The translations under genes and the position numbers were made by a program. Of a stretch of 64,000 nt of DNA, positions 1 to 64,000 are shown in pieces (position 1 is the stretch's first letter; every line of letters starts with the position of its first letter). The notes under the pieces were generated by a model. The model worked only from the letters and a program-made list of their open reading frames with translations. It was not told the origin of the DNA and searched no databases. Origin of the DNA: Aquimonas sp. (GTDB lineage Bacteria; Pseudomonadota; Gammaproteobacteria; Xanthomonadales; Xanthomonadaceae). Location of the stretch: the NCBI GenBank assembly GCA_022241605.1, contig JAKOMQ010000012.1:52806-116805 (forward strand), given 5' to 3'.

Positions 1-215
1 AGGCTGCAGAGGGTAGCCCAGCTGCATTGCCGCTGCGTGTTGGGAGGGCGCGTCGTCCATGCCGGCGAGCCCATTGCGCGCCTCAGGCGTCAGTCCGCCG
101 CGCCCAGCACCAGACGGCGCGCCCAGGCTTCGACGAGGGCCGCTTCCTCGCCGTGGGGATGCGCGGCGAAGCCGAGGTGCAGGTTTTCGTGGGCGAGGTC
201 CAGCACAGGGACCTA
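1..215 (-). pseudogene. Diverged duplicate of the yfaQ 3' end and its downstream flank
   Basis: Plus-strand bases 1-215 align with 8242-8444. Minus-strand reading of 90-215 gives ...DLAHENLHLGFAAHPHGEEAALVEAWARRLVLGAAD*, versus the real YfaQ C-terminus DLAHEYLHLGFAAHPHGEDEAFIEAWARRLVLGVAD*. Confidence 0.85.
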
Positions 216-232
216 GCCCCATCGCTGTGACC

Positions 233-379
233 AGCCTCCGCACAAGCCACAGCCAAAGCCAACGGCGTCTGCCCGCAGGCCTGGCCGATCGACGTGCTGA
301 GCCGCCTGACGGCCACCCGAAACCGCGACATCGACAGCCTGCTGCCCGTCGAGGGCTGGGCGCCGATCAGAGACTGAGG
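233..379 (+). pseudogene. IS66-family transposase C-terminal remnant
   Basis: Plus frame reads SAQATAKANGVCPQAWPIDVLSRLTATRNRDIDSLLPVEGWAPIRD*, resembling the IS66 TnpC C-terminal element (TAKANG..P.AWL..VL.RL......LLP). No upstream transposase body. Confidence 0.65.
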
Positions 380-668
380 CTCAGCACGGGGCGAGGGGCA
401 AGGGGACGTGTCGTCGCCGAACGCCTACCGACGAGCCAAGGTGCACGTGCTTCAACTGATCCGAGTGGCGCAGAGCCCTGTCTGAACAGCTGCGAGTGCC
501 TTCCGTGGCTGAACTCGTGCACGCCCAAGCACAGAGTATTTCAAGCAGAAACAATTCAGGGAGTATTGGGAACAAAGCCGAAATCTTGCAGGCCTAGCAT
601 TCTCTCTGCCCGTCATCGACAACGGCGTCGACTGGCGATGGCATCCACCAAAACCTTGGAGAACCGTC

Positions 669-1364
669 ATGCCCAGCTACCGTCTACAGCTCCTCATCGA
701 ACCGAAAGACCTCGAGGTCGTCCGCGCTTCTCAGCAGCGCATCACCCTTGCCAAGCCCGTCAGCAATGAGTCGCCGAACGTCGTCTGGCTGTCGATTGAT
801 CCCTTCCAGAGCACCGAGGTCCAGTGGGACGAGGAGTACGGTGTCTATGCCTCAACCACGGCGGTGCAGGAGGGCGCATCGATCACCAAGCTCTCGGAAA
901 CAGGAGTCCCCGCGCAAGACGGGTCGTACTACACCTTTACTCCAGGCGCGACGTTCACGGGCCCCTTTGCCGGCCAAGGAGTCGCCCGCGGCTCGTACGG
1001 GGCGCAGAACGACATGCCGTACAGCCAGTATCCAGTGCTCACGTTTGGCTTGACGCAGTCGGCACTGATCAATCAGAAGCCGGCCGAGCGCAAGCCGATC
1101 TCAGCAACTCCGGTGCTTGCGACTCAGTTCGCGAACATGACGCCGTTCTCCAACGTATTCATCTGGCTGCAGTCGCAGTTCGCCAGTGAGACGATCATCA
1201 CCAGGATCACCGGCCGCACCGCGAAAGCCAAGTTCGGCGGCGGCGTCAACGACATCGCGCTCAAGTACGACGCCTCGCTGGGCATGTTCGTGCCGTCTGC
1301 TGTTCAGGGCAAGGCGGTCAAGGAGACCGACGTCGTCGAACTGTCGATGCCGCTCATTGCCTGA
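669..1364 (+). CDS. Uncharacterised protein, paralogue of 2030..2671
   Basis: 231-aa ORF preceded by a GGAG RBS. Starts MPSYRLQLLIEPKDLEVVRASQQRITLAK..SPNVVWLSIDPFQSTEVQWDEEYGVYAS. No signal peptide seen. Confidence 0.8.
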   Translation: MPSYRLQLLIEPKDLEVVRASQQRITLAKPVSNESPNVVWLSIDPFQSTEVQWDEEYGVYASTTAVQEGASITKLSETGVPAQDGSYYTFTPGATFTGPFAGQGVARGSYGAQNDMPYSQYPVLTFGLTQSALINQKPAERKPISATPVLATQFANMTPFSNVFIWLQSQFASETIITRITGRTAKAKFGGGVNDIALKYDASLGMFVPSAVQGKAVKETDVVELSMPLIA

Positions 1365-1435
1365 CCAGCCCATGGCCGCCTGACACGCCGGTCAGGCGGC
1401 CCCCTCTTCCGGACACCTTCACTGGAGCATTCGCC

Positions 1436-1963
1436 ATGAAGACCCCGCATCAATCACTGTGCTGGCGCCACGCGTTCTGTGTGCTGCTGCTCACGAGCGT
1501 CGCCGCCGTATCGCCAGCGATTGCCCAGGTGTCAACCTGCGACGCACTCACGCTGTACGGCAACGCCTACAACGAAAAGCTCTGCAAGAGCCTCAGCCCG
1601 ACCACTCAGAACCACTGGGTCTGTGCCCTGACCGACGGCACGCGCGACATCCACACGACCTTCAACGCTCTCACACTGCTCCACCTGACGGTTCGGGACA
1701 ATCCCTCTCCGCCAGGGTGCACCGGTAACTCCACCCTCGGCGGCACTTGGCCAGGAAACCTGGTTATTGGAATGGGCCAGCCGGCGGTGGTGTGCGGCGT
1801 CAATGTGCAGAACTGGGTCGACCGGCTCAACGCTGTCAATCGGCTTCCTGCCAATGGTCAAACGTTCTGTCGCGCGGGCTTCCTGGCAGCACTCGCGAAT
1901 GGTGCCGATCCTGCTCTCATGCAGACGTACCTGAACACCTGCGCGGCGCAGGCCTGCCCCTAA
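1436..1963 (+). CDS. Secreted Cys-rich hypothetical protein
   Basis: 175 aa; N-terminal signal peptide (..FCVLLLTSVAAVSPAIAQ); eight Cys in the mature part. Confidence 0.8.
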   Translation: MKTPHQSLCWRHAFCVLLLTSVAAVSPAIAQVSTCDALTLYGNAYNEKLCKSLSPTTQNHWVCALTDGTRDIHTTFNALTLLHLTVRDNPSPPGCTGNSTLGGTWPGNLVIGMGQPAVVCGVNVQNWVDRLNAVNRLPANGQTFCRAGFLAALANGADPALMQTYLNTCAAQACP

Positions 1964-2029
1964 GCCGATCGGGTTCCCGGCCCGGTAATGCGAGCCGGGA
2001 GTCCCTTCGCGACCGGATGAGCTTGGATC

Positions 2030-2671
2030 ATGTCTTCGTACTCGATCAAAGTGCAGATTGCCGCCGACGACCTTGCGTCGCTACAGGCGGCAAACGAGCA
2101 GATCTTGCTCGTCAGACGGTTCCTCAATGCTGGCAGCCCTGTTGCGTGGGCAGTCGTCCCACTCGCACAGAATCACGTGATTGCTTGGAACGACGACTAT
2201 TCGCTGTTCGCTGGCGCCGGTGCCTCGCTCGGCAAGGTCGTCACCGTGAATAGCGCCACTGTCGCCACGATGAAGAGCCACTACACCTACACGGGGCTCG
2301 GATTTTCGTCCCCTGTGCCGGACGGCTTACTGCCGCCGGCAACCGTGCAGATACAGAACGTGGACAAGGCAAGCAACGCAATGGGCTTGGCCCAAACCTA
2401 TTCAGTTGACGGCGTGGGGGTTGCACAGCCCGTCCCAGTCAACGTTGAAAGTGTGCCTGCCAACCAGTACGCGCGGTTTACGGCCAGTCAAAGTCTGTGG
2501 ATCTATCTTGCCAGTGGGACCTCGACCGGCATGGTGGTGGTTGCACCGACGACGGCAGCGATGTCACCCAAAGCCTTTAGCGCCGCGCTGCTAGTCGACT
2601 TCGACACTGGCGCCGCGAGCCAAACGGTCCTCTACAGTGCCGCCCTCGGCCAGTTCGTCGCCAGCAGCTGA
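2030..2671 (+). CDS. Uncharacterised protein, paralogue of 669..1364
   Basis: 213 aa: MSSYSIKVQIAADDLASLQAANEQILLVRRFLNAGSPVAWAVVPLAQNHVIAWNDDYSLFAG. Shares the SY-x-I-x-DL-x-Q-I-L / SP-V-W / V-W-D-Y pattern with 669..1364. Confidence 0.8.
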   Translation: MSSYSIKVQIAADDLASLQAANEQILLVRRFLNAGSPVAWAVVPLAQNHVIAWNDDYSLFAGAGASLGKVVTVNSATVATMKSHYTYTGLGFSSPVPDGLLPPATVQIQNVDKASNAMGLAQTYSVDGVGVAQPVPVNVESVPANQYARFTASQSLWIYLASGTSTGMVVVAPTTAAMSPKAFSAALLVDFDTGAASQTVLYSAALGQFVASS

Positions 2672-3421
2672 GCCAGATAATGGAGATCCCGCCCGCACCC
2701 TGCTACGACGTTCGCCAGGTAGCACGGTCTCGACGTGCACCGCGCAATCAAGGCGATACCCGCCGCCGCGCTCGGTTGCGATCGCAGCGCGCAGGTCACC
2801 GAGCTTTCGCCTCAGGCGGGCTATCGTCACATCGACGCTACGCTCTCCGGCACTGTCGGCGTCGCGATGGGTCGCGGCCCAGAGTCGACTGCGCGTCAAC
2901 AGTGTTCGTGGCGAGCGAACCAGCGCGTGCAGTACCGCGCATTCGGTCGAGCTCAGCGCATGGCGCGTTCCGTCCGGGTGCTCAAAGCACCGCGCTGCGA
3001 CGCGAAAGCGACCGCCAAGAAGGACGTACTCGCTGCAGGCACCACTGCGGGCCAGCTCGGCACGCCGTTCGATGGAGCGCAGCCTGGCCAGAACCTCACG
3101 CGGTTGGTAGGGCGTCGTGAGGTAATCGTCGGCGCCCAGCTCAAGGGCGAGAATGCGATCGAGCGAATCATGGCTCGTATCGATCGCGATCACTGGGGCA
3201 GGAGTAAGCACCCGGACGCGGCGAAGTGCGTCAAGAGGAGAATCTGCCAGCAGCGCAAGCTGCACGACAATTGCATCCGCGCCTTGCCTCGAAACACGCC
3301 TCCAGAAGTCGACCGCGGTCTGCGCCTGACGAACCAGGAATCCACGCGAACCAAGATACGAGACCAGGCCTCGCTGCGCGGCGCCATCGGCTTCGAAGAC
3401 GATAAGTGTTCTTGACGGCAT
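2591..3421 (-). CDS. OmpR/PhoB-family winged-helix regulator with degenerate receiver domain
   Basis: MPSRTLIVFEADGAAQRGLVSYLGSRGF...LELGADDYLTTPYQPREVLARLR plus Trans_reg_C (SSTECAVLHALVRSPRTLLTRSRLW...VDVTIARLRRKLGD...GGGYRL). Start chosen at MPSRT. Confidence 0.85.
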   Translation of the reverse strand: MPSRTLIVFEADGAAQRGLVSYLGSRGFLVRQAQTAVDFWRRVSRQGADAIVVQLALLADSPLDALRRVRVLTPAPVIAIDTSHDSLDRILALELGADDYLTTPYQPREVLARLRSIERRAELARSGACSEYVLLGGRFRVAARCFEHPDGTRHALSSTECAVLHALVRSPRTLLTRSRLWAATHRDADSAGERSVDVTIARLRRKLGDLRAAIATERGGGYRLDCAVHVETVLPGERRSRVRAGSPLSGSAAGDELAEGGTVEDRLARGASVEVD

Positions 3422-3499
3422 CGCGATGTCCTTGCTTGGGGGCGGGAAGCTGCCCGTTCGGGAGGGGACAAACGCTAGCGCCATTGATGCGACCTGACT

Positions 3500-3525
3500 T
3501 TACGCGAACCTTACCGTTGCCTTAC
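3500..3525 (-). promoter_or_regulatory. Candidate OmpR/PhoB-type operator: three TTAC (GTAA on minus) half-sites at 11-bp period
   Basis: TTAC at 3500, 3511 and 3522 (ttacgcgaacc ttaccgttgcc ttacc), about 80-100 bp upstream of the regulator start at 3421. Confidence 0.5.
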
Positions 3526-3725
3526 CAGCGCCTGCAGGCTGAAAACCATGGACGCGTCGCTGGCGTATGGCCTGCGCTGCTTGTCAATCTTCGCCTTCTG
3601 GCCGATACCGCAAGTCGGACTGCAACCATGAGCAAGAAGGTTCGGGGGCCTGGCTCGACGTCAAACGGTCAACGCCGATTGCCATGGCGGACTCAGTTCC
3701 GAATCGCAACACGCTGTTCCAGGGC

Positions 3726-4130
3726 TTAGGCGAAGACTTCGTGAGGGGTGCTCCAGCCAAGCGTCTTTCGTAGCCGGCTGCGGATCCTGCGCTCCGTCTG
3801 CGTGAGCCGCTCGTCGCCAGCGGTCGCGAGGTCGTTGCCCCTGGGCGGGTAGTCGCGGATCAGCCCCTCGATACCCGGCCAGTGCGAAGGATCAATCCGC
3901 GGACGTCGGCTTGCCGGCCGACAGCGGTGCCGCGCCCGCGCGTGGGCCGGATCTGGGGCATACTCACAGCGCCCCGGTTGCGCCTGATCTCGCGACAGAT
4001 CGTGTTGGCCGACAGATTCATCCGTTTGCCGATCTCGCCCAAGCTCGGGCCGGCGTCGCGCAAGGGTGCGCGTCTGAGATCGATACGCTTCGTGCCGGTG
4101 TCCGGCGGACATGGGCAACGCCACCTGCAG
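3726..4130 (-). pseudogene. IS30-family transposase remnant (N-terminal HTH and C-terminal end, DDE core missing)
   Basis: One frame: LRDAGPSLGEIGKRMNLSANTICREIRRNRG. Another frame: IEGLIRDYPPRGNDLATAGDERLTQTERRIRSRLRKTLGWSTPHEVFA. These are IS30 N- and C-terminal signatures. Confidence 0.8.
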
Positions 4131-4209
4131 GCAGAGGAGCCCAGGCCACGTCATCTTGCCCGACACGCTTCGTAGCGATGTTGCGTTCCAGAGATGACCC
4201 CGCCAACAC

Positions 4210-7200
4210 ATGAGTACCTCAATGCATGTCGAAGATGGCCTTCCAGCGTTCTATCGGGTTGGTGATTGGGAGGTTCAACCAATGGATGGCGTCATCCGCT
4301 GTGATGGGAAGAGCTACACGCTTGAGCCGCGCGTGATGCAGCTGCTTGTCTACCTCTGTGATCGTGCGGGCCAGGTGATTAGCGCTGAACAACTGCTCGG
4401 CGACGTGTGGAAAGGAACCTTCTACGGTGACAATCCCGTTCACAAGTGCGTCGCGCTGGTGCGTCGTGCCCTTGGCGACGACGCTTCAGCCCCCCGCTAC
4501 ATCGAGACCTTGCGCAAGCGTGGCTACCGTCTGATCGCCCCAGTCGAGCGGGGAACTGAAGGGCGCCGCAGGCGGATCGACGATCCGATGGCGCAGTGGG
4601 CTAGACGCTGTCCGTATGTCGGCTTGGCCGCTTTCTCGAGCGATCAGTCGGCACTGTTTTGTGGTCGCAGGCAAGCCACCGAGGGATTGTTGGACGCAAT
4701 GCACCGGCAGCGTCGCGCCGGTCGTCAGTTTGTTCTGGTGCTTGGTCCGAGCGGGATCGGGAAGACCTCCCTCTTGCGAGCCGGTGTCGTACCGCGCCTG
4801 ATTGACTCAAAGGTATCGCCGGAACTGCGCGTTGCTCGTGTCCTCTGGGTGAACCTCCGTGACGTGCGATCGGGGCGCACGCTGACCGATCTCGTTGAGG
4901 CCAATTCTGAGTTCGCGCCCGTCGGTGATGCCGCAAGCGATGTCGCGGTGCTTGAGCGGCTCATCGTTATTGATAACCTCGAACTGTTGGTCCATGACGT
5001 GAGATGGCGAGATCAGCGCCTCGCGTTTGATACGGATCTTCGCCGACTCTGTGGCTCGCCCGGCATATTCGTCATGGCCATTGCGCGCAGTGATGCCTAT
5101 TCGGGGCTCGTTGAGGCCTTGCCCAGCCTGCTCAATCTGAAGTCTGGCGATGGTCAATTCGATGTTCCAGCGATCACTCGCGGCGAGATCGCCGAGATGA
5201 TACGCAGGCCGGCAAGGCTTGCCGGCCTTGAGTTCGAACTCGACTCAGAAACGCGGCTGCGACTCGATGATGCGTTGTGCAACGCTGCCGCAGAGCGGCC
5301 TGGCAGCCTGCCGCTACTCCAGGTCACGCTGCAAATGCTGTTCGAGCGGCGCGACGGGGCGCGCCTTCAGTTTTCCGCTTACGACGATATTGGCGGGCTG
5401 GACGGGGCAATTGCCCGGCAAGCCGAAGCGGTCTTCTCCAGGCTGGCTGCCGACGCCCAGGCTAGTCTTGCAAGCGTTCTTGGCAAACTCGTGCATGTCG
5501 ATGCCGAGGGCAATTTGCTGGGTGGTCGAGTTGTCCTGCGGGATACGATCGAATCTACGGCGGAATCCGCGCTGGTGGATGCATTGATCGAGGCGCGTTT
5601 GCTGGTCAGTGATCATCGATCAGGGGCACCTGTTTTTGCGCTGGCGCATGATGCTGTCATTCGGGAGTGGCCGCGTGCGCAGGCGTGGCTACGAGAAAAC
5701 AAGCGTCTTCTGAGCGCTCGTGCGCGACTTGCCGCCGCCGCCAGGCACTGGCACGACGGTGGGCGGCGTCCGGATCTCCTGTTGCCCGCTGGGGCGCAGC
5801 TCAACGAGGCAAGCGAGGTCGGATTGCGCATGGCCGACTCACTTGATCCCATCGAACAGCGCTACCTCAAGTGCTCGGGCCAGAGGGAGCGTCGCCTTCG
5901 CGCAGCCATCGCAAGTGGTGTTCTTGCTCTCATGCTGTGTGCGATTTCAGCGAGCGTTCTTTCGATTCTGGCCCAACGTGCAAATGAGATTGCAGAGCAG
6001 CGTCGTATCGAGGGGGAGCAGGTCGTGGACTTCCTGCTAGACGATCTCGCCAATCGCCTCCGCGACGTTGGCCGCCTCGACCTTCTCAACTCGGTGTCTG
6101 TCGAAGCCACGCGCTACCTTGACCGGGCGCGCGTTCCGGCGACCGCTGACCACGCTTTGCGACGCGTACGCGCGCTGCGCATCCTCACCGAAGTTAATGC
6201 CGGACGCGGTGAGCTGAGCGCCGCGTCCGATGCGATGGTCACGGCGCGCGAGTTGCTCGACGCGCTTGAGCCGGAGGTTGCGCGCTCCATGGCGTACCAG
6301 TTCGAGCTTGGGTCAGTGCTCTACTGGCAAGGCTACATCGCCCTGCAGCGCAACGATCCGGAGGCGGCGCGGGAAGCCTGGGAGGGTTATCGAGAAGCGG
6401 CCGAAAGAATGCTCGAAGCCGCGCCCGACGATACGACCTCGCGCCTGGAGATGTCCTATGCGCTGAACAATCTCGGGAACCTTGCATTGCGCGATCAGCG
6501 TGATCGCGAGGCCGAAGACTTCTTCATCCGATCCATCGAGATCAAGCGGGAGCTCTACGCTCAGCATCCTGACCGCCTCGATATCGGCGCTGACCTCGCC
6601 GACAGCATGTCGTGGTGGGGTAGTGCGCTTGAGCAGCGTGGAAGGCTCGACGACGCACTGCGACAGTTCACAGCCCAGCTCAGTCTGTTGCGGGCGGTGT
6701 CAAAACAGCGGCCCGAGGATCGTTTGTGGGATTACCGCCTGACCACCGCCCTCACGCAAAGCGCCACCGTACAGTTCGCGCTTGGGCAGGTGCCGGCGGC
6801 ACGCGAGGCGCTTACCGAGTCGGTCGATCGCTTGCGAACACTCGTACGAGCAGACCCGAGCAACCAATCATGGCGACGGGATCTGGTGGTCGCGGCCACC
6901 AGGCTTGGTTGGCTGGAAGCGACCGTTGGTCGACGCGATGCCGCATCAGCGGCGTTTGGCGTCGCCGATGCTGCCCTGCAAGACCTGCTGATGGCGCGTG
7001 AACGACCAGCGACGTGGCAGACGCTCGAATTGCGCCTGCGGCTGAAACGAGTTTTGTCGGAAACCATCGATCCTGAGCAGATCACAGGTGTCGAGCAAGC
7101 CGCGAGCCTCGTGTCATTTGCCGAGGCGCTTGGTCGGCGCTTTCCTCGCGATCAGGAGGTCCAGCTGGATCGGGCGCTGGCCCTGAACGTGTTGGCTCAC

Positions 7201-7440
7201 GTGACCGGCGAGCGTTCACACTTTGAGCAGGCGCTCGGCGTTCTGCAGCCCTGGCTCTACGTCGACTCAACTGGCTTGGCATCGGCGCGCGACGTGGACA
7301 CGCTCGCACTGCTGGCGCTTACGCTGAAAGGGCTCGGTCGTGAAGGCGACGCGGCGCACGTCCGTCAGCAGCTTGATGCGACCGGCCACCAAAGCCCGGC
7401 CCTGATCTGGCTTGAGTCGACCTTGCATGTGGGGTCATGA
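4210..7440 (+). CDS. Winged-helix (Trans_reg_C) - nSTAND1-like NTPase - TM - TPR protein
   Basis: wHTH: LEPRVMQLLVYLCDRAGQVISAEQLLGDVW..RKRGYRLIA. STAND: CPYVGLAAFSSDQSALFCGRR, P-loop GPSGIGKTSLLRAGV, IVIDNLELL. TM: IASGVLALMLCAISASVLSIL. C-terminal TPR-like helices. Confidence 0.9.
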   Translation: MSTSMHVEDGLPAFYRVGDWEVQPMDGVIRCDGKSYTLEPRVMQLLVYLCDRAGQVISAEQLLGDVWKGTFYGDNPVHKCVALVRRALGDDASAPRYIETLRKRGYRLIAPVERGTEGRRRRIDDPMAQWARRCPYVGLAAFSSDQSALFCGRRQATEGLLDAMHRQRRAGRQFVLVLGPSGIGKTSLLRAGVVPRLIDSKVSPELRVARVLWVNLRDVRSGRTLTDLVEANSEFAPVGDAASDVAVLERLIVIDNLELLVHDVRWRDQRLAFDTDLRRLCGSPGIFVMAIARSDAYSGLVEALPSLLNLKSGDGQFDVPAITRGEIAEMIRRPARLAGLEFELDSETRLRLDDALCNAAAERPGSLPLLQVTLQMLFERRDGARLQFSAYDDIGGLDGAIARQAEAVFSRLAADAQASLASVLGKLVHVDAEGNLLGGRVVLRDTIESTAESALVDALIEARLLVSDHRSGAPVFALAHDAVIREWPRAQAWLRENKRLLSARARLAAAARHWHDGGRRPDLLLPAGAQLNEASEVGLRMADSLDPIEQRYLKCSGQRERRLRAAIASGVLALMLCAISASVLSILAQRANEIAEQRRIEGEQVVDFLLDDLANRLRDVGRLDLLNSVSVEATRYLDRARVPATADHALRRVRALRILTEVNAGRGELSAASDAMVTARELLDALEPEVARSMAYQFELGSVLYWQGYIALQRNDPEAAREAWEGYREAAERMLEAAPDDTTSRLEMSYALNNLGNLALRDQRDREAEDFFIRSIEIKRELYAQHPDRLDIGADLADSMSWWGSALEQRGRLDDALRQFTAQLSLLRAVSKQRPEDRLWDYRLTTALTQSATVQFALGQVPAAREALTESVDRLRTLVRADPSNQSWRRDLVVAATRLGWLEATVGRRDAASAAFGVADAALQDLLMARERPATWQTLELRLRLKRVLSETIDPEQITGVEQAASLVSFAEALGRRFPRDQEVQLDRALALNVLAHVTGERSHFEQALGVLQPWLYVDSTGLASARDVDTLALLALTLKGLGREGDAAHVRQQLDATGHQSPALIWLESTLHVGS

Positions 7441-7487
7441 TGACCGGGGGCTACAATCCGTTCTCAACTACCCTGAAAGGACTTCGT

Positions 7488-7850
7488 ATGGAAACCCAGA
7501 AAATTGTCGTCTCACTTAGCGTGGCTCGCGTGGGTCACGGCGGAAACACCGGAAAAGGTCAGTATTTCTACAGCTTCGAACCCGAAAATATCCTCGTCGC
7601 AGACCCCGACACCGTCGTCGCCTTTGAGTTGAGTGACGATACCCCCGACGAGATCGAGATTTGGAAGATCGTTACCAGCAGTCCCGCACAGTTTCGGAAC
7701 GTGAAGTTCGGTAAGGGCCATAGGTCGGCAAGCCTCATCAACGCGAACACCGTTGAGCAGCTAATCTCGGTGTCCGTGCTCGTCACCGACAAGAAAGCCG
7801 ACGGCCGTGTCGTCAACTGCGACCCGCAAATGATCAACGTGCCGCGATAG
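7488..7850 (+). CDS. Small beta-rich protein, possibly DP-EP/DUF1888-like
   Basis: 120 aa: METQKIVVSLSVARVGHGG...YSFEPENILVADPDTVVAFELSDDTPDEIEIWKIVTSSP...NCDPQMINVPR. RBS gaaagga at about 7475. Family assignment is from memory only. Confidence 0.7.
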   Translation: METQKIVVSLSVARVGHGGNTGKGQYFYSFEPENILVADPDTVVAFELSDDTPDEIEIWKIVTSSPAQFRNVKFGKGHRSASLINANTVEQLISVSVLVTDKKADGRVVNCDPQMINVPR

Positions 7851-8089
7851 CGTGGCGTCATCTGCGCTTCGACGACAGCGAGTATCGCCATCGACCGCAA
7901 TCGCCTTGCAGCGCGCCAAGCCGTGCAAGCCAGCGCGGCAGCGGCTTTGAGTGGCCCACCTTGGTTGCCGACGCGAACACAAGGCGGCCGAGGTCGACCG
8001 CGAAGTCGACCCGGAAGGCTCAACCGCGCCCAGCAAAACGTACATCCTCGGCCTGTGCCTTGCTGCAGTCAGCCGATGAAGCCCGGCTG

Positions 8090-8171
8090 TTTGTAGGAGC
8101 GAGCTTGCTCGCGACCCGCAGGGCGGATGCAGGGCGGAAGCTGCGGTCGCCTGCAGGCAGGCTCCTACAAA
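8090..8171. repeat. REP-like palindromic repeat (GTAGGAGCGAGCTTGCTCGCGA...GCTCCTACA)
   Basis: Terminal inverted repeat TGTAGGAGC/GCTCCTACA. A second copy in inverted orientation lies at 38623-38704. Confidence 0.85.
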
Positions 8172-8322
8172 GAGCGGGAGCGGACGAATTCGGGTTTCTT
8201 GAAGAAGACCTGCACCGCAACGCGGCGCAAAGCGACTCTCGAGGCCGCAGAGCGTAGCCCAGCCACATGCAGGCTGCGTGTTGGCGCGGCGCTGCGCCAA
8301 GGCACGCGACGCGGTACCCGCC

Positions 8323-9951
8323 TCAGTCGGCCACGCCCAGCACCAGCCGCCGCGCCCAGGCCTCGATGAAGGCCTCGTCCTCGCCGTGGGGATGCGCGGC
8401 GAAGCCCAGGTGCAGGTATTCGTGGGCGAGGTCGAGGCGGTCCTGCAGGCTGCGCACGCCGCGCACGTGGATGCGGGCGCGGGCGCGGTCGACGTGCGGA
8501 TGGCCGCCCTGCAGGCGGCAAACCTCGAAGTCGCGGCGTTCGGCATAGCCGGGTTCGCTGCGCAGCTGCGGGCGCCAGCGCGGCAGCTGGGCCAGCAGCC
8601 AGTCGCGCGCGGCCGGCAGCGCCTCGCAGGCCGAGGCCGCGGCCTCCCAGCGGGCCAGGTCGGCCTGCGGAAAGGCCTCGCGCAGCAGGTCTAGGGTGCC
8701 GGCGCCCTTGCGCGCCGCGGCCACCGCCGGCTGCCAGCCGAACACGCCGGGGCCGCTCCGCCCCAGGTGGTAGCGCACCGGCATGCCGGCCAGCACCAGG
8801 CCCTCGCTGAAGGCGGCGATCTGCCGCGCCTGCAGGGACGGCGGCTGCGCCAGCACGCGCTGGGTGTGGCTGCTGTCTTCGATGCGCAGGCAGCTCGGGC
8901 CGGGCTGCGCCTGCTGCTGCAGATAGCTGCGCGCCAGCACGGCCAGCGCGCGCGCGGCCGCCAGCGGCTGCAGCGCGCCCTCGCGCTCGACCACCCGCGC
9001 CACGTAGTCCTCGCGCGGGATGCGGGCGATCAGGCGCGGGCCGGCGTCGAGCACGATCTCGCCGCGCGATTCGATCTCGAAGCGGCTGCCGTGTTCGAAC
9101 TGCAGGCGGTAGCGGCCGTGCAGGGCGCCGGCTGCAGCGGCCGGCTCGATCGCGGCGATGGGATAGCGGGCGAACAGTTCCACCTCGACGCAGCCGCCGG
9201 CATCCAGCGAGGCCGGCGGCGGCAGCCAGCGCGCCAGCGCGGCGGCATGGGCCAGCAGCAGGCCGCGGCTGGTGCCGGCACCCTGCGCCCACAGCGCGCG
9301 GCCCTGGCTGTCCCAGCCGGCAAAGCCGCCGATGCGGTCGTGCACGTCTTCGCCGCGGTGCCAGCTCCAGGTCTTGATGCGCAGGCCGGCGCCGAGCGCC
9401 TCGAACACCGCAGGCGGCTGCTGCAGGCTGGCGGCGGCCAGCACCCGCTGCAGCTCTGCGCGGGCCGGCAGGCGCTGCAGCAGGTCGAGCAGGGCCGCGA
9501 CCTCGACCTGCGTCTGCGGCTGCAGCGCATCGAGCCGGGTCAGCGCGGGCGGTGCGCCCAGCGCGCGCCAGTAGTCGCCCCAGTCGGCGGCATCGATGCC
9601 CAGCCGGTCGGCCTCGAAGTAGCGCCCGCAGGAGCGCAGCAGGGCCTCTTCGGCGTCGATCGAGGCGCCGGCGGCGCAGCAGTAGACCTCCTCGGGGTCG
9701 CCGCCGCGGCAGCGGTAGTCGGGTGGCTGCTGTCCGCGATCCAGCAGATAGGCCTGCACCAGCAGCTTCCACAGGCTGCCCAGCGGCGCGCGCTCGACCT
9801 CGGCCGCTGCCAGCCGCTGCGCCGGGGCATTCGCCGGCAGCCGCCAGTGCTCGATGCCCTGGGCGGTGTGCACCGATACCTGCAGCCCGAATGCCGGCCC
9901 CGCGCACAGGGCCAGCAGCATGCCGAGCAGGCGATGTACGACGGAGTTCAC
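8323..9951 (-). CDS. yfaQ: YfaQ-like (DUF2300) protein with SpoIID-like segment and C-terminal HExxH
   Basis: Signal peptide; SpoIID-like RIPREDYVARVVEREGALQPLAAARALAVLARSYL; DLAHEYLHLGF. Directly follows yfaS. Confidence 0.75.
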   Translation of the reverse strand: MNSVVHRLLGMLLALCAGPAFGLQVSVHTAQGIEHWRLPANAPAQRLAAAEVERAPLGSLWKLLVQAYLLDRGQQPPDYRCRGGDPEEVYCCAAGASIDAEEALLRSCGRYFEADRLGIDAADWGDYWRALGAPPALTRLDALQPQTQVEVAALLDLLQRLPARAELQRVLAAASLQQPPAVFEALGAGLRIKTWSWHRGEDVHDRIGGFAGWDSQGRALWAQGAGTSRGLLLAHAAALARWLPPPASLDAGGCVEVELFARYPIAAIEPAAAAGALHGRYRLQFEHGSRFEIESRGEIVLDAGPRLIARIPREDYVARVVEREGALQPLAAARALAVLARSYLQQQAQPGPSCLRIEDSSHTQRVLAQPPSLQARQIAAFSEGLVLAGMPVRYHLGRSGPGVFGWQPAVAAARKGAGTLDLLREAFPQADLARWEAAASACEALPAARDWLLAQLPRWRPQLRSEPGYAERRDFEVCRLQGGHPHVDRARARIHVRGVRSLQDRLDLAHEYLHLGFAAHPHGEDEAFIEAWARRLVLGVAD

Positions 9952-12900
9952 TCCTCGACCCGCATCCGCGCCCAGAGGGGCTGGGCCTCGAAGCTCTGCT
10001 GCTCGGGCTGGTACATGCGCGAGTAGCGCACCGGCGGCAGGCTGAACTCGCCGCGCTGCGAGAAGCGCACCAGATGAGCGAACACCTGGCGCCCGCTCAG
10101 GCTGTCCAGCGGCAGCGCGTAGCTGAGCTGGCCGGGCTCGTGGCGGGCGCGCTCCAGCGCCGGCGCCTGCGCTTCGCCGGGCGCGCGCAGCAGGCTCAGG
10201 CCCCAGGTGGTGCGCTCCACATCGGCGCCCGGCGGCAGCGGCACCTCCAGCAGGCCGTGGCGCAGGGCGCGGGCGCTGCCGGCGTCGAGGCGGATCTCAT
10301 CGAGGTAGAGCGCGCCGGACGACAGCGCGGCGCCGGCCGGCACAGGCTCCAGCTGGAACTGCAGGGCTTCGTCGGTGGGACGCAGCCGCCACAGCCGGCG
10401 TTCGATCCGCGGGCTGGCCTCGGCGGCGGCGGCAGGCAGCAGGCTGTCGTAGTCCAGCCGCGCGACCACGGCCGCGGCCGGCAGCCGGTCCAGCAGCAGC
10501 TCGGCGGGCGGCTCGGCGCCCTGCCAGCGCCAGCGCGGCAGCAGGCCGTGATCGGTGTTGCGCACCCAGCCCGGGCCGGGCTCGATGCCGTCGACCGCGG
10601 CCGCGTCGCCGGCGGCCGGCGCCAGCCAGGCCAGGGCCAGCGCGCGCTCCAGCGTCGACTGTTCGGGCGCCAGCGCCTGCAGCAGGGCGGCGGCCTCGCC
10701 GGCAGCGGCGCTGCCGATGCGCAGCCGCAGGGCGCTGGCGAAGGGCAGGGCGCTGGCGGCCAGCCGCGCCTCGGCCCCGGCGCGCGCCTGCTGCAGCGCG
10801 GCCGGTGCGGCAAGGCGCTGCTCCTCGGCCAGCTTCAGGCCCAGCAGCAGGGCGGCGTCGGCGGCCAGCGCGCTGTGCGGCGCGGCCAGCACCAGACTGT
10901 CGCGCAGGCCGGGCTCGGGCTCGCGGTCTGGGCCGCGGGCAGCGAGCGCCTGCAGCGCGCCATCGAGCAGGCTGCGGGTGGGCAGGCCGACCGCGGCCGC
11001 AAACTCCAGCACCAGCAGCCGCTGCAGCGGCGGCAGCTGGCCGGCCTGCTGGGCGTAGAGCTCCAGCACCGGCGCGAAGTGGTCGGGCGGCAGGGAAATG
11101 CCCAGCGCGCGGCTGGCGTGGTGGTCGGCGTAGTAGGCATAGGCGGTGAGGAAGGCATCGCCGCTGCCCTCTCCACCCCACCAGCCGAACTGCGCCTGCG
11201 GCCCGGCCAGATGCATCAGCCGCAGGCGGCCCTGCGCCATCACCAGGCGCAGGCGGTCACGGCTGGCCTCGGGCAGGTCGGCCAGCGCCGGCCAGCTGAG
11301 CGCCAGCGGCAGCAGGCGGCTGGCGGTCTGCTCCACGCAGCCCCAGGGGTAGTCGATCAGGCTGTCCAGCGCCGTGCGGAACAGCGCCGCCGGCCCGGCC
11401 GCCAAACTGAGCTCGATGCCGCTGGCATCCGCCGGCAGGGCCAGCGCGGTCTGCGCGGAGTCGATCCGCAGGCTCTGGCCGAAGCGCTCGCGCCATTCGG
11501 CCGGCAGCGCCTTCAGGTCGATCTCCAGCGCATCGGCCTGGGCGCCCTGCACCCACAGCCGTGCCTGCACGCGGGTGGCGGTGGCCAGGATCGGCGCATC
11601 CAGCGGCAGGTACTGCACGCCCGGCACCAGCGCATGCGCGCGGCGGAACGTCTGCGGCCCGACGGCGCCCTGCGCCTGCCAGCGGATCTCCAGCTCGGCC
11701 TCCACCGCCGCGCCCTGGTTGAAGGCCAGCAGGCCCAGCTGCGGGTGGTCGCCCTGGCGGAACTGCTGCGGGCCGGTCCACTTCAGGTACAGCGGCTGCT
11801 CGGAGCGCAGGTGCGCCAGCCGCTGGCCGACCCGGAACTCGCCTTTGAGACTTTGCGCGCGCGCGCTGACCCGCCAGCGCGTCAGCGAATCGGGCATGCG
11901 GAACTCCAGCACCGCGCGGCCCTCGGCGTCGGTGAGCAGATCCGGCGCCCAGGCCGCGGTGTCGACGTCTTCGCGGCGCGGCCGCTCCAGCACCTTGACC
12001 CCGCGCTCGCTGCGGTTGCCGGCCGGCGGCGGCCGCGGCCGGCCGGGCAGGGCCACGTCGTAGCCGATGAAGGACAGGCTGGCGCCGGTGCGCACGTTGT
12101 TGCGACGCGGGTGGAAGAAGAACTCGCCGATGCCCGGCGCCAGCTCCGGCTGCAGGGCGTAGATCATTTCGTCGACCACCGACACCGCCAGCCGCGCTGG
12201 CTGCGGGCGGCCGTCCAGACGGGTCTGGAAGTGCAGGCGCACGGTCTCGCCGGGGCGGTAGACCTCGCGCTCGGGGCGGATATCCACCTCGATCTCGGGC
12301 ATGGCGACCTTCAGCCCGGCCACCTCGAAGGCGTAGTCGCCGCCGCGGGTGTACAGGGCTGACAGGCTGAGGTTGGGTGCGTGCGCGCGCTGCACCGGGA
12401 TACGCAGGCGGTACTGCGCGTCGTCGATCCGCTCGATCGTGAGCCAGTCGGCGCCGCGGCTGAGCAGGGCGACCTGCTCGACACGGTCGCGCTCCAGGCT
12501 GAGCAGGGCCTCCTCGACCGGCTCCGGGAAGCTCAGCAGGGCCTCCGCCACCTCGCCCTCGCGGTAGTCGGCGCGGTCGAAGGTGATCGCCACGGTGCCG
12601 GCGCGGGCGCGCAGGCCCTCGCCGCCGACCACATGGCCGGTGGCGCCGAGCAGGCGGCCGTCGACGTCCAGCAGCTGCAGGCTGTAGTTGCCGCTGCGCG
12701 CAAAGCGATGGCTGAAGCCGTCGGCCCCGATCGCGCCTTCGCCGCGGCTGCGGTCGTCCAGCCGCAGCCAGGCGTAGCGCGCCGGTGCGCCGGCGTCGTC
12801 GCCGGCGACCTGGCGGAAGCCGAAGCGCACGCTCTCGCCGGCCTGGCTGAAGCGTGCGGGTGCAGTCAGACGGTACTGGGCGGCGCCGCGCTCGATCAGG

Positions 12901-14531
12901 ATTTCCTGCGTGCTGCGCACCCGGTAGGCGGCGCCGTCGCTGGCGAAGATCGTCAGCAGGTAGCGGCTGGGCTGCTCGCTGGGCGGCAGGCTGAAGCGGG
13001 CGCGGCCGCGCGCATCGGTGCGCAGCTCGGACACGCCCAGCGTCACCGGGAACTGGCCGAGGTAGGCCAGCTCGTGGCCGACCGTGCCGAGGTGCTGGGC
13101 GCGCAGGCCGAGCTCGATGCGGGCGTCGCGCACCGGGCTGCCGTCTGGGTAGACCAGGTCCAGGCTGCCCTCGATGGCGCGCCCGCTGCGCGGCTTCGGA
13201 TCGTCCAGCTGCATCACGATCTCGAAGTGCGGCTTGACGTAGTCGGCGACCCGAAAGGCTGCGCTGTAGACGCCGCCGCCGTAGACCATGCGCAGCTCAT
13301 AGCCGCCGGCCACCGCACCCGGCGGCAGCCGGAAGCGGGTGTCGGCGCCGCGCTCGCCGGAAAACTGCAGGCGCTGCTGCTCGATCTCGCTGCCGGCAGC
13401 GTCCACCACCACCAGCTGCAGCGGGCCGTCGGCGGCGCGCACCGAGGCCAGCGCGTCCTTGAACTCGCGCGCGGCGATGCGCACCTGCACCAGGTCGCCG
13501 GGGCGATAGAGCGGGCGGTCGGTGAAGGCGTAGACCTTGGTGTCGTGGATCTCGCTTTCGTAGAAGAAATTCTCCGAGATGAACACGCCGCCGGCCGGAT
13601 CGCGGCCCAGCACGTAGCTGCGCTCGGGGCTGTGCTGACGCAGCCGCAGCAGGCCATCGGCGTCGCTGCGGCCGCGGCCGAGCAGGCCGACGCCGTCGCT
13701 CCACAGCAGCTCGGCGCCGGCCACCGCGCGGCCGCTGGCCTTGTCGGCGGTCCACACCAGCAGCTCGCCGCCGGCGATCTTGGTCACCGCTACGGTGTCG
13801 GAGACGAACAGCGCGGTGGTCGCGCGGTAGCGGCCGACGATGGCCTCCACCAGGTACAGCCCGGGCGCGCGCTGGCCCAGCGGGATCTCCACGTTGCCGG
13901 GCTTGGCGCCCATGAAATGGCTGGACGAGCCGGCCAGTTCAGTGCCCTCCGGCGGCTGGATCGGCTGGGCCTCCCACAGCGGGTAGCGGAACTCGTCGAC
14001 CAGCGGCAAGCCGGGGATCGGCGCGAACTGCAGCGGCGCATCGAAGCGGGTCGGCTCGCGCAGGGTCTCGCCCAGGCTCAGCTCGGGCAGGCTGCGCACC
14101 AGCTCGCCGCGCGCCGGCGCGGCGAAGCTGCGCTGCATGGCGCGCCGGGATTCGCGGTACCAGCGGTCCCACAGGAAGGCCAGCGCGTTCGACAGGCCCT
14201 CGCCCTGGAAGGCCGCCTCCACCCGGATCCGGTGCAGGTTGGGCTGGCGCTGCAGGAAGGCCAGCGGGTCATCGATGCGGTAGACGCGGATGTCGACGCC
14301 GCCGTAAGGCTCCATGGCGAAGCGACGCCAGTCGCGGCCCGGGGCCTCCAGCCGCACCCGCGCCTGCTCGGCGCTGCCGAAGTTGCTGTCGGCCAGCAGG
14401 AAGAACTGCTCGCCCTCGATCGGCGCATGTCCGCTGGACGGCACGTCATCGGCCGGCTGCGCCGCGGCCAGGCCGCAGGCTAGGACGAACAAACCGAACC
14501 CGCGTCGGAGCGTTGTCAGACAGGCGCTCAT
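9948..14531 (-). CDS. yfaS: Bacterial alpha-2-macroglobulin family protein with thioester motif
   Basis: Large secreted protein: macroglobulin repeats ([38 protein letters not shown]), bait/ANA-type segment, thioester [16 protein letters not shown]. Confidence 0.93.
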
Positions 14532-15217
14532 GCGGCCAGCCAGTGCAGGCGGAACAGGCCCACGAAGTTGGGGTTGTGCGGCTCGGGCAGCCAGCGCGTG
14601 TCCTTCCATTGCATGAGCTCCGTGAGGCGCAGGCTGCGCAGTCCGTTGTCCTGCGGGCTGCTGCTGCCGGTGTGGTAGGCGATGCCGCGGCCGGTCCAGA
14701 TCATCAGGTGCTGGTCATCGCCCTGGTCGTAGAACAGCAGGTCGGCGGGCTCGGCCTGGCGCAGCTCGCGGGCCAGCGGCCGGCTGTTGAAGGCGATCAT
14801 CCGGGCGGCGGTGACGAAAGGGCCGAAGCTGCCGTCGCCCTGCGCCCAGTGCCGCGCCAGCAGGCGCTGCTGCGCGCTGATGTCCAACTCCGGCGGCAGG
14901 CTGCTGGCGTCCATGCGCATGGCCCGCAGCCAGGCGGCGTCGTGCACGCGCAGGGCCTCGTTGGCGGCAAAACGCACCAGGCCGGCGCAGTCGCGCTGGT
15001 GCCAGCGCGGGCTGGGGCCCTGCCGCAGCTGCTCGTGGACGATGCGCAGGAACCAGGCGCGGAAGCGGCGGCTCTGCTCGGCGTCCAGCGCCGGCACCGC
15101 GGCGGTGTCGAAGGCCTGCGCTGGCTCCAGGTCGCCCGGCGCGGATGCACCCGCCGCTGGCAGCCAGGCCGCGAGCGGCAGCGCCGACAGCAGGCCCAAT
15201 AGATCGCGCCGCTTCAT
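14528..15217 (-). CDS. yfaT: YfaT-like (DUF1175) protein
   Basis: Start [34 protein letters not shown]..., [26 protein letters not shown]. Stop overlaps the yfaS start by 4 nt. Confidence 0.8.
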
Positions 15218-17007
15218 GGCGCGCCCCAGCAGCTCGGGGCAGGCGCTGCGCCCTCGCACAGCGCGACCGAGGCCGCGGCCTGGCCGCTGCCGCGCAGGCG
15301 TCGCCAGTCCAGCGGCAGCCAGGTCCAAGCCGCGCCGGCCTCGAACTGCGCCGGCAGCCGCACGGCCACCGGCGTCTGCGCCGCGGCGGCGCGCAGGCGC
15401 GGCAGCAGGTGTGCTTCGGCGGCGTTGCGGAACACCGGCTCGTAGTCGGCCGGCAGGCTGGCCAGGGCCTCCTGTTCGATCAGCAAGGCCAGCCGTTCGG
15501 GCGCGAAGTACAGCGGCACCGCGCCGCCCTCGGGCAGCTCATCGAAGAGCGGCGGGTAGAGCTGCTGGGCGCTGAGCAGGGCCTGGTCGACCAGACGCGC
15601 ATCCAGCGAGAAGGCCAGCAGCTCGCCGCGCCGCGCCAGCGCCACCCGCAGGAAGCGCGCGCTGCGCGGCTCGCCTTCGCCGGCCTCGGCAGCGGCGTGC
15701 AGGCCCCAGCGCGAGGCCACCGCACGCTGCCAGCGCGCATCGCCACCGCTGGCCACCGATTCCCGCAGCGGCCAGCGGCGGCCGCCGGCCTCGCGTTCGG
15801 GGTTGCCGATATGGCGATCGAAGGCCGCGCCCAGCAGGCGGTCGATCGGTGGCGCGGCAGCGGTGTCGCCGTCCGCGGGCTCGGGCAGCAGGCGGCTCAG
15901 GATCAGCGGCGTGTACAGGCGCGACTCCGGATACCAGCACAGCGCCACCGGCCCGCCCAGGCGCTGGCGCAGGGCGCTCGGCAGGGCGTCCTCGGCGAAG
16001 CCCTGCAGGGCCTCGGCCAGGGCCTCGCCCGACACTGGCGCGGCCACGCAGGCGGCGGCGCCCATCGGCGCGGCTTTCCACAGCGGGGCGAGGTCGAGTT
16101 CGGCCGCGGCCAGCGCATTCACCGCCAGCAGGCTGCGCCAGCGGCCGTCGGCGAACTCCAGGCGCAGCCCGGACAGCTGCGGCAGCAGGCGCCCGTAGCC
16201 CATCGCCAGGTAGTCGGCGCTGACCACCAGCCGATGCCGGCCGGCCAGCGGATTCAGCGCGAAGCGCGCCGGCAGGGCCTCGGGTGTCTGCGCCAGCGCG
16301 GCCTGCAGCAGCGCCAGGGCCTCGCCATGGCGATCGCGTTCCAGCAGGCGCGGCGACAGCAGCACCCGCAGCCGGTCGCCATGCCCGGCCAGCAGCAGGC
16401 TGCGGCGGTAGCCGAAGCGCAGCAGGTAGACCGGCACGGTGGCGCCGTCGATGTCGAGGTTGGTGAGCTGCTGCAGCTGGCTGTCGCGGCCGGCGGCGGG
16501 CGCCAGCAGGCCCAGCAGCTGGGCCAGGGCGCCGCGCTCGATGCTCAGCAGCGCGTGGCCGAGGCGGCCATCCGCGCTGCGCCACAGCGCCACCTGCGCC
16601 GGCTGGTCGAGCAGCTCGGCAACGATCCGCTCGCCCAGGTCCAGGCGCTGCTCGAAGGCGATCTTGCGCAGCGCGCCGACCACGCCCAGTCGATCCGGAT
16701 GGCTCTGGTAGTAGGCGACGAAATCCTCGTCGAGCAGGGCGTCGAGGCCGGGCAGGCCGAGCAGCTCGCGCGGCAGGCCGGCAAGCGAGCGGGTTTCGAT
16801 CAGCGCGTCCGGGCGCTCGGGGTCGAACTGCAGGGCCGCCGCGCCGCGCCAGATGTCCATGCGTCCGGCCTGCCAGTGCGCCCAACCGAGCCAGGCCAGC
16901 GCCACCAGCAGCAGGCCGCCGGCGATCAGGGCCGGCCGCGGCAGGCGCCTGCCGGCGGAGGCTTCGGTGGGCGCGGCGGTGGCGGAGTTCGGTTGCGGCT
17001 CGCTCAT
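15214..17007 (-). CDS. yfaA: YfaA-like (DUF2138) protein
   Basis: 597 aa, N-terminal [36 protein letters not shown]; between yfaP and yfaT; overlaps yfaT by 4 nt. Confidence 0.8.
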
Positions 17008-17062
17008 GGCGATGTCCTTGCGGCAGTGCGTGGGCGGCCGTTGCTGCGGCGGCGCATGAGGT

Positions 17063-18001
17063 TCAGTAGTCGAACAGCTTGACCAGCTGCAGGTCGCCGA
17101 TCGCGCGCAGCGGCACCACGAAGGTCTCGCGGCGCTCGTCCACCGTGTTCTCGCGGAACACCAGGCTGATGCGTGCGGTGATCAGGTCCTGGTCGCGGCC
17201 GTCCTCATCGAAGCTGTAGCCGTAGGCGCCGTAGTTGCCCCAGTAGTTCACGTACACCGAATAGGTGCCGGCCAGCGGCGCGGTCATGGTGAACACCTCG
17301 GGCCCGGGGCCGTCGACGCTGTCGGTGTCCAGGCCGCCGCCGTTTTGCAGGATCGGTCGCGCCCAGTAGGCGTGGCCGCCGTCCGGGGTGATCACATGCA
17401 GATCCAGCTCCACCGAGGGGTCGTCCCAGCCCAGCACGATGCGGATGCGCGCCGGCGTGCGCTGGCGGTTGGCCTCGTAGAACTGCACCCGCTTGAGCGT
17501 CTGGCCGTCGGCGGTGGCCAGGCTGACGCTGTTGCTGCCGGCGCCGAACGCATAGGGCCGCGCGAAGCGGCCCTCGGCGTCGGTGTAGAGCGGCAGCGGA
17601 TTGCCGTTGACCACCAGAGTCTGCGGCCGCCGGCTGGCGTCGATGCCGCGCAGGGTGCCCTCGATCAGGCTGCGGCCGCGCTGGCCGCCGCGGTCGATCG
17701 GCGGGGTCGGGTAGGCCACCCGCACCTGCGAGCCCTCGGCGTTGAGGCCGTGGTAGCGCCAGCCGCCGGTAGGCCCGCGCCAGTCCACCGCCGGCGCTTC
17801 CGCGGCCGCCGCGGGCGCGGACTGTGCCTGCGCCGCCGGCAGGGATGGCGCCAGCCCCAACAGCAGCAGGCCTCCGCCCAGCCGTGCAGCCCTTGAATCG
17901 ATGCGCATGCGGATCTCCGTCTGTGCCGCGGGTCTGGGTCGGAGCGTGCGCGTCCGCACTGTCCGGCGTGGGTCGCAAGTGTGGCGGTTTGCGGGCAGCA
18001 C
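17063..18001 (-). CDS. yfaP: YfaP-like (DUF2135) protein
   Basis: VLGWDDPSVELDLHVITPDGGHAYWARPILQNGGGLDTDSVDGPGPEVFTMTAPLAGTYSVYVNYWGNYG, a DUF2135 signature. 5' start uncertain (probably the MRIDSRAARLGGG start). Confidence 0.85.
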   Translation of the reverse strand: MLPANRHTCDPRRTVRTRTLRPRPAAQTEIRMRIDSRAARLGGGLLLLGLAPSLPAAQAQSAPAAAAEAPAVDWRGPTGGWRYHGLNAEGSQVRVAYPTPPIDRGGQRGRSLIEGTLRGIDASRRPQTLVVNGNPLPLYTDAEGRFARPYAFGAGSNSVSLATADGQTLKRVQFYEANRQRTPARIRIVLGWDDPSVELDLHVITPDGGHAYWARPILQNGGGLDTDSVDGPGPEVFTMTAPLAGTYSVYVNYWGNYGAYGYSFDEDGRDQDLITARISLVFRENTVDERRETFVVPLRAIGDLQLVKLFDY

Positions 18002-18067
18002 TGCAGAGCCACGCGGCGGCGGGTCCGGCTGCTATCGTCCTTGGCCCCATCCCGCGATGCCCTGCCC

Positions 18068-20869
18068 GTGACCCAGCTGCTGCCTGATGACCTCGCCATC
18101 CTCATCGCCGAGCGCCGGCAGCGCCTGCAGGCACTGGACGCCGAGGCCTATGCGGCCCTGCAGGCGGGGCCATTCGCGCCGCATCTGGATCGTCTGCTGA
18201 TCGCCTCGGACTACGCCTTCGAGCAGCTGCGGAGGGTGCCGGCGCGGATGGCCGACCTGCTCACGCTGCCGCCCGAGCCTGCATTGGCCGGCCTCGACGA
18301 GGCCGCCGCGATGGCGGCGCTGCGGCGCTGGCGGCACACGGCCTCGCTGCGTCTGATCGCGCGCGACGTGGCCGGCCTGGACAGCGTCTCCGAGACCGTC
18401 GCCGCCTGCGCCGAGCTGGCCGATCGCTGCTGCGGGCTGGCATTGGACTACGCCATGGCGGTGCTGGTCGGCCGCCATGGCCAGCCGCGCTCGGCGACGG
18501 GCGCGCCGCAGCAGCTGGTGGTGTTCGGGCTGGGCAAGCAGGGCGGCAGCGAGCTCAACTTCAGCTCCGATATCGACCTGGTGTTCGCCTACCCGGAAGC
18601 CGGCGAGACCGACGGTGCGCGGCCGCTGGACAACGAGGCCTTCTTTCTGCGCCTGGGCCAGGCCCTGATCCGGCTGCTGGGCGAGGTCACCGGCGACGGC
18701 TTCGTCTATCGCGTCGACATGCGTCTGCGCCCGTTTGGCACGGTCGGCCGGCTGGCGCTGTCGTTCGCGGCGATGGAGCAGTACTTCCAGCGCGAGGGCC
18801 GCGACTGGGAGCGCTATGCCTGGATCAAGGCGCGACCGGTGGCCGGCGACATCGAGGCCGGCGAGCGTTTCCTGTGCGAGCTGCGGCCTTTCATCTATCG
18901 CCGCTACTTCGACTACACCGCCTACGAGGGCCTGCGCGAGATGAAGGCCATGATCGAGGCCGAAGTGCAGCGCCGCGAGCTGGCCGAGCACCTCAAACTC
19001 GGCCCCGGCGGCATCCGCGAGGTGGAGTTCATCGTGCAGCTGCACCAGCTGGTGCGCGGCGGCCGCGAGCCGGCCCTGCGCGCGCGTGGGCTGCAGCCGG
19101 CGCTGGCGGCACTGGAGGACGCCGGCCACGTCGAGCCCGGCCGCGCGGCCGAGCTGCGTGCGGCCTATCGGCTGCTGCGCCAGGTCGAGAACCGACTGCA
19201 GATGATGGCCGAGGGCCAGGTGCATGCCCTGCCGGAGGCCGCCGACGAGCAGACACGGCTGGCGCTGGGGCTGGGCCGCGCCGACTTTGCCGAGCTCAAG
19301 GCCGAGCTGGACCAGCATCGGAACCGCGTGCTCGCGGCCTTTGATGAGGTCTTCGAGTCCGGCCGCAAGCGGGTGGGCGACGACGCCCGCAGCGCGCTGC
19401 TGCTCGACTACTGGCGGCAGATCGATCGCGAGCCGCCGCTGCAGCTGCTGGCCGAAGCCGGCTTCGAGCCGCCGGCGGCGGCCGCCGAGCGCCTGGCGCA
19501 GTTCGCGCGCAGCTCCGCGCGTGCGCAGATGTCGGCGCGCGCGCGGGCGCGGCTGGATCTGCTGCTGCCGGCCCTGCTGGAGGGCGTGGCTGCGCGCGGC
19601 GGCGGCCCGCGCCTGCTGGAGCGGGTGCTCAATTTTTTGCATGCGGTGCTGCGCCGCTCCAGCTACCTGGCCCTGCTCGACGAGAGCCGGCCGGCGCGCA
19701 CGCGCCTGCTCGATACCTTTGCCGCCAGCACCTGGATGGCCGAGCGCCTGTCGGCGCATCCGCTGCTGCTGGACGACCTGCTGGATACCCGCAGCCAGGG
19801 CGCGCCGGACGACCGCGCCGCGCTGGCCGCCGAGCTGGAGGAGGCCCTGCAGGAGATCGACCGCAGCGATCCCGAGGCCCTGCTGCCCGCGATCAACGAG
19901 TTCCGCCAGAGCGTGGCCTTCCGGATCGCGCGCGCCACCCTGTACGGCGGCCAGGATGCACGCGTCAGCGCGCAGCAGCTGGCGTGGCTGGCCGAGTGCA
20001 TCTGCCGCCTGCTGCTGGAGCGCGCCGAAGCCGAGATCATTGCCGCCCACGGCCGCCTGCCCGACAGCGGCGTCGCCCTGCTCGGCTTCGGCAGCTTCGG
20101 CGCCGGCGAGCTGGGCTTCAACTCCGATCTCGATCTGGTGTTCCTCTACCGCGCCGCCGAGGGTGCCGAGAGCGAGGGTCCGCGCCCGCTGGACGCCGCC
20201 CGCTACTACCAGCGGCTGGTGCAGAAGCTGCTGTCCTGGCTGAACCTGCCAACCACCGGCGGCCGGCTCTACGAGGCCGACCTGCGGCTGCGCCCGGACG
20301 GCAGCAAGGGCCTCTTGATCTCCACGCTCGCCAGCTTCGAGGCCTACCAGCGCGAGCGCGCCTGGCTGTGGGAGAAGCAGGCCCTGGTGCGGGCCCGCTT
20401 CGTCTGCGGCGATGCCCAAGTCGGCCAGCGCTTCGAGGCGATCCGCCGGCAGGTGCTGACGCAGCCGCGCAGCCTGGACGAGGTACTGGGCGAGGTCGCC
20501 GGCATGCGTCAGCGCATGCGCGAAGCGCTGGATCGCAGCCGCGCCGGCGAGTTTGACCTGAAGCAGGGTCCGGGCGGCCTGGTCGATCTGGAGTTCCTGC
20601 TGCAGGCCGGCGTGCTGGCGCAGGCCGGGCAGCATCCGGCGCTGGCCGAGGCCCGCGACAGCGGTGCCCTGATCGAGGCGCTCACCGCGAGCGGCTGGCT
20701 GCAGGCCGACGAGGCCGCCGCCCTGTCGGCGGCGCACGCCCAGCTGCTGGCGCTGGGCCTCGCCTGCACTCTCGACGGACGGCCGCGGCTGGTGGCGGAC
20801 AGCCACGCGCCGGCTTCGGTGCGGGCGGCCATTGTCGAGGCCTGGAGGCAACGTTTCGACGCAAGCTGA
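18068..20869 (+). CDS. glnE: Bifunctional glutamine synthetase adenylyltransferase/adenylyl-removing enzyme
   Basis: Two nucleotidyltransferase motifs (GKQGGSELNFSSDIDLVFAYPEAG, GFGSFGAGELGFNSDLDLVFLY), LGPGGIREVEFIVQLHQLVRGG. GTG start (VTQLLPDD). Confidence 0.95.
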   Translation: MTQLLPDDLAILIAERRQRLQALDAEAYAALQAGPFAPHLDRLLIASDYAFEQLRRVPARMADLLTLPPEPALAGLDEAAAMAALRRWRHTASLRLIARDVAGLDSVSETVAACAELADRCCGLALDYAMAVLVGRHGQPRSATGAPQQLVVFGLGKQGGSELNFSSDIDLVFAYPEAGETDGARPLDNEAFFLRLGQALIRLLGEVTGDGFVYRVDMRLRPFGTVGRLALSFAAMEQYFQREGRDWERYAWIKARPVAGDIEAGERFLCELRPFIYRRYFDYTAYEGLREMKAMIEAEVQRRELAEHLKLGPGGIREVEFIVQLHQLVRGGREPALRARGLQPALAALEDAGHVEPGRAAELRAAYRLLRQVENRLQMMAEGQVHALPEAADEQTRLALGLGRADFAELKAELDQHRNRVLAAFDEVFESGRKRVGDDARSALLLDYWRQIDREPPLQLLAEAGFEPPAAAAERLAQFARSSARAQMSARARARLDLLLPALLEGVAARGGGPRLLERVLNFLHAVLRRSSYLALLDESRPARTRLLDTFAASTWMAERLSAHPLLLDDLLDTRSQGAPDDRAALAAELEEALQEIDRSDPEALLPAINEFRQSVAFRIARATLYGGQDARVSAQQLAWLAECICRLLLERAEAEIIAAHGRLPDSGVALLGFGSFGAGELGFNSDLDLVFLYRAAEGAESEGPRPLDAARYYQRLVQKLLSWLNLPTTGGRLYEADLRLRPDGSKGLLISTLASFEAYQRERAWLWEKQALVRARFVCGDAQVGQRFEAIRRQVLTQPRSLDEVLGEVAGMRQRMREALDRSRAGEFDLKQGPGGLVDLEFLLQAGVLAQAGQHPALAEARDSGALIEALTASGWLQADEAAALSAAHAQLLALGLACTLDGRPRLVADSHAPASVRAAIVEAWRQRFDAS

Positions 20870-20958
20870 GCCTGTGCCGGTCCTCCGGACCTGTCAGCCA
20901 TCCGCCCGCGATCACGAGGGCGGCGGCCGCAGCATTCGGAGGGTTTTTTCACATGCTC

Positions 20959-22290
20959 TCAGCCCGGCGGCACCGTTCTCCGCGGCTGTACCACGCAGCT
21001 GGCGACGAGGTCACCGGCGACATTCACCGTGGTGCGCGCCATGTCGAGGATGCGGTCGACGCCGATGATCAGGGCGATGCCGGCGGCGGGGATGCCCACC
21101 GAGTCCAGCAGCATGGCCAGGATCACGATGCCGATGCCGGGCGTACCGGGTGAGCCGATCGAGGCACCTACCGCCAGCGCCACCACCAGCAGCAGGGCGG
21201 AGAGGCCCAGGTCGATGCCGAACACCTGGGCCAGGAACAGGGTCGCCACCACCTGGTAGAGCGCGGTGCCGGCCATGTTGATGGTGGTGCCCAGCGGGAT
21301 CACGAAGCGCGCCACGGCCGCATCCACGCCCAGCCCGCGCTCGGCCGTGCGCAGGGTCAGCGGCATCACCGCCGCCGAGCTGGAGGTGGAGAAGGCCAGC
21401 AGCAGGGCCACGCGGCTGATCCGCAGGAACTCCAGCGGGCTGCGGCGGGTGGCCCAGCTGTAGACCAGCAGGTACAGGCCCAGCATCAGCAGCAGGCCCA
21501 GCAGCACGGTCAGCACGTAGAGACCGACCCCGAGCAGGGCGTCGATGCCGAGCCGGGCCACGATCTGCGCCAGCAGGCCGAACACCGCCAGCGGCACCAG
21601 GTACATGGCCCAGCGCACCACCACCATGGCCAGGCCCTGCACCGCCCGCAGCAGGTCCAGCAGCGGCCTCGCCTCCACGCCGGGCAGGCTCATCAGGGCC
21701 AGCCCGATCAGCACCGCGAACAGCACCACCTGCATCATGTTCTGCTCCACCCCTGCGCGCAGCGGGTTGGTCGGCAGCAGCTGCAGCAGGTGCGAGGGCA
21801 GATCGGCGAGGCTGGGAGCGGTGGCCTCGGCCGGCACCTGCACCTGCACCTGTGCTGCTTCCAGCAGGCTGCTGTCGATTGCCTTGCCGGGCTGCACCAG
21901 CAGGGCGACGGCGATGCCGATGGCCACCGCGGCGAGGGTGCCGGCGAGGAAGAAACCGACCGCGCGCAAGCCGGTGCGGCGCAGGCCCTCAACATCGCCA
22001 CCCGCCGCCATGCCGAGGATGATCGAGGCCAGCACCAGCGGGATCACGATCATCTGCACCAGGGCCAGAAACACCTGCCCGGGCAGGGCCAGCCAGCGGG
22101 TCAGCAGATCGGCCCGTGTCGGATCCACCCAGCCGGCATCGGGGCCCAGGGCCAGGCCGGCGCCAACACCCAGCGCCATCGCGATCAGCACCTGCAGCCA
22201 CAGCCGGCCGCGCACGAAGCCCGCCAGCTCCACGTGCAGCTGGCGCAGCTCACGCAGGGGCAGTCGGTTCAGGCGAAGCGGCATGGGCAT
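20959..22290 (-). CDS. Dicarboxylate/amino acid:cation symporter (DAACS)
   Basis: FLALVQMIVIPLVLASIILGMAAGGD; FSTSSSAAVMPLTLRTAERGLGVD; PLGTTINMAGTALYQVVATLFLAQ. Confidence 0.9.
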   Translation of the reverse strand: MPMPLRLNRLPLRELRQLHVELAGFVRGRLWLQVLIAMALGVGAGLALGPDAGWVDPTRADLLTRWLALPGQVFLALVQMIVIPLVLASIILGMAAGGDVEGLRRTGLRAVGFFLAGTLAAVAIGIAVALLVQPGKAIDSSLLEAAQVQVQVPAEATAPSLADLPSHLLQLLPTNPLRAGVEQNMMQVVLFAVLIGLALMSLPGVEARPLLDLLRAVQGLAMVVVRWAMYLVPLAVFGLLAQIVARLGIDALLGVGLYVLTVLLGLLLMLGLYLLVYSWATRRSPLEFLRISRVALLLAFSTSSSAAVMPLTLRTAERGLGVDAAVARFVIPLGTTINMAGTALYQVVATLFLAQVFGIDLGLSALLLVVALAVGASIGSPGTPGIGIVILAMLLDSVGIPAAGIALIIGVDRILDMARTTVNVAGDLVASCVVQPRRTVPPG

Positions 22291-22356
22291 CTGTCCGTGG
22301 CTGGGTCTGGGCGCGCGCGTCCGCAGGCGCAACGCGGGGAAGCGCTGGCGCGCGAC

Positions 22357-23767
<1,411 letters not shown>

Positions 23768-23778
<11 letters not shown>

Positions 23779-24814
23779 GGTCGGGCACCTCGGCCAGTGC
23801 TTCGCGCACCGGCAGCAGCAGGGAAAAAACGGTCTGGCCGGGCCTTGACCGGAAGCTGAGCGCGCCGCCGTGCTCGCGCGCGACCTGCTGGGCCAGCGCC
23901 AGGCCCAGGCCCGAGCCTTCCGGTCGGCCGGACACCAGCGGCAGGAAAATCCGCTCGGCCAGCGATTCGGGCACGCCGCGGCCGTTGTCCTCGATTTCGA
24001 GCTTCAGCGCGAGCCGGTAGCGAACCTCGCCGATCAGCACCCCGTGCTCGGCGCGCGAACGCAGCCGCACCACCGAGGCGCCGCTTTGCAGCGCATTGCG
24101 CACCAGGTTCCACAGGGCCTGGACCAGGCGATCGCCGTCCGCGGCCAGCTCGGGCAGGCTGGGGTCGTAGTCGCGCAGCAGCTGTACCGCCCAGCCGGCT
24201 TCGGCCTCGGCCAGCAGGCGCACCCGCTCCAGCACCGAGTGGACATTGGTGGCGACGAGGTCGCGCGGCGCGGTCGGGCTCAGCAGGCGTTCGACCAGGT
24301 CGGCCAGGCGGGCGGTTTCGTTGAGGATGACCTCCACGTAGCGCTGGCTGTCGGCGTCGTCTATGCGCCGAGACAGCAGCTGGGCGGCGCCTTTCAGGCC
24401 AGCCAGCGGGTTGCGCACCTCGTGCGCCAGGCCCTTCAGCGCGGCGTGCAGGGCCGCCGGCAAAACGCCGGGGTCGCTGCCCGGGAACGGCTCGCTGGGG
24501 TGCAGCTCCAGCAGCAGGCAAGGCGGCTCCTGCAGTGGTGTCAGGTAAACCTCGGCAAAGCGTTCGTCACCCTCCTGTTTCAGGCGCAGGTGACGCAGGC
24601 GCAGCGAGACGTGCTGGTCCAGCACCTGGCGCGCGCCGGCGACCAGTGCTCCACCGCTGCCGTCCAGCACCGCCAGGGGCTGGCCCAGCAGGCGTCGCTG
24701 CGACAGGCCCAGCCAGGCCGAGCAGGCCGGGTTCAAGCCGCGGATGCGCAGCTCGGCGTCGGTGCTCAGCAGCGGGGTCGCCAGCCGGTCAAGGCCGGCG
24801 AAGGGCAGGGGCAT
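23768..24814 (-). CDS. ntrB: Nitrogen regulation sensor kinase NtrB
   Basis: PAS, H-box GLAHEVRNPLAGLKGAAQLL, N-box QALWNLVRNALQSG, IEDNGRGVPESLAERIFLPLVSGRPEGSGLGLALAQQVAREHGG. Confidence 0.92.
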
Positions 24815-25003
24815 GAGCGCGGTTTCCAGAACACGGTCTGCGCCATCTTGGTGCAAACCAGGGGCGCGTGGAAGCGCCCGTTCGGACTGATTGTTGCGAA
24901 GGCTCGGCCGACGCCACCGATGTGCTGGCCCGGGAATTGCTTGCCAAGCCCTATGCCTCGCGCCCGCAAAATCGCTGCCGCCCACGCCAATCGTGTCGCC
25001 TGC

Positions 25004-26347
25004 TCAGGCGGCGGCGAAGGCGTCGCGGCTGAGGTTTTCCGGTGCATCCGCGGTGCAGGCCACATCGTCTTCGATGCGAATCCCGCCGTACGGTGCCAGC
25101 GCCTCGACCCGCGCCCAGTCCACGTGGGCACCCTCGGGGCGGGCACGCAGCTTGGCCAGCAGGCTGTCGATGAAGTACAGGCCGGGCTCGATGGTGACCA
25201 CCATGCCCGGCTCCAGCCTGCGGGTCAGGCGCAGGTAGGGGTGACCCTCCGGACGCTCGATGCGGCCACCGTCCTCGCTGGCGGCAAAGCCGGCGACATC
25301 GTGCACCTGCAGGCCGATCAGATGGCCAAGGCCGTGCGGAAAGAACGGCGCGACCAGATCCTGTTCCAGCGCCTGCTCGGGGCTGCAGCGCAGCAGACCG
25401 GACTCGGCCAGCAGCACCGCCAGTCGACGATGGCAGTCCCTGTGCAGGTCGCGGTAGTCGACCCCCGGCCGCACCTGCTCCACCAGCGCGCGCTGCAGCG
25501 CATCCATCTTTTCGACCAGTGCGCTGAATTCGCCCTGTTTTCCGCTATAGGTACGGGTGATGTCGGCGGCATAGCCGCTGGCGCTGGCGCCGGCATCGAT
25601 CAACAGGGACAAAGCCTGCGGCGGCGCGATGCGCTCGCGGTGCTGGTAATGGAGGATGGCCGCATTCGCATTCAGGCCGACGATGCTGGCATAGGGCAGG
25701 TCAAGCTCACCGTGGCCGCAGGCGCGCAGGTAGGCGTGGTGGATGCCCCATTCGGAGGCCCCGGCGCGGAACGCGGCCTCGGCCGCGCGGTGCCCGGCCA
25801 CCGCCAAGCGGCTGGCCTCACGCATCAGCGCCAGCTCGTAGCCGGTCTTGAAGGCGCGGTGGTAGTGCAGGTGGTCGAGCAGGGCGGGCGGGTTGTCCGG
25901 CACCCAGTCCTCGCGGGCGGCATCCGCTTCGCCGACGATGGCGCAGCGTTCCGGTGGCGGCAGCAGTGCGCGCAGTGCGTCCGGATCGCGAAACACCGAT
26001 ATCGTAAACTCCTCGGTCCAATAACCCTCCGGGTCCGCCGGCGGCTTGTGCCAGAAATCTTCCGGCTGGAAATAGAACAGATGCGGCTTGTGCCCGGGCG
26101 TCACCTTCAACCAGCAGCCGGGGTGCTCCAGCAGGGGCAGCCAGGCCTTGAAATGCGGGTTGGTCTCGAAGGGCACCGGCCGGTCGTCGAGGAAGCGGTA
26201 CTTTTCCACGCCGGCGGCAATCAGCAGGTGCTCGCGTTGGCATTTGTCCAGCGCGCGCGCCGCGCGCTCCATCAGAATGGCGATGTGCTGCGGGTACAGG
26301 CGGGCGGCATCCACGGGCGGGTTCTCGATGTTGGCGCTGACCGCCAA
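25004..26347 (-). CDS. pepQ: Xaa-Pro dipeptidase
   Basis: M24B motifs: LLIDAGASASGYAADITRTYSGKQGEFSALV, FFPHGLGHLIGLQVHDVAG, LEPGMVVTIEPGLYFI. Confidence 0.93.
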   Translation of the reverse strand: MAVSANIENPPVDAARLYPQHIAILMERAARALDKCQREHLLIAAGVEKYRFLDDRPVPFETNPHFKAWLPLLEHPGCWLKVTPGHKPHLFYFQPEDFWHKPPADPEGYWTEEFTISVFRDPDALRALLPPPERCAIVGEADAAREDWVPDNPPALLDHLHYHRAFKTGYELALMREASRLAVAGHRAAEAAFRAGASEWGIHHAYLRACGHGELDLPYASIVGLNANAAILHYQHRERIAPPQALSLLIDAGASASGYAADITRTYSGKQGEFSALVEKMDALQRALVEQVRPGVDYRDLHRDCHRRLAVLLAESGLLRCSPEQALEQDLVAPFFPHGLGHLIGLQVHDVAGFAASEDGGRIERPEGHPYLRLTRRLEPGMVVTIEPGLYFIDSLLAKLRARPEGAHVDWARVEALAPYGGIRIEDDVACTADAPENLSRDAFAAA

Positions 26348-26385
26348 GCATACCGCCGCGACCGTGGCCTGCCGGGGGCTGCGGC

Positions 26386-29004
26386 ATGAGAAATCGCAGC
26401 ACCTCGCGTCGCGACAGCTTTGGAATTGCCACCCGGTCCCTGCTGGCCAGCATCGGCGCCCTGCTGGTGGGCCTGACCCTGTCGGCCCTTCTGGCGCGCG
26501 AGCACGCCCGCCTGTTGGAGACCCAGCAGGCCCAGAATCTGGTCTGGGTCACCGAGCGCGCCAGCACCAGCCTGCAGGCCCAGCTGGAAAGCGCCGCCCT
26601 GCTGGTGCGTGCCACCCAGGCGCTGTTCAATGCAGCGGAGTCGGTCAGCGAAGATGACTTCGTGCGCATGTACGAGGATCTGCAGCCGCGCCGCCTGTTC
26701 CCGGCCCTGCGTTCGCTGGCCTATGCGCGGCTGCAGCCCGCGGCCGAGCCCGATACGCCGGACGGGTATCCGACCGTGCTGTTTGCTCCACTGCTGGGCA
26801 ACGAGCGCGTTTCCGGTCTCGATATTCGCACCCAGCCGGCCAACCTTGCCGCGCTTGAGCGTGCCCGCGACACCGATGAGGTTTCGATGTCGGCGGTGTT
26901 CGACATGGTTCAACTCGGTGCCGACGGCCGACCGCTCAAGGGTTTCATCCTGCGGGCGCCCCACTACAGCGCGGGCCCGCGTCCGCTGACACTGCAGGAG
27001 CGTCGCCAGCGCTTCATCGGATCGCCCGCGGCCTCCTTCACGCTTGAGGCGCTGCTGGCGCGGGCCCTGCCGGAGGCTGCCGACAGCATCCGCGTGCGCA
27101 TCTTCGACCTCACCGACGGCGATCCCCAGCTGCTGTTCGGCCCGCTTCCGGACGCCTCGGAAACCACGTCTGCGGTGCGTGTGCATGAGTTTGCCGGGCG
27201 ACGCTGGAGCCTTGAACTGGCCCCGGATCCCGCGCTCGGTCAATCCCTCAGCCTGATTCCGCTGATGAGCTTCGCCTTCGGCGCGGTTGCCAGCCTGCTG
27301 CTCGCGGCCCTGTTCTGGAAGTCGGCGCGCACCCGCGACACCGCGCTCAGCTTGGCCAACGAGATGAGCCTGCGCTTCCGCGAGAGCGAACTGCGATTCC
27401 GCGCACTCAACGACATGTTGCCTGCCGCCGTGCTGCTGGCGCGCGCCGACCAGCGGATCACCTATCTCAACTTCGCCGGCCGCCAGCTGCTCGGTGCCGA
27501 TGAGCAGTCGGCCGACCTCCGCCTGCCGGATCTGTTCGAGAGCCCCGAACTTGCAAGGCGCATCGCGGCCGGCGACGAAGTGCTCATGGAGGCGGATTCC
27601 ACCCGCATCCGACGGCCTGACGGGGCCGGCTTCTGGGCCCAGGTTTCGGTGACCGAGATCGAGCTCGACGGCGAGGCGCACAGGCTTGCGGTGATCCAGG
27701 ACAACACCGAGTCGCACGCCTTGACCGAACGCCTGCGTCATCAGGCCGCGCATGACTCCCTGACCGGCCTGCTCAACCGCGCCAGTTTCGAGCAGGCGCT
27801 GCGTGAGGTTGCGGCGGGTCCAACCGTGCGTGCGCGCCAGGCTGCGCTGCTGTATCTGGATCTCGACCAGTTCAAGCTGATCAACGACACGGTTGGCCAC
27901 GACGCTGGTGATCGCATGGTCGGCGAGCTGTCCAGCCTGCTGCTTGCCTGCGTTGAGCCGAGCGATGTGCTGGCGCGCCTGGGCGGCGATGAGTTCGGAC
28001 TGCTGCTGCGTGGCGCCGGTCGCCACCACGCGCTGGCGGTCGCCGAGAGCATCCGCCAGACCGTGCGCGGCCATCGTTTCATCTATGAAGGCAAGCAGCA
28101 TTCGCTGACCGTCAGTATCGGCGTGGTGGTACTGGACCAGAACAGCAGCCGCGATACCCGCGAGCTGCTGGCGCTGGCCGATACGGCCTGCTACATGGCC
28201 AAGGAGTCGGGTCGCAACCGCGTGCACCTGACCGCCAGCGATGATTTGCAGACACGCCGCCGTCGCGACGAGATGGCTTGGGTCAACCGCCTCAAGCAGG
28301 CGATCTCCGAGCATCGGCTGGAGCTGCACTATCAGCGGATCGAGTCGCTTGCCGGCGCGGACGGATCGGGCCATATCGAGCTGCTGCTGCGTCTGCGTGA
28401 TGAAGACGGGCGAATGGTGCCGCCGGCGGAGTTCATCCCGCCCGCCGAACGCTATGCCCTGATGCCGACCATCGACCGCTGGGTGGTGCAGACCGCGCTG
28501 GCGCTCATGCAGCAGCCGCGGCACGCTGCCGGCCTGTGGGCGATAAACCTGTCCGCGACGACGCTGGAGGACGACAGTTTCGCCGACTTCGTCTGCGCCG
28601 AGCTGGGCCGCAGCGGGGTCGCCGCCAGCCGTCTGTGTTTCGAGGTCACCGAGACCGCTGCGCTCACGCACATGGAGCGCGCCATGTCCTTCATCAACCG
28701 CATGCGTACCCTGGGCTGCCGGTTCGCGCTCGATGATTTTGGTTCCGGCATGTCCTCGTTCGGCTACCTGAAACAGCTGCCGGTGGACATGGTGAAGATC
28801 GACGGCAGCTTCATCCGCGATATCGAGACCGATCCGATGAGCCTGTCGATCGTGCGCGCGCTCACCGAGATCTGCCACCAGGCCAAGGTCAGCGTGGTCG
28901 CCGAGTTCGTCGAGACCCAACGCATCGCCCAGCGCCTGCGTGAGCTGGGCGTGGATTACGCGCAGGGCTATGCGATCCACCGCCCCGAGCCGCTCGACCC
29001 CTGA
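26386..29004 (+). CDS. CHASE-PAS-GGDEF-EAL c-di-GMP protein
   Basis: Two TM flanking a CHASE-like periplasmic region; ARLGGDEFGLLL; EAL: HIELLLRLRDEDG, FALDDFGSGMSSFGYLKQLPVDMVKIDGSFI, VVAEFVETQ. Confidence 0.93.
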   Translation: MRNRSTSRRDSFGIATRSLLASIGALLVGLTLSALLAREHARLLETQQAQNLVWVTERASTSLQAQLESAALLVRATQALFNAAESVSEDDFVRMYEDLQPRRLFPALRSLAYARLQPAAEPDTPDGYPTVLFAPLLGNERVSGLDIRTQPANLAALERARDTDEVSMSAVFDMVQLGADGRPLKGFILRAPHYSAGPRPLTLQERRQRFIGSPAASFTLEALLARALPEAADSIRVRIFDLTDGDPQLLFGPLPDASETTSAVRVHEFAGRRWSLELAPDPALGQSLSLIPLMSFAFGAVASLLLAALFWKSARTRDTALSLANEMSLRFRESELRFRALNDMLPAAVLLARADQRITYLNFAGRQLLGADEQSADLRLPDLFESPELARRIAAGDEVLMEADSTRIRRPDGAGFWAQVSVTEIELDGEAHRLAVIQDNTESHALTERLRHQAAHDSLTGLLNRASFEQALREVAAGPTVRARQAALLYLDLDQFKLINDTVGHDAGDRMVGELSSLLLACVEPSDVLARLGGDEFGLLLRGAGRHHALAVAESIRQTVRGHRFIYEGKQHSLTVSIGVVVLDQNSSRDTRELLALADTACYMAKESGRNRVHLTASDDLQTRRRRDEMAWVNRLKQAISEHRLELHYQRIESLAGADGSGHIELLLRLRDEDGRMVPPAEFIPPAERYALMPTIDRWVVQTALALMQQPRHAAGLWAINLSATTLEDDSFADFVCAELGRSGVAASRLCFEVTETAALTHMERAMSFINRMRTLGCRFALDDFGSGMSSFGYLKQLPVDMVKIDGSFIRDIETDPMSLSIVRALTEICHQAKVSVVAEFVETQRIAQRLRELGVDYAQGYAIHRPEPLDP

Positions 29005-29121
29005 GCAAGCACGCGGCAAACCCGGCGCGCATGCCGATCACTGCCGAGCGCCCACTGCGTCGGTGCTGGCGCCGCAGGCGTCCAGCGGCGGCCGCAGCAG
29101 GCAGATGGTTCTCACAGGCTC

Positions 29122-29469
29122 TCAGTCGTAGCGCGTGCCCGGCAGCTCCACCCAGGATTTCAGGTGCGCGGCGTCTTCGGGCGCGATGTCGATAAGCCTG
29201 AAGCCGCTCCAGAACTGGCCGGGGACGTGGCTGGGATCTGCCCACAGCTGGTGTACGCCGACCTCAAGAGTGCGCGTGCGCAGGCCCGAGCCACCGAGTG
29301 TGAAGCGGAACTGGAACAGCGCGTCTTCCATCAGCGGGACAGACGCCATCAACATCATCCCCGACTCCGACAGGTTGCCGATCCGGCCAACGCTGAGGTC
29401 GGTCATGGTGTCAAAGACTTCGATGGACTCATGCGCCTGTTTGCGCCGGGCGCGACGTGACTCGTTCAT
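29122..29469 (-). CDS. PilZ domain protein
   Basis: 115 aa: MNESRRARRKQAHESIEVFDTMTDLSVGRIGNLSESGMMLMAS...FRFTL. Start overlaps the upstream DUF1631 stop by 4 nt. Confidence 0.75.
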   Translation of the reverse strand: MNESRRARRKQAHESIEVFDTMTDLSVGRIGNLSESGMMLMASVPLMEDALFQFRFTLGGSGLRTRTLEVGVHQLWADPSHVPGQFWSGFRLIDIAPEDAAHLKSWVELPGTRYD

Positions 29470-32030
29470 GCCGGTGCTCCTGCAGCAGGCGTGCGCTGGG
29501 AGAAGCTCTTGAGCGCCCCCATGATCGAGGCCCAGGCGCGATCGATCACGGTGCCCTGTTCGGCCATCACGATCTTGACCCGCCCGGCATGCAGCTCCCG
29601 CGCCAGCCATTCGAGACTGTGCTCGGCCGCGCGCTGGCCGCGGTGGTTCACGAACAGCGCGTTGCCGGTCACCGTGCTGAACCAGGACATGCGCCTTCGG
29701 GCAGTGCTGCCGTCACTTTCGGTGAACTCGAACCAGCTGCCGAAAGGCAAATGCCGGATCCGGTCGAACTGGGCGCGCTCGGCTTCGCTGAGCGGTGGCG
29801 GTGGGGGTTCGCTGGGTTCCGCCACGGAGGCCGCGCCACGGCCCTGTGCTTCGCCCTGGCCCAGCCGCCCGCGCGACTTCAGCTTGATCGCAAGCTCGGT
29901 GCGGCTGTTGCCTTCCTCGCCTTCGACCTCGGGTTCCGATTCGTCCGACAGTAGACGCCCGGTGATCGCGCTGGCGTCGCCATCGTGGTAGCCGACCTTG
30001 ATCAAGGCACGCTCGACGTCCTCGCGCAGCTGCCCGGCCACCGCCGGTGGCACCTGCTGGCCGCCGGCGATCTCGATCAGCTGTTCGGCAGTCTCCAGCT
30101 GCTGCCGGTAGAGCGGTGAATCCTCACCGCTGCGCAACAGGGTGAGCGCAAGCACATCGGTCCAGGCCTGCGACAGCAGGGTGGATACGAAGCGCGGCAG
30201 ACGCCGGCCCTGCATCCGCTCGCTGATCGCGGCCTCGGCGCTGATCCGCGCGAGCTCGAGTTTTTCCTTGCCGCGCGCGGCTTCGACGTGGCGTCGCTCG
30301 GCGACCTCGGCCTTGCGGGCCAAGGTCTGCATCTGCTGCTGCAGATCGCCCACCAGGCTCTCGAACACCGCCGAGTCACCCATGTAGTCCTGGTTCACCC
30401 GGTCGACCAGCAGGCTGATCTTGTCCAGCAGGCCGCGGTCCGACTCTTCCGCATCCACCAGCCAGCTGGTGCCGGTCTCGGCGACCACATTCAGCATCTG
30501 CCGCGCCGGATGCTGGCGCCGGGTAAAGAACCCCTTGTCGGCCAGCGCCACCCGCAGCATCGGCACCTGCAGCTTGGTCAGCAGCTTGGCGACCGGGCTG
30601 GTGGACTTGACGTCGCGCAGGATGTGCTCATAGAGCAGCGACATCAGCTCGATGACGTCGGACTCCTCCGGCGCGAGGGTCGGGCTCATGCCCGTGGGCG
30701 TCAGCTGGCGCAGCTGGTTGAGCAGATCCTTGCGGACCTCGCCGATACCGCGCGGCAGCGGCTTGCCGTCGACCATCTGCGGCGTGGGTTCACGCACCTG
30801 CAGGCTGGCCAGCACCGCCTGGATGTCCTCGCGGCTGGCGACGTGGGCGTTGGCCGGCGGCTTCGCGGGCCCGCTGCCGAGCTTGCCGAGCAATGCGCGG
30901 CGCCCGGACAGCAGCTCCCGCAGCATGTCGAAAGTGCGCGCGTCGTTGGCCTCGCTGGCGGCCGTGTCCATGGGCTCCGAGGGTGCGGTGCCGGGCCATG
31001 CGGTATACGGGCGGGGACCATCGAAAGCCGGCTCCGCCGCCGCACCCTGCGCGCCGCCGGACATCGCCCCAGCGGCGGGCGGCGGCGGGTTCGCCGAATA
31101 CGGGCGGTCCGCTCCCGCAGGCGCGCCGCCGACATGCGGCATGCCTGCGCCCTCGCGATAGGGCACTGTCTCCGGTGCGAAGCCCTGGTTGCTGCCGCTG
31201 CCGCTGACGCGACCGCCAGCCGCTGCAGGCGCTGGACCCTTGCGCGGTTCGGCCCGGGGTGCCGGCGCTTTGGTGTCGGTCTCCGCAGGTCGCGGCGCCG
31301 GCGATTTGCTGCGGGTCGGCGCATAGGCCAGGTTCGGCAGCACGCGCTCGCGCGCAAGAAAGCTGTTCAGTGCCTCGTACAGCGAGCCGATGAGGTGCAT
31401 GACCTGGCGCTCGAACTGGCGGAACAGCAGCAGGCGGTATTCATTGTTGAGGTCGAGCGTGCCCACCGCGGCGCGCAGGAAGGCACACAGACCGCGTGGC
31501 CCGACCGGCAGCCGCTCGGGTTCATAGGCGGGACGGCCGGCGATCACGCCGAAGCGCTGGCCGAGCAGGAACAGCGGAAGACTGTGGCGCACTTCGGCGC
31601 GGCTGGCGATCTCGGCGAGCAGCATGTTCTGCTCAAGCTCGATATCGGCGACCAGGCTGAGTTCGCCGAACGGCACATCCGCCTGCTCGCCCTTCAGGGG
31701 AGAGCTCTGCGGAGGGTCCTTGAGCGTGGCCAGCGCGCTCTCCAATGCAATCAGGAAACGCGGGGTCACATCCGATCGGCCGCGCTTGATCTCGCGCAGG
31801 GCTTCGAAGCAGTTGGCCTGCAGGTCGCTGCTGCGGGCCTGGTCGGCCAGCTTGAACAGCTGCTGCTCGGTCTCGTCGAGCGTGGCGCGCAGGCCGCGCT
31901 CGAGTTCGTCCGAGGCGAACTTGAGCACGCCTTCCAAGGTGTGGCGAACCCGCTTGGGCAGCGCCCGCTGGGAAAGGCGTGCATTGGCGTTGGCATCGAA
32001 GGCGGGGGGGCCGCCCGGCGCGTAGAGCAT
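29466..32030 (-). CDS. DUF1631 family protein
   Basis: LPKRVRHTLEGVLKFASDELERGLRATLDETEQQLFKLADQARSSDLQANCFEALREIKRGRSDV... Start taken at MLYAPGG; ORF open to 32141. Confidence 0.8.
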   Translation of the reverse strand: MLYAPGGPPAFDANANARLSQRALPKRVRHTLEGVLKFASDELERGLRATLDETEQQLFKLADQARSSDLQANCFEALREIKRGRSDVTPRFLIALESALATLKDPPQSSPLKGEQADVPFGELSLVADIELEQNMLLAEIASRAEVRHSLPLFLLGQRFGVIAGRPAYEPERLPVGPRGLCAFLRAAVGTLDLNNEYRLLLFRQFERQVMHLIGSLYEALNSFLARERVLPNLAYAPTRSKSPAPRPAETDTKAPAPRAEPRKGPAPAAAGGRVSGSGSNQGFAPETVPYREGAGMPHVGGAPAGADRPYSANPPPPAAGAMSGGAQGAAAEPAFDGPRPYTAWPGTAPSEPMDTAASEANDARTFDMLRELLSGRRALLGKLGSGPAKPPANAHVASREDIQAVLASLQVREPTPQMVDGKPLPRGIGEVRKDLLNQLRQLTPTGMSPTLAPEESDVIELMSLLYEHILRDVKSTSPVAKLLTKLQVPMLRVALADKGFFTRRQHPARQMLNVVAETGTSWLVDAEESDRGLLDKISLLVDRVNQDYMGDSAVFESLVGDLQQQMQTLARKAEVAERRHVEAARGKEKLELARISAEAAISERMQGRRLPRFVSTLLSQAWTDVLALTLLRSGEDSPLYRQQLETAEQLIEIAGGQQVPPAVAGQLREDVERALIKVGYHDGDASAITGRLLSDESEPEVEGEEGNSRTELAIKLKSRGRLGQGEAQGRGAASVAEPSEPPPPPLSEAERAQFDRIRHLPFGSWFEFTESDGSTARRRMSWFSTVTGNALFVNHRGQRAAEHSLEWLARELHAGRVKIVMAEQGTVIDRAWASIMGALKSFSQRTPAAGAPA

Positions 32031-32379
32031 CCGGAACCTTCCAAATGGTTTCACCGCCGCCAATCCGGGCCGCGGTGTATTCAGGAACCCGTCTGCGGGC
32101 GCAGGCGCTGCGGCAGGACGGACGTTGCAGTCAGCAGGCAAGAACTGTGCCGTCTGTCACGCTTGCCGAAGCATGCCAGAGCCCCTGCCGTCGTGCATCC
32201 GACCAAAGTGGTGGAAGCTTACTCCGCCCCTGTCTTGTCATTTTGTGACAATTGAGGTCGGTCGTAGCGGTCGGCCAAGCGATATCCGGCCGCAGCGGTT
32301 GCGGCTTGCGTCGGCACGCTCGCTGCGGTTCCATCCCAGCCTCCGCGCCCGCTCGGGTTGCCCCCACTGGAGTCCGTGA

Positions 32380-34611
<2,232 letters not shown>

Positions 34612-34666
34612 CGCGGCTGCCCGGCACGCTGTTGCAGAACAGCCTGCCGGGCAGGGTGCTGACGGA

Positions 34667-36712
34667 TTACTCGGCCGCCGCGGCCGGCTGCAACCCCCCG
34701 TGCTCCTCGAACCAGCGCCGCACCTGCTGGTACCAGAACACCGAGTTTTGCGGCTTCAGGATCCAGTGGTTCTCGTTGGGGAAATACACGTAGCGGGTGG
34801 GTACGCCCTTCATCAGCAGGGTCTGGTAGAGCTCCTGGCCGTGGTTGACCGGCACCCGGTAGTCGAGCTGGCCGTGCACCACCAGCGTCGGCGTCTTGAA
34901 GTTGGCGGCGTGGTAGTGCGGTGAGATGTGGCGGATCGTCTCGGCAGTCTCCGGCTCCCAGAACCCGCCGAAGCGCGGCAGCTGGGTGGCGAAGTCGGCG
35001 GCGTACTGGGTGTAGAGGTTGTAGACCTTGGCGTGTGCGACCAGCGCCCGGAACGGGTGCTCGCGGCCGAGGATGATCGTGCTCAGGTAGCCGCCGTAGC
35101 TGCCGCCGCCGGCGACCATGCGCCCGGAATCGATCCAGTCCTGGGCGGCGAACCACTCGGCCGCCTTGATCACGTCCTCGAAGGGCTTGTCGGCCCAGTT
35201 GGGGTTGATCGAGTCGGTAAACTCCTGGCCGAAGCCCGAGCTGCCGTGGAAGTTCGGCCAGGCGGTGACGTAGCCCCAGCTGCCGAACACCTGCGCGTTC
35301 CAGCGGAAGGCCATGCCGTCGGTGATGGCGTTGTGCGGGCCGCCGTGGATCAGCATGAAGAAGGGATACTTCTTGGTCCGGTCAAAGCCCGGCGGATAGT
35401 TCACCCACATCTGGATCTCGGCGCCGTTGGCGCCGGTGTAGGTGACCGACTCGTAGGTGCCCAGCGCAGTGCCGGCCAGCAATTCGTCGTTGATCGTAGA
35501 GAGTTTCTGATCGCGGCCCGTGCGCGGGTCGATACTCACCAGCGTCGGTGGCTCGACGAAGCTCTGCCGCAGGCCCACCAGCACGCTGCCGCCCACTGCG
35601 AGGCTGCCGAACGAGGGGCTGGTGGTGAGCGCGCGGGGGCCGCCGTCCAGCGGCAGCGCATACGCACGCACCGTGCCGGCGTCATCGATGGCGCCAAAGA
35701 GGCGGCGGCTGTCGGCGGCCCAGACCAGGCCAGACATGCTGCGATCGAAGTCGGTGTAGAGCTCGCGCACCGCGCCGCTACGGCGGTCCTTCAGCATCAT
35801 CCGGCCGCGGTCGGCGTAGAAGCCCGGAATGCGCTGCTGCACGAAGGCGAGGTGGCGACCATCCGGGCTGTACAGCGGGTTGCCGTCATTGCCGATATTG
35901 CCCTCGGTCAGGTTGCGCAGGCTGCCATCGGCCAGCGACAGCAGGAACAGATCGTTGTCGGCGCGCTCGGGCGCCGGGTCGGAGTCGGCCACGAACGCCA
36001 GCTCACGGCCGTCGGGCGAGAGATCGAACAGGCTGTCGGTGCCCTGTACCGCGCTGCGCGGCAGCTGCAGCCCGGTCGGCAGGGTCAGCGCCACCACCTC
36101 GCCGCCCGCGGCCGGCACGCTGAACACGTGGAACTGGCGCTCGTCCAGGTACTGGTCCCAGGCGGTGACGGTGTCGTCGAACACGCGCGCCGTCATCTTG
36201 CTGCTGCTGCGCTCGTCCAGGCGCTTGCCCTGTTCGTCCAGCGGCAGGTCGGCGAACACCCGCGACACGAAGGCCAGCCGCGAGCCGTCGGCGAACCACT
36301 TGGGGCTCTGCACGCCGGTGGCGAGCTGGGTCAGGCGGATGGCTTCGCCGCCTTCGATCGGCATCACGTAGAGCTGCGGCGCGCGGTCGCCCTCGCGCTG
36401 GGCCACGAAGACCAGCTGGCGGCCATCCGGGCTGAACGCGGGCGCGCCCTCGCTGCTGGCGTGGGTGGTGAAGGCGCGCTGGCCACTGCCGTCGGCGTTC
36501 CACATCCATAGATCGGTATGGCCCCGGTCTTCGGCCATGTCGAAGCGGGTCACCGGCGCCACGATGCGGCGGCCGTCCGGCGACACCACGGGGGATCCGA
36601 TGCGCTGGATCTGCCAGCTGCGCTCGATGGTGAAGGGCTCCAGGGCCGAATCCTGCGCCAACGCGGGCAGGGCGGCGGCCATGAAGCCCACGGCGAACAG
36701 ATGTCGAAGCAT
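34667..36712 (-). CDS. S9 family peptidase
   Basis: Signal peptide MLRHLFAVGFMAAALPALA; SPDGR propeller repeats; MVAGGGSYGGYLSTIILG; HGQLDYRVPVNHG; PNENHWI. Confidence 0.92.
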   Translation of the reverse strand: MLRHLFAVGFMAAALPALAQDSALEPFTIERSWQIQRIGSPVVSPDGRRIVAPVTRFDMAEDRGHTDLWMWNADGSGQRAFTTHASSEGAPAFSPDGRQLVFVAQREGDRAPQLYVMPIEGGEAIRLTQLATGVQSPKWFADGSRLAFVSRVFADLPLDEQGKRLDERSSSKMTARVFDDTVTAWDQYLDERQFHVFSVPAAGGEVVALTLPTGLQLPRSAVQGTDSLFDLSPDGRELAFVADSDPAPERADNDLFLLSLADGSLRNLTEGNIGNDGNPLYSPDGRHLAFVQQRIPGFYADRGRMMLKDRRSGAVRELYTDFDRSMSGLVWAADSRRLFGAIDDAGTVRAYALPLDGGPRALTTSPSFGSLAVGGSVLVGLRQSFVEPPTLVSIDPRTGRDQKLSTINDELLAGTALGTYESVTYTGANGAEIQMWVNYPPGFDRTKKYPFFMLIHGGPHNAITDGMAFRWNAQVFGSWGYVTAWPNFHGSSGFGQEFTDSINPNWADKPFEDVIKAAEWFAAQDWIDSGRMVAGGGSYGGYLSTIILGREHPFRALVAHAKVYNLYTQYAADFATQLPRFGGFWEPETAETIRHISPHYHAANFKTPTLVVHGQLDYRVPVNHGQELYQTLLMKGVPTRYVYFPNENHWILKPQNSVFWYQQVRRWFEEHGGLQPAAAAE

Positions 36713-36781
36713 GACGGCACTCCTTTGAGGGGACCCGCGATGCTCCCTGCCTGCCCGCATCGGATCAAGTGCCCATCGGCA

Positions 36782-38662
36782 TCAGCGCTGTTCGAAGAAT
36801 TCGAGTGCAGGTGGATCTGGGCAGGGCGCCATCCGCATGCGGCCGTCCGCGGCAATCAGGATCGTGCCGCCGCCGTGCGTGTTGACCAGGATCTCACCCG
36901 TGTGGACTGGCCACGAGCTGTAGGGCGTGCCGGGCAGCTGCAGCCAGGACTCGGCGCGCCATTCGCCGTTGCCGGCTTGGCGCAGGCGGTACACCACGCC
37001 GTCGTTGATGGTCATGTGGGCCACACCGACCAGCGCGATGGTTTGTGAGCCCAGACGATAGATGTCCTCGACATTGCGTCCGAGCACGCCCTGCCGGCGG
37101 CCATTGTCGCCAGCGAAGATCAGTTCGCCACCCCACTCGCCGCGGTTCGCGCCCAGCAGCCAGCCGCCGGCAACGCGCAGGGCGAGATCGGGCGTGTGCT
37201 CTGGGACCTCAACCGGCTGCCAGCTGGGCCGCCAGTCGGGATTTACCCCGGGTGGAGGTGGCGGTGGTGGGGGCAGATACCTTTCGACGAGATCACCGCG
37301 GTAGGAGAGCTTCTGCAGCTGCGCTGTGTGGGTGCCTTTGTAGAGCTTTTCACCCTGGGGTTGATCGACCATACGAAGCGCAATTGCTTCGCACTCGACG
37401 GGCCCAGGTACGACAGATACACGATCAAAGAAGCGCTGCACGTCAATACGCGCGCCCGAATCGCTCGCACTGCGCATACGGTCCAGAGCCTCCTGCGCGG
37501 CAACGCGAACCGGCGGATACCAGTAGAGGTCGGCCGCTTCGAGCAATACGCTTTCTGACGCCGGGCTTGCCAGCTCTCCAAGCGCCATCGCAGTAAACAG
37601 CGCCCTGATCGGATGCGAGCCGTCCCGCATCCATGGATGAAGAACGGCTTGAACCATCGCCGCATCTTCGGGGCCTGCGACATGGCCAAGCGCAAGCAGC
37701 GCAGCTCGGTTTGCTTCAGGGGTGCTGGAGGCGGCGACCTCCAGCAGCACGGGCGTGAGTGCCCGCGCGCGCTGGCCTGCGATCGCCGCATGGGCGAAGT
37801 CCCTGGTTCGTGGCCAAGGCGCGCGAAGCTGCACTTTGAGCAGAGCGATGGCCTCCGGGCTTCCCGCCTGAACCAGAAGCCCGAGGAGTCGCTCCTTGAG
37901 GTCTGGCGTGGAGTGAAAAAGCGTAAGGAGCTCAGCCTCGGCGGGCGCGATGTCTTGGCCCAGTGCCTCCAGCATGCGCACCAGCCCCAACTCTTCCTCG
38001 GAAGTGCCTCTGTGCTGGCCAAGCTTTTGAGCCAAGGGCAAAGCTGCACGGCGTCGGTCGCTTCCGAGCGACTCCAGCACGAACGCGAAAAGGAAGTTGT
38101 TGAACGGGTGGCAGTCATCGATGCACTCGCCCGCGCTCAGAATCGCATCGACCGTACTCGATCCCAAGCGTGTCAACACGGGCAGCAGCGCAGGATGCTG
38201 CCGGACATCTGACTCGTCAAGTAAGCGCTGAAGCGCATGCCGCGCTGCAGCGTTCGGCTCGAAGTAGACGATCAGTTCGAGGGCTGTGGTTTCACCGTCG
38301 ACGACCCGATCGAGCACGTCGTCGAGGCAGCCCAAGCCGAGCAAGGCATGCGTTTCGCTGGGTGCATCGCCTCCCGTGCTTGCGAACTCGCGGGCGTCAC
38401 TTGCATCTGGCGCAGCGGACGCGGCGGCTGCGAGGTCGGCTTCGAGCGCAATGGAGACCTCAAGCTCCGCAAGCAGCGCCTGCTCCCCGGGCGTGCAGAT
38501 GTCTGCGGCTGTCAATACAGAGGCGAACAGAGCTAGCGCCAAGCCGAGCAGCGTGGAGGTTCTCAGTCCCGCGCGTCGGGTGAGGTGTTCTGCAAGAAAC
38601 TGGATTCGTCCGCTCTCGCTCAGTGTAGGAGCCTGCTTGCAGGCGACCGCCGCCTGCGCCAT
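36782..38662 (-). CDS. HEAT-like repeat hypothetical protein with signal sequence
   Basis: Long ORF with helical repeats (RAALLALGHVAGPEDAAMVQAVL, LGELASPASESVLLEAADLYWYPPVRVAAQEAL). 5' end runs into a REP element, so the start is uncertain. Confidence 0.65.
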   Translation of the reverse strand: MAQAAVACKQAPTLSESGRIQFLAEHLTRRAGLRTSTLLGLALALFASVLTAADICTPGEQALLAELEVSIALEADLAAAASAAPDASDAREFASTGGDAPSETHALLGLGCLDDVLDRVVDGETTALELIVYFEPNAAARHALQRLLDESDVRQHPALLPVLTRLGSSTVDAILSAGECIDDCHPFNNFLFAFVLESLGSDRRRAALPLAQKLGQHRGTSEEELGLVRMLEALGQDIAPAEAELLTLFHSTPDLKERLLGLLVQAGSPEAIALLKVQLRAPWPRTRDFAHAAIAGQRARALTPVLLEVAASSTPEANRAALLALGHVAGPEDAAMVQAVLHPWMRDGSHPIRALFTAMALGELASPASESVLLEAADLYWYPPVRVAAQEALDRMRSASDSGARIDVQRFFDRVSVVPGPVECEAIALRMVDQPQGEKLYKGTHTAQLQKLSYRGDLVERYLPPPPPPPPGVNPDWRPSWQPVEVPEHTPDLALRVAGGWLLGANRGEWGGELIFAGDNGRRQGVLGRNVEDIYRLGSQTIALVGVAHMTINDGVVYRLRQAGNGEWRAESWLQLPGTPYSSWPVHTGEILVNTHGGGTILIAADGRMRMAPCPDPPALEFFEQR

Positions 38663-38704
38663 GTTCCCACCCTGCGGGTCGCGAGCGAGCTCGCTCCTAC
38701 AAAC
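38623..38704. repeat. REP-like palindromic repeat, inverted copy of 8090..8171
   Basis: TGTAGGAGCCTGCTTGCAGGCGACCGC...CCCTGCGGGTCGCGAGCGAGCTCGCTCCTACA is the near reverse complement of the 8090 element. Confidence 0.85.
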
Positions 38705-38855
38705 AGCCGGCTTGTGTGCGGGCGACGGTGACAGGACCCGGGACGAGAGACCCGCTTCTTGCGAGCGCGAGGGGCGAGGGAACAAGAGGCTCATGGCGTG
38801 GCTCAGGACCGGCACAGGTCGAAGGGCTGCACGTTACCCGTCGCCAGCGCGGCCG

Positions 38856-39335
38856 TCATCCCGCCGCCAGGAGATCCGCCGCCCTGGCCCCCAGCACCTC
38901 CGCGAACACCCGCGGATCAAGCTCGATCTGCAGGCCACGCTGGCCGCCGTTGCAGTAGACGGTGACGTGGTCGAGCGCAGACTGCTCCAGCGCCACCGGC
39001 ACGCGCTTCTTCTGGCCGAACGGGCTGATGCCGCCGACGTGGTAGCCGGTGATGCGTTCGGCCGCCGGCACCGGCAGCATCACCGCGTGCTTGCCGCCGA
39101 GGGCTGTGGCGAGCTTCTTCAGGCTGAGCACGTGGTCGACCGGCAGGATCGCGCAGGCGGGTTTGCCGTCGAGTTCGACCATCAGGGTCTTGAGCATGCG
39201 CGCAGGTTCGATGCCCAGTGCCGCTGCGGCCTGCAGGCCGATGTTGGCGGCCTCGGGGTCGTAGGCGTAGGTGTGCAGTCGATAGGCGATCCTGCTCGCG
39301 TCAAGCATGCGGGTGGCGGGGGTGGCGCGGCTCAC
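38856..39335 (-). CDS. ybaK: Cys-tRNA(Pro)/Cys-tRNA(Cys) deacylase
   Basis: MLKTLMVELDGKPACAILPVDHVLSLKKLATALGGKHAVMLPVPAAERITGYHVGGISPFGQKKRVPV. GTG start chosen (VSRATPATRMLDAS). Confidence 0.9.
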   Translation of the reverse strand: MSRATPATRMLDASRIAYRLHTYAYDPEAANIGLQAAAALGIEPARMLKTLMVELDGKPACAILPVDHVLSLKKLATALGGKHAVMLPVPAAERITGYHVGGISPFGQKKRVPVALEQSALDHVTVYCNGGQRGLQIELDPRVFAEVLGARAADLLAAG

Positions 39336-39354
39336 GGCGAAGGGCCTGGTCGGC

Positions 39355-40026
39355 CTATTCGTCCTCGTCGTTCGGCAGCTGCGGAGCGCGGCCGTCAACG
39401 GTGAGCTTGGCCGCCAGCAGCACCGCTTGAGTGCGCGAGTGCGCGCCCAGCTTGCGCAGGATGGCGGTCATGTGGGCCTTGATGGTGGCCTCGCTGACGT
39501 TCAGCTCGTAAGCGATCTGCTTGTTGAGCAGGCCATTGCAAACCATGCTCAGCACCCGGTACTGCTGCGGCGTGAGCTCGGCGACGCGCGCTGCCAGCGC
39601 TTCCTCTTCAGGATCCAGCGAGATGCCGGAGCCGCCGATGCCCGGCGGCAGCCAGGTGTCGCCGTCGAGTACGGCATGGATCGCCTGGCCGATCTGCTCG
39701 ACGTCGGCGGATTTCGGGATGAAGCCCGATGCGCCGTGGCCGAGTGCGCGCCGCATCAGCGCAGGATCCTCCCGCGCCGACACAACCAGAATGGGCAGGG
39801 TGGGAAAGGCGGCCCTGAGGTGCACCAGCGCCGAGAACCCATGTGCGCCGGGCATGTTGAGATCGAGCAGCAGCAGCTCTGCGCGCGGATGTCGGGCTGC
39901 CAGCTCGGTCAGGCTGTCGACCGAGTCCGCCTCCAGCAGGCGCGCGTCGGGCAGGATCTGCGCCACGGTGCGTCGCAGCGCGTCGCGAAACAGCGGGTGG
40001 TCATCGGCAATCAGGATGTCGCGCAT
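39355..40026 (-). CDS. LuxR/NarL-family response regulator (CrbR-like by context)
   Basis: MRDILIADDHPLFRDALRRTV..LLLLDLNMPG..; HTH LTPQQYRVLSMVCNGLLNKQIAYELNVSEATIKAHMTAILRKL. Just downstream of acs on the same strand. Confidence 0.9.
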   Translation of the reverse strand: MRDILIADDHPLFRDALRRTVAQILPDARLLEADSVDSLTELAARHPRAELLLLDLNMPGAHGFSALVHLRAAFPTLPILVVSAREDPALMRRALGHGASGFIPKSADVEQIGQAIHAVLDGDTWLPPGIGGSGISLDPEEEALAARVAELTPQQYRVLSMVCNGLLNKQIAYELNVSEATIKAHMTAILRKLGAHSRTQAVLLAAKLTVDGRAPQLPNDEDE

Positions 40027-40185
40027 GGGCTCACTGTTGGCGTGCGTCGGCTCGGACTGCGCCCAAGCCTGCCCCATGCCGCCGCATTCGTCCATGCCGC
40101 CGCCCGCACAGCCAGATCCGGCCATGGCGTGTTCCCTCCCTTGCGCGGCAGCCGCGGCTGCGGGCCTGCGGCTGCCGGCGGTCGC

Positions 40186-42144
<1,959 letters not shown>

Positions 42145-42363
42145 ACGATTCCTCCCTTGTCGGATCCCGCGACGGGTCTTGCGCCCGCCCTGCTTGCTCT
42201 CAAGCATAGCCCTGCCCCGGGCGTTGGCGGCGCCCGCGTCGACCATGGTCGAACGAGTGCGCCCGAGGTCGTGCAAGGGTGCTGCTGCTTCGACCATCGT
42301 GCAATGGATTGCTGCACTGCGGCGCGCCCAAGCTCGGCTGGCATCCTTGGGAGGGAGTGCCTC

Positions 42364-43683
42364 ATGCATAAGCAACGAATCATCCGCAAACGCGTCCTCG
42401 CCCTGTCGATCGGCGCATTGGTGGCGGTCTCCGGTGGCGTCTCGGCGCAGAGCGAGCGCGAAGCCGAACTGGAAGCCCGTATCGCCCAGCTCGAGCGACT
42501 GGTGGGGGAACTGGTCGAGAAACAGGCCGCAGCGCCGGCGCCGGCGCCGGCGATACCCGCCGGCCAGCAGCCGGTCCAAGCCACTACCGTAGTGCCTACC
42601 GCGCATCCCGGCACCCGCTTCGCCTACGGCGGTTTCATCAAGGCCAATTCGAGCTGGAGCGACTACAGCGACGGCAATCCGCCGGCCGGCGGCCTGGCGC
42701 GCGACTTCTACCTGCCGGGTGCGATTCCGGTCGGTGGGCGCGGCGAGTCGCCGGTGTACGACACCCACGCCAAACAGTCGCGCTTCTGGTTCACCACCGA
42801 CACCGTGCTCGACAACGGCTCGCGCCTCGGCTCGCGGTTCGAGCTCGATTTTGGCGTGCCCACCGGCGGCGACGAACGCAATACCAACACCTACAACCCG
42901 GTGCTGCGGCGTGCCTTCTTCACCTACGACAACTGGCTGTTCGGCCAGGAGTGGTCAACCTTCATGGAGCTCGGCGCGCTGCCCGAGACCACCGACTTCA
43001 TTGGCCCCACCGAGGGCATGGTGTTCAACCGCCAGGCCCAGATCCGCTACACCAAGGGCGCCTGGTCGGTGGCGCTGGAGAACCCCGAAACCGTGCTGAC
43101 GCCCTTCGGCGGCGGCGGGCGCATCATCACTGACGAGAACTCGGTGCCGGACATCGTGGCCCGCTACACCCACCGTGCGGATTGGGGCTTCGTGACCTTC
43201 GCTGGCCTGCTGCGCCAGCTCCGCTACGAGACTCCGGCCCGTACCGCCTCGGCGACCGGCTACGGCGCCAGCGTGACCAGCCGCATCAACATGGGCGCGC
43301 GTGACGACCTGCGCTTGATGGTCACCGCCGGCTCCGGCATCGGACGCTACACCGGCCTCAACTTTTTCGATGATGGCGTGCTGCGCGCCGACGGCGGCAT
43401 CGAGCCGCTGGACATGATCGCTGCCTATGCGGCTTGGCGACATGTCTGGACGGGGACTTGGCGCTCCAACTTCATCCTTGGCTACACCTCGGTCGACAAC
43501 GACCCTGCGCTGACCGGCCTCAATGCCAATGCCGAGGCCTCCAGCCTGCGTGCCAACCTGATGTGGAGCCCGGTGCCCCGCGTCGACATGGGCGTGGAGC
43601 TGTCCACCGCCAAGCGTGAGCTCGAACGCGGCACCAGCGGCACCCAGAACCGGGTCGATTTCATGGCCCGCTACTCCTTCTGA
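42364..43683 (+). CDS. Outer-membrane porin (DcaP-like)
   Basis: Signal peptide, coiled-coil region ([21 protein letters not shown]), Pro/Ala linker, beta-barrel C-terminus ending MARYSF. Confidence 0.85.
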
Positions 43684-43743
43684 CCCCGGCCGGTCCGCAG
43701 CGGGCAAGCCCTGCCGCGGCCATATCAAAAAAGGAAGCTACAC

Positions 43744-44004
43744 ATGTCCGAGAACAAGTCACCGGCCGACTACTGGAAGGCCAACATCAAGATCATCTGG
43801 ATCTGCATGAGCATCTGGGCGCTGGTTTCGTTCGGCTTCGCGATCCTGCTGCGGCCGATGCTGGCCGGCATCCCGATCGGCGGCACCGACCTCGGCTTCT
43901 GGTTCGCGCAGCAGGGCTCGATCCTCGTGTTCATCGCCCTGATCTTCTTCTACACCTGGTTCATGAACCGCCTCGACCGCGAGTTCGGCGTGGACGAGCA
44001 GTAA
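43744..44004 (+). CDS. DUF4212 small subunit of sodium/solute symporter
   Basis: 86 aa, two TM: YWKANIKIIWICMSIWALVSFGFAILLRPML..; paired with an SSS-family gene. Confidence 0.9.
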   Translation: MSENKSPADYWKANIKIIWICMSIWALVSFGFAILLRPMLAGIPIGGTDLGFWFAQQGSILVFIALIFFYTWFMNRLDREFGVDEQ

Positions 44005-44016
44005 GGACAACGACCC

Positions 44017-45789
44017 ATGAGCCAGTTCGCCATCAACCTCTTCTTCGTCGGCGCCTCGTTCGCCGTCTACATCGGCATCGCCATCTGGGCGCGCGCCGGG
44101 TCCACCAGCGAGTTCTACGCCGCCAACCGCGGCGTCAACCCGATCGTCAACGGAGCCGCCACCGCGGCCGACTGGATGTCCGCAGCCAGCTTCATCTCCA
44201 TGGCTGGCCTGATCGCCTTCGTCGGCTACGGCAATTCGACCTTCCTGATGGGCTGGACCGGCGGCTATGTGCTGCTGGCCCTGTTGCTGGCGCCCTATCT
44301 GCGCAAGTTCGGGCGCTTCACGGTGCCGGACTTCATTGGTGACCGCTTCTACAGCCGCGGTGCCCGACTGGTCGCGGTGGCCAGTCTGCTGATCATGTCG
44401 ATCACCTACGTGATCGGCCAGATGACCGGTGCCGGCGTGGCCTTCTCGCGCTTCCTGGAAGTGGACACCACCACGGGCCTGATGATCGCCTCCGCCGTGG
44501 TGTTCGTGTACGCGGTGCTGGGCGGCATGAAAGGCATCACCTACACCCAGCTGGCGCAGTACGTGGTGTTGATCATCGCCTACACCATCCCGGCCGTGTT
44601 CATCTCGCTGCAGCTCACCGGCAACGCCTTGCCGCAGCTGGGCCTGTTCTCCACCCATATCGAATCGGGCCTGCCGCTGCTGACCAAGCTCGATCAGGTG
44701 CTGGTGGAGCTGGGCTTCCAGGATTACACCGGCCACCACGGCTCCACCCTCAACATGGTGCTGTTCACCCTGTCGCTGATGATCGGCACCGCGGGCCTGC
44801 CGCACGTGATCATCCGCTTCTTCACCGTGCCCAAGGTGTCGGATGCACGCAAGTCGGCGGGCTGGGCACTGGTCTTCATCGCCCTGCTCTACACCGTGGC
44901 CCCGGCGGTGGGCTCGATGGCGCGCCTGAACATCATCACCACCATCTACCCCGAGGGCACCTCGGCCCAGCCGATCAGCTACGACGAGCGTCCGGACTGG
45001 ATGCGTAACTGGGAGCGTACCGGCCTGCTCAAGTTCGAGGACAAGAACGGCGACGGTCGCATCCAGTACTACAACCAGACCAACACCGAATTCGCCCAGG
45101 TGGCGGAGTCGCGCGGCTGGGCGGGCAACGAGATGGTCACTTTCAACCAGGACATCCTGGTGTTGGCCAACCCGGAGATCGCGCAGCTGCCCGGCTGGGT
45201 GATCGGCCTGATCGCGGCCGGTGGCCTCGCCGCCGCGCTCAGTACCGCGGCGGGATTGCTGCTGGCGATCTCGTCCGCGATCAGCCATGACCTCATCAAG
45301 TCCACCTTCAAACCGGACATCACTGAAAAGGGGGAATTGCTCGCCGCACGCGTGTCGATGGCCTTCGCCATCGTGCTGGCGACCTGGCTGGGGCTCAATC
45401 CACCGGGTTTCGCGGCACAGGTGGTGGCGCTGGCGTTCGGCCTTGCCGCGTCCTCGCTGTTCCCGGCGATCATGATGGGCATCTTCTCGAAGACCATGAA
45501 CGCCAAGGGCGCGGTGGTGGGCATGCTGGTCGGCCTTGGCACGACCTGCCTGTACATCTTCACCTACCTCGGCTGGTTCTTCATTCCGGGTACCAACATG
45601 CTGGCCAACACGCCGGACAACTGGCTGTTCGGTATCTCCCCGCTGTCCTTCGGTGCAGTGGGCGCGATGCTGAACTTCGTGGCGGCCTACCTGGTGTTGG
45701 CCTTCACCAAGCCGGCTCCGGCGCACATCCAGGAGCTGGTCGAAAGCATCCGCGTGCCGCGCGGCGCGAGTGGGGCCATCAGCCACTGA
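44017..45789 (+). CDS. Sodium:solute symporter, ActP/VC2705-like
   Basis: SSS family: GGMKGITYTQLAQYVVLIIAYTIPAVFIS, GTAGLPHVIIRFFTVP; follows DUF4212. Confidence 0.9.
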   Translation: MSQFAINLFFVGASFAVYIGIAIWARAGSTSEFYAANRGVNPIVNGAATAADWMSAASFISMAGLIAFVGYGNSTFLMGWTGGYVLLALLLAPYLRKFGRFTVPDFIGDRFYSRGARLVAVASLLIMSITYVIGQMTGAGVAFSRFLEVDTTTGLMIASAVVFVYAVLGGMKGITYTQLAQYVVLIIAYTIPAVFISLQLTGNALPQLGLFSTHIESGLPLLTKLDQVLVELGFQDYTGHHGSTLNMVLFTLSLMIGTAGLPHVIIRFFTVPKVSDARKSAGWALVFIALLYTVAPAVGSMARLNIITTIYPEGTSAQPISYDERPDWMRNWERTGLLKFEDKNGDGRIQYYNQTNTEFAQVAESRGWAGNEMVTFNQDILVLANPEIAQLPGWVIGLIAAGGLAAALSTAAGLLLAISSAISHDLIKSTFKPDITEKGELLAARVSMAFAIVLATWLGLNPPGFAAQVVALAFGLAASSLFPAIMMGIFSKTMNAKGAVVGMLVGLGTTCLYIFTYLGWFFIPGTNMLANTPDNWLFGISPLSFGAVGAMLNFVAAYLVLAFTKPAPAHIQELVESIRVPRGASGAISH

Positions 45790-45801
45790 GCAGACCTTGC
45801 C

Positions 45802-45882
45802 CACCCGGTCCAGGGTTACCGGACCGGGTGAGGCAATACCCATTCCAGGCCCGCCTCGATCGGTTGAGGCGGGCCTTTTCTT
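45802..45882 (+). terminator. Tandem hairpins; the second is a strong Rho-independent terminator
   Basis: CACCCGGTCC-agggttacc-GGACCGGGTG, then GGCCCGCCTC-gatcggtt-GAGGCGGGCC-TTTTCTTT. Confidence 0.8.
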
Positions 45883-45931
45883 TGGCGCGGACGGTTAACC
45901 TGTCGCCGCCGCGCACCCACCGGATGATTCG

Positions 45932-46447
45932 ATGCTCTTCGACCTGATAGCCACCCTCTCCGCCGGTTTTTTGCTGGCCGGTCTTGCCCTTGGACTCAAG
46001 TTCCTATTGCGTGGACGCACGCCGGCCTGGATCGTGCCGGCTGCAGCCGGGCTGGGGATGCTCTCGTACTCCATCTGGTCGGAGTACAGCTGGTTCGACC
46101 GAGCCAGTGCCACGCTTCCCGATGGGGTGGAAGTGGCCTCCAGCAACGAGGTGCAGGCCTGGTATCGGCCATGGACCTACATCGTCCCGCAGGTGGACCG
46201 CTTCATCGCCGTTGACCACCGCATGAGCCGGCGCAACGAGGAACACCCCGGCCAGATCCTCACCGGCGTTCTGTTGATGGGGCGATGGGAGCCCACGCGC
46301 CAGTTCGGCGTGGTCTACGACTGTCCGGGGGCCCGCCGCGCCGATCTGGTCGATGGCGTGGTTTTCGACGAGGCCGGTGGCCTGGAGGGCGCGCGCTGGA
46401 TTCAGCTCGAGCCGGACGATGCAGTGCTGCAGGCGGCCTGCCGCTGA
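45932..46447 (+). CDS. Hypothetical protein with N-terminal TM segments
   Basis: 171 aa: MLFDLIATLSAGFLLAGLALGLKFLLRGRTPAWIVPAAAGLGMLSYSIWSEY. Confidence 0.65.
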   Translation: MLFDLIATLSAGFLLAGLALGLKFLLRGRTPAWIVPAAAGLGMLSYSIWSEYSWFDRASATLPDGVEVASSNEVQAWYRPWTYIVPQVDRFIAVDHRMSRRNEEHPGQILTGVLLMGRWEPTRQFGVVYDCPGARRADLVDGVVFDEAGGLEGARWIQLEPDDAVLQAACR

Positions 46448-46769
46448 GCCATCCGAGAAACCATCCGCCGACGGCCGCCGCCGCTGGGCGCCCGTAACGG
46501 CGCGCGAGTGTGGTGCAGGCAACGAATCATCAGTCTCTGAGGGTGTCTATGTGCGCGATGCAGCGCTGCTGGCCGTCGCCATAGCGCAACGCTGGCTCCT
46601 GCTCGCGCCTCGGTCCGCACCCAGATCCACCGTCTGCCAGCTGACGACTTGTCACCCGCGGCACACCAGGCGAAGTCTGCGATCACCCGCTCGCCAAACG
46701 CCTTGGAATTCAGGCAGGGCGCCGCCCTTACAGTCGCCCGGCGTCTGTCGCTATCCGCTTCGGCAACCC

Positions 46770-47078
46770 TCAACGCGGCGCATCGCCCTCAGTCTGGTGT
46801 GCCGGTGCAGTGGGTGTCTGCTCCGCTTCTTGCTTGGCGCTGGCCGCTTGCGCCTGCGCGCGTGCGCGCAGCGCGGCCAGCTCTTCCGGCCCCAGCAGGG
46901 TCATGCTGCTCTGGCTGCGATCGGCGATCCGCGCCTGCGCCAGCAGCAGGGTTCCCCAGATGATCGAGCCCAAGGCCGTCAGCATGGCCACAAAGGCAAG
47001 CGGCACCGAATGCGCCACGAAGGCGTAGCCGAAACAGAACAGGGCAAGCGCGTACAGCGCCCAGGGCAGCCAATTCAT
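46770..47078 (-). CDS. Small membrane protein
   Basis: 102 aa: MNWLPWALYALALFCFGYAFVAHSVPLAFVAMLTALGSIIWGTLLLAQ..; two to three TM. Confidence 0.65.
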   Translation of the reverse strand: MNWLPWALYALALFCFGYAFVAHSVPLAFVAMLTALGSIIWGTLLLAQARIADRSQSSMTLLGPEELAALRARAQAQAASAKQEAEQTPTAPAHQTEGDAPR

Positions 47079-47229
47079 GGCGGGCCTCGAGAGATGAATG
47101 GGCGTCAAGTTTAGCCGCGGACGAGGGCGCTTCCGCCTCCGCCGGTCGGCACGGGGCTGCCGGCCGTGTCGCGCCGGAGCAGCCTGCCGCGTATCCACCC
47201 AGCATCCACTCCATTCATTCTGGTGACCC

Positions 47230-47844
47230 ATGAACAAAAAAGTTCTCGGCGGCTGCTTTGCCGTCGGCTTGCTCCTGCTGGTGATTGGCGGTGCTTCAGT
47301 GTTCTGGTTTGTGGTGCGGCCGCTGTGGCAGGTCGGCAGCGCCATCAGCGAAAGCGCCCAGCAGTGGCAGCAGGTCGCCCAGCTGGAGCAGCAGGTGCGC
47401 AACCGCCAGCCGTACCGAGAGCCGGCGGAGGGCCGCCTGGATACGCAGCAGGTGCAGCGCTTCGTCGCCGTCCAGCAGCAGATCGCCGACCGCCTCGGCG
47501 GCCGCATCGAGCAGTTGGACGCCAAGTACCGCGAGCTCAAGGACCGCCAGTCCCGCGACGGCCGCGAGCCCGGCGTGCAGGACATGTTCGTGGCCTATTC
47601 GGATCTGTCCGGCTTGATCGTCGAGGCCAAGCGCGCCCAGGTCGAGGCGCTCAACGCGCAGGGTCTGTCGCTGGAAGAGTACCGCTGGGTCCGCACCCAG
47701 TCCTTCTTCGCGCTTGGCCTTGCGGCCGAGAACGAGGCTCCACCCCAGCTTGCCGGCGGCGCCCTGGCCGCCAATGCCGAGCTGCTGCGACCGCATCGCG
47801 AACTGCTGATGAAGACCGTGGCGACGGCGTGGCTTGGGCTGTAG
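47230..47844 (+). CDS. Hypothetical protein with signal anchor and coiled-coil
   Basis: 204 aa: MNKKVLGGCFAVGLLLLVIGGASVFWFVVRPLWQVGSAISESAQQWQQ. Confidence 0.7.
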   Translation: MNKKVLGGCFAVGLLLLVIGGASVFWFVVRPLWQVGSAISESAQQWQQVAQLEQQVRNRQPYREPAEGRLDTQQVQRFVAVQQQIADRLGGRIEQLDAKYRELKDRQSRDGREPGVQDMFVAYSDLSGLIVEAKRAQVEALNAQGLSLEEYRWVRTQSFFALGLAAENEAPPQLAGGALAANAELLRPHRELLMKTVATAWLGL

Positions 47845-47970
47845 GGCCGTAGGCCGGACAGCGGCCCGCCGGATCCCGCGCGCGCTGTTGCAACGGGCGC
47901 ACGCCCCGGCTGGCCCGCCAGCCCGTCTACGCAGCGCCAGAGCCGGGCTGGCGATGCCGGCAACGAACCC

Positions 47971-49092
47971 CTACTCGCCGGTTCCTGCTGCGGGCTTCAA
48001 ACGCAGCAGCTTCCCGCGCGGGCTGTCGGTCAGCAGCAGCACCGAGCCGTCGCTGGCCACGCGCACCTCGCGCAGGCGCTCGCCCAGATCGAGCAGCAGA
48101 CGCTCCTCGTCAAAGCCGCCGTCGCTGCGCGGGCTCAGGCGGTGCAGCGCGCGGCCGGCCAGCGCGGTGACCAGCAGGCTGCCGTCCCAGCCGGGAAACT
48201 GCTCGCCGCGATACATCGCGAGACCCGCCGGTGCAATCGAGGGCGTCCAGCCGTACAGCGGGTCGCGCATACCGTCATAGCTGGCGAACGGGCTGATCTG
48301 GGCGCCGCTGTAGTCGCGGCCGGCAGTGGCCACCGGCCAGCCGTAGTTCACGCCGGGCTCGATGCGGTTCAGCTCGTCACCGCCACGGGGGCCGTGCTCA
48401 TGCGCCCACAGCACGCCGCGCTGCGCATCCCAGGCGATGCCCTGCACGTTGCGGTGGCCGAAGCTGTAGATCTCGGGCAGCACCTCGCTGCGGCCGACGA
48501 AGGGGTTGTCGGCCGGCACCGCGCCATCGGCGCCGACCCGCACGATCTTGCCGAGGTGGCTGTCCAGCCGCTGCGCCTGTTCGCGCTCCGAGAACGCATC
48601 GCCCAGGCCCAGCACCAGGCTGCCGTCGGGCAGCTGGGCGAGCCGACCTCCGTAGTGGGCGCCGCCGCGCTTGCCGGGGCGGGCGGTGAACAGCACCTGC
48701 AGGTCGACCAGGCGCAGCCCGTCGAGCCGCGCGCGACCGAGCCGGGTGGCGTTGTCGCGACGGCTGCCGTGCGACCAGGTCAGGTAGATCCAGCCGTTGT
48801 CGGCGTGATTGCGATCGGCCAGCACCTCCAGCAGGCCGCCCTGGCCCAGCGCCAACACCGGTGGCAGACCTTCGACGGCCTGCGCAAGCAGCTGACCGTT
48901 TTCGAAGACGCGCAGCCGACCGGGCCGCTCGGTGATCAGCAGGCGACCGTCCGCAAGCTCGGTTAGCGCCCACGGTTGGTCCAGGCCTTCGGCCAGCACC
49001 TCGACGGTGGGCGGAGCCTGGGCCGGTGCAGGGCAGGGCAGGAAACAGCAGAGCGCCAGGAGTAGGGCGGGGCAGCGGAACATGGCGGCCAT
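47971..49092 (-). CDS. PQQ-dependent sugar dehydrogenase family protein
   Basis: Signal peptide; LDQPWALTELADGRLLITERPGRLRVF; GLGDAFSEREQAQRLDSHLGKIVRV; YSFGHRNVQGIAWD; EHGPRGGDELNRIEPGVNYGWPV. Confidence 0.92.
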   Translation of the reverse strand: MAAMFRCPALLLALCCFLPCPAPAQAPPTVEVLAEGLDQPWALTELADGRLLITERPGRLRVFENGQLLAQAVEGLPPVLALGQGGLLEVLADRNHADNGWIYLTWSHGSRRDNATRLGRARLDGLRLVDLQVLFTARPGKRGGAHYGGRLAQLPDGSLVLGLGDAFSEREQAQRLDSHLGKIVRVGADGAVPADNPFVGRSEVLPEIYSFGHRNVQGIAWDAQRGVLWAHEHGPRGGDELNRIEPGVNYGWPVATAGRDYSGAQISPFASYDGMRDPLYGWTPSIAPAGLAMYRGEQFPGWDGSLLVTALAGRALHRLSPRSDGGFDEERLLLDLGERLREVRVASDGSVLLLTDSPRGKLLRLKPAAGTGE

Positions 49093-49189
49093 CTTCGCAG
49101 TGGAAAGCCGACAGCATGCCCCAGCCCGGCGCCAAGGCAAGGTGCAGCACCCTTGGCGAACACGGTCCGGGCTTGCTGCGCCCGCGGGC

Positions 49190-50539
49190 TCAGCCCGCCT
49201 CGAAGCCGTTGGCGAACAGGAGTGGATCCAATCGCCGCAGTGCATCCGTGCAGTCCAGGCGAGGGTAGTCCTGAGCCGGCGTGGCGCGCGCCAGACGGAT
49301 GGGCGAAGCCTTGAGCGCGGCCTCGATCTGGTCGGCTGTCGCTTCGGGCACCGCTTCCGCCAGCAGGGCGATACAGCCGGCCACCATCGGCGCCGCCATC
49401 GATGTGCCTGAGAGCGTCGAGGTGGCGCTGCTGCCGCTGAGCCCCGCAGCGGTCAGTCGCGAACCCGGTGCCAGCAGGTCGGTGGTGGTGCCGAGGTTGG
49501 AGAAGCAGGTGACCTGATCAGCGGCGGTACTCGCCTCTTGGCAGGCACCGAAGTTGAGGCCTCCCAGGGTGGCGTCGTACACGGCGCCCACAGAAACCGC
49601 ATTGGCGATACAGGCCGGCGCCTGCATGTCGATGGACGAACCATTGTTGCCGGAGGACACGGTGGCCAGGGTGCCCTGCGTGCGCAGGCCGTTGATGACT
49701 TGAGCAAACAGCTGGGTGAAGGCGGCGCTGCCGTCGCAGTCGCCGGCGAAGCGTGCATTGGTGCCGAGGCTGGCGTTGACCACTCGTGCATCCGGATGAT
49801 TGACCCGCAGCCAGTCGTAGCCGGCGATCACGTCCGAGGCGCAGCAGAAGCCGTTGTTGGCATTGAGCACCTTGATCGACACGATGCTGGCGCCGGAGGC
49901 GACGCCGCGCGGCACCCCCGTGACGCCAGCGGCGCCGGCGGCGATACCGCTGACATTGGTGCCGTGGCCGTGGTCATCGGCGCTGCTGCCGACGCCAAAC
50001 TGCGTGGCCTGGCCGTTGGGGCAGCAGGTGGTGCAGAAGCAGGCTTCGTCGACGATGCGGCCGGCAAAGCTCAGATGATCCAGCCGCGCGCCGCTGTCGA
50101 TCACCGCCAGCTTGACGCCGCTGCCGTCCAGGTCGGCGAGATGCAGGGGCGTGACCTCGGCCAGCGGCACCGACTCAGGCAGATTGCCCGCGCCCTCCGG
50201 GTCGAAACCGATCCGCATCGAGGCGCCGCTGCGCGCCAGTGCATCGATCAGATCAGGATCCAGCTCGGCGGCAAAGCCGGGGATGCTCTGGAAACGACGC
50301 AGCACGCGTGACTCCAGCGCCGGCACCGCCTGCATCAGGGCTTCGACCTGCTCGACCGCGCCCGCCTCCGCGCGCAGCACTGGCGGCGGCGCTTCCAGCA
50401 GCACCAGCAGGCGCTGGCTCCCGCGCTGCTGCAGGCTTTCGGCAACGCCAGGATCCAGTTTCACCCCCGCCTGCGCGGAAAAGCTGACGGCCACGCTGGC
50501 CAGCAGCAGGAGTCGGAACAGGGAGTGTGCAATCTGCAT
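49190..50539 (-). CDS. Secreted S8 (subtilisin-like) serine peptidase with C-terminal FANGFEAG
   Basis: KLAVIDSGARLDH, DDHGHGTNVSGIAAG, LSGTSMAAPMVAGCIALL; ends LDPLLFANGFEAG. Confidence 0.9.
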   Translation of the reverse strand: MQIAHSLFRLLLLASVAVSFSAQAGVKLDPGVAESLQQRGSQRLLVLLEAPPPVLRAEAGAVEQVEALMQAVPALESRVLRRFQSIPGFAAELDPDLIDALARSGASMRIGFDPEGAGNLPESVPLAEVTPLHLADLDGSGVKLAVIDSGARLDHLSFAGRIVDEACFCTTCCPNGQATQFGVGSSADDHGHGTNVSGIAAGAAGVTGVPRGVASGASIVSIKVLNANNGFCCASDVIAGYDWLRVNHPDARVVNASLGTNARFAGDCDGSAAFTQLFAQVINGLRTQGTLATVSSGNNGSSIDMQAPACIANAVSVGAVYDATLGGLNFGACQEASTAADQVTCFSNLGTTTDLLAPGSRLTAAGLSGSSATSTLSGTSMAAPMVAGCIALLAEAVPEATADQIEAALKASPIRLARATPAQDYPRLDCTDALRRLDPLLFANGFEAG

Positions 50540-50715
50540 GTCGGAATCGCCCGTTTAGCGTTGTGAGTCTGGCCGGAGCCCCTGGGTGCCCTCGCCCGAG
50601 CCCGGCGCACCGCCGAAGTCAGGTTCCGCCCCACTGGGCACCCTACGCCAATCGACGCCATCGTCCCACTTCGAGCGGCTGGCCCCGTCTGCCGCGAGAC
50701 CGAGCTCATTCCTGC

Positions 50716-50996
50716 CCTGCTGCACGGCGGCCTGGCCGGCCACGGCTGCCTACGCTGCGATGGCGTGCTGGTCCGGGTACTGCGAGCGCGACAACGGGCC
50801 GAGACCGAGCCGGACCGCGATTGGAGCGGCCGACAGCCTCGCCGCGCTGAACTGCCCCAGGTGCCACCACTTCATGAGCAGGTTCCGGATCGATGCCGGC
50901 GTGGGCAGTCGGCTTGACCTGTGCGGCCACTGCGGCGAGTTCTGGCTGGACGCCGGCGAGTGGGCCCTGCCCGGCGCGCTGGGGGATGGACCCTGA
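50716..50996 (+). pseudogene. Zinc-finger (zf-TFIIB-like) protein, possibly frameshifted
   Basis: C-terminal CPRCHHFMSRFRIDAGVGSRLDLCGHCGEFWLDAGEW in one frame. A first CxxC (GHGCLRCDGVLVRVLRARQRAETEPDRDW) is readable only in another frame upstream. Confidence 0.45.
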
Positions 50997-51093
50997 GGCA
51001 AACGAACCCTTGCGGCCAATGGCGTGTTCTCAGCCTCTGAGACCCCTTCAGCCAAAGCTGCTCGCTTGTGCCTGACCGCAGCGAGTTCCGACC

Positions 51094-51402
51094 ATGTCGC
51101 GCAACCTGTTCGCTACCCGCCGCCGCAGCGGCATCGCTTTACTCGTGCTGGCCCTGCTGGTGCTGGTCGCGCCGGAGGCTCCGGCCCGCGAGATGTACGC
51201 CTGCGGCCAGCAGGTGATCGGCCATGGCGCACCGCTGAGCAAGCTGCGCCGCGCCTGCGGTGAGCCGCAGCGGGTGGTGAAGCTGGTGAATGCGCGCGGG
51301 GCTGGGGTGGGCGAGCGCTGGGAGTACGAGCGCGGGCGCAGCCTGGTGCTGTTCACCCTGCAGGGCGGGCGGGTGGTGCAGATCGAGCGCATCGGCGGCT
51401 GA
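51094..51402 (+). CDS. DUF2845-like secreted protein
   Basis: MYACGQQVIGHGAPLSKLRRACGEPQRVVKL...WEYERGRSLVLFTLQGGRVVQIERI after a signal peptide. Confidence 0.8.
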   Translation: MSRNLFATRRRSGIALLVLALLVLVAPEAPAREMYACGQQVIGHGAPLSKLRRACGEPQRVVKLVNARGAGVGERWEYERGRSLVLFTLQGGRVVQIERIGG

Positions 51403-51453
51403 GGGCGCCGCATACGCGGCATACTCCCGCGCAACCCACAGCGCAGGATCGCC

Positions 51454-53115
51454 ATGGAACTGCTGCCCCTGCTGGCCGGACTCGGCCTGTTCATGCTCGG
51501 AATGAAGCAGCTGGAGGAGTCCATCTCGGCGCTGGCCGGGGTGCCCTTCCGCCGCTTCGTGCGTGACCACGCCAACACTCCGCTGCGCGGTATCGCTGTG
51601 GGCACTGCCGCCATCGCCGTGCTGCAGAGCAGCTCGCTGGTCTCGCTGCTGGTGCTGGCCTTCGTGGGCGCCGGAATCCTGCCGCTGACCGGCGGCATCG
51701 GTGTGGTGATGGGCGCCAACCTCGGCACTACGGTCACCGGCTGGCTGGTGGCCACGCTCGGCTTCAAGCTCAACCTGACCACGCTGGCCCTGGCCCTCGT
51801 CGGCGTCGGCGGCCTGGGCAGCGTGCTGTTGCCGAAGGGCGGCCGCCTGCGCGAGATATCCGCGTTCGTGGTCGGCCTGGGCCTGCTGCTCTATGGGCTC
51901 GACATGATGAAGCTGGGCGTGGAGCGGTTTGCCGCCCAGTTCGACGTCAGTCCCTTCGCCGGGCTGTCGATCTTCGTGCTGGCCGTGCTCGGCGCGGGCG
52001 TCACCGCGGTGATCCAGTCCAGCTCGGCGGCGATGATGATCGCGCTCTCCGCCCTGCACGGTGGCGTGCTGGATCTGGAATCCGCTGCGGCCTTCGCCAT
52101 CGGCACTGGTGTCGGCACCACCGTCACGGCGGTCATCGGTGCGATTGGCGGCAGCCCGGACAAAAAGCGGGTGGCCACGGCGCACGTCGGCTTCAATGTG
52201 CTGAAGGCGGCGCTGGCACTGTTGCTGCTGTACCCGCTGCTGGCCCTGCTGGAGCACATTCCCGCGCTGGACGATCCGCTGCTGCGGCTGGTGGCCTTCC
52301 ACAGCGGCTTCAACGTGCTCGGCATCCTGATCGCCCTGCCCTTCGTCGGTTTGGCGGCCGAGCTGCTGCGCCGGCGTTTCCGTGGACCAGCCTCGCTGGT
52401 GAATGCCTACCTGCACGGTACGGGCCCCGACGTGCCCGAGGCCGCGCTGGAGGCGGTGCGCAAGGAGGTGCGGCGTGCCTTGGGCATGGCGGTCAGCTTG
52501 AACCGCTATGCCTTGCGTCTGCATCCGGGTCCGCGCAGCCCCTGGCCGGATCCGGACGAAAATGATCCCAGTGCCGGCCGCCGCACCTATGGGCAACGCT
52601 ACGAGCGGCTCAAGCGCCTGGAGGGTGAGCTGGCCGAGTACGTGCTGCAGCTGCAGGCTCAGGAACTGCCTCCCGAGCTGGCGCGGCGCCTGATGGCCCA
52701 GCTGGAGGCCGTGCGGCTGGCGGTGATCGCCGCCAAGTCGATCAAGGACGTGCGCCAGAACCTGGTGGAGCTGCGGCTGGCCATGCGCGACTCCACCGAC
52801 CAGTGGCTGGAGCGTTTCGAGGTCAATGCGCGCACGCTCTACGAGGCCCTCGACCGCATCGAGCCCGGTCAGTCGCCGGGCACGGTGGTGGAGACCCTTT
52901 CGCGTCTGCGCAACGATATCCGCGAGCGCCGCGACCGGCTGCTGACCGACCTTTACCACTCGGCCGGGCAGCGTCAGCTCGACGAACTGGAGCTGTCCAC
53001 CCTGTTCAACGTCAACCGCGAGCTGCACTCCTCCGGCAAGGCCCTGCTGCGCGCCTTGAACACGCACCTGCTGGAGCCCGAGCAGGTGGAGGTGGCGGAG
53101 GCCGCCAGCGCCTAG
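51454..53115 (+). CDS. Na/Pi cotransporter family protein with PhoU-like C-terminus
   Basis: QSSSLVSLLVLAFVGAGIL, GANLGTTVTGW, QSSSAAMMIALSALHGG; helical PhoU-like tail. Confidence 0.92.
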   Translation: MELLPLLAGLGLFMLGMKQLEESISALAGVPFRRFVRDHANTPLRGIAVGTAAIAVLQSSSLVSLLVLAFVGAGILPLTGGIGVVMGANLGTTVTGWLVATLGFKLNLTTLALALVGVGGLGSVLLPKGGRLREISAFVVGLGLLLYGLDMMKLGVERFAAQFDVSPFAGLSIFVLAVLGAGVTAVIQSSSAAMMIALSALHGGVLDLESAAAFAIGTGVGTTVTAVIGAIGGSPDKKRVATAHVGFNVLKAALALLLLYPLLALLEHIPALDDPLLRLVAFHSGFNVLGILIALPFVGLAAELLRRRFRGPASLVNAYLHGTGPDVPEAALEAVRKEVRRALGMAVSLNRYALRLHPGPRSPWPDPDENDPSAGRRTYGQRYERLKRLEGELAEYVLQLQAQELPPELARRLMAQLEAVRLAVIAAKSIKDVRQNLVELRLAMRDSTDQWLERFEVNARTLYEALDRIEPGQSPGTVVETLSRLRNDIRERRDRLLTDLYHSAGQRQLDELELSTLFNVNRELHSSGKALLRALNTHLLEPEQVEVAEAASA

Positions 53116-53457
53116 TGCAGTGATTCGCACTTGTACGAACGTATCTGCAGCGTCCTCGGCAAGGCTGACAGCGTTCCTGCTCCTCGCGATAGCGCTGCCA
53201 TGACTCGTCGTCGTGCCTTGCCAGCCACACGAATCCGCTCGCAGCGACTGTCCGCCAAGTACGAATCACCACGCTGGCGCGCCGCGCGCAACAAACCGTC
53301 CGCGTCCGACGGCATCTGTAGGCGCGGCTGGGCGCTGCTCGTCGTCGCCATCACGCCGCGGTGGGTCCTGCGCGCGCCTTGACCTGGACCCGAACCCACC
53401 GGCCAGCCGGGGCGGTTCAATCTGCCACCCGCGGCGCCCCAGGGCTGGCATGCGCGA

Positions 53458-54216
53458 TCAGGCCCGCGGCAAGCCGGCGTGCCGGAGCGCGGCATGCAGC
53501 CGTTGGGCCCAGGCTTGCTGTGCTGCCGCGCCCTCCAGCAGGTCCTGGCGGACCTCGAACAGCACGTGCGGCAGGCCACGCGGCAGCGCATGGTGGTCCA
53601 GGCTGTAGCCGAGGGCGGCGCGGCCGTCATACGGCTGGTTGTCGCCTACCTCCAGGCCCTCCGCGCGCAGCCCCGCGAACACGCGCTGCAGCCACGCGCT
53701 GTCCTGCTTCCACAGCACGCCTACCGGCCAGGGCCGGCTTCGGCCATTGAAGATCGGCGTAAAGCTGTGCACCGAGACCAGCAGTGGATGCAGGCCGCGC
53801 GCTGCAAGTTCGACCAGATAGGCCTGGATGGCGAGGTGATAGGGCCGATGGAACAACGCGATCCGGCGCGCCCGCTCGGCGTCGTCCACGGCGAGGTTGC
53901 CCGGCACCCGTACGCCGTCGTTTTCGAACACGATCAGGTCGCTCGCATCTGGCGCCCGGTTGAGATCGACCAGCAGCCGGGAATAGACGCCGTGGAAGGC
54001 TGGACAGCCGAGCGCCAGCGCCAGCGCATGGGCCACGCCGTACGCGCCCGGATCCCAGGCCACATGGCTGAGGCGGTCACGTTCGTCCATGCCGAGGCCG
54101 CCGTAGGCCGCGGGCAGGGTATGGCCGGCGTGGTCGCAGAGCACCAGCAGCTGCGGATCGGCGCCAGGCTGGAAGCGGTAGCCGGGTTCGATGCTCACCG
54201 CACAAGTGTGGCGCAA
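53458..54216 (-). CDS. N-formylglutamate amidohydrolase family protein
   Basis: LLVLCDHAGHTLPAAYGGLGMDERDRLSHVAWDPGA; YSRLLVDLNRAPDASDLI; LVSVHSFTPIFNGRSRPWPVGVLW. Confidence 0.88.
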   Translation of the reverse strand: MRHTCAVSIEPGYRFQPGADPQLLVLCDHAGHTLPAAYGGLGMDERDRLSHVAWDPGAYGVAHALALALGCPAFHGVYSRLLVDLNRAPDASDLIVFENDGVRVPGNLAVDDAERARRIALFHRPYHLAIQAYLVELAARGLHPLLVSVHSFTPIFNGRSRPWPVGVLWKQDSAWLQRVFAGLRAEGLEVGDNQPYDGRAALGYSLDHHALPRGLPHVLFEVRQDLLEGAAAQQAWAQRLHAALRHAGLPRA

Positions 54217-54347
54217 GCCGGGGCTGCCTGTAGGGTCGTCACCGGCCTACACTCGAAGCGCCGCAAGTGGACCGGCGCGCACCCTCGCCGTTCGATCGGA
54301 TCGGCGCTGGCGCTGCCGCGGTGGAACATGTCATTGCAGGAGTGGGG

Positions 54348-55868
54348 ATGAGCAGCCAACTGCCGCAACGTGGAAGCCCGGCCGAGCGGGTCGCTTTCGA
54401 GGCCCTGCAGGCCCGCCTGCCCGCCCTGTTCCGTGAGGTCTTTGGCAGCCGGCGTGCATCGCGCACCGTGGTGGTGGTGCCGGGGCTCTCGCTGGACGCT
54501 GATGTTCTGGCCACCATCGCCGGGGTGCGCCACTACGAAGAGCGCATGTTGGGCATGTTGATGCTGCTGCGCCTGCCGAATACACGCGTGGTCTATGTCA
54601 CCAGCGAGCCGCTGGCACCGGCCGTGGTCGACTACTACCTCGGCCTGCTGCAGGGCGTGCCGCCCGCACATGCGCGACGCCGGCTGCTGTTGTTATCCGC
54701 CTTTGATGCCTCGCCCGAGCCACTGGCACGCAAGCTGCTCCTGCGGCCGCGCCTGCTGCAGCGGCTGCGCGAGGCCATCGGCGATCCGGCCAGTGCCCAT
54801 CTTTCGGTATTCAACGCCACCGCTGACGAGCTCAGTCTGGCGGTGGCGCTGGGCATACCTCTCTACGCCTGCGATCCGGCACTCGCCCACTGGGGAGGCA
54901 AATCCGGCAGCCGCCGGGCCTTCCGCGCCGCCGGAGTGCCGCTCAGCGACGGCGCGGAAGACCTGTCCGACCTGCACGCTGCCGCCGAGGCCATCGAAGC
55001 CCTGCGGCAACGCCAGCCCGGCCTGCGCCGAGTAGTGCTAAAAATGAACGAAGGCTTCTCGGGCGAGGGCAATGCCTTGCTTTCGCTGGAGGGCCTGAGC
55101 GCAGGTCTGCCGGCGCTGCAGAAGGCGCTGCTCGGCAGGCTCAAGCCCGAGGCCAAGGGCATGAGCGCCGAGCGCTATGCCGAGCTCTACGGCCACGCGG
55201 GCGGTATCGTCGAAGCCTGGATCGAGGGGGACGGCAAGCGCAGCCCCTCGGTGCAGCTGCGGATCAATCCGCTGGGCGAGGTCGAGCTGATTTCGACCCA
55301 TGAGCAGGTGCTCGGCGGCGATTCCGGGCAGGTATTCCTGGGCAGCAGCTTCCCGGCTGACCCGGCTTATGCCTGCGAGCTGCACCGCATGGGTCGCGCC
55401 GTGGCCGAGGTGCTGCGCGACGCCGGCGTGCTCGGGCGCATGGCCATCGACTTCGTGTCGGTGCCGCAGGCCGACGGTGGCTGGCGCCACCATGCCATCG
55501 AGATCAACCTGCGCAAGGGCGGCACCACGTTGCCGCTGCAAATGCTGCAGTACCTCACCGACGGCCGCTACTGCGAGCACAGCGCGCGCTTTCTCACCCC
55601 ACTCGGCGTCGAGCGCTGCTACCAGGCCAGCGATAACCTGATCAGCCCACTCTTCCGCGGCCTGCTGCCGGAGGATCTGATCGATCTGCTGGTCGAGCAC
55701 CAGCTGCACTTCGATCCGACCCGGCAGAAAGGCACGGTGTTCAATCTGATCGGCGCGCTGTCCGAGCACGGCAAGCTCGGTCTGGTCAGCATTTCTGAAA
55801 ACCCTCAGGAGGCCCACGCCGGGCTGGAGCGCGTGCGTGCCCTGCTGGAGCAGGCAAACTCGGGCTGA
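54348..55868 (+). CDS. ATP-grasp ligase, PGM1-like
   Basis: RBS aggag before MSSQLPQRG; RRVVLKMNEGFSGEGNALLSLEG; IVEAWIEGDGKRSPSVQLRINPLGEVELISTHEQVLGGDSGQVFLG; AIEINLRKGGTTLPLQMLQYLTDG. Confidence 0.82.
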   Translation: MSSQLPQRGSPAERVAFEALQARLPALFREVFGSRRASRTVVVVPGLSLDADVLATIAGVRHYEERMLGMLMLLRLPNTRVVYVTSEPLAPAVVDYYLGLLQGVPPAHARRRLLLLSAFDASPEPLARKLLLRPRLLQRLREAIGDPASAHLSVFNATADELSLAVALGIPLYACDPALAHWGGKSGSRRAFRAAGVPLSDGAEDLSDLHAAAEAIEALRQRQPGLRRVVLKMNEGFSGEGNALLSLEGLSAGLPALQKALLGRLKPEAKGMSAERYAELYGHAGGIVEAWIEGDGKRSPSVQLRINPLGEVELISTHEQVLGGDSGQVFLGSSFPADPAYACELHRMGRAVAEVLRDAGVLGRMAIDFVSVPQADGGWRHHAIEINLRKGGTTLPLQMLQYLTDGRYCEHSARFLTPLGVERCYQASDNLISPLFRGLLPEDLIDLLVEHQLHFDPTRQKGTVFNLIGALSEHGKLGLVSISENPQEAHAGLERVRALLEQANSG

Positions 55869-56024
55869 ATTGCGCTTCGGTGAGGGTCCAATGCCCGCTG
55901 CGTCAGGGGCGGCCCGTCACCCAACCAGATCCGGAGAGGCGATGACAGCGGAATGCGCTCGGCGCGCTGTTGTCACGGGCGACCAGCGGCGGCCGCAATC
56001 AGCGGCTGGCTGCGACGCATGTTC

Positions 56025-56762
56025 TCAGTGCCGCTTGCGGTTGAAGCTGGGCAGCCCGCATTCGATCAAGGGGCGACCGAGCCGCTCCGGCTGCAGGATC
56101 CGCAGATCGCGGCCATGGACTTCAATGACGCCTTCGTCCTGCAGTACGCCGAAGCCGCGGCTGACGGTTTCGATGACGATCCCGAGGTAGCTGGCGATCT
56201 CCTGCCGGCTCATGTCGAGGTGCAGGCGCAGGTGCGGCAGGCCGAGCCTCTGGTGGCGGCGGCTAAGCTGCGCCAGAAACAGGCTGATCCGCTCAAGCGC
56301 CTGCTTGTGGCCGAGGATTTCCATATGGTCCTGGTCAAGAGCGACACCGCGGCCCGCAAGACGCAGCAGGCTGTGCTGCACACCGGGCACGCTGCGGGCA
56401 GCGGCTTCGAACGGCTCCAGCGCCACCTCGCAGACTTCGCTGTCGACCAGGGCGAAGATGCTGTTGCGGTAGCGTCCATGGAACAGGGCGCCGAGCCCGA
56501 TCAGCTCCCCGGCGAGATGAAAACCCATCACCTGCTCGTTGCCGTCGGCATCGGTCGATACTGACTTCAGGCTGCCCTGCATCGCCACGAACAACCCGCG
56601 CATGGGGCTCCCCGCATGCACCAGGGCCTCGCCCGCGGCCAGCCTGCGGTGCCGGCCATGGGCTTCGTGCAGGCGGTCAATGGCGGCGGCCGGCCACTCC
56701 AGCGTGGTGGAGAGCTGCCGCACCAGCAGGGTTGCGCAATCAGGGAGCGTGACGACGGACAT
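56025..56762 (-). CDS. CRP/FNR-family regulator, FNR-like but lacking the N-terminal Cys cluster
   Basis: QVMGFHLAGELIGLGALFHGRYRNSIFALVDSEVCEVALEPF; HTH MSRQEIASYLGIVIETVSRGFGVLQDEGVIEVHGRDLRI. Confidence 0.9.
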   Translation of the reverse strand: MSVVTLPDCATLLVRQLSTTLEWPAAAIDRLHEAHGRHRRLAAGEALVHAGSPMRGLFVAMQGSLKSVSTDADGNEQVMGFHLAGELIGLGALFHGRYRNSIFALVDSEVCEVALEPFEAAARSVPGVQHSLLRLAGRGVALDQDHMEILGHKQALERISLFLAQLSRRHQRLGLPHLRLHLDMSRQEIASYLGIVIETVSRGFGVLQDEGVIEVHGRDLRILQPERLGRPLIECGLPSFNRKRH

Positions 56763-56861
56763 GCGGGCGGCGGGCTCCACGGAGGAACGCGTTCAAGCCT
56801 ACTCGCGCCCGCGCTCGCCTGTCGACCCGGCATTTGCGCCAAGCTCGTGGCCTGACTTGGC

Positions 56862-58007
56862 CTACAGCAATGCGGAAGGCCGTTCGCCGCGCTCGTAGAC
56901 CACGTGCGCGCGGCCCACGATCAGCGCATCCAGCCGCCCCGCGCGATCAAGGTCCTTGTTGGCGTAAGGCAACTTGTGCAGCACGTAGCGCATCGCGTTC
57001 AGGCGTGCGCGCTTCTTGCAGTCGCTCTTGATCACCGTCCATGGCGCGTCCGCAGTATCGGTCTGGATGAACATCACTTCCTTGGCGCGGGTGTACTCCT
57101 CCCATTTGTCCAGCGAGGCGGTGTCCACCGGCGACAGCTTCCACCGCTTGAGCGGATGCGAGGCGCGCTCCTTGAATCGGCGGCGCTGCTCCCTGCGGCT
57201 CACGCTGAACCAGAACTTGATCAGGTGCACGCCGCTGCGCACGAGATGGCGCTCGAATTCCGGCACCTGCCGCATGAACTCGTCGTACTCGGCGTCGCTG
57301 CAGAAGCCCATCACCCGTTCCACCCCGGCGCGGTTGTACCAGCTGCGATCGAACAGCACGATCTCTCCGCGGGTTGGCAGGTGCTCCACGTAGCGCTGGA
57401 AGTACCACTGGCCCTGCTCGGTCAGCGTGGGCTTCTCCAGCGCCACCACCTTGGCGCCACGCGGGTTCAGGTGTTCCATGAAGCGCTTGATCGTGCCGCC
57501 CTTGCCGGCCGCGTCGCGACCCTCGAACAGGATCACCACGCGTTGCCCCGTCTCCTTCACCCAGGCCTGCAGCTTGAGCAGCTCCACCTGCAGGCGGAAT
57601 TTCTGCTTTTCGTAGGGCCCCCGCCGCAGCAGGTTCAGATAGGGATAGCCGCCTTCGCGCCAGTCTGTCGCCAAGACGTCGTCCGGATTCGGGGTCTCCG
57701 GCAGTTCGGGCTGCTCCAGCAGGGCCTCGCGCAGTGCGCGAGCGTCCTCCGGGTCGGCGCCCTCGATCAGGCTGCGCAGGGCGTGGGCGCGTTCGAGTGG
57801 ATCGCCGCCCGGCACCTGCTCCAGCAGGGCTTTGGCCGCTTCCACGATGTCGGACTCCGCCGCCACCGCGCGGATGTCGGCGGTGCGGCGCGCAATATCC
57901 CCGGCCCGCAGCCGCGGCGGCACGTCGCCCCGTCGCGTCGGGCGGACCTCGTCGGCGACGGTTTCGGCGGCGCCTGCGGCTGGCTTGCGTCGTGAACCTG
58001 CGGCCAT
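56862..58007 (-). CDS. ppk2: Polyphosphate kinase 2
   Basis: VVILFEGRDAAGKGGTIKRFMEHLNPRGAKVVAL; GEIVLFDRSWYNRAGVERVMGFC; FWFSVSREEQ-like segment; PWTVIKSDCKKRARLNAMRYVL. Confidence 0.93.
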   Translation of the reverse strand: MAAGSRRKPAAGAAETVADEVRPTRRGDVPPRLRAGDIARRTADIRAVAAESDIVEAAKALLEQVPGGDPLERAHALRSLIEGADPEDARALREALLEQPELPETPNPDDVLATDWREGGYPYLNLLRRGPYEKQKFRLQVELLKLQAWVKETGQRVVILFEGRDAAGKGGTIKRFMEHLNPRGAKVVALEKPTLTEQGQWYFQRYVEHLPTRGEIVLFDRSWYNRAGVERVMGFCSDAEYDEFMRQVPEFERHLVRSGVHLIKFWFSVSRREQRRRFKERASHPLKRWKLSPVDTASLDKWEEYTRAKEVMFIQTDTADAPWTVIKSDCKKRARLNAMRYVLHKLPYANKDLDRAGRLDALIVGRAHVVYERGERPSALL

Positions 58008-58261
58008 GCTGACTCCTCATTGATAACGCTTGGCTTGGCCTCGCACTGTAGCCAAGCCGCAGGCGTCGCGCCTGCGGCGGGTCGATCCCGTTTGGTTTGC
58101 CGTGGCAGTGCGAGGGCGTTGGGGCCATTCATGCGCAAGGCCCCCGCGCGCTGCGCGCAGGGCTGCTGCGACGCGGCTCCGGCAGCGCGCGTCCGCCGCT
58201 TAACTGCCGAGCCCTCGCGCGCGAACACGGGACAAGTACCGAAGCCTCGCAAAAAAGGCAC

Positions 58262-58285
58262 AAAAAACCCCGCGGATTCGCGGGG
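58262..58285 (-). terminator. Rho-independent terminator on minus strand
   Basis: Minus strand CCCCGCG-aatc-CGCGGGG-TTTTTT. Confidence 0.8.
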
Positions 58286-58303
58286 TTGGGTGCAGCATCG
58301 ACC

Positions 58304-58329
58304 TGGTGGCTATGGGTGGACTCGAAACC
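58304..58329 (-). tRNA. tRNA 3'-end fragment (elongator tRNA-Met-like), putative att remnant; not a complete tRNA
   Basis: Minus strand GGTTTCGAGTCCACCCATAGCCACCA: T-loop TTCGAGTCC, acceptor CATAGCC and ACCA as in many elongator tRNA-Met genes. No D-arm or anticodon arm upstream. Terminator lies immediately downstream. Confidence 0.5.
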
Positions 58330-58542
58330 GCGCCTCAGGCCATTGATTTAACTGGCTTGAGACGGGTCAGATTCGTCTGCTACCCCCACGGAATCCCCAA
58401 CTTTTTTGGGCCTAAATGGGACCTGAATTGGGTGGCTGCGCGCCCCGCAGGCGGTCGATTCAAAGTGCTCCTGCGCAGCATCCGCAGCGCCTGACGCGAC
58501 CTGTTCCTGCACATTCGCGCGATGCTGATCTCTGGCCGGCGG

Positions 58543-59679
58543 TCAGGGTAGCGCACCGTTTCCGAACGCCCGTGGATCTTCTCGGCTGAGCCTCTCGGTG
58601 GCCTCGCTGTGGCCAGCGCCTGCAGTGCGACGGGTTGCGGCGGATCGGTACTCATGAACTCTCCGCTTCAACCACCTCCCGATGGCCCCCTTCCGGGGGC
58701 CGCAGTGACGAAGCCTCGCCTGGGCCTGCAAGTTCGCTGCTGCGCGCTCCACGGTGCGCAGGGAGCAGCCCAAGGCTGCCGCGACATCGGCCAGGCTGAG
58801 TTCGGGCTGGGCGCGCAGCAGGCGCAGCACCTGATCTGCGGTTGAAACCCGGCGCTTTGCCGGCTTTCTGCTGCCAGTTTCTACCGACATTTCCACCGTC
58901 GTTTCTACCGACATCTGTGCAGCGATTGCCTCGCGCAGGCTGTCGGCGATGGCCTGCAGCATGAACTCGACAAAGCCGCTGCAGTCGCTGCTGGCATCGG
59001 CCTCCGCCAGCGCCGCGTAGTAGCCCTGCTGCCGCTGGCGCACAACGCTTTCCACCGGCAGCCAGGCCAGCATGGGCTGCCAGCGGCTCAGGATCAGGGT
59101 CTGCCACAGCCGCCCCATGCGACCGTTGCCGTCCGGGAAGGGGTGGATGAACTCGAACTCGTAGTGGAATGCCGTGGACGCCACCAGCGGGTGGGCACCG
59201 CTGCGGCGCAGCCAGCCCTGCAGTTGCTTGATGAGCGAAGGCACGCGACTGGCCGGTGGTGCCATGTGCAGCAGCCGCCCGCCGCGAAAAATGCCGACAT
59301 CACCCGCACGCAGCTGGCCGGGGCCGTCCACCAACCCGCGCATCAGCAGCGCATGTGCCTCAAGCAGGTCCGCCAGCCGGTGCGGTTGCCAGCGCTCCAT
59401 CGTTTCATAGGCCGCAAAGGCGTTGCGGACTTCCTGGATCTCCCGCGGCGAGCCCAGCACGGCCTTGCCTTCCAGCACCGCCGTCACCTGCTCCAGGCTC
59501 AAGGTGTTCTGCTCGATCGCCAGCGAGGCCTGCAGCGTACGGATGCGGTTGTCGCGGCGCAGGTCCGGCGCCAGCGCGCCGCGATGCGCGGCCTTCCAAG
59601 CGCCGAGCTGCTCGGCGATATCGGCCACTAACGCGGTGATGCGGTGGTCGAGCTGGAAGGGGGGCTGGTAGGTGGTCAT
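58543..59679 (-). CDS. Fic family protein with C-terminal wHTH
   Basis: Fic motif HPFPDGNGRMGRLW; N-terminal inhibitory-type motif SLAIEQNTLS; C-terminal helix-turn-helix SLADVAAALGCSLRTVERAAANL. Confidence 0.92.
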   Translation of the reverse strand: MTTYQPPFQLDHRITALVADIAEQLGAWKAAHRGALAPDLRRDNRIRTLQASLAIEQNTLSLEQVTAVLEGKAVLGSPREIQEVRNAFAAYETMERWQPHRLADLLEAHALLMRGLVDGPGQLRAGDVGIFRGGRLLHMAPPASRVPSLIKQLQGWLRRSGAHPLVASTAFHYEFEFIHPFPDGNGRMGRLWQTLILSRWQPMLAWLPVESVVRQRQQGYYAALAEADASSDCSGFVEFMLQAIADSLREAIAAQMSVETTVEMSVETGSRKPAKRRVSTADQVLRLLRAQPELSLADVAAALGCSLRTVERAAANLQAQARLRHCGPRKGAIGRWLKRRVHEYRSAATRRTAGAGHSEATERLSREDPRAFGNGALP

Positions 59680-59780
59680 GGCCAGTCACAGGCTTGGAAG
59701 GCAGATCGTGCAGGCTTTCGGTCTTGCTGCGGCGCCTTGCCCCTACCGAAAGCGTCCGTCCTCGCTGCTAGAGTGACGCA

Positions 59781-59975
59781 ATGGCCAGCCTCGCCAAGAC
59801 CAACAAGTATCTCGCCACGGCCGAGCAGCGGAAGCAGGTGGTGCGTATCAGTATCGCCACCTCCTCGGCTATCGATGGGATCCACGCGCCCTTCAGGCAG
59901 CCCAAGGCTGCGAAGAAAGCGCCTGCCGAAGGCAGTAAGGCCGTCAGAAAGGGCAGCAAGCCTCCCAAGACGTAG
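59781..59975 (+). CDS. Small basic protein with SSAIDG motif, divergent from fic
   Basis: 64 aa: MASLAKTNKYLATAEQRKQVVRISIATSSAIDGIHAPFRQPKAAKKAPAEGSKAVRKGSKPPKT. No obvious RBS. Confidence 0.5.
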   Translation: MASLAKTNKYLATAEQRKQVVRISIATSSAIDGIHAPFRQPKAAKKAPAEGSKAVRKGSKPPKT

Positions 59976-60014
59976 TGCGCACACGCAACGAGGCTTCGGG
60001 CTGGGTCCCTGCAA

Positions 60015-60137
60015 TCAGCGAGCTGATTGCCTGCCATTCTCTCGGGTAGGGGGCAACTGCTCCTCCTGGAGGTCCGACCTATCGCGCAACAGGCTGTCGA
60101 TCCACTCGTCGTGGATCTCGTCGATCCAGCGTGCCTT
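60015..60137 (-). pseudogene. PIN-domain toxin remnant (N-terminus lost)
   Basis: Minus frame KARWIDEIHDEWIDSLLRDRSDLQEEQLPPTRENGRQSAR*, resembling the internal region of PIN toxins (RWT.EIHDEWI..LL..R.DL..E.L..TRE). In-frame stop immediately upstream. Confidence 0.6.
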
Positions 60138-60151
60138 TTAGTTCGCCACGC

Positions 60152-60610
60152 TCAGTAGCCCATGCCGAGCTCTTGTGCGTCGCGGGCCAGCTCATCCAGC
60201 ACTGTCTTGCGGTTGACCTGCGAACGGGCGCGGTACTCGATCAGATCCTTAAACATCACGCGCCGGTGGGTTCCTACCTTGCGGAACGGCAGCTCGCCAG
60301 CTTCCAGCAATCCGACAAGGAACGGCCGCGAGACGTTGAGGAAGTCAGCGGCCTCCTGGGTGGTCAGCTCGGCATGGATGGGGACGATGCTGACCGCATT
60401 GCCGCGGGCCATCTGCGCCAGGATGTCGACCAGCATCCGCAGCGCCGACACCGGCACCTCGATCTCCTGGTCGCCATCGATCACCCGCAGCCGGACGGCA
60501 GCGCCGTGGCCAATGCAGGCCGCCAGCAGACGACTGCTCTCGCCGGCAAGGCGGGCCTCCTGCTCGGTGGGCAGCTGGGAGGGAAGTGGCGTGGTGACTA
60601 CCGCATTCAT
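60152..60610 (-). CDS. Excisionase/MerR-type HTH antitoxin (partner of PIN toxin)
   Basis: [72 protein letters not shown]. Confidence 0.85.
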
Positions 60611-60886
60611 GGCCTTATCCCCGCGGGGAGGTGGATGGTGAAGCAGGCACTCAATCGAATCATGCGAAGCATCCGAAACGAAAGGATCGCCGACGGCCAC
60701 ACCGGGGCGCCGTCCGGGTCAGACTCCGGCCAACTGATGGGAGGTGTCGACTCAAGGGTCAGCCCCACGCGGCCTTGCATCTGCGACGCACTGCCAACTA
60801 AAGATCAGCTTAGATTCTCGGGTAAGGCCGCACCGAGCTCACCCAACATAAGCCAGAGCTTAGATTTACTATCGCTCGCGCATGGC

Positions 60887-60928
60887 TTAGTTTCTCCTGC
60901 AGGCCGCCGTCGGCACGCCGGAAACTAA
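60887..60928. promoter_or_regulatory. Inverted repeat upstream of hipB, candidate HipB operator
   Basis: TTAGTTTC (60887) ... GAAACTAA (60921), immediately before hipB. Direct repeat AGCTTAGATT at 60807 and 60857. Confidence 0.5.
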
Positions 60929-60948
60929 ACCCACTCGGGGATCCCGCC

Positions 60949-61182
60949 ATGGATCGCGCCATCCGCACCGCCGAAGACCTGGGCCGCCTGATCCGCGATC
61001 AGCGCAAGCGGCAGGGTCTGCGTCAGACCGATCTGGCCGCCATCATCGGCGCAAGCCACGTGTTCGTGGGCGATGTCGAGAAGGGTAAGCCCAGCGTCCA
61101 GCTCGGCCGCGTGCTGCGCCTGCTCGACGAGTTGGGGCTTGAGCTGCACCTATCGGTGCCGGATGCAGAGGGTTCCGACTGA
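60949..61182 (+). CDS. hipB: HipB-like XRE antitoxin
   Basis: LGRLIRDQRKRQGLRQTDLAAIIGASHVFVGDVEKGKPSVQLGRVLRLLDELGLEL; overlaps hipA. Confidence 0.88.
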   Translation: MDRAIRTAEDLGRLIRDQRKRQGLRQTDLAAIIGASHVFVGDVEKGKPSVQLGRVLRLLDELGLELHLSVPDAEGSD

Positions 61183-62453
61183 TGGCTGAGTCACTGCGGT
61201 CTCTGCAGGTCTGGTTCCGGGAGCGGCCGGTGGCGGTGCTGGATGACGCGGGCTCGCACTGGTCGCTGAGCTATGGCGAAGTCTGGCGCGAGGCCACCGA
61301 CAGTTTCGACCTGTCGCCGGCCCTGCCGCGCGTGCAGGGCCGCATCGAAGACGGCGGTTCGCAGCGCCCGGTGCAGTGGTTCTTCGACAACCTGCTGCCC
61401 GAGGAGGGCGCGCGCGAACTGCTAGCGCAGGAGGCGAAGCTGCCTCAGGCCGACGCCTTCGGGCTTCTGACCTACTACGGCGCGGAGTCCGCCGGCGCGC
61501 TCACCTTGCTGCCGCACGACACCGTCCCCGCTGCTGGAGGGCTGCAGTCTCTACCAGACGCCGAGCTCTCGCGCCGCATCCGCGCCCTGCCGCGGGAATC
61601 CCTCAGCGGCAAGGCGCCCAAGCGCATGTCGATGGCCGGCGCCCAGCACAAATTGCCGGCCGTCCTGCTGGGCGATGAGCTCTATGAGCCCGTCGGTGCA
61701 GCGCCATCGACTGTCATCCTCAAGCCCGACCACGTGCAGGTGGAGCAATACCCGCACACGGCGGCGAACCAGTGGTTCTGCATGCGTCTCGCCAAGGCTG
61801 TCGGCCTGCCGGTGCCGGACGTCTTGCTGCGCTATGTGCCCGAGCCCGTCTACGCCGCTGCCCGCTTCGACCGCGAAGGGGAATGGCCACACGTGCAGCG
61901 CCGCCACGTGCTGGATGCCTGCCAGTTGCTGTCGCTGGATCGCGTGTTCAAGTATCAGCAGTCCACGCCGGACACCCTCGGGCGACTGATCTCGCTGTGT
62001 CGCGAGAAGGCGCGCACCCGACTCGCCCTGCTGCGCTGGAGCCTGTTCAACGCACTCATCGGCAACGGCGATGCGCATTTGAAGAACCTGTCGTTCTACG
62101 TGGATGCCAAGGGCATCGCGCTGGCGCCCCACTATGACCTGCTCTCGACCACCAGTTACGCGGCACCCGGCGCCTGGGGCGCGGCCGAACTGTCGGTGAG
62201 GATGGGCGTAGCGCGCTGCTTCGGCGAACTGCGGCGCGCAGATGTCCTGAACTTCGGCGAAGCCCTAGGCCTGCCGCCAAAGCTCACGGGCGAACTCTTG
62301 GACAACCTGCTGCAAGCGCTGCGCAACGCAGCGGCTGAGATGCTCGCTCGCCTCGAACTTGGCGAGGAACCGGTTCGCCATCCCGGTGAGCATCGCCAGC
62401 TGCGGCTGATCGTCGGCGGCGCGCTCAAGGACATGGCGCGGCAGCTCGGGTAA
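61182..62453 (+). CDS. hipA: HipA-like kinase toxin
   Basis: MSMAGAQHKLPAVLL (phosphorylated-Ser loop region), NALIGNGDAHLKNLSFY, IALAPHYDLLSTTSY. Confidence 0.93.
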   Translation: MAESLRSLQVWFRERPVAVLDDAGSHWSLSYGEVWREATDSFDLSPALPRVQGRIEDGGSQRPVQWFFDNLLPEEGARELLAQEAKLPQADAFGLLTYYGAESAGALTLLPHDTVPAAGGLQSLPDAELSRRIRALPRESLSGKAPKRMSMAGAQHKLPAVLLGDELYEPVGAAPSTVILKPDHVQVEQYPHTAANQWFCMRLAKAVGLPVPDVLLRYVPEPVYAAARFDREGEWPHVQRRHVLDACQLLSLDRVFKYQQSTPDTLGRLISLCREKARTRLALLRWSLFNALIGNGDAHLKNLSFYVDAKGIALAPHYDLLSTTSYAAPGAWGAAELSVRMGVARCFGELRRADVLNFGEALGLPPKLTGELLDNLLQALRNAAAEMLARLELGEEPVRHPGEHRQLRLIVGGALKDMARQLG

Positions 62454-62507
62454 GCCCGAATGACATCGAGCACATAAGACTGCTGTTGCTCGCTTGCCGC
62501 CCTCAGC

Positions 62508-62999
62508 TCAGGCGGCCTGGTTGATGCTCTCGATCAGCTGGATCAGCGCAGAGGCTTCGGCGTCGGGGAACAAGCCATCCAGCCCCTCGTGATGGACCGC
62601 GGTGAAGGGAGCTTCGTAGAGCTGCCCCGGATCAATGGCGCCGCTGGCGGTGAGCCGGTCGATGATCATTTCGACGAAGCGGATCTGTGCGCTGCTGTAG
62701 CGGCCTTGGTCAAGGAAGCGCGCAAAGGCCTCCTTGGCCGCGCTGCGATCCAGCCCGACCAGGCTGCGGATGAAGCGCGGCAGCGAGACCCCTTCTCCAT
62801 AGCACTCGACGAAGCGCTGCCGGCTCTCGGCGGCCTCGGCCTGGAACAGGAAGTGCTCCAGTTGCTCTAGGTCGGTCGGAGTCAACGGCTTGTTGAAGCG
62901 CAGCCTGCCGACGGCCACGTGGTCGGCGTGCTTGCGGATGAAACTCTCGACCTTGCGCTTGTACTGCGCGAGGTTGATACCCGTGCTGAAGTCGTTGCG
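62508..62999 (-). pseudogene. Type I restriction HsdR C-terminal fragment, truncated by IS
   Basis: DFSTGINLAQYKRKVESFIRKHADHVAVGRLRFNKPLTPTDLEQLEHFLF...RSLVGLDRSAAKEAFARFL...IDPGQLYEAPFTAVHHEGLDGLFPDAE, an HsdR C-terminal (EcoEI_R_C-like) signature. Helicase and nuclease domains absent. Confidence 0.8.
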
Positions 63000-63070
63000 T
63001 AAGCTCCCCGGAACGGTGGACACAGGTTTCTAGAACTTTCTGGCAAGGTTTCCCCAGCCAGGAGGTTCAG

Positions 63071-63337
63071 ATGCGCAAGTCGAAGTTCACCGAGACTCAG
63101 ATCGTCTCGATCCTGAAGCAGGCCGATGCAGGTTTGCCGGTCAAGGATCTCTGCCGTCAGGCCGGGATCAGCGTGGCGACGTACTACCAGTGGAAGTCGA
63201 AGTTCGGCGGCATGGAAGCCTCGGAGCTCAAGCGCGTGCGTGAGCTCGAGGAGGAAAACAGCCGCCTCAAGCGCCTGTACGCCGACCTTGCGCTGGAGAA
63301 CTCGGCGATGAAGGACCTGATCGCAAAAAAGTTGTAG
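63071..63337 (+). CDS. IS3-family transposase OrfA
   Basis: MRKSKFTETQIVSILKQADAGLPVKDLCRQAGISVATYYQWKSKFGGMEASELKRVRELEEENSRLKRLYADLALENSAMKDLIAKKL. Confidence 0.93.
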   Translation: MRKSKFTETQIVSILKQADAGLPVKDLCRQAGISVATYYQWKSKFGGMEASELKRVRELEEENSRLKRLYADLALENSAMKDLIAKKL

Positions 63338-63699
63338 CGCCGACGCAGAAGCGCGAGGCGGTGCGTTTCCTGGTGGAAGCCCATCGCCTGCCGCTGCGTC
63401 GGTCCTGCGCTTGCGTCGGGCTGTCGCGCTCGGCTTGGTACGCCCCGCCCCTGGACTGGACGGTGCGCGATGCCGAACTGATCGCGGCGCTTTCCGAAGC
63501 CGTGCATGAGCGGCCCAGCCGCGGCTTCTGGAAGTGTTCGGACATGCTGCGGCGCCGCCGTCCCGACTGGAATCCCAAGCGGATCTACCGTGTGTACAAG
63601 GCCATGAAGCTCAACCTGCGCCGCCCCGCCAAGCGCCGTCTGCCCAAACGCGAACGCGTGCCGCTGTACGTGCCGCGACTTCCCGACAGCGTGTGGTCG
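63331..63699 (+). pseudogene. IS3-family transposase OrfB, N-terminal part only
   Basis: REAVRFLVEAHRLPLRRSCACVGLSRSAWY...SRGFWKCSDMLRRRRPDWNPKRIYRVYKAMKLNLRRPAKRRLPKRERVPL; cut before the DDE core. Confidence 0.85.
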
Positions 63700-64000
63700 C
63701 GTAAGCTCTCCCGTCAAGCGGACAAAGCATTCCTAGAACCCTCGGCTGCTTTGGCTTTGCACTCGGCCGGTGTCATCCCGCCGAGTGCGTCATGGGGTCG
63801 TTCCTCGTTGTAGTCGAGCATCCACCACCAGGCTGCCTCGCGGACGTCGTCCAAGCGAGCGAACAGGTGCTGGTCCAGGACCTCCTCGCGGAACGTCCGG
63901 TTGAAGCGCTCGATGTAGGCGTTCTGGTTGGGCTTGCCGGGCTGGATGTACTGGATGGCCATGCCTTGGGACTTCGCCCAAGCCACGAACGCCTCGCCGA
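63700..64000 (-). mobile_element. Second IS3-family element (right end, orfB 3' part), inverted and inserted in the first
   Basis: End sequence GCGTAAGCTCTCCCGTC..GGACA..; 63714..64000 minus: AWAKSQGMAIQYIQPGKPNQNAYIERFNRTFREEVLDQHLFARLDDVREAAWWWMLDYNEERPHDALGGMTPAEC. Confidence 0.85.

Follow-up and report, generated by a model that had tools for sequence, protein, structure and literature searches.

A candidate signalling module of Aquimonas sp. with a membrane STAND regulator, a predicted DP-EP-fold partner and an undescribed protein family

An island of low GC in the genome of Aquimonas sp. carries six genes, one of which encodes a 1076-aa protein with a winged helix (wHTH), a STAND NTPase, a transmembrane (TM) helix and TPRs. 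The question raised by this locus is whether the six genes are one unit or a chance cluster and, if they are a unit, what such a unit may do. The window, i.e., the whole stretch of DNA that was analysed, comprises 64,000 nucleotides of the contig JAKOMQ010000012.1. In our study, the six-gene set was found to be conserved, and the genes are therefore not clustered by chance but make up a real regulated unit. On balance, we consider it probable that the six genes are one signalling module, composed of a membrane-tethered STAND transcription switch, a partner of the DP-EP fold and a likely target, A-Cys-B.

The genes and their island

The features of the locus were the following.

Paralogue A: 669..1364, + strand, 231 aa, member of an undescribed all-beta family
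Cys: 1436..1963, + strand, 175 aa, secreted protein with a Sec leader and with its eight cysteines invariant
Paralogue B: 2030..2671, + strand, 213 aa, member of the family of A
RR: 2591..3484, - strand, OmpR-type pseudo-response regulator, convergent with B, recognised by Pfam and by alignment with PhoB and orthologues
IS30-type transposase remnant: 3726..4211, - strand, degenerate, between RR and STAND, with HTH_38 in 3863-4063
STAND: 4210..7440, + strand, 1076 aa, wHTH-nSTAND1-TM-TPR protein, recognised by Pfam, Walker A/B motifs and the TM helix
STAND winged helix: 4306..4533, + strand, aa 33-108, OmpR/CadC-type, Trans_reg_C
STAND nSTAND1 NTPase: 4612..5772, + strand, aa 135-521, Walker A at aa 179
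STAND single transmembrane helix: 5908..5970, + strand, about aa 567-587, followed by the juxtamembrane block
b120: 7488..7850, + strand, 120-aa beta-sandwich, predicted SO1698/DP-EP fold, C-terminal CDPQ motif

The ORF coordinates given in the preliminary description were all correct, and its observation was confirmed. For each of the six genes, comparison with the orthologue in another family put dN/dS well under 1 (0.15/0.84 for A and 0.66/1.40 for STAND), and the six ORFs are therefore real genes, kept by purifying selection. A and B, which had been called paralogues, showed 25% identity, and B retrieved A with an E of 6.7e-9. Cys, which had been described as a secreted protein with eight cysteines, was found to contain a Sec-type leader, and all eight cysteines were invariant in four orthologues; no PDB or Pfam family match was found for this protein. 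The presence of a degenerate IS30 remnant was supported by an HTH_38 match (E 6e-7).

RR had been described as an OmpR-type regulator with an altered receiver, and Trans_reg_C and Response_reg matches and the alignment with PhoB agreed with this. In the PhoB alignment, the receiver set of the acidic pair, phospho-Asp, Thr and Lys was incomplete. In the RR of the window, the phospho-acceptor Asp is replaced by Gln and the Lys by Thr, and the acidic pocket has Phe/Glu/Ala. In the orthologues (n=4) the phospho-acceptor Asp was kept and the Lys was also missing. Judged from these residues, the receiver is degenerate. The RR gene overlaps B by 81 nt; its ORF is present where it had been placed, but the start at 3484 is probably wrong and that at 3421, where the orthologues start, is probably the correct one.

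The island is flanked by two copies of the end of one gene. The left flank (1..203) is a degraded copy of the 3' end of a DUF2300 gene, and the right flank (8242..8436) contains the DUF2300 3' end as the other repeat copy. The direct repeats pair 87-203 with 8320-8436 (89%) and 1-68 with 8242-8309 (74%). The GC of the island was 0.62 against 0.74 in the right flank. On the - strand, at 8323-14609, the DUF2300/SpoIID-like gene adjoins a large alpha-2-macroglobulin-like gene (YfaQ/YfaS type), and this pair is likely the host backbone. In a genome of the same genus the DUF2300 and alpha-2-macroglobulin-like genes were present and the island genes were absent in the stretch read.

Gene neighbourhoods and the A/B family

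Co-occurrence of the genes in other genomes had been set beforehand as the decisive check, and its outcome was favourable, the six families being found together in Tahibacter-type genomes. SCN 69-320 and Tahibacter harae, which belong to another family of the same order, contained all six genes in one block, with b120-STAND on one strand and a divergent A-Cys-B that is convergent on RR. In T. caeni, one contig carried A-Cys-B-RR; another had a second A gene together with b120 and broke off immediately 5' of b120, at the place expected for STAND. In Rudaea, A-B-RR were kept together and STAND-b120 was on a different contig. The window has the same six-gene set, with STAND-b120 located beyond RR and the IS30 remnant between, and its module looks rearranged relative to the Tahibacter order. 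A circular permutation as the way from the Tahibacter order to that of the window was rejected on the orientations, which it cannot account for; the change requires an inversion or translocation. In a sample of the order, A/B were present in 8 of 399 genomes and b120 relatives in 49 of 399, and seven of the eight A/B-positive genomes contained b120 (hypergeometric P 2e-6, a statistic that ignores kinship).

In 20/20 fetched loci, which had been selected by a b120 match and in some of which the annotated ORF starts overlap, b120 came immediately 3' of a wHTH-nSTAND1-TPR gene and shared its strand. Most STAND-b120 pairs had no A/B nearby. A search from the STAND side gave some homologues without an obvious b120; with a rebuilt b120 profile, a diverged b120 was found after several of these, not all, and none was detectable at the STAND homologue loci L118, L119, L125, and L129. 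In two genomes of another family, a Cys orthologue was present immediately after STAND-b120, convergent and without A/B, and Cys is thus tied to the switch independently of A/B. The co-occurrence of the six families upholds the undescribed regulated module that had been proposed, but the module is layered and not uniform. STAND and b120 are a widespread old pair, the core, and A/B (with RR) are a rarer mobile add-on, which is also found in unrelated settings.

Upstream of A, a block CACTATGTTACATG was common to three Tahibacter-type genomes (L023, L024, and L025) and absent from the window; it is a candidate promoter or operator. The search for an operator upstream of A gave no motif common to the window and its relatives above shuffles.

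The A/B family is undescribed and patchily spread. The orthologues of A were 62-80% identical in Tahibacter, Rudaea, and Rhizobiales and about 30-40% identical in Bacteroidota; relatives of A/B were present in Rhizobiales, Bacteroidota, one cyanobacterium, and two plasmids, often with two per locus. No Pfam, NCBIfam or PHROG match was found for A/B. The AF2 model of A, built from 34 sequences, had a pLDDT of 93.8. A known fold for A/B was rejected, as neither the PDB sequence profile nor Foldseek against PDB and BFVD gave anything significant (none with E < 0.1). In Chitinophaga, A-family genes occur inside TOMM kinase/cyclase (TIGR03903) and SagD-type clusters; unlike those clusters, the six genes of the window include no YcaO or TOMM gene. 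In a MAG of the Gammaproteobacteria, an A-family gene was also found near a kinase-TPR gene.

The partners of the A-family genes lead to another reading, in which the work of the module is done by A/B and Cys, either as proteins for export, the surface or antagonism or as helpers of peptide natural-product clusters, and STAND-b120 is only one of several regulators that they have recruited. This reading, which we regard as doubtful, is favoured by the occurrence of A-family genes with other signal proteins and secreted partners in Chitinophaga, Rhizobiales, and the gammaproteobacterial MAG. However, A and B were devoid of signal peptides, the fold search gave no biochemical clue, and the two genomes in which Cys accompanies STAND-b120 without A/B indicate that part of the Cys link is to the switch.

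Several other features were observed around the A-family genes. In Chitinophaga, the A-family TOMM kinase/cyclase and SagD-type clusters at L051, L052, and L057 carry an NHLP-type precursor (L051 tested, the others by eye), and at L053 (10714-11736) the protein after the A gene ends in a phage tail-collar-like part (by eye; no Pfam match). In the Rhizobiales loci L043 and L044 the neighbours of the A-family gene are a secreted trypsin-like protease and a recombinase of the resolvase type. On an Alicyclobacillus plasmid (L037, 6336-8267), the A-family gene appears to be interrupted by an IS200/IS605 element that carries tnpB.

The STAND protein and b120

The wHTH-STAND-TM-TPR architecture that had been proposed for the 1076-aa protein held in all its parts. 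Pfam placed Trans_reg_C at aa 33-108 (E 3e-17) and nSTAND1 (PF20703) at aa 135-521 (E 2e-77), and the NTPase motifs were intact (Walker A GPSGIGKT at aa 179; Walker B LIVIDNLE). Hydropathy gave a single TM helix at about aa 567-587, followed by the TPRs. The N-terminal flank of the helix is K/R-rich, with 5 positive residues and 1 negative residue, and fits a predicted N-inside orientation; the TPR region is predicted to lie outside the membrane. The juxtamembrane block after the TM helix is common to the STAND, kinase and TIR versions, which suggests interchangeable cytoplasmic outputs on one outer TPR region. By analogy, a nucleotide-dependent oligomeric switching of STAND is putative.

Like CadC/ToxR, STAND contains an N-terminal OmpR-type winged helix, a single TM helix, and a C-terminal part predicted outside; unlike in these, an nSTAND1 NTPase separates the winged helix from the TM helix, and the sensor is TPR. 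CadC was the best NCBIfam match of the winged helix (E 2e-20), but its score of 73 bits is far below the cut-off of 400 bits. AfsR contains an OmpR-type DNA-binding domain, STAND and TPR, and is activated by ATP (PMC10936776). STAND resembles AfsR (SARP) and MalT in the presence of a DNA-binding domain, a STAND NTPase, and TPR, whereas a TM helix splits its NTPase from its TPR and a DP-EP-fold gene follows. AfsR also carries a BTA domain, for which STAND gave no Pfam match (BTAD). The described AfsR and MalT activators are soluble.

The product of the gene that follows, b120, had been called beta-rich. It is indeed a beta-sandwich, but the label was too vague, as the SO1698/DP-EP fold is identifiable. 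The AF2 model of b120 (pLDDT 75.6, built from three sequences) matched SO1698 of Shewanella over the whole length (Foldseek E 2e-9, TM 0.72), and, on this model, b120 has the self-cleaving peptidase fold of SO1698 (DP-EP, DUF1888, PF08985). The b120 of the window had no Pfam DP-EP match above the cut-off; nine of 24 b120 relatives matched PF08985 (best E 2e-5). Asp112-Pro113 was invariant across the 24-member alignment, and the DPQxxNxP tail is the same in SO1698, with which it aligned at the DPQ. The beta-sandwich also resembles MakC/MakD of Vibrio cholerae and the PixA inclusion-body fold (6tct, E 2e-5; 4lzk, E about 1e-3), a likeness at the fold level only: MakC/MakD, unlike b120, are toxin-operon accessory proteins and are not described beside STAND. 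MakD is intracellular (PMC11484084).

True PF08985 genes were also found directly after wHTH-nSTAND1 genes in three further genomes, from other families of the class, and one of them is clearly homologous to SO1698 (E 5e-30). Diverged b120 relatives, retrieved with the rebuilt profile, follow TIR-TM-TPR and kinase-TM-TPR genes, some of these matches being weak (E 1e-3 to 1e-5). At the loci L110-L113, diverged DP-EP-like genes with a CDPxIxN end come after the TIR-TM-TPR genes.

SO1698 is known, also from its PDB titles, to cleave itself, and Asp37 and Lys98 are its catalytic residues. By the same route b120 might be an autoproteolytic brake or signal, in which cleavage at Asp112-Pro113 would free the C-terminal strand and gate the receptor. 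The fold match and the invariant Asp-Pro are in favour of this, as are the deposited SO1698 mutants (PDB), which include D116A and P117A. In the sequence alignment, however, D37 and K98 are not kept in b120, where Asn/Ser/Ile occupy the aligned columns; the known chemistry may therefore be absent from b120, and we hold this role to be possible rather than probable. The same two residues were likewise not conserved in several PF08985 members. A broader proposal, which we put forward as unlikely, is that DP-EP-fold proteins are dedicated partners of membrane receptors that have the juxtamembrane block and the outer TPR in common and a swapped cytoplasmic part (winged helix-STAND, TIR or Ser/Thr kinase), with Asp-Pro processing gating the receptor. 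Such gating would be a bacterial parallel to the FIIND/ZU5 domains of NLRP1 and PIDD1, which are autoproteolytic beta-sandwiches.

Function of the module

As the output domain of STAND is a winged helix, the protein is most simply read as a membrane-tethered transcription switch, with anchoring of the CadC type and STAND activation of the AfsR/MalT type. In this switch, the winged helix and the nSTAND1 NTPase would be cytoplasmic and the TPR beyond the single TM helix would be the sensor. On binding a ligand and loading ATP, STAND would oligomerise, and its winged helices would be brought together on DNA in the manner of CadC/ToxR and AfsR/MalT. b120 probably acts on or with the receptor, as an inhibitor, an adaptor or a processed signal; a direct TPR-b120 contact is not obvious, because no signal peptide is visible in b120 and the TPR region is predicted outside. 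The likely target would be the A-Cys-B operon, which is divergent from STAND in Tahibacter, and RR, with its pseudo-receiver, may add a phosphorylation-independent control.

The preliminary description had called a regulated effector module plausible, as STAND NTPases often are switches of conflict or signalling systems. In a conflict role, STAND would be an anti-phage immune receptor, the TPR or b120 would sense a component of the invader, and A/B or Cys would be the effectors. Conflict systems, in which nSTAND1 has been named (PMC8195603), often contain STAND NTPases and proteins of the TIR-TPR and kinase-TPR types; the b120 relatives after TIR-TM-TPR and kinase-TM-TPR genes and the patchy distribution, on an island, would also suit such a receptor. 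Nevertheless, PADLOC matched none of the genes, the module has no adjacent phage genes, A/B have no PHROG match, and at the N-terminus STAND has a DNA-binding winged helix in place of a nuclease, TIR or protease. The DNA-binding output domain points to transcriptional signalling, the conflict role was not borne out, and we judge an immune receptor improbable. A chance aggregate of unrelated genes, for which the low GC of the island, the IS30 remnant, the flank duplication and some gene pairs that are unlinked elsewhere might be cited, is contradicted by the synteny, i.e., the clustering of the gene set in the genomes of another family and the constant STAND-b120 adjacency, and its probability is close to negligible.

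The module consists of known parts (STAND, wHTH, TPR, and the DP-EP fold) in a combination for which no description was found, together with the undescribed A/B family. DP-EP with STAND genes is not mentioned in PMC7159879 or PMC8195603, and no paper on the DP-EP or SO1698 family was found in the open-licence literature, a scope that makes this absence weak evidence. The module offers a STAND regulator that is compact, bound to the membrane and next to a candidate target operon, and A/B are an undescribed protein family whose confident model matched no fold in PDB or BFVD. For SO1698/DUF1888, crystal structures and a self-cleavage chemistry have been described, but no biological context was found in the literature searched. 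The gene neighbourhoods give it such a context, as a companion of membrane STAND, and probably also of TIR and kinase, TPR receptors.
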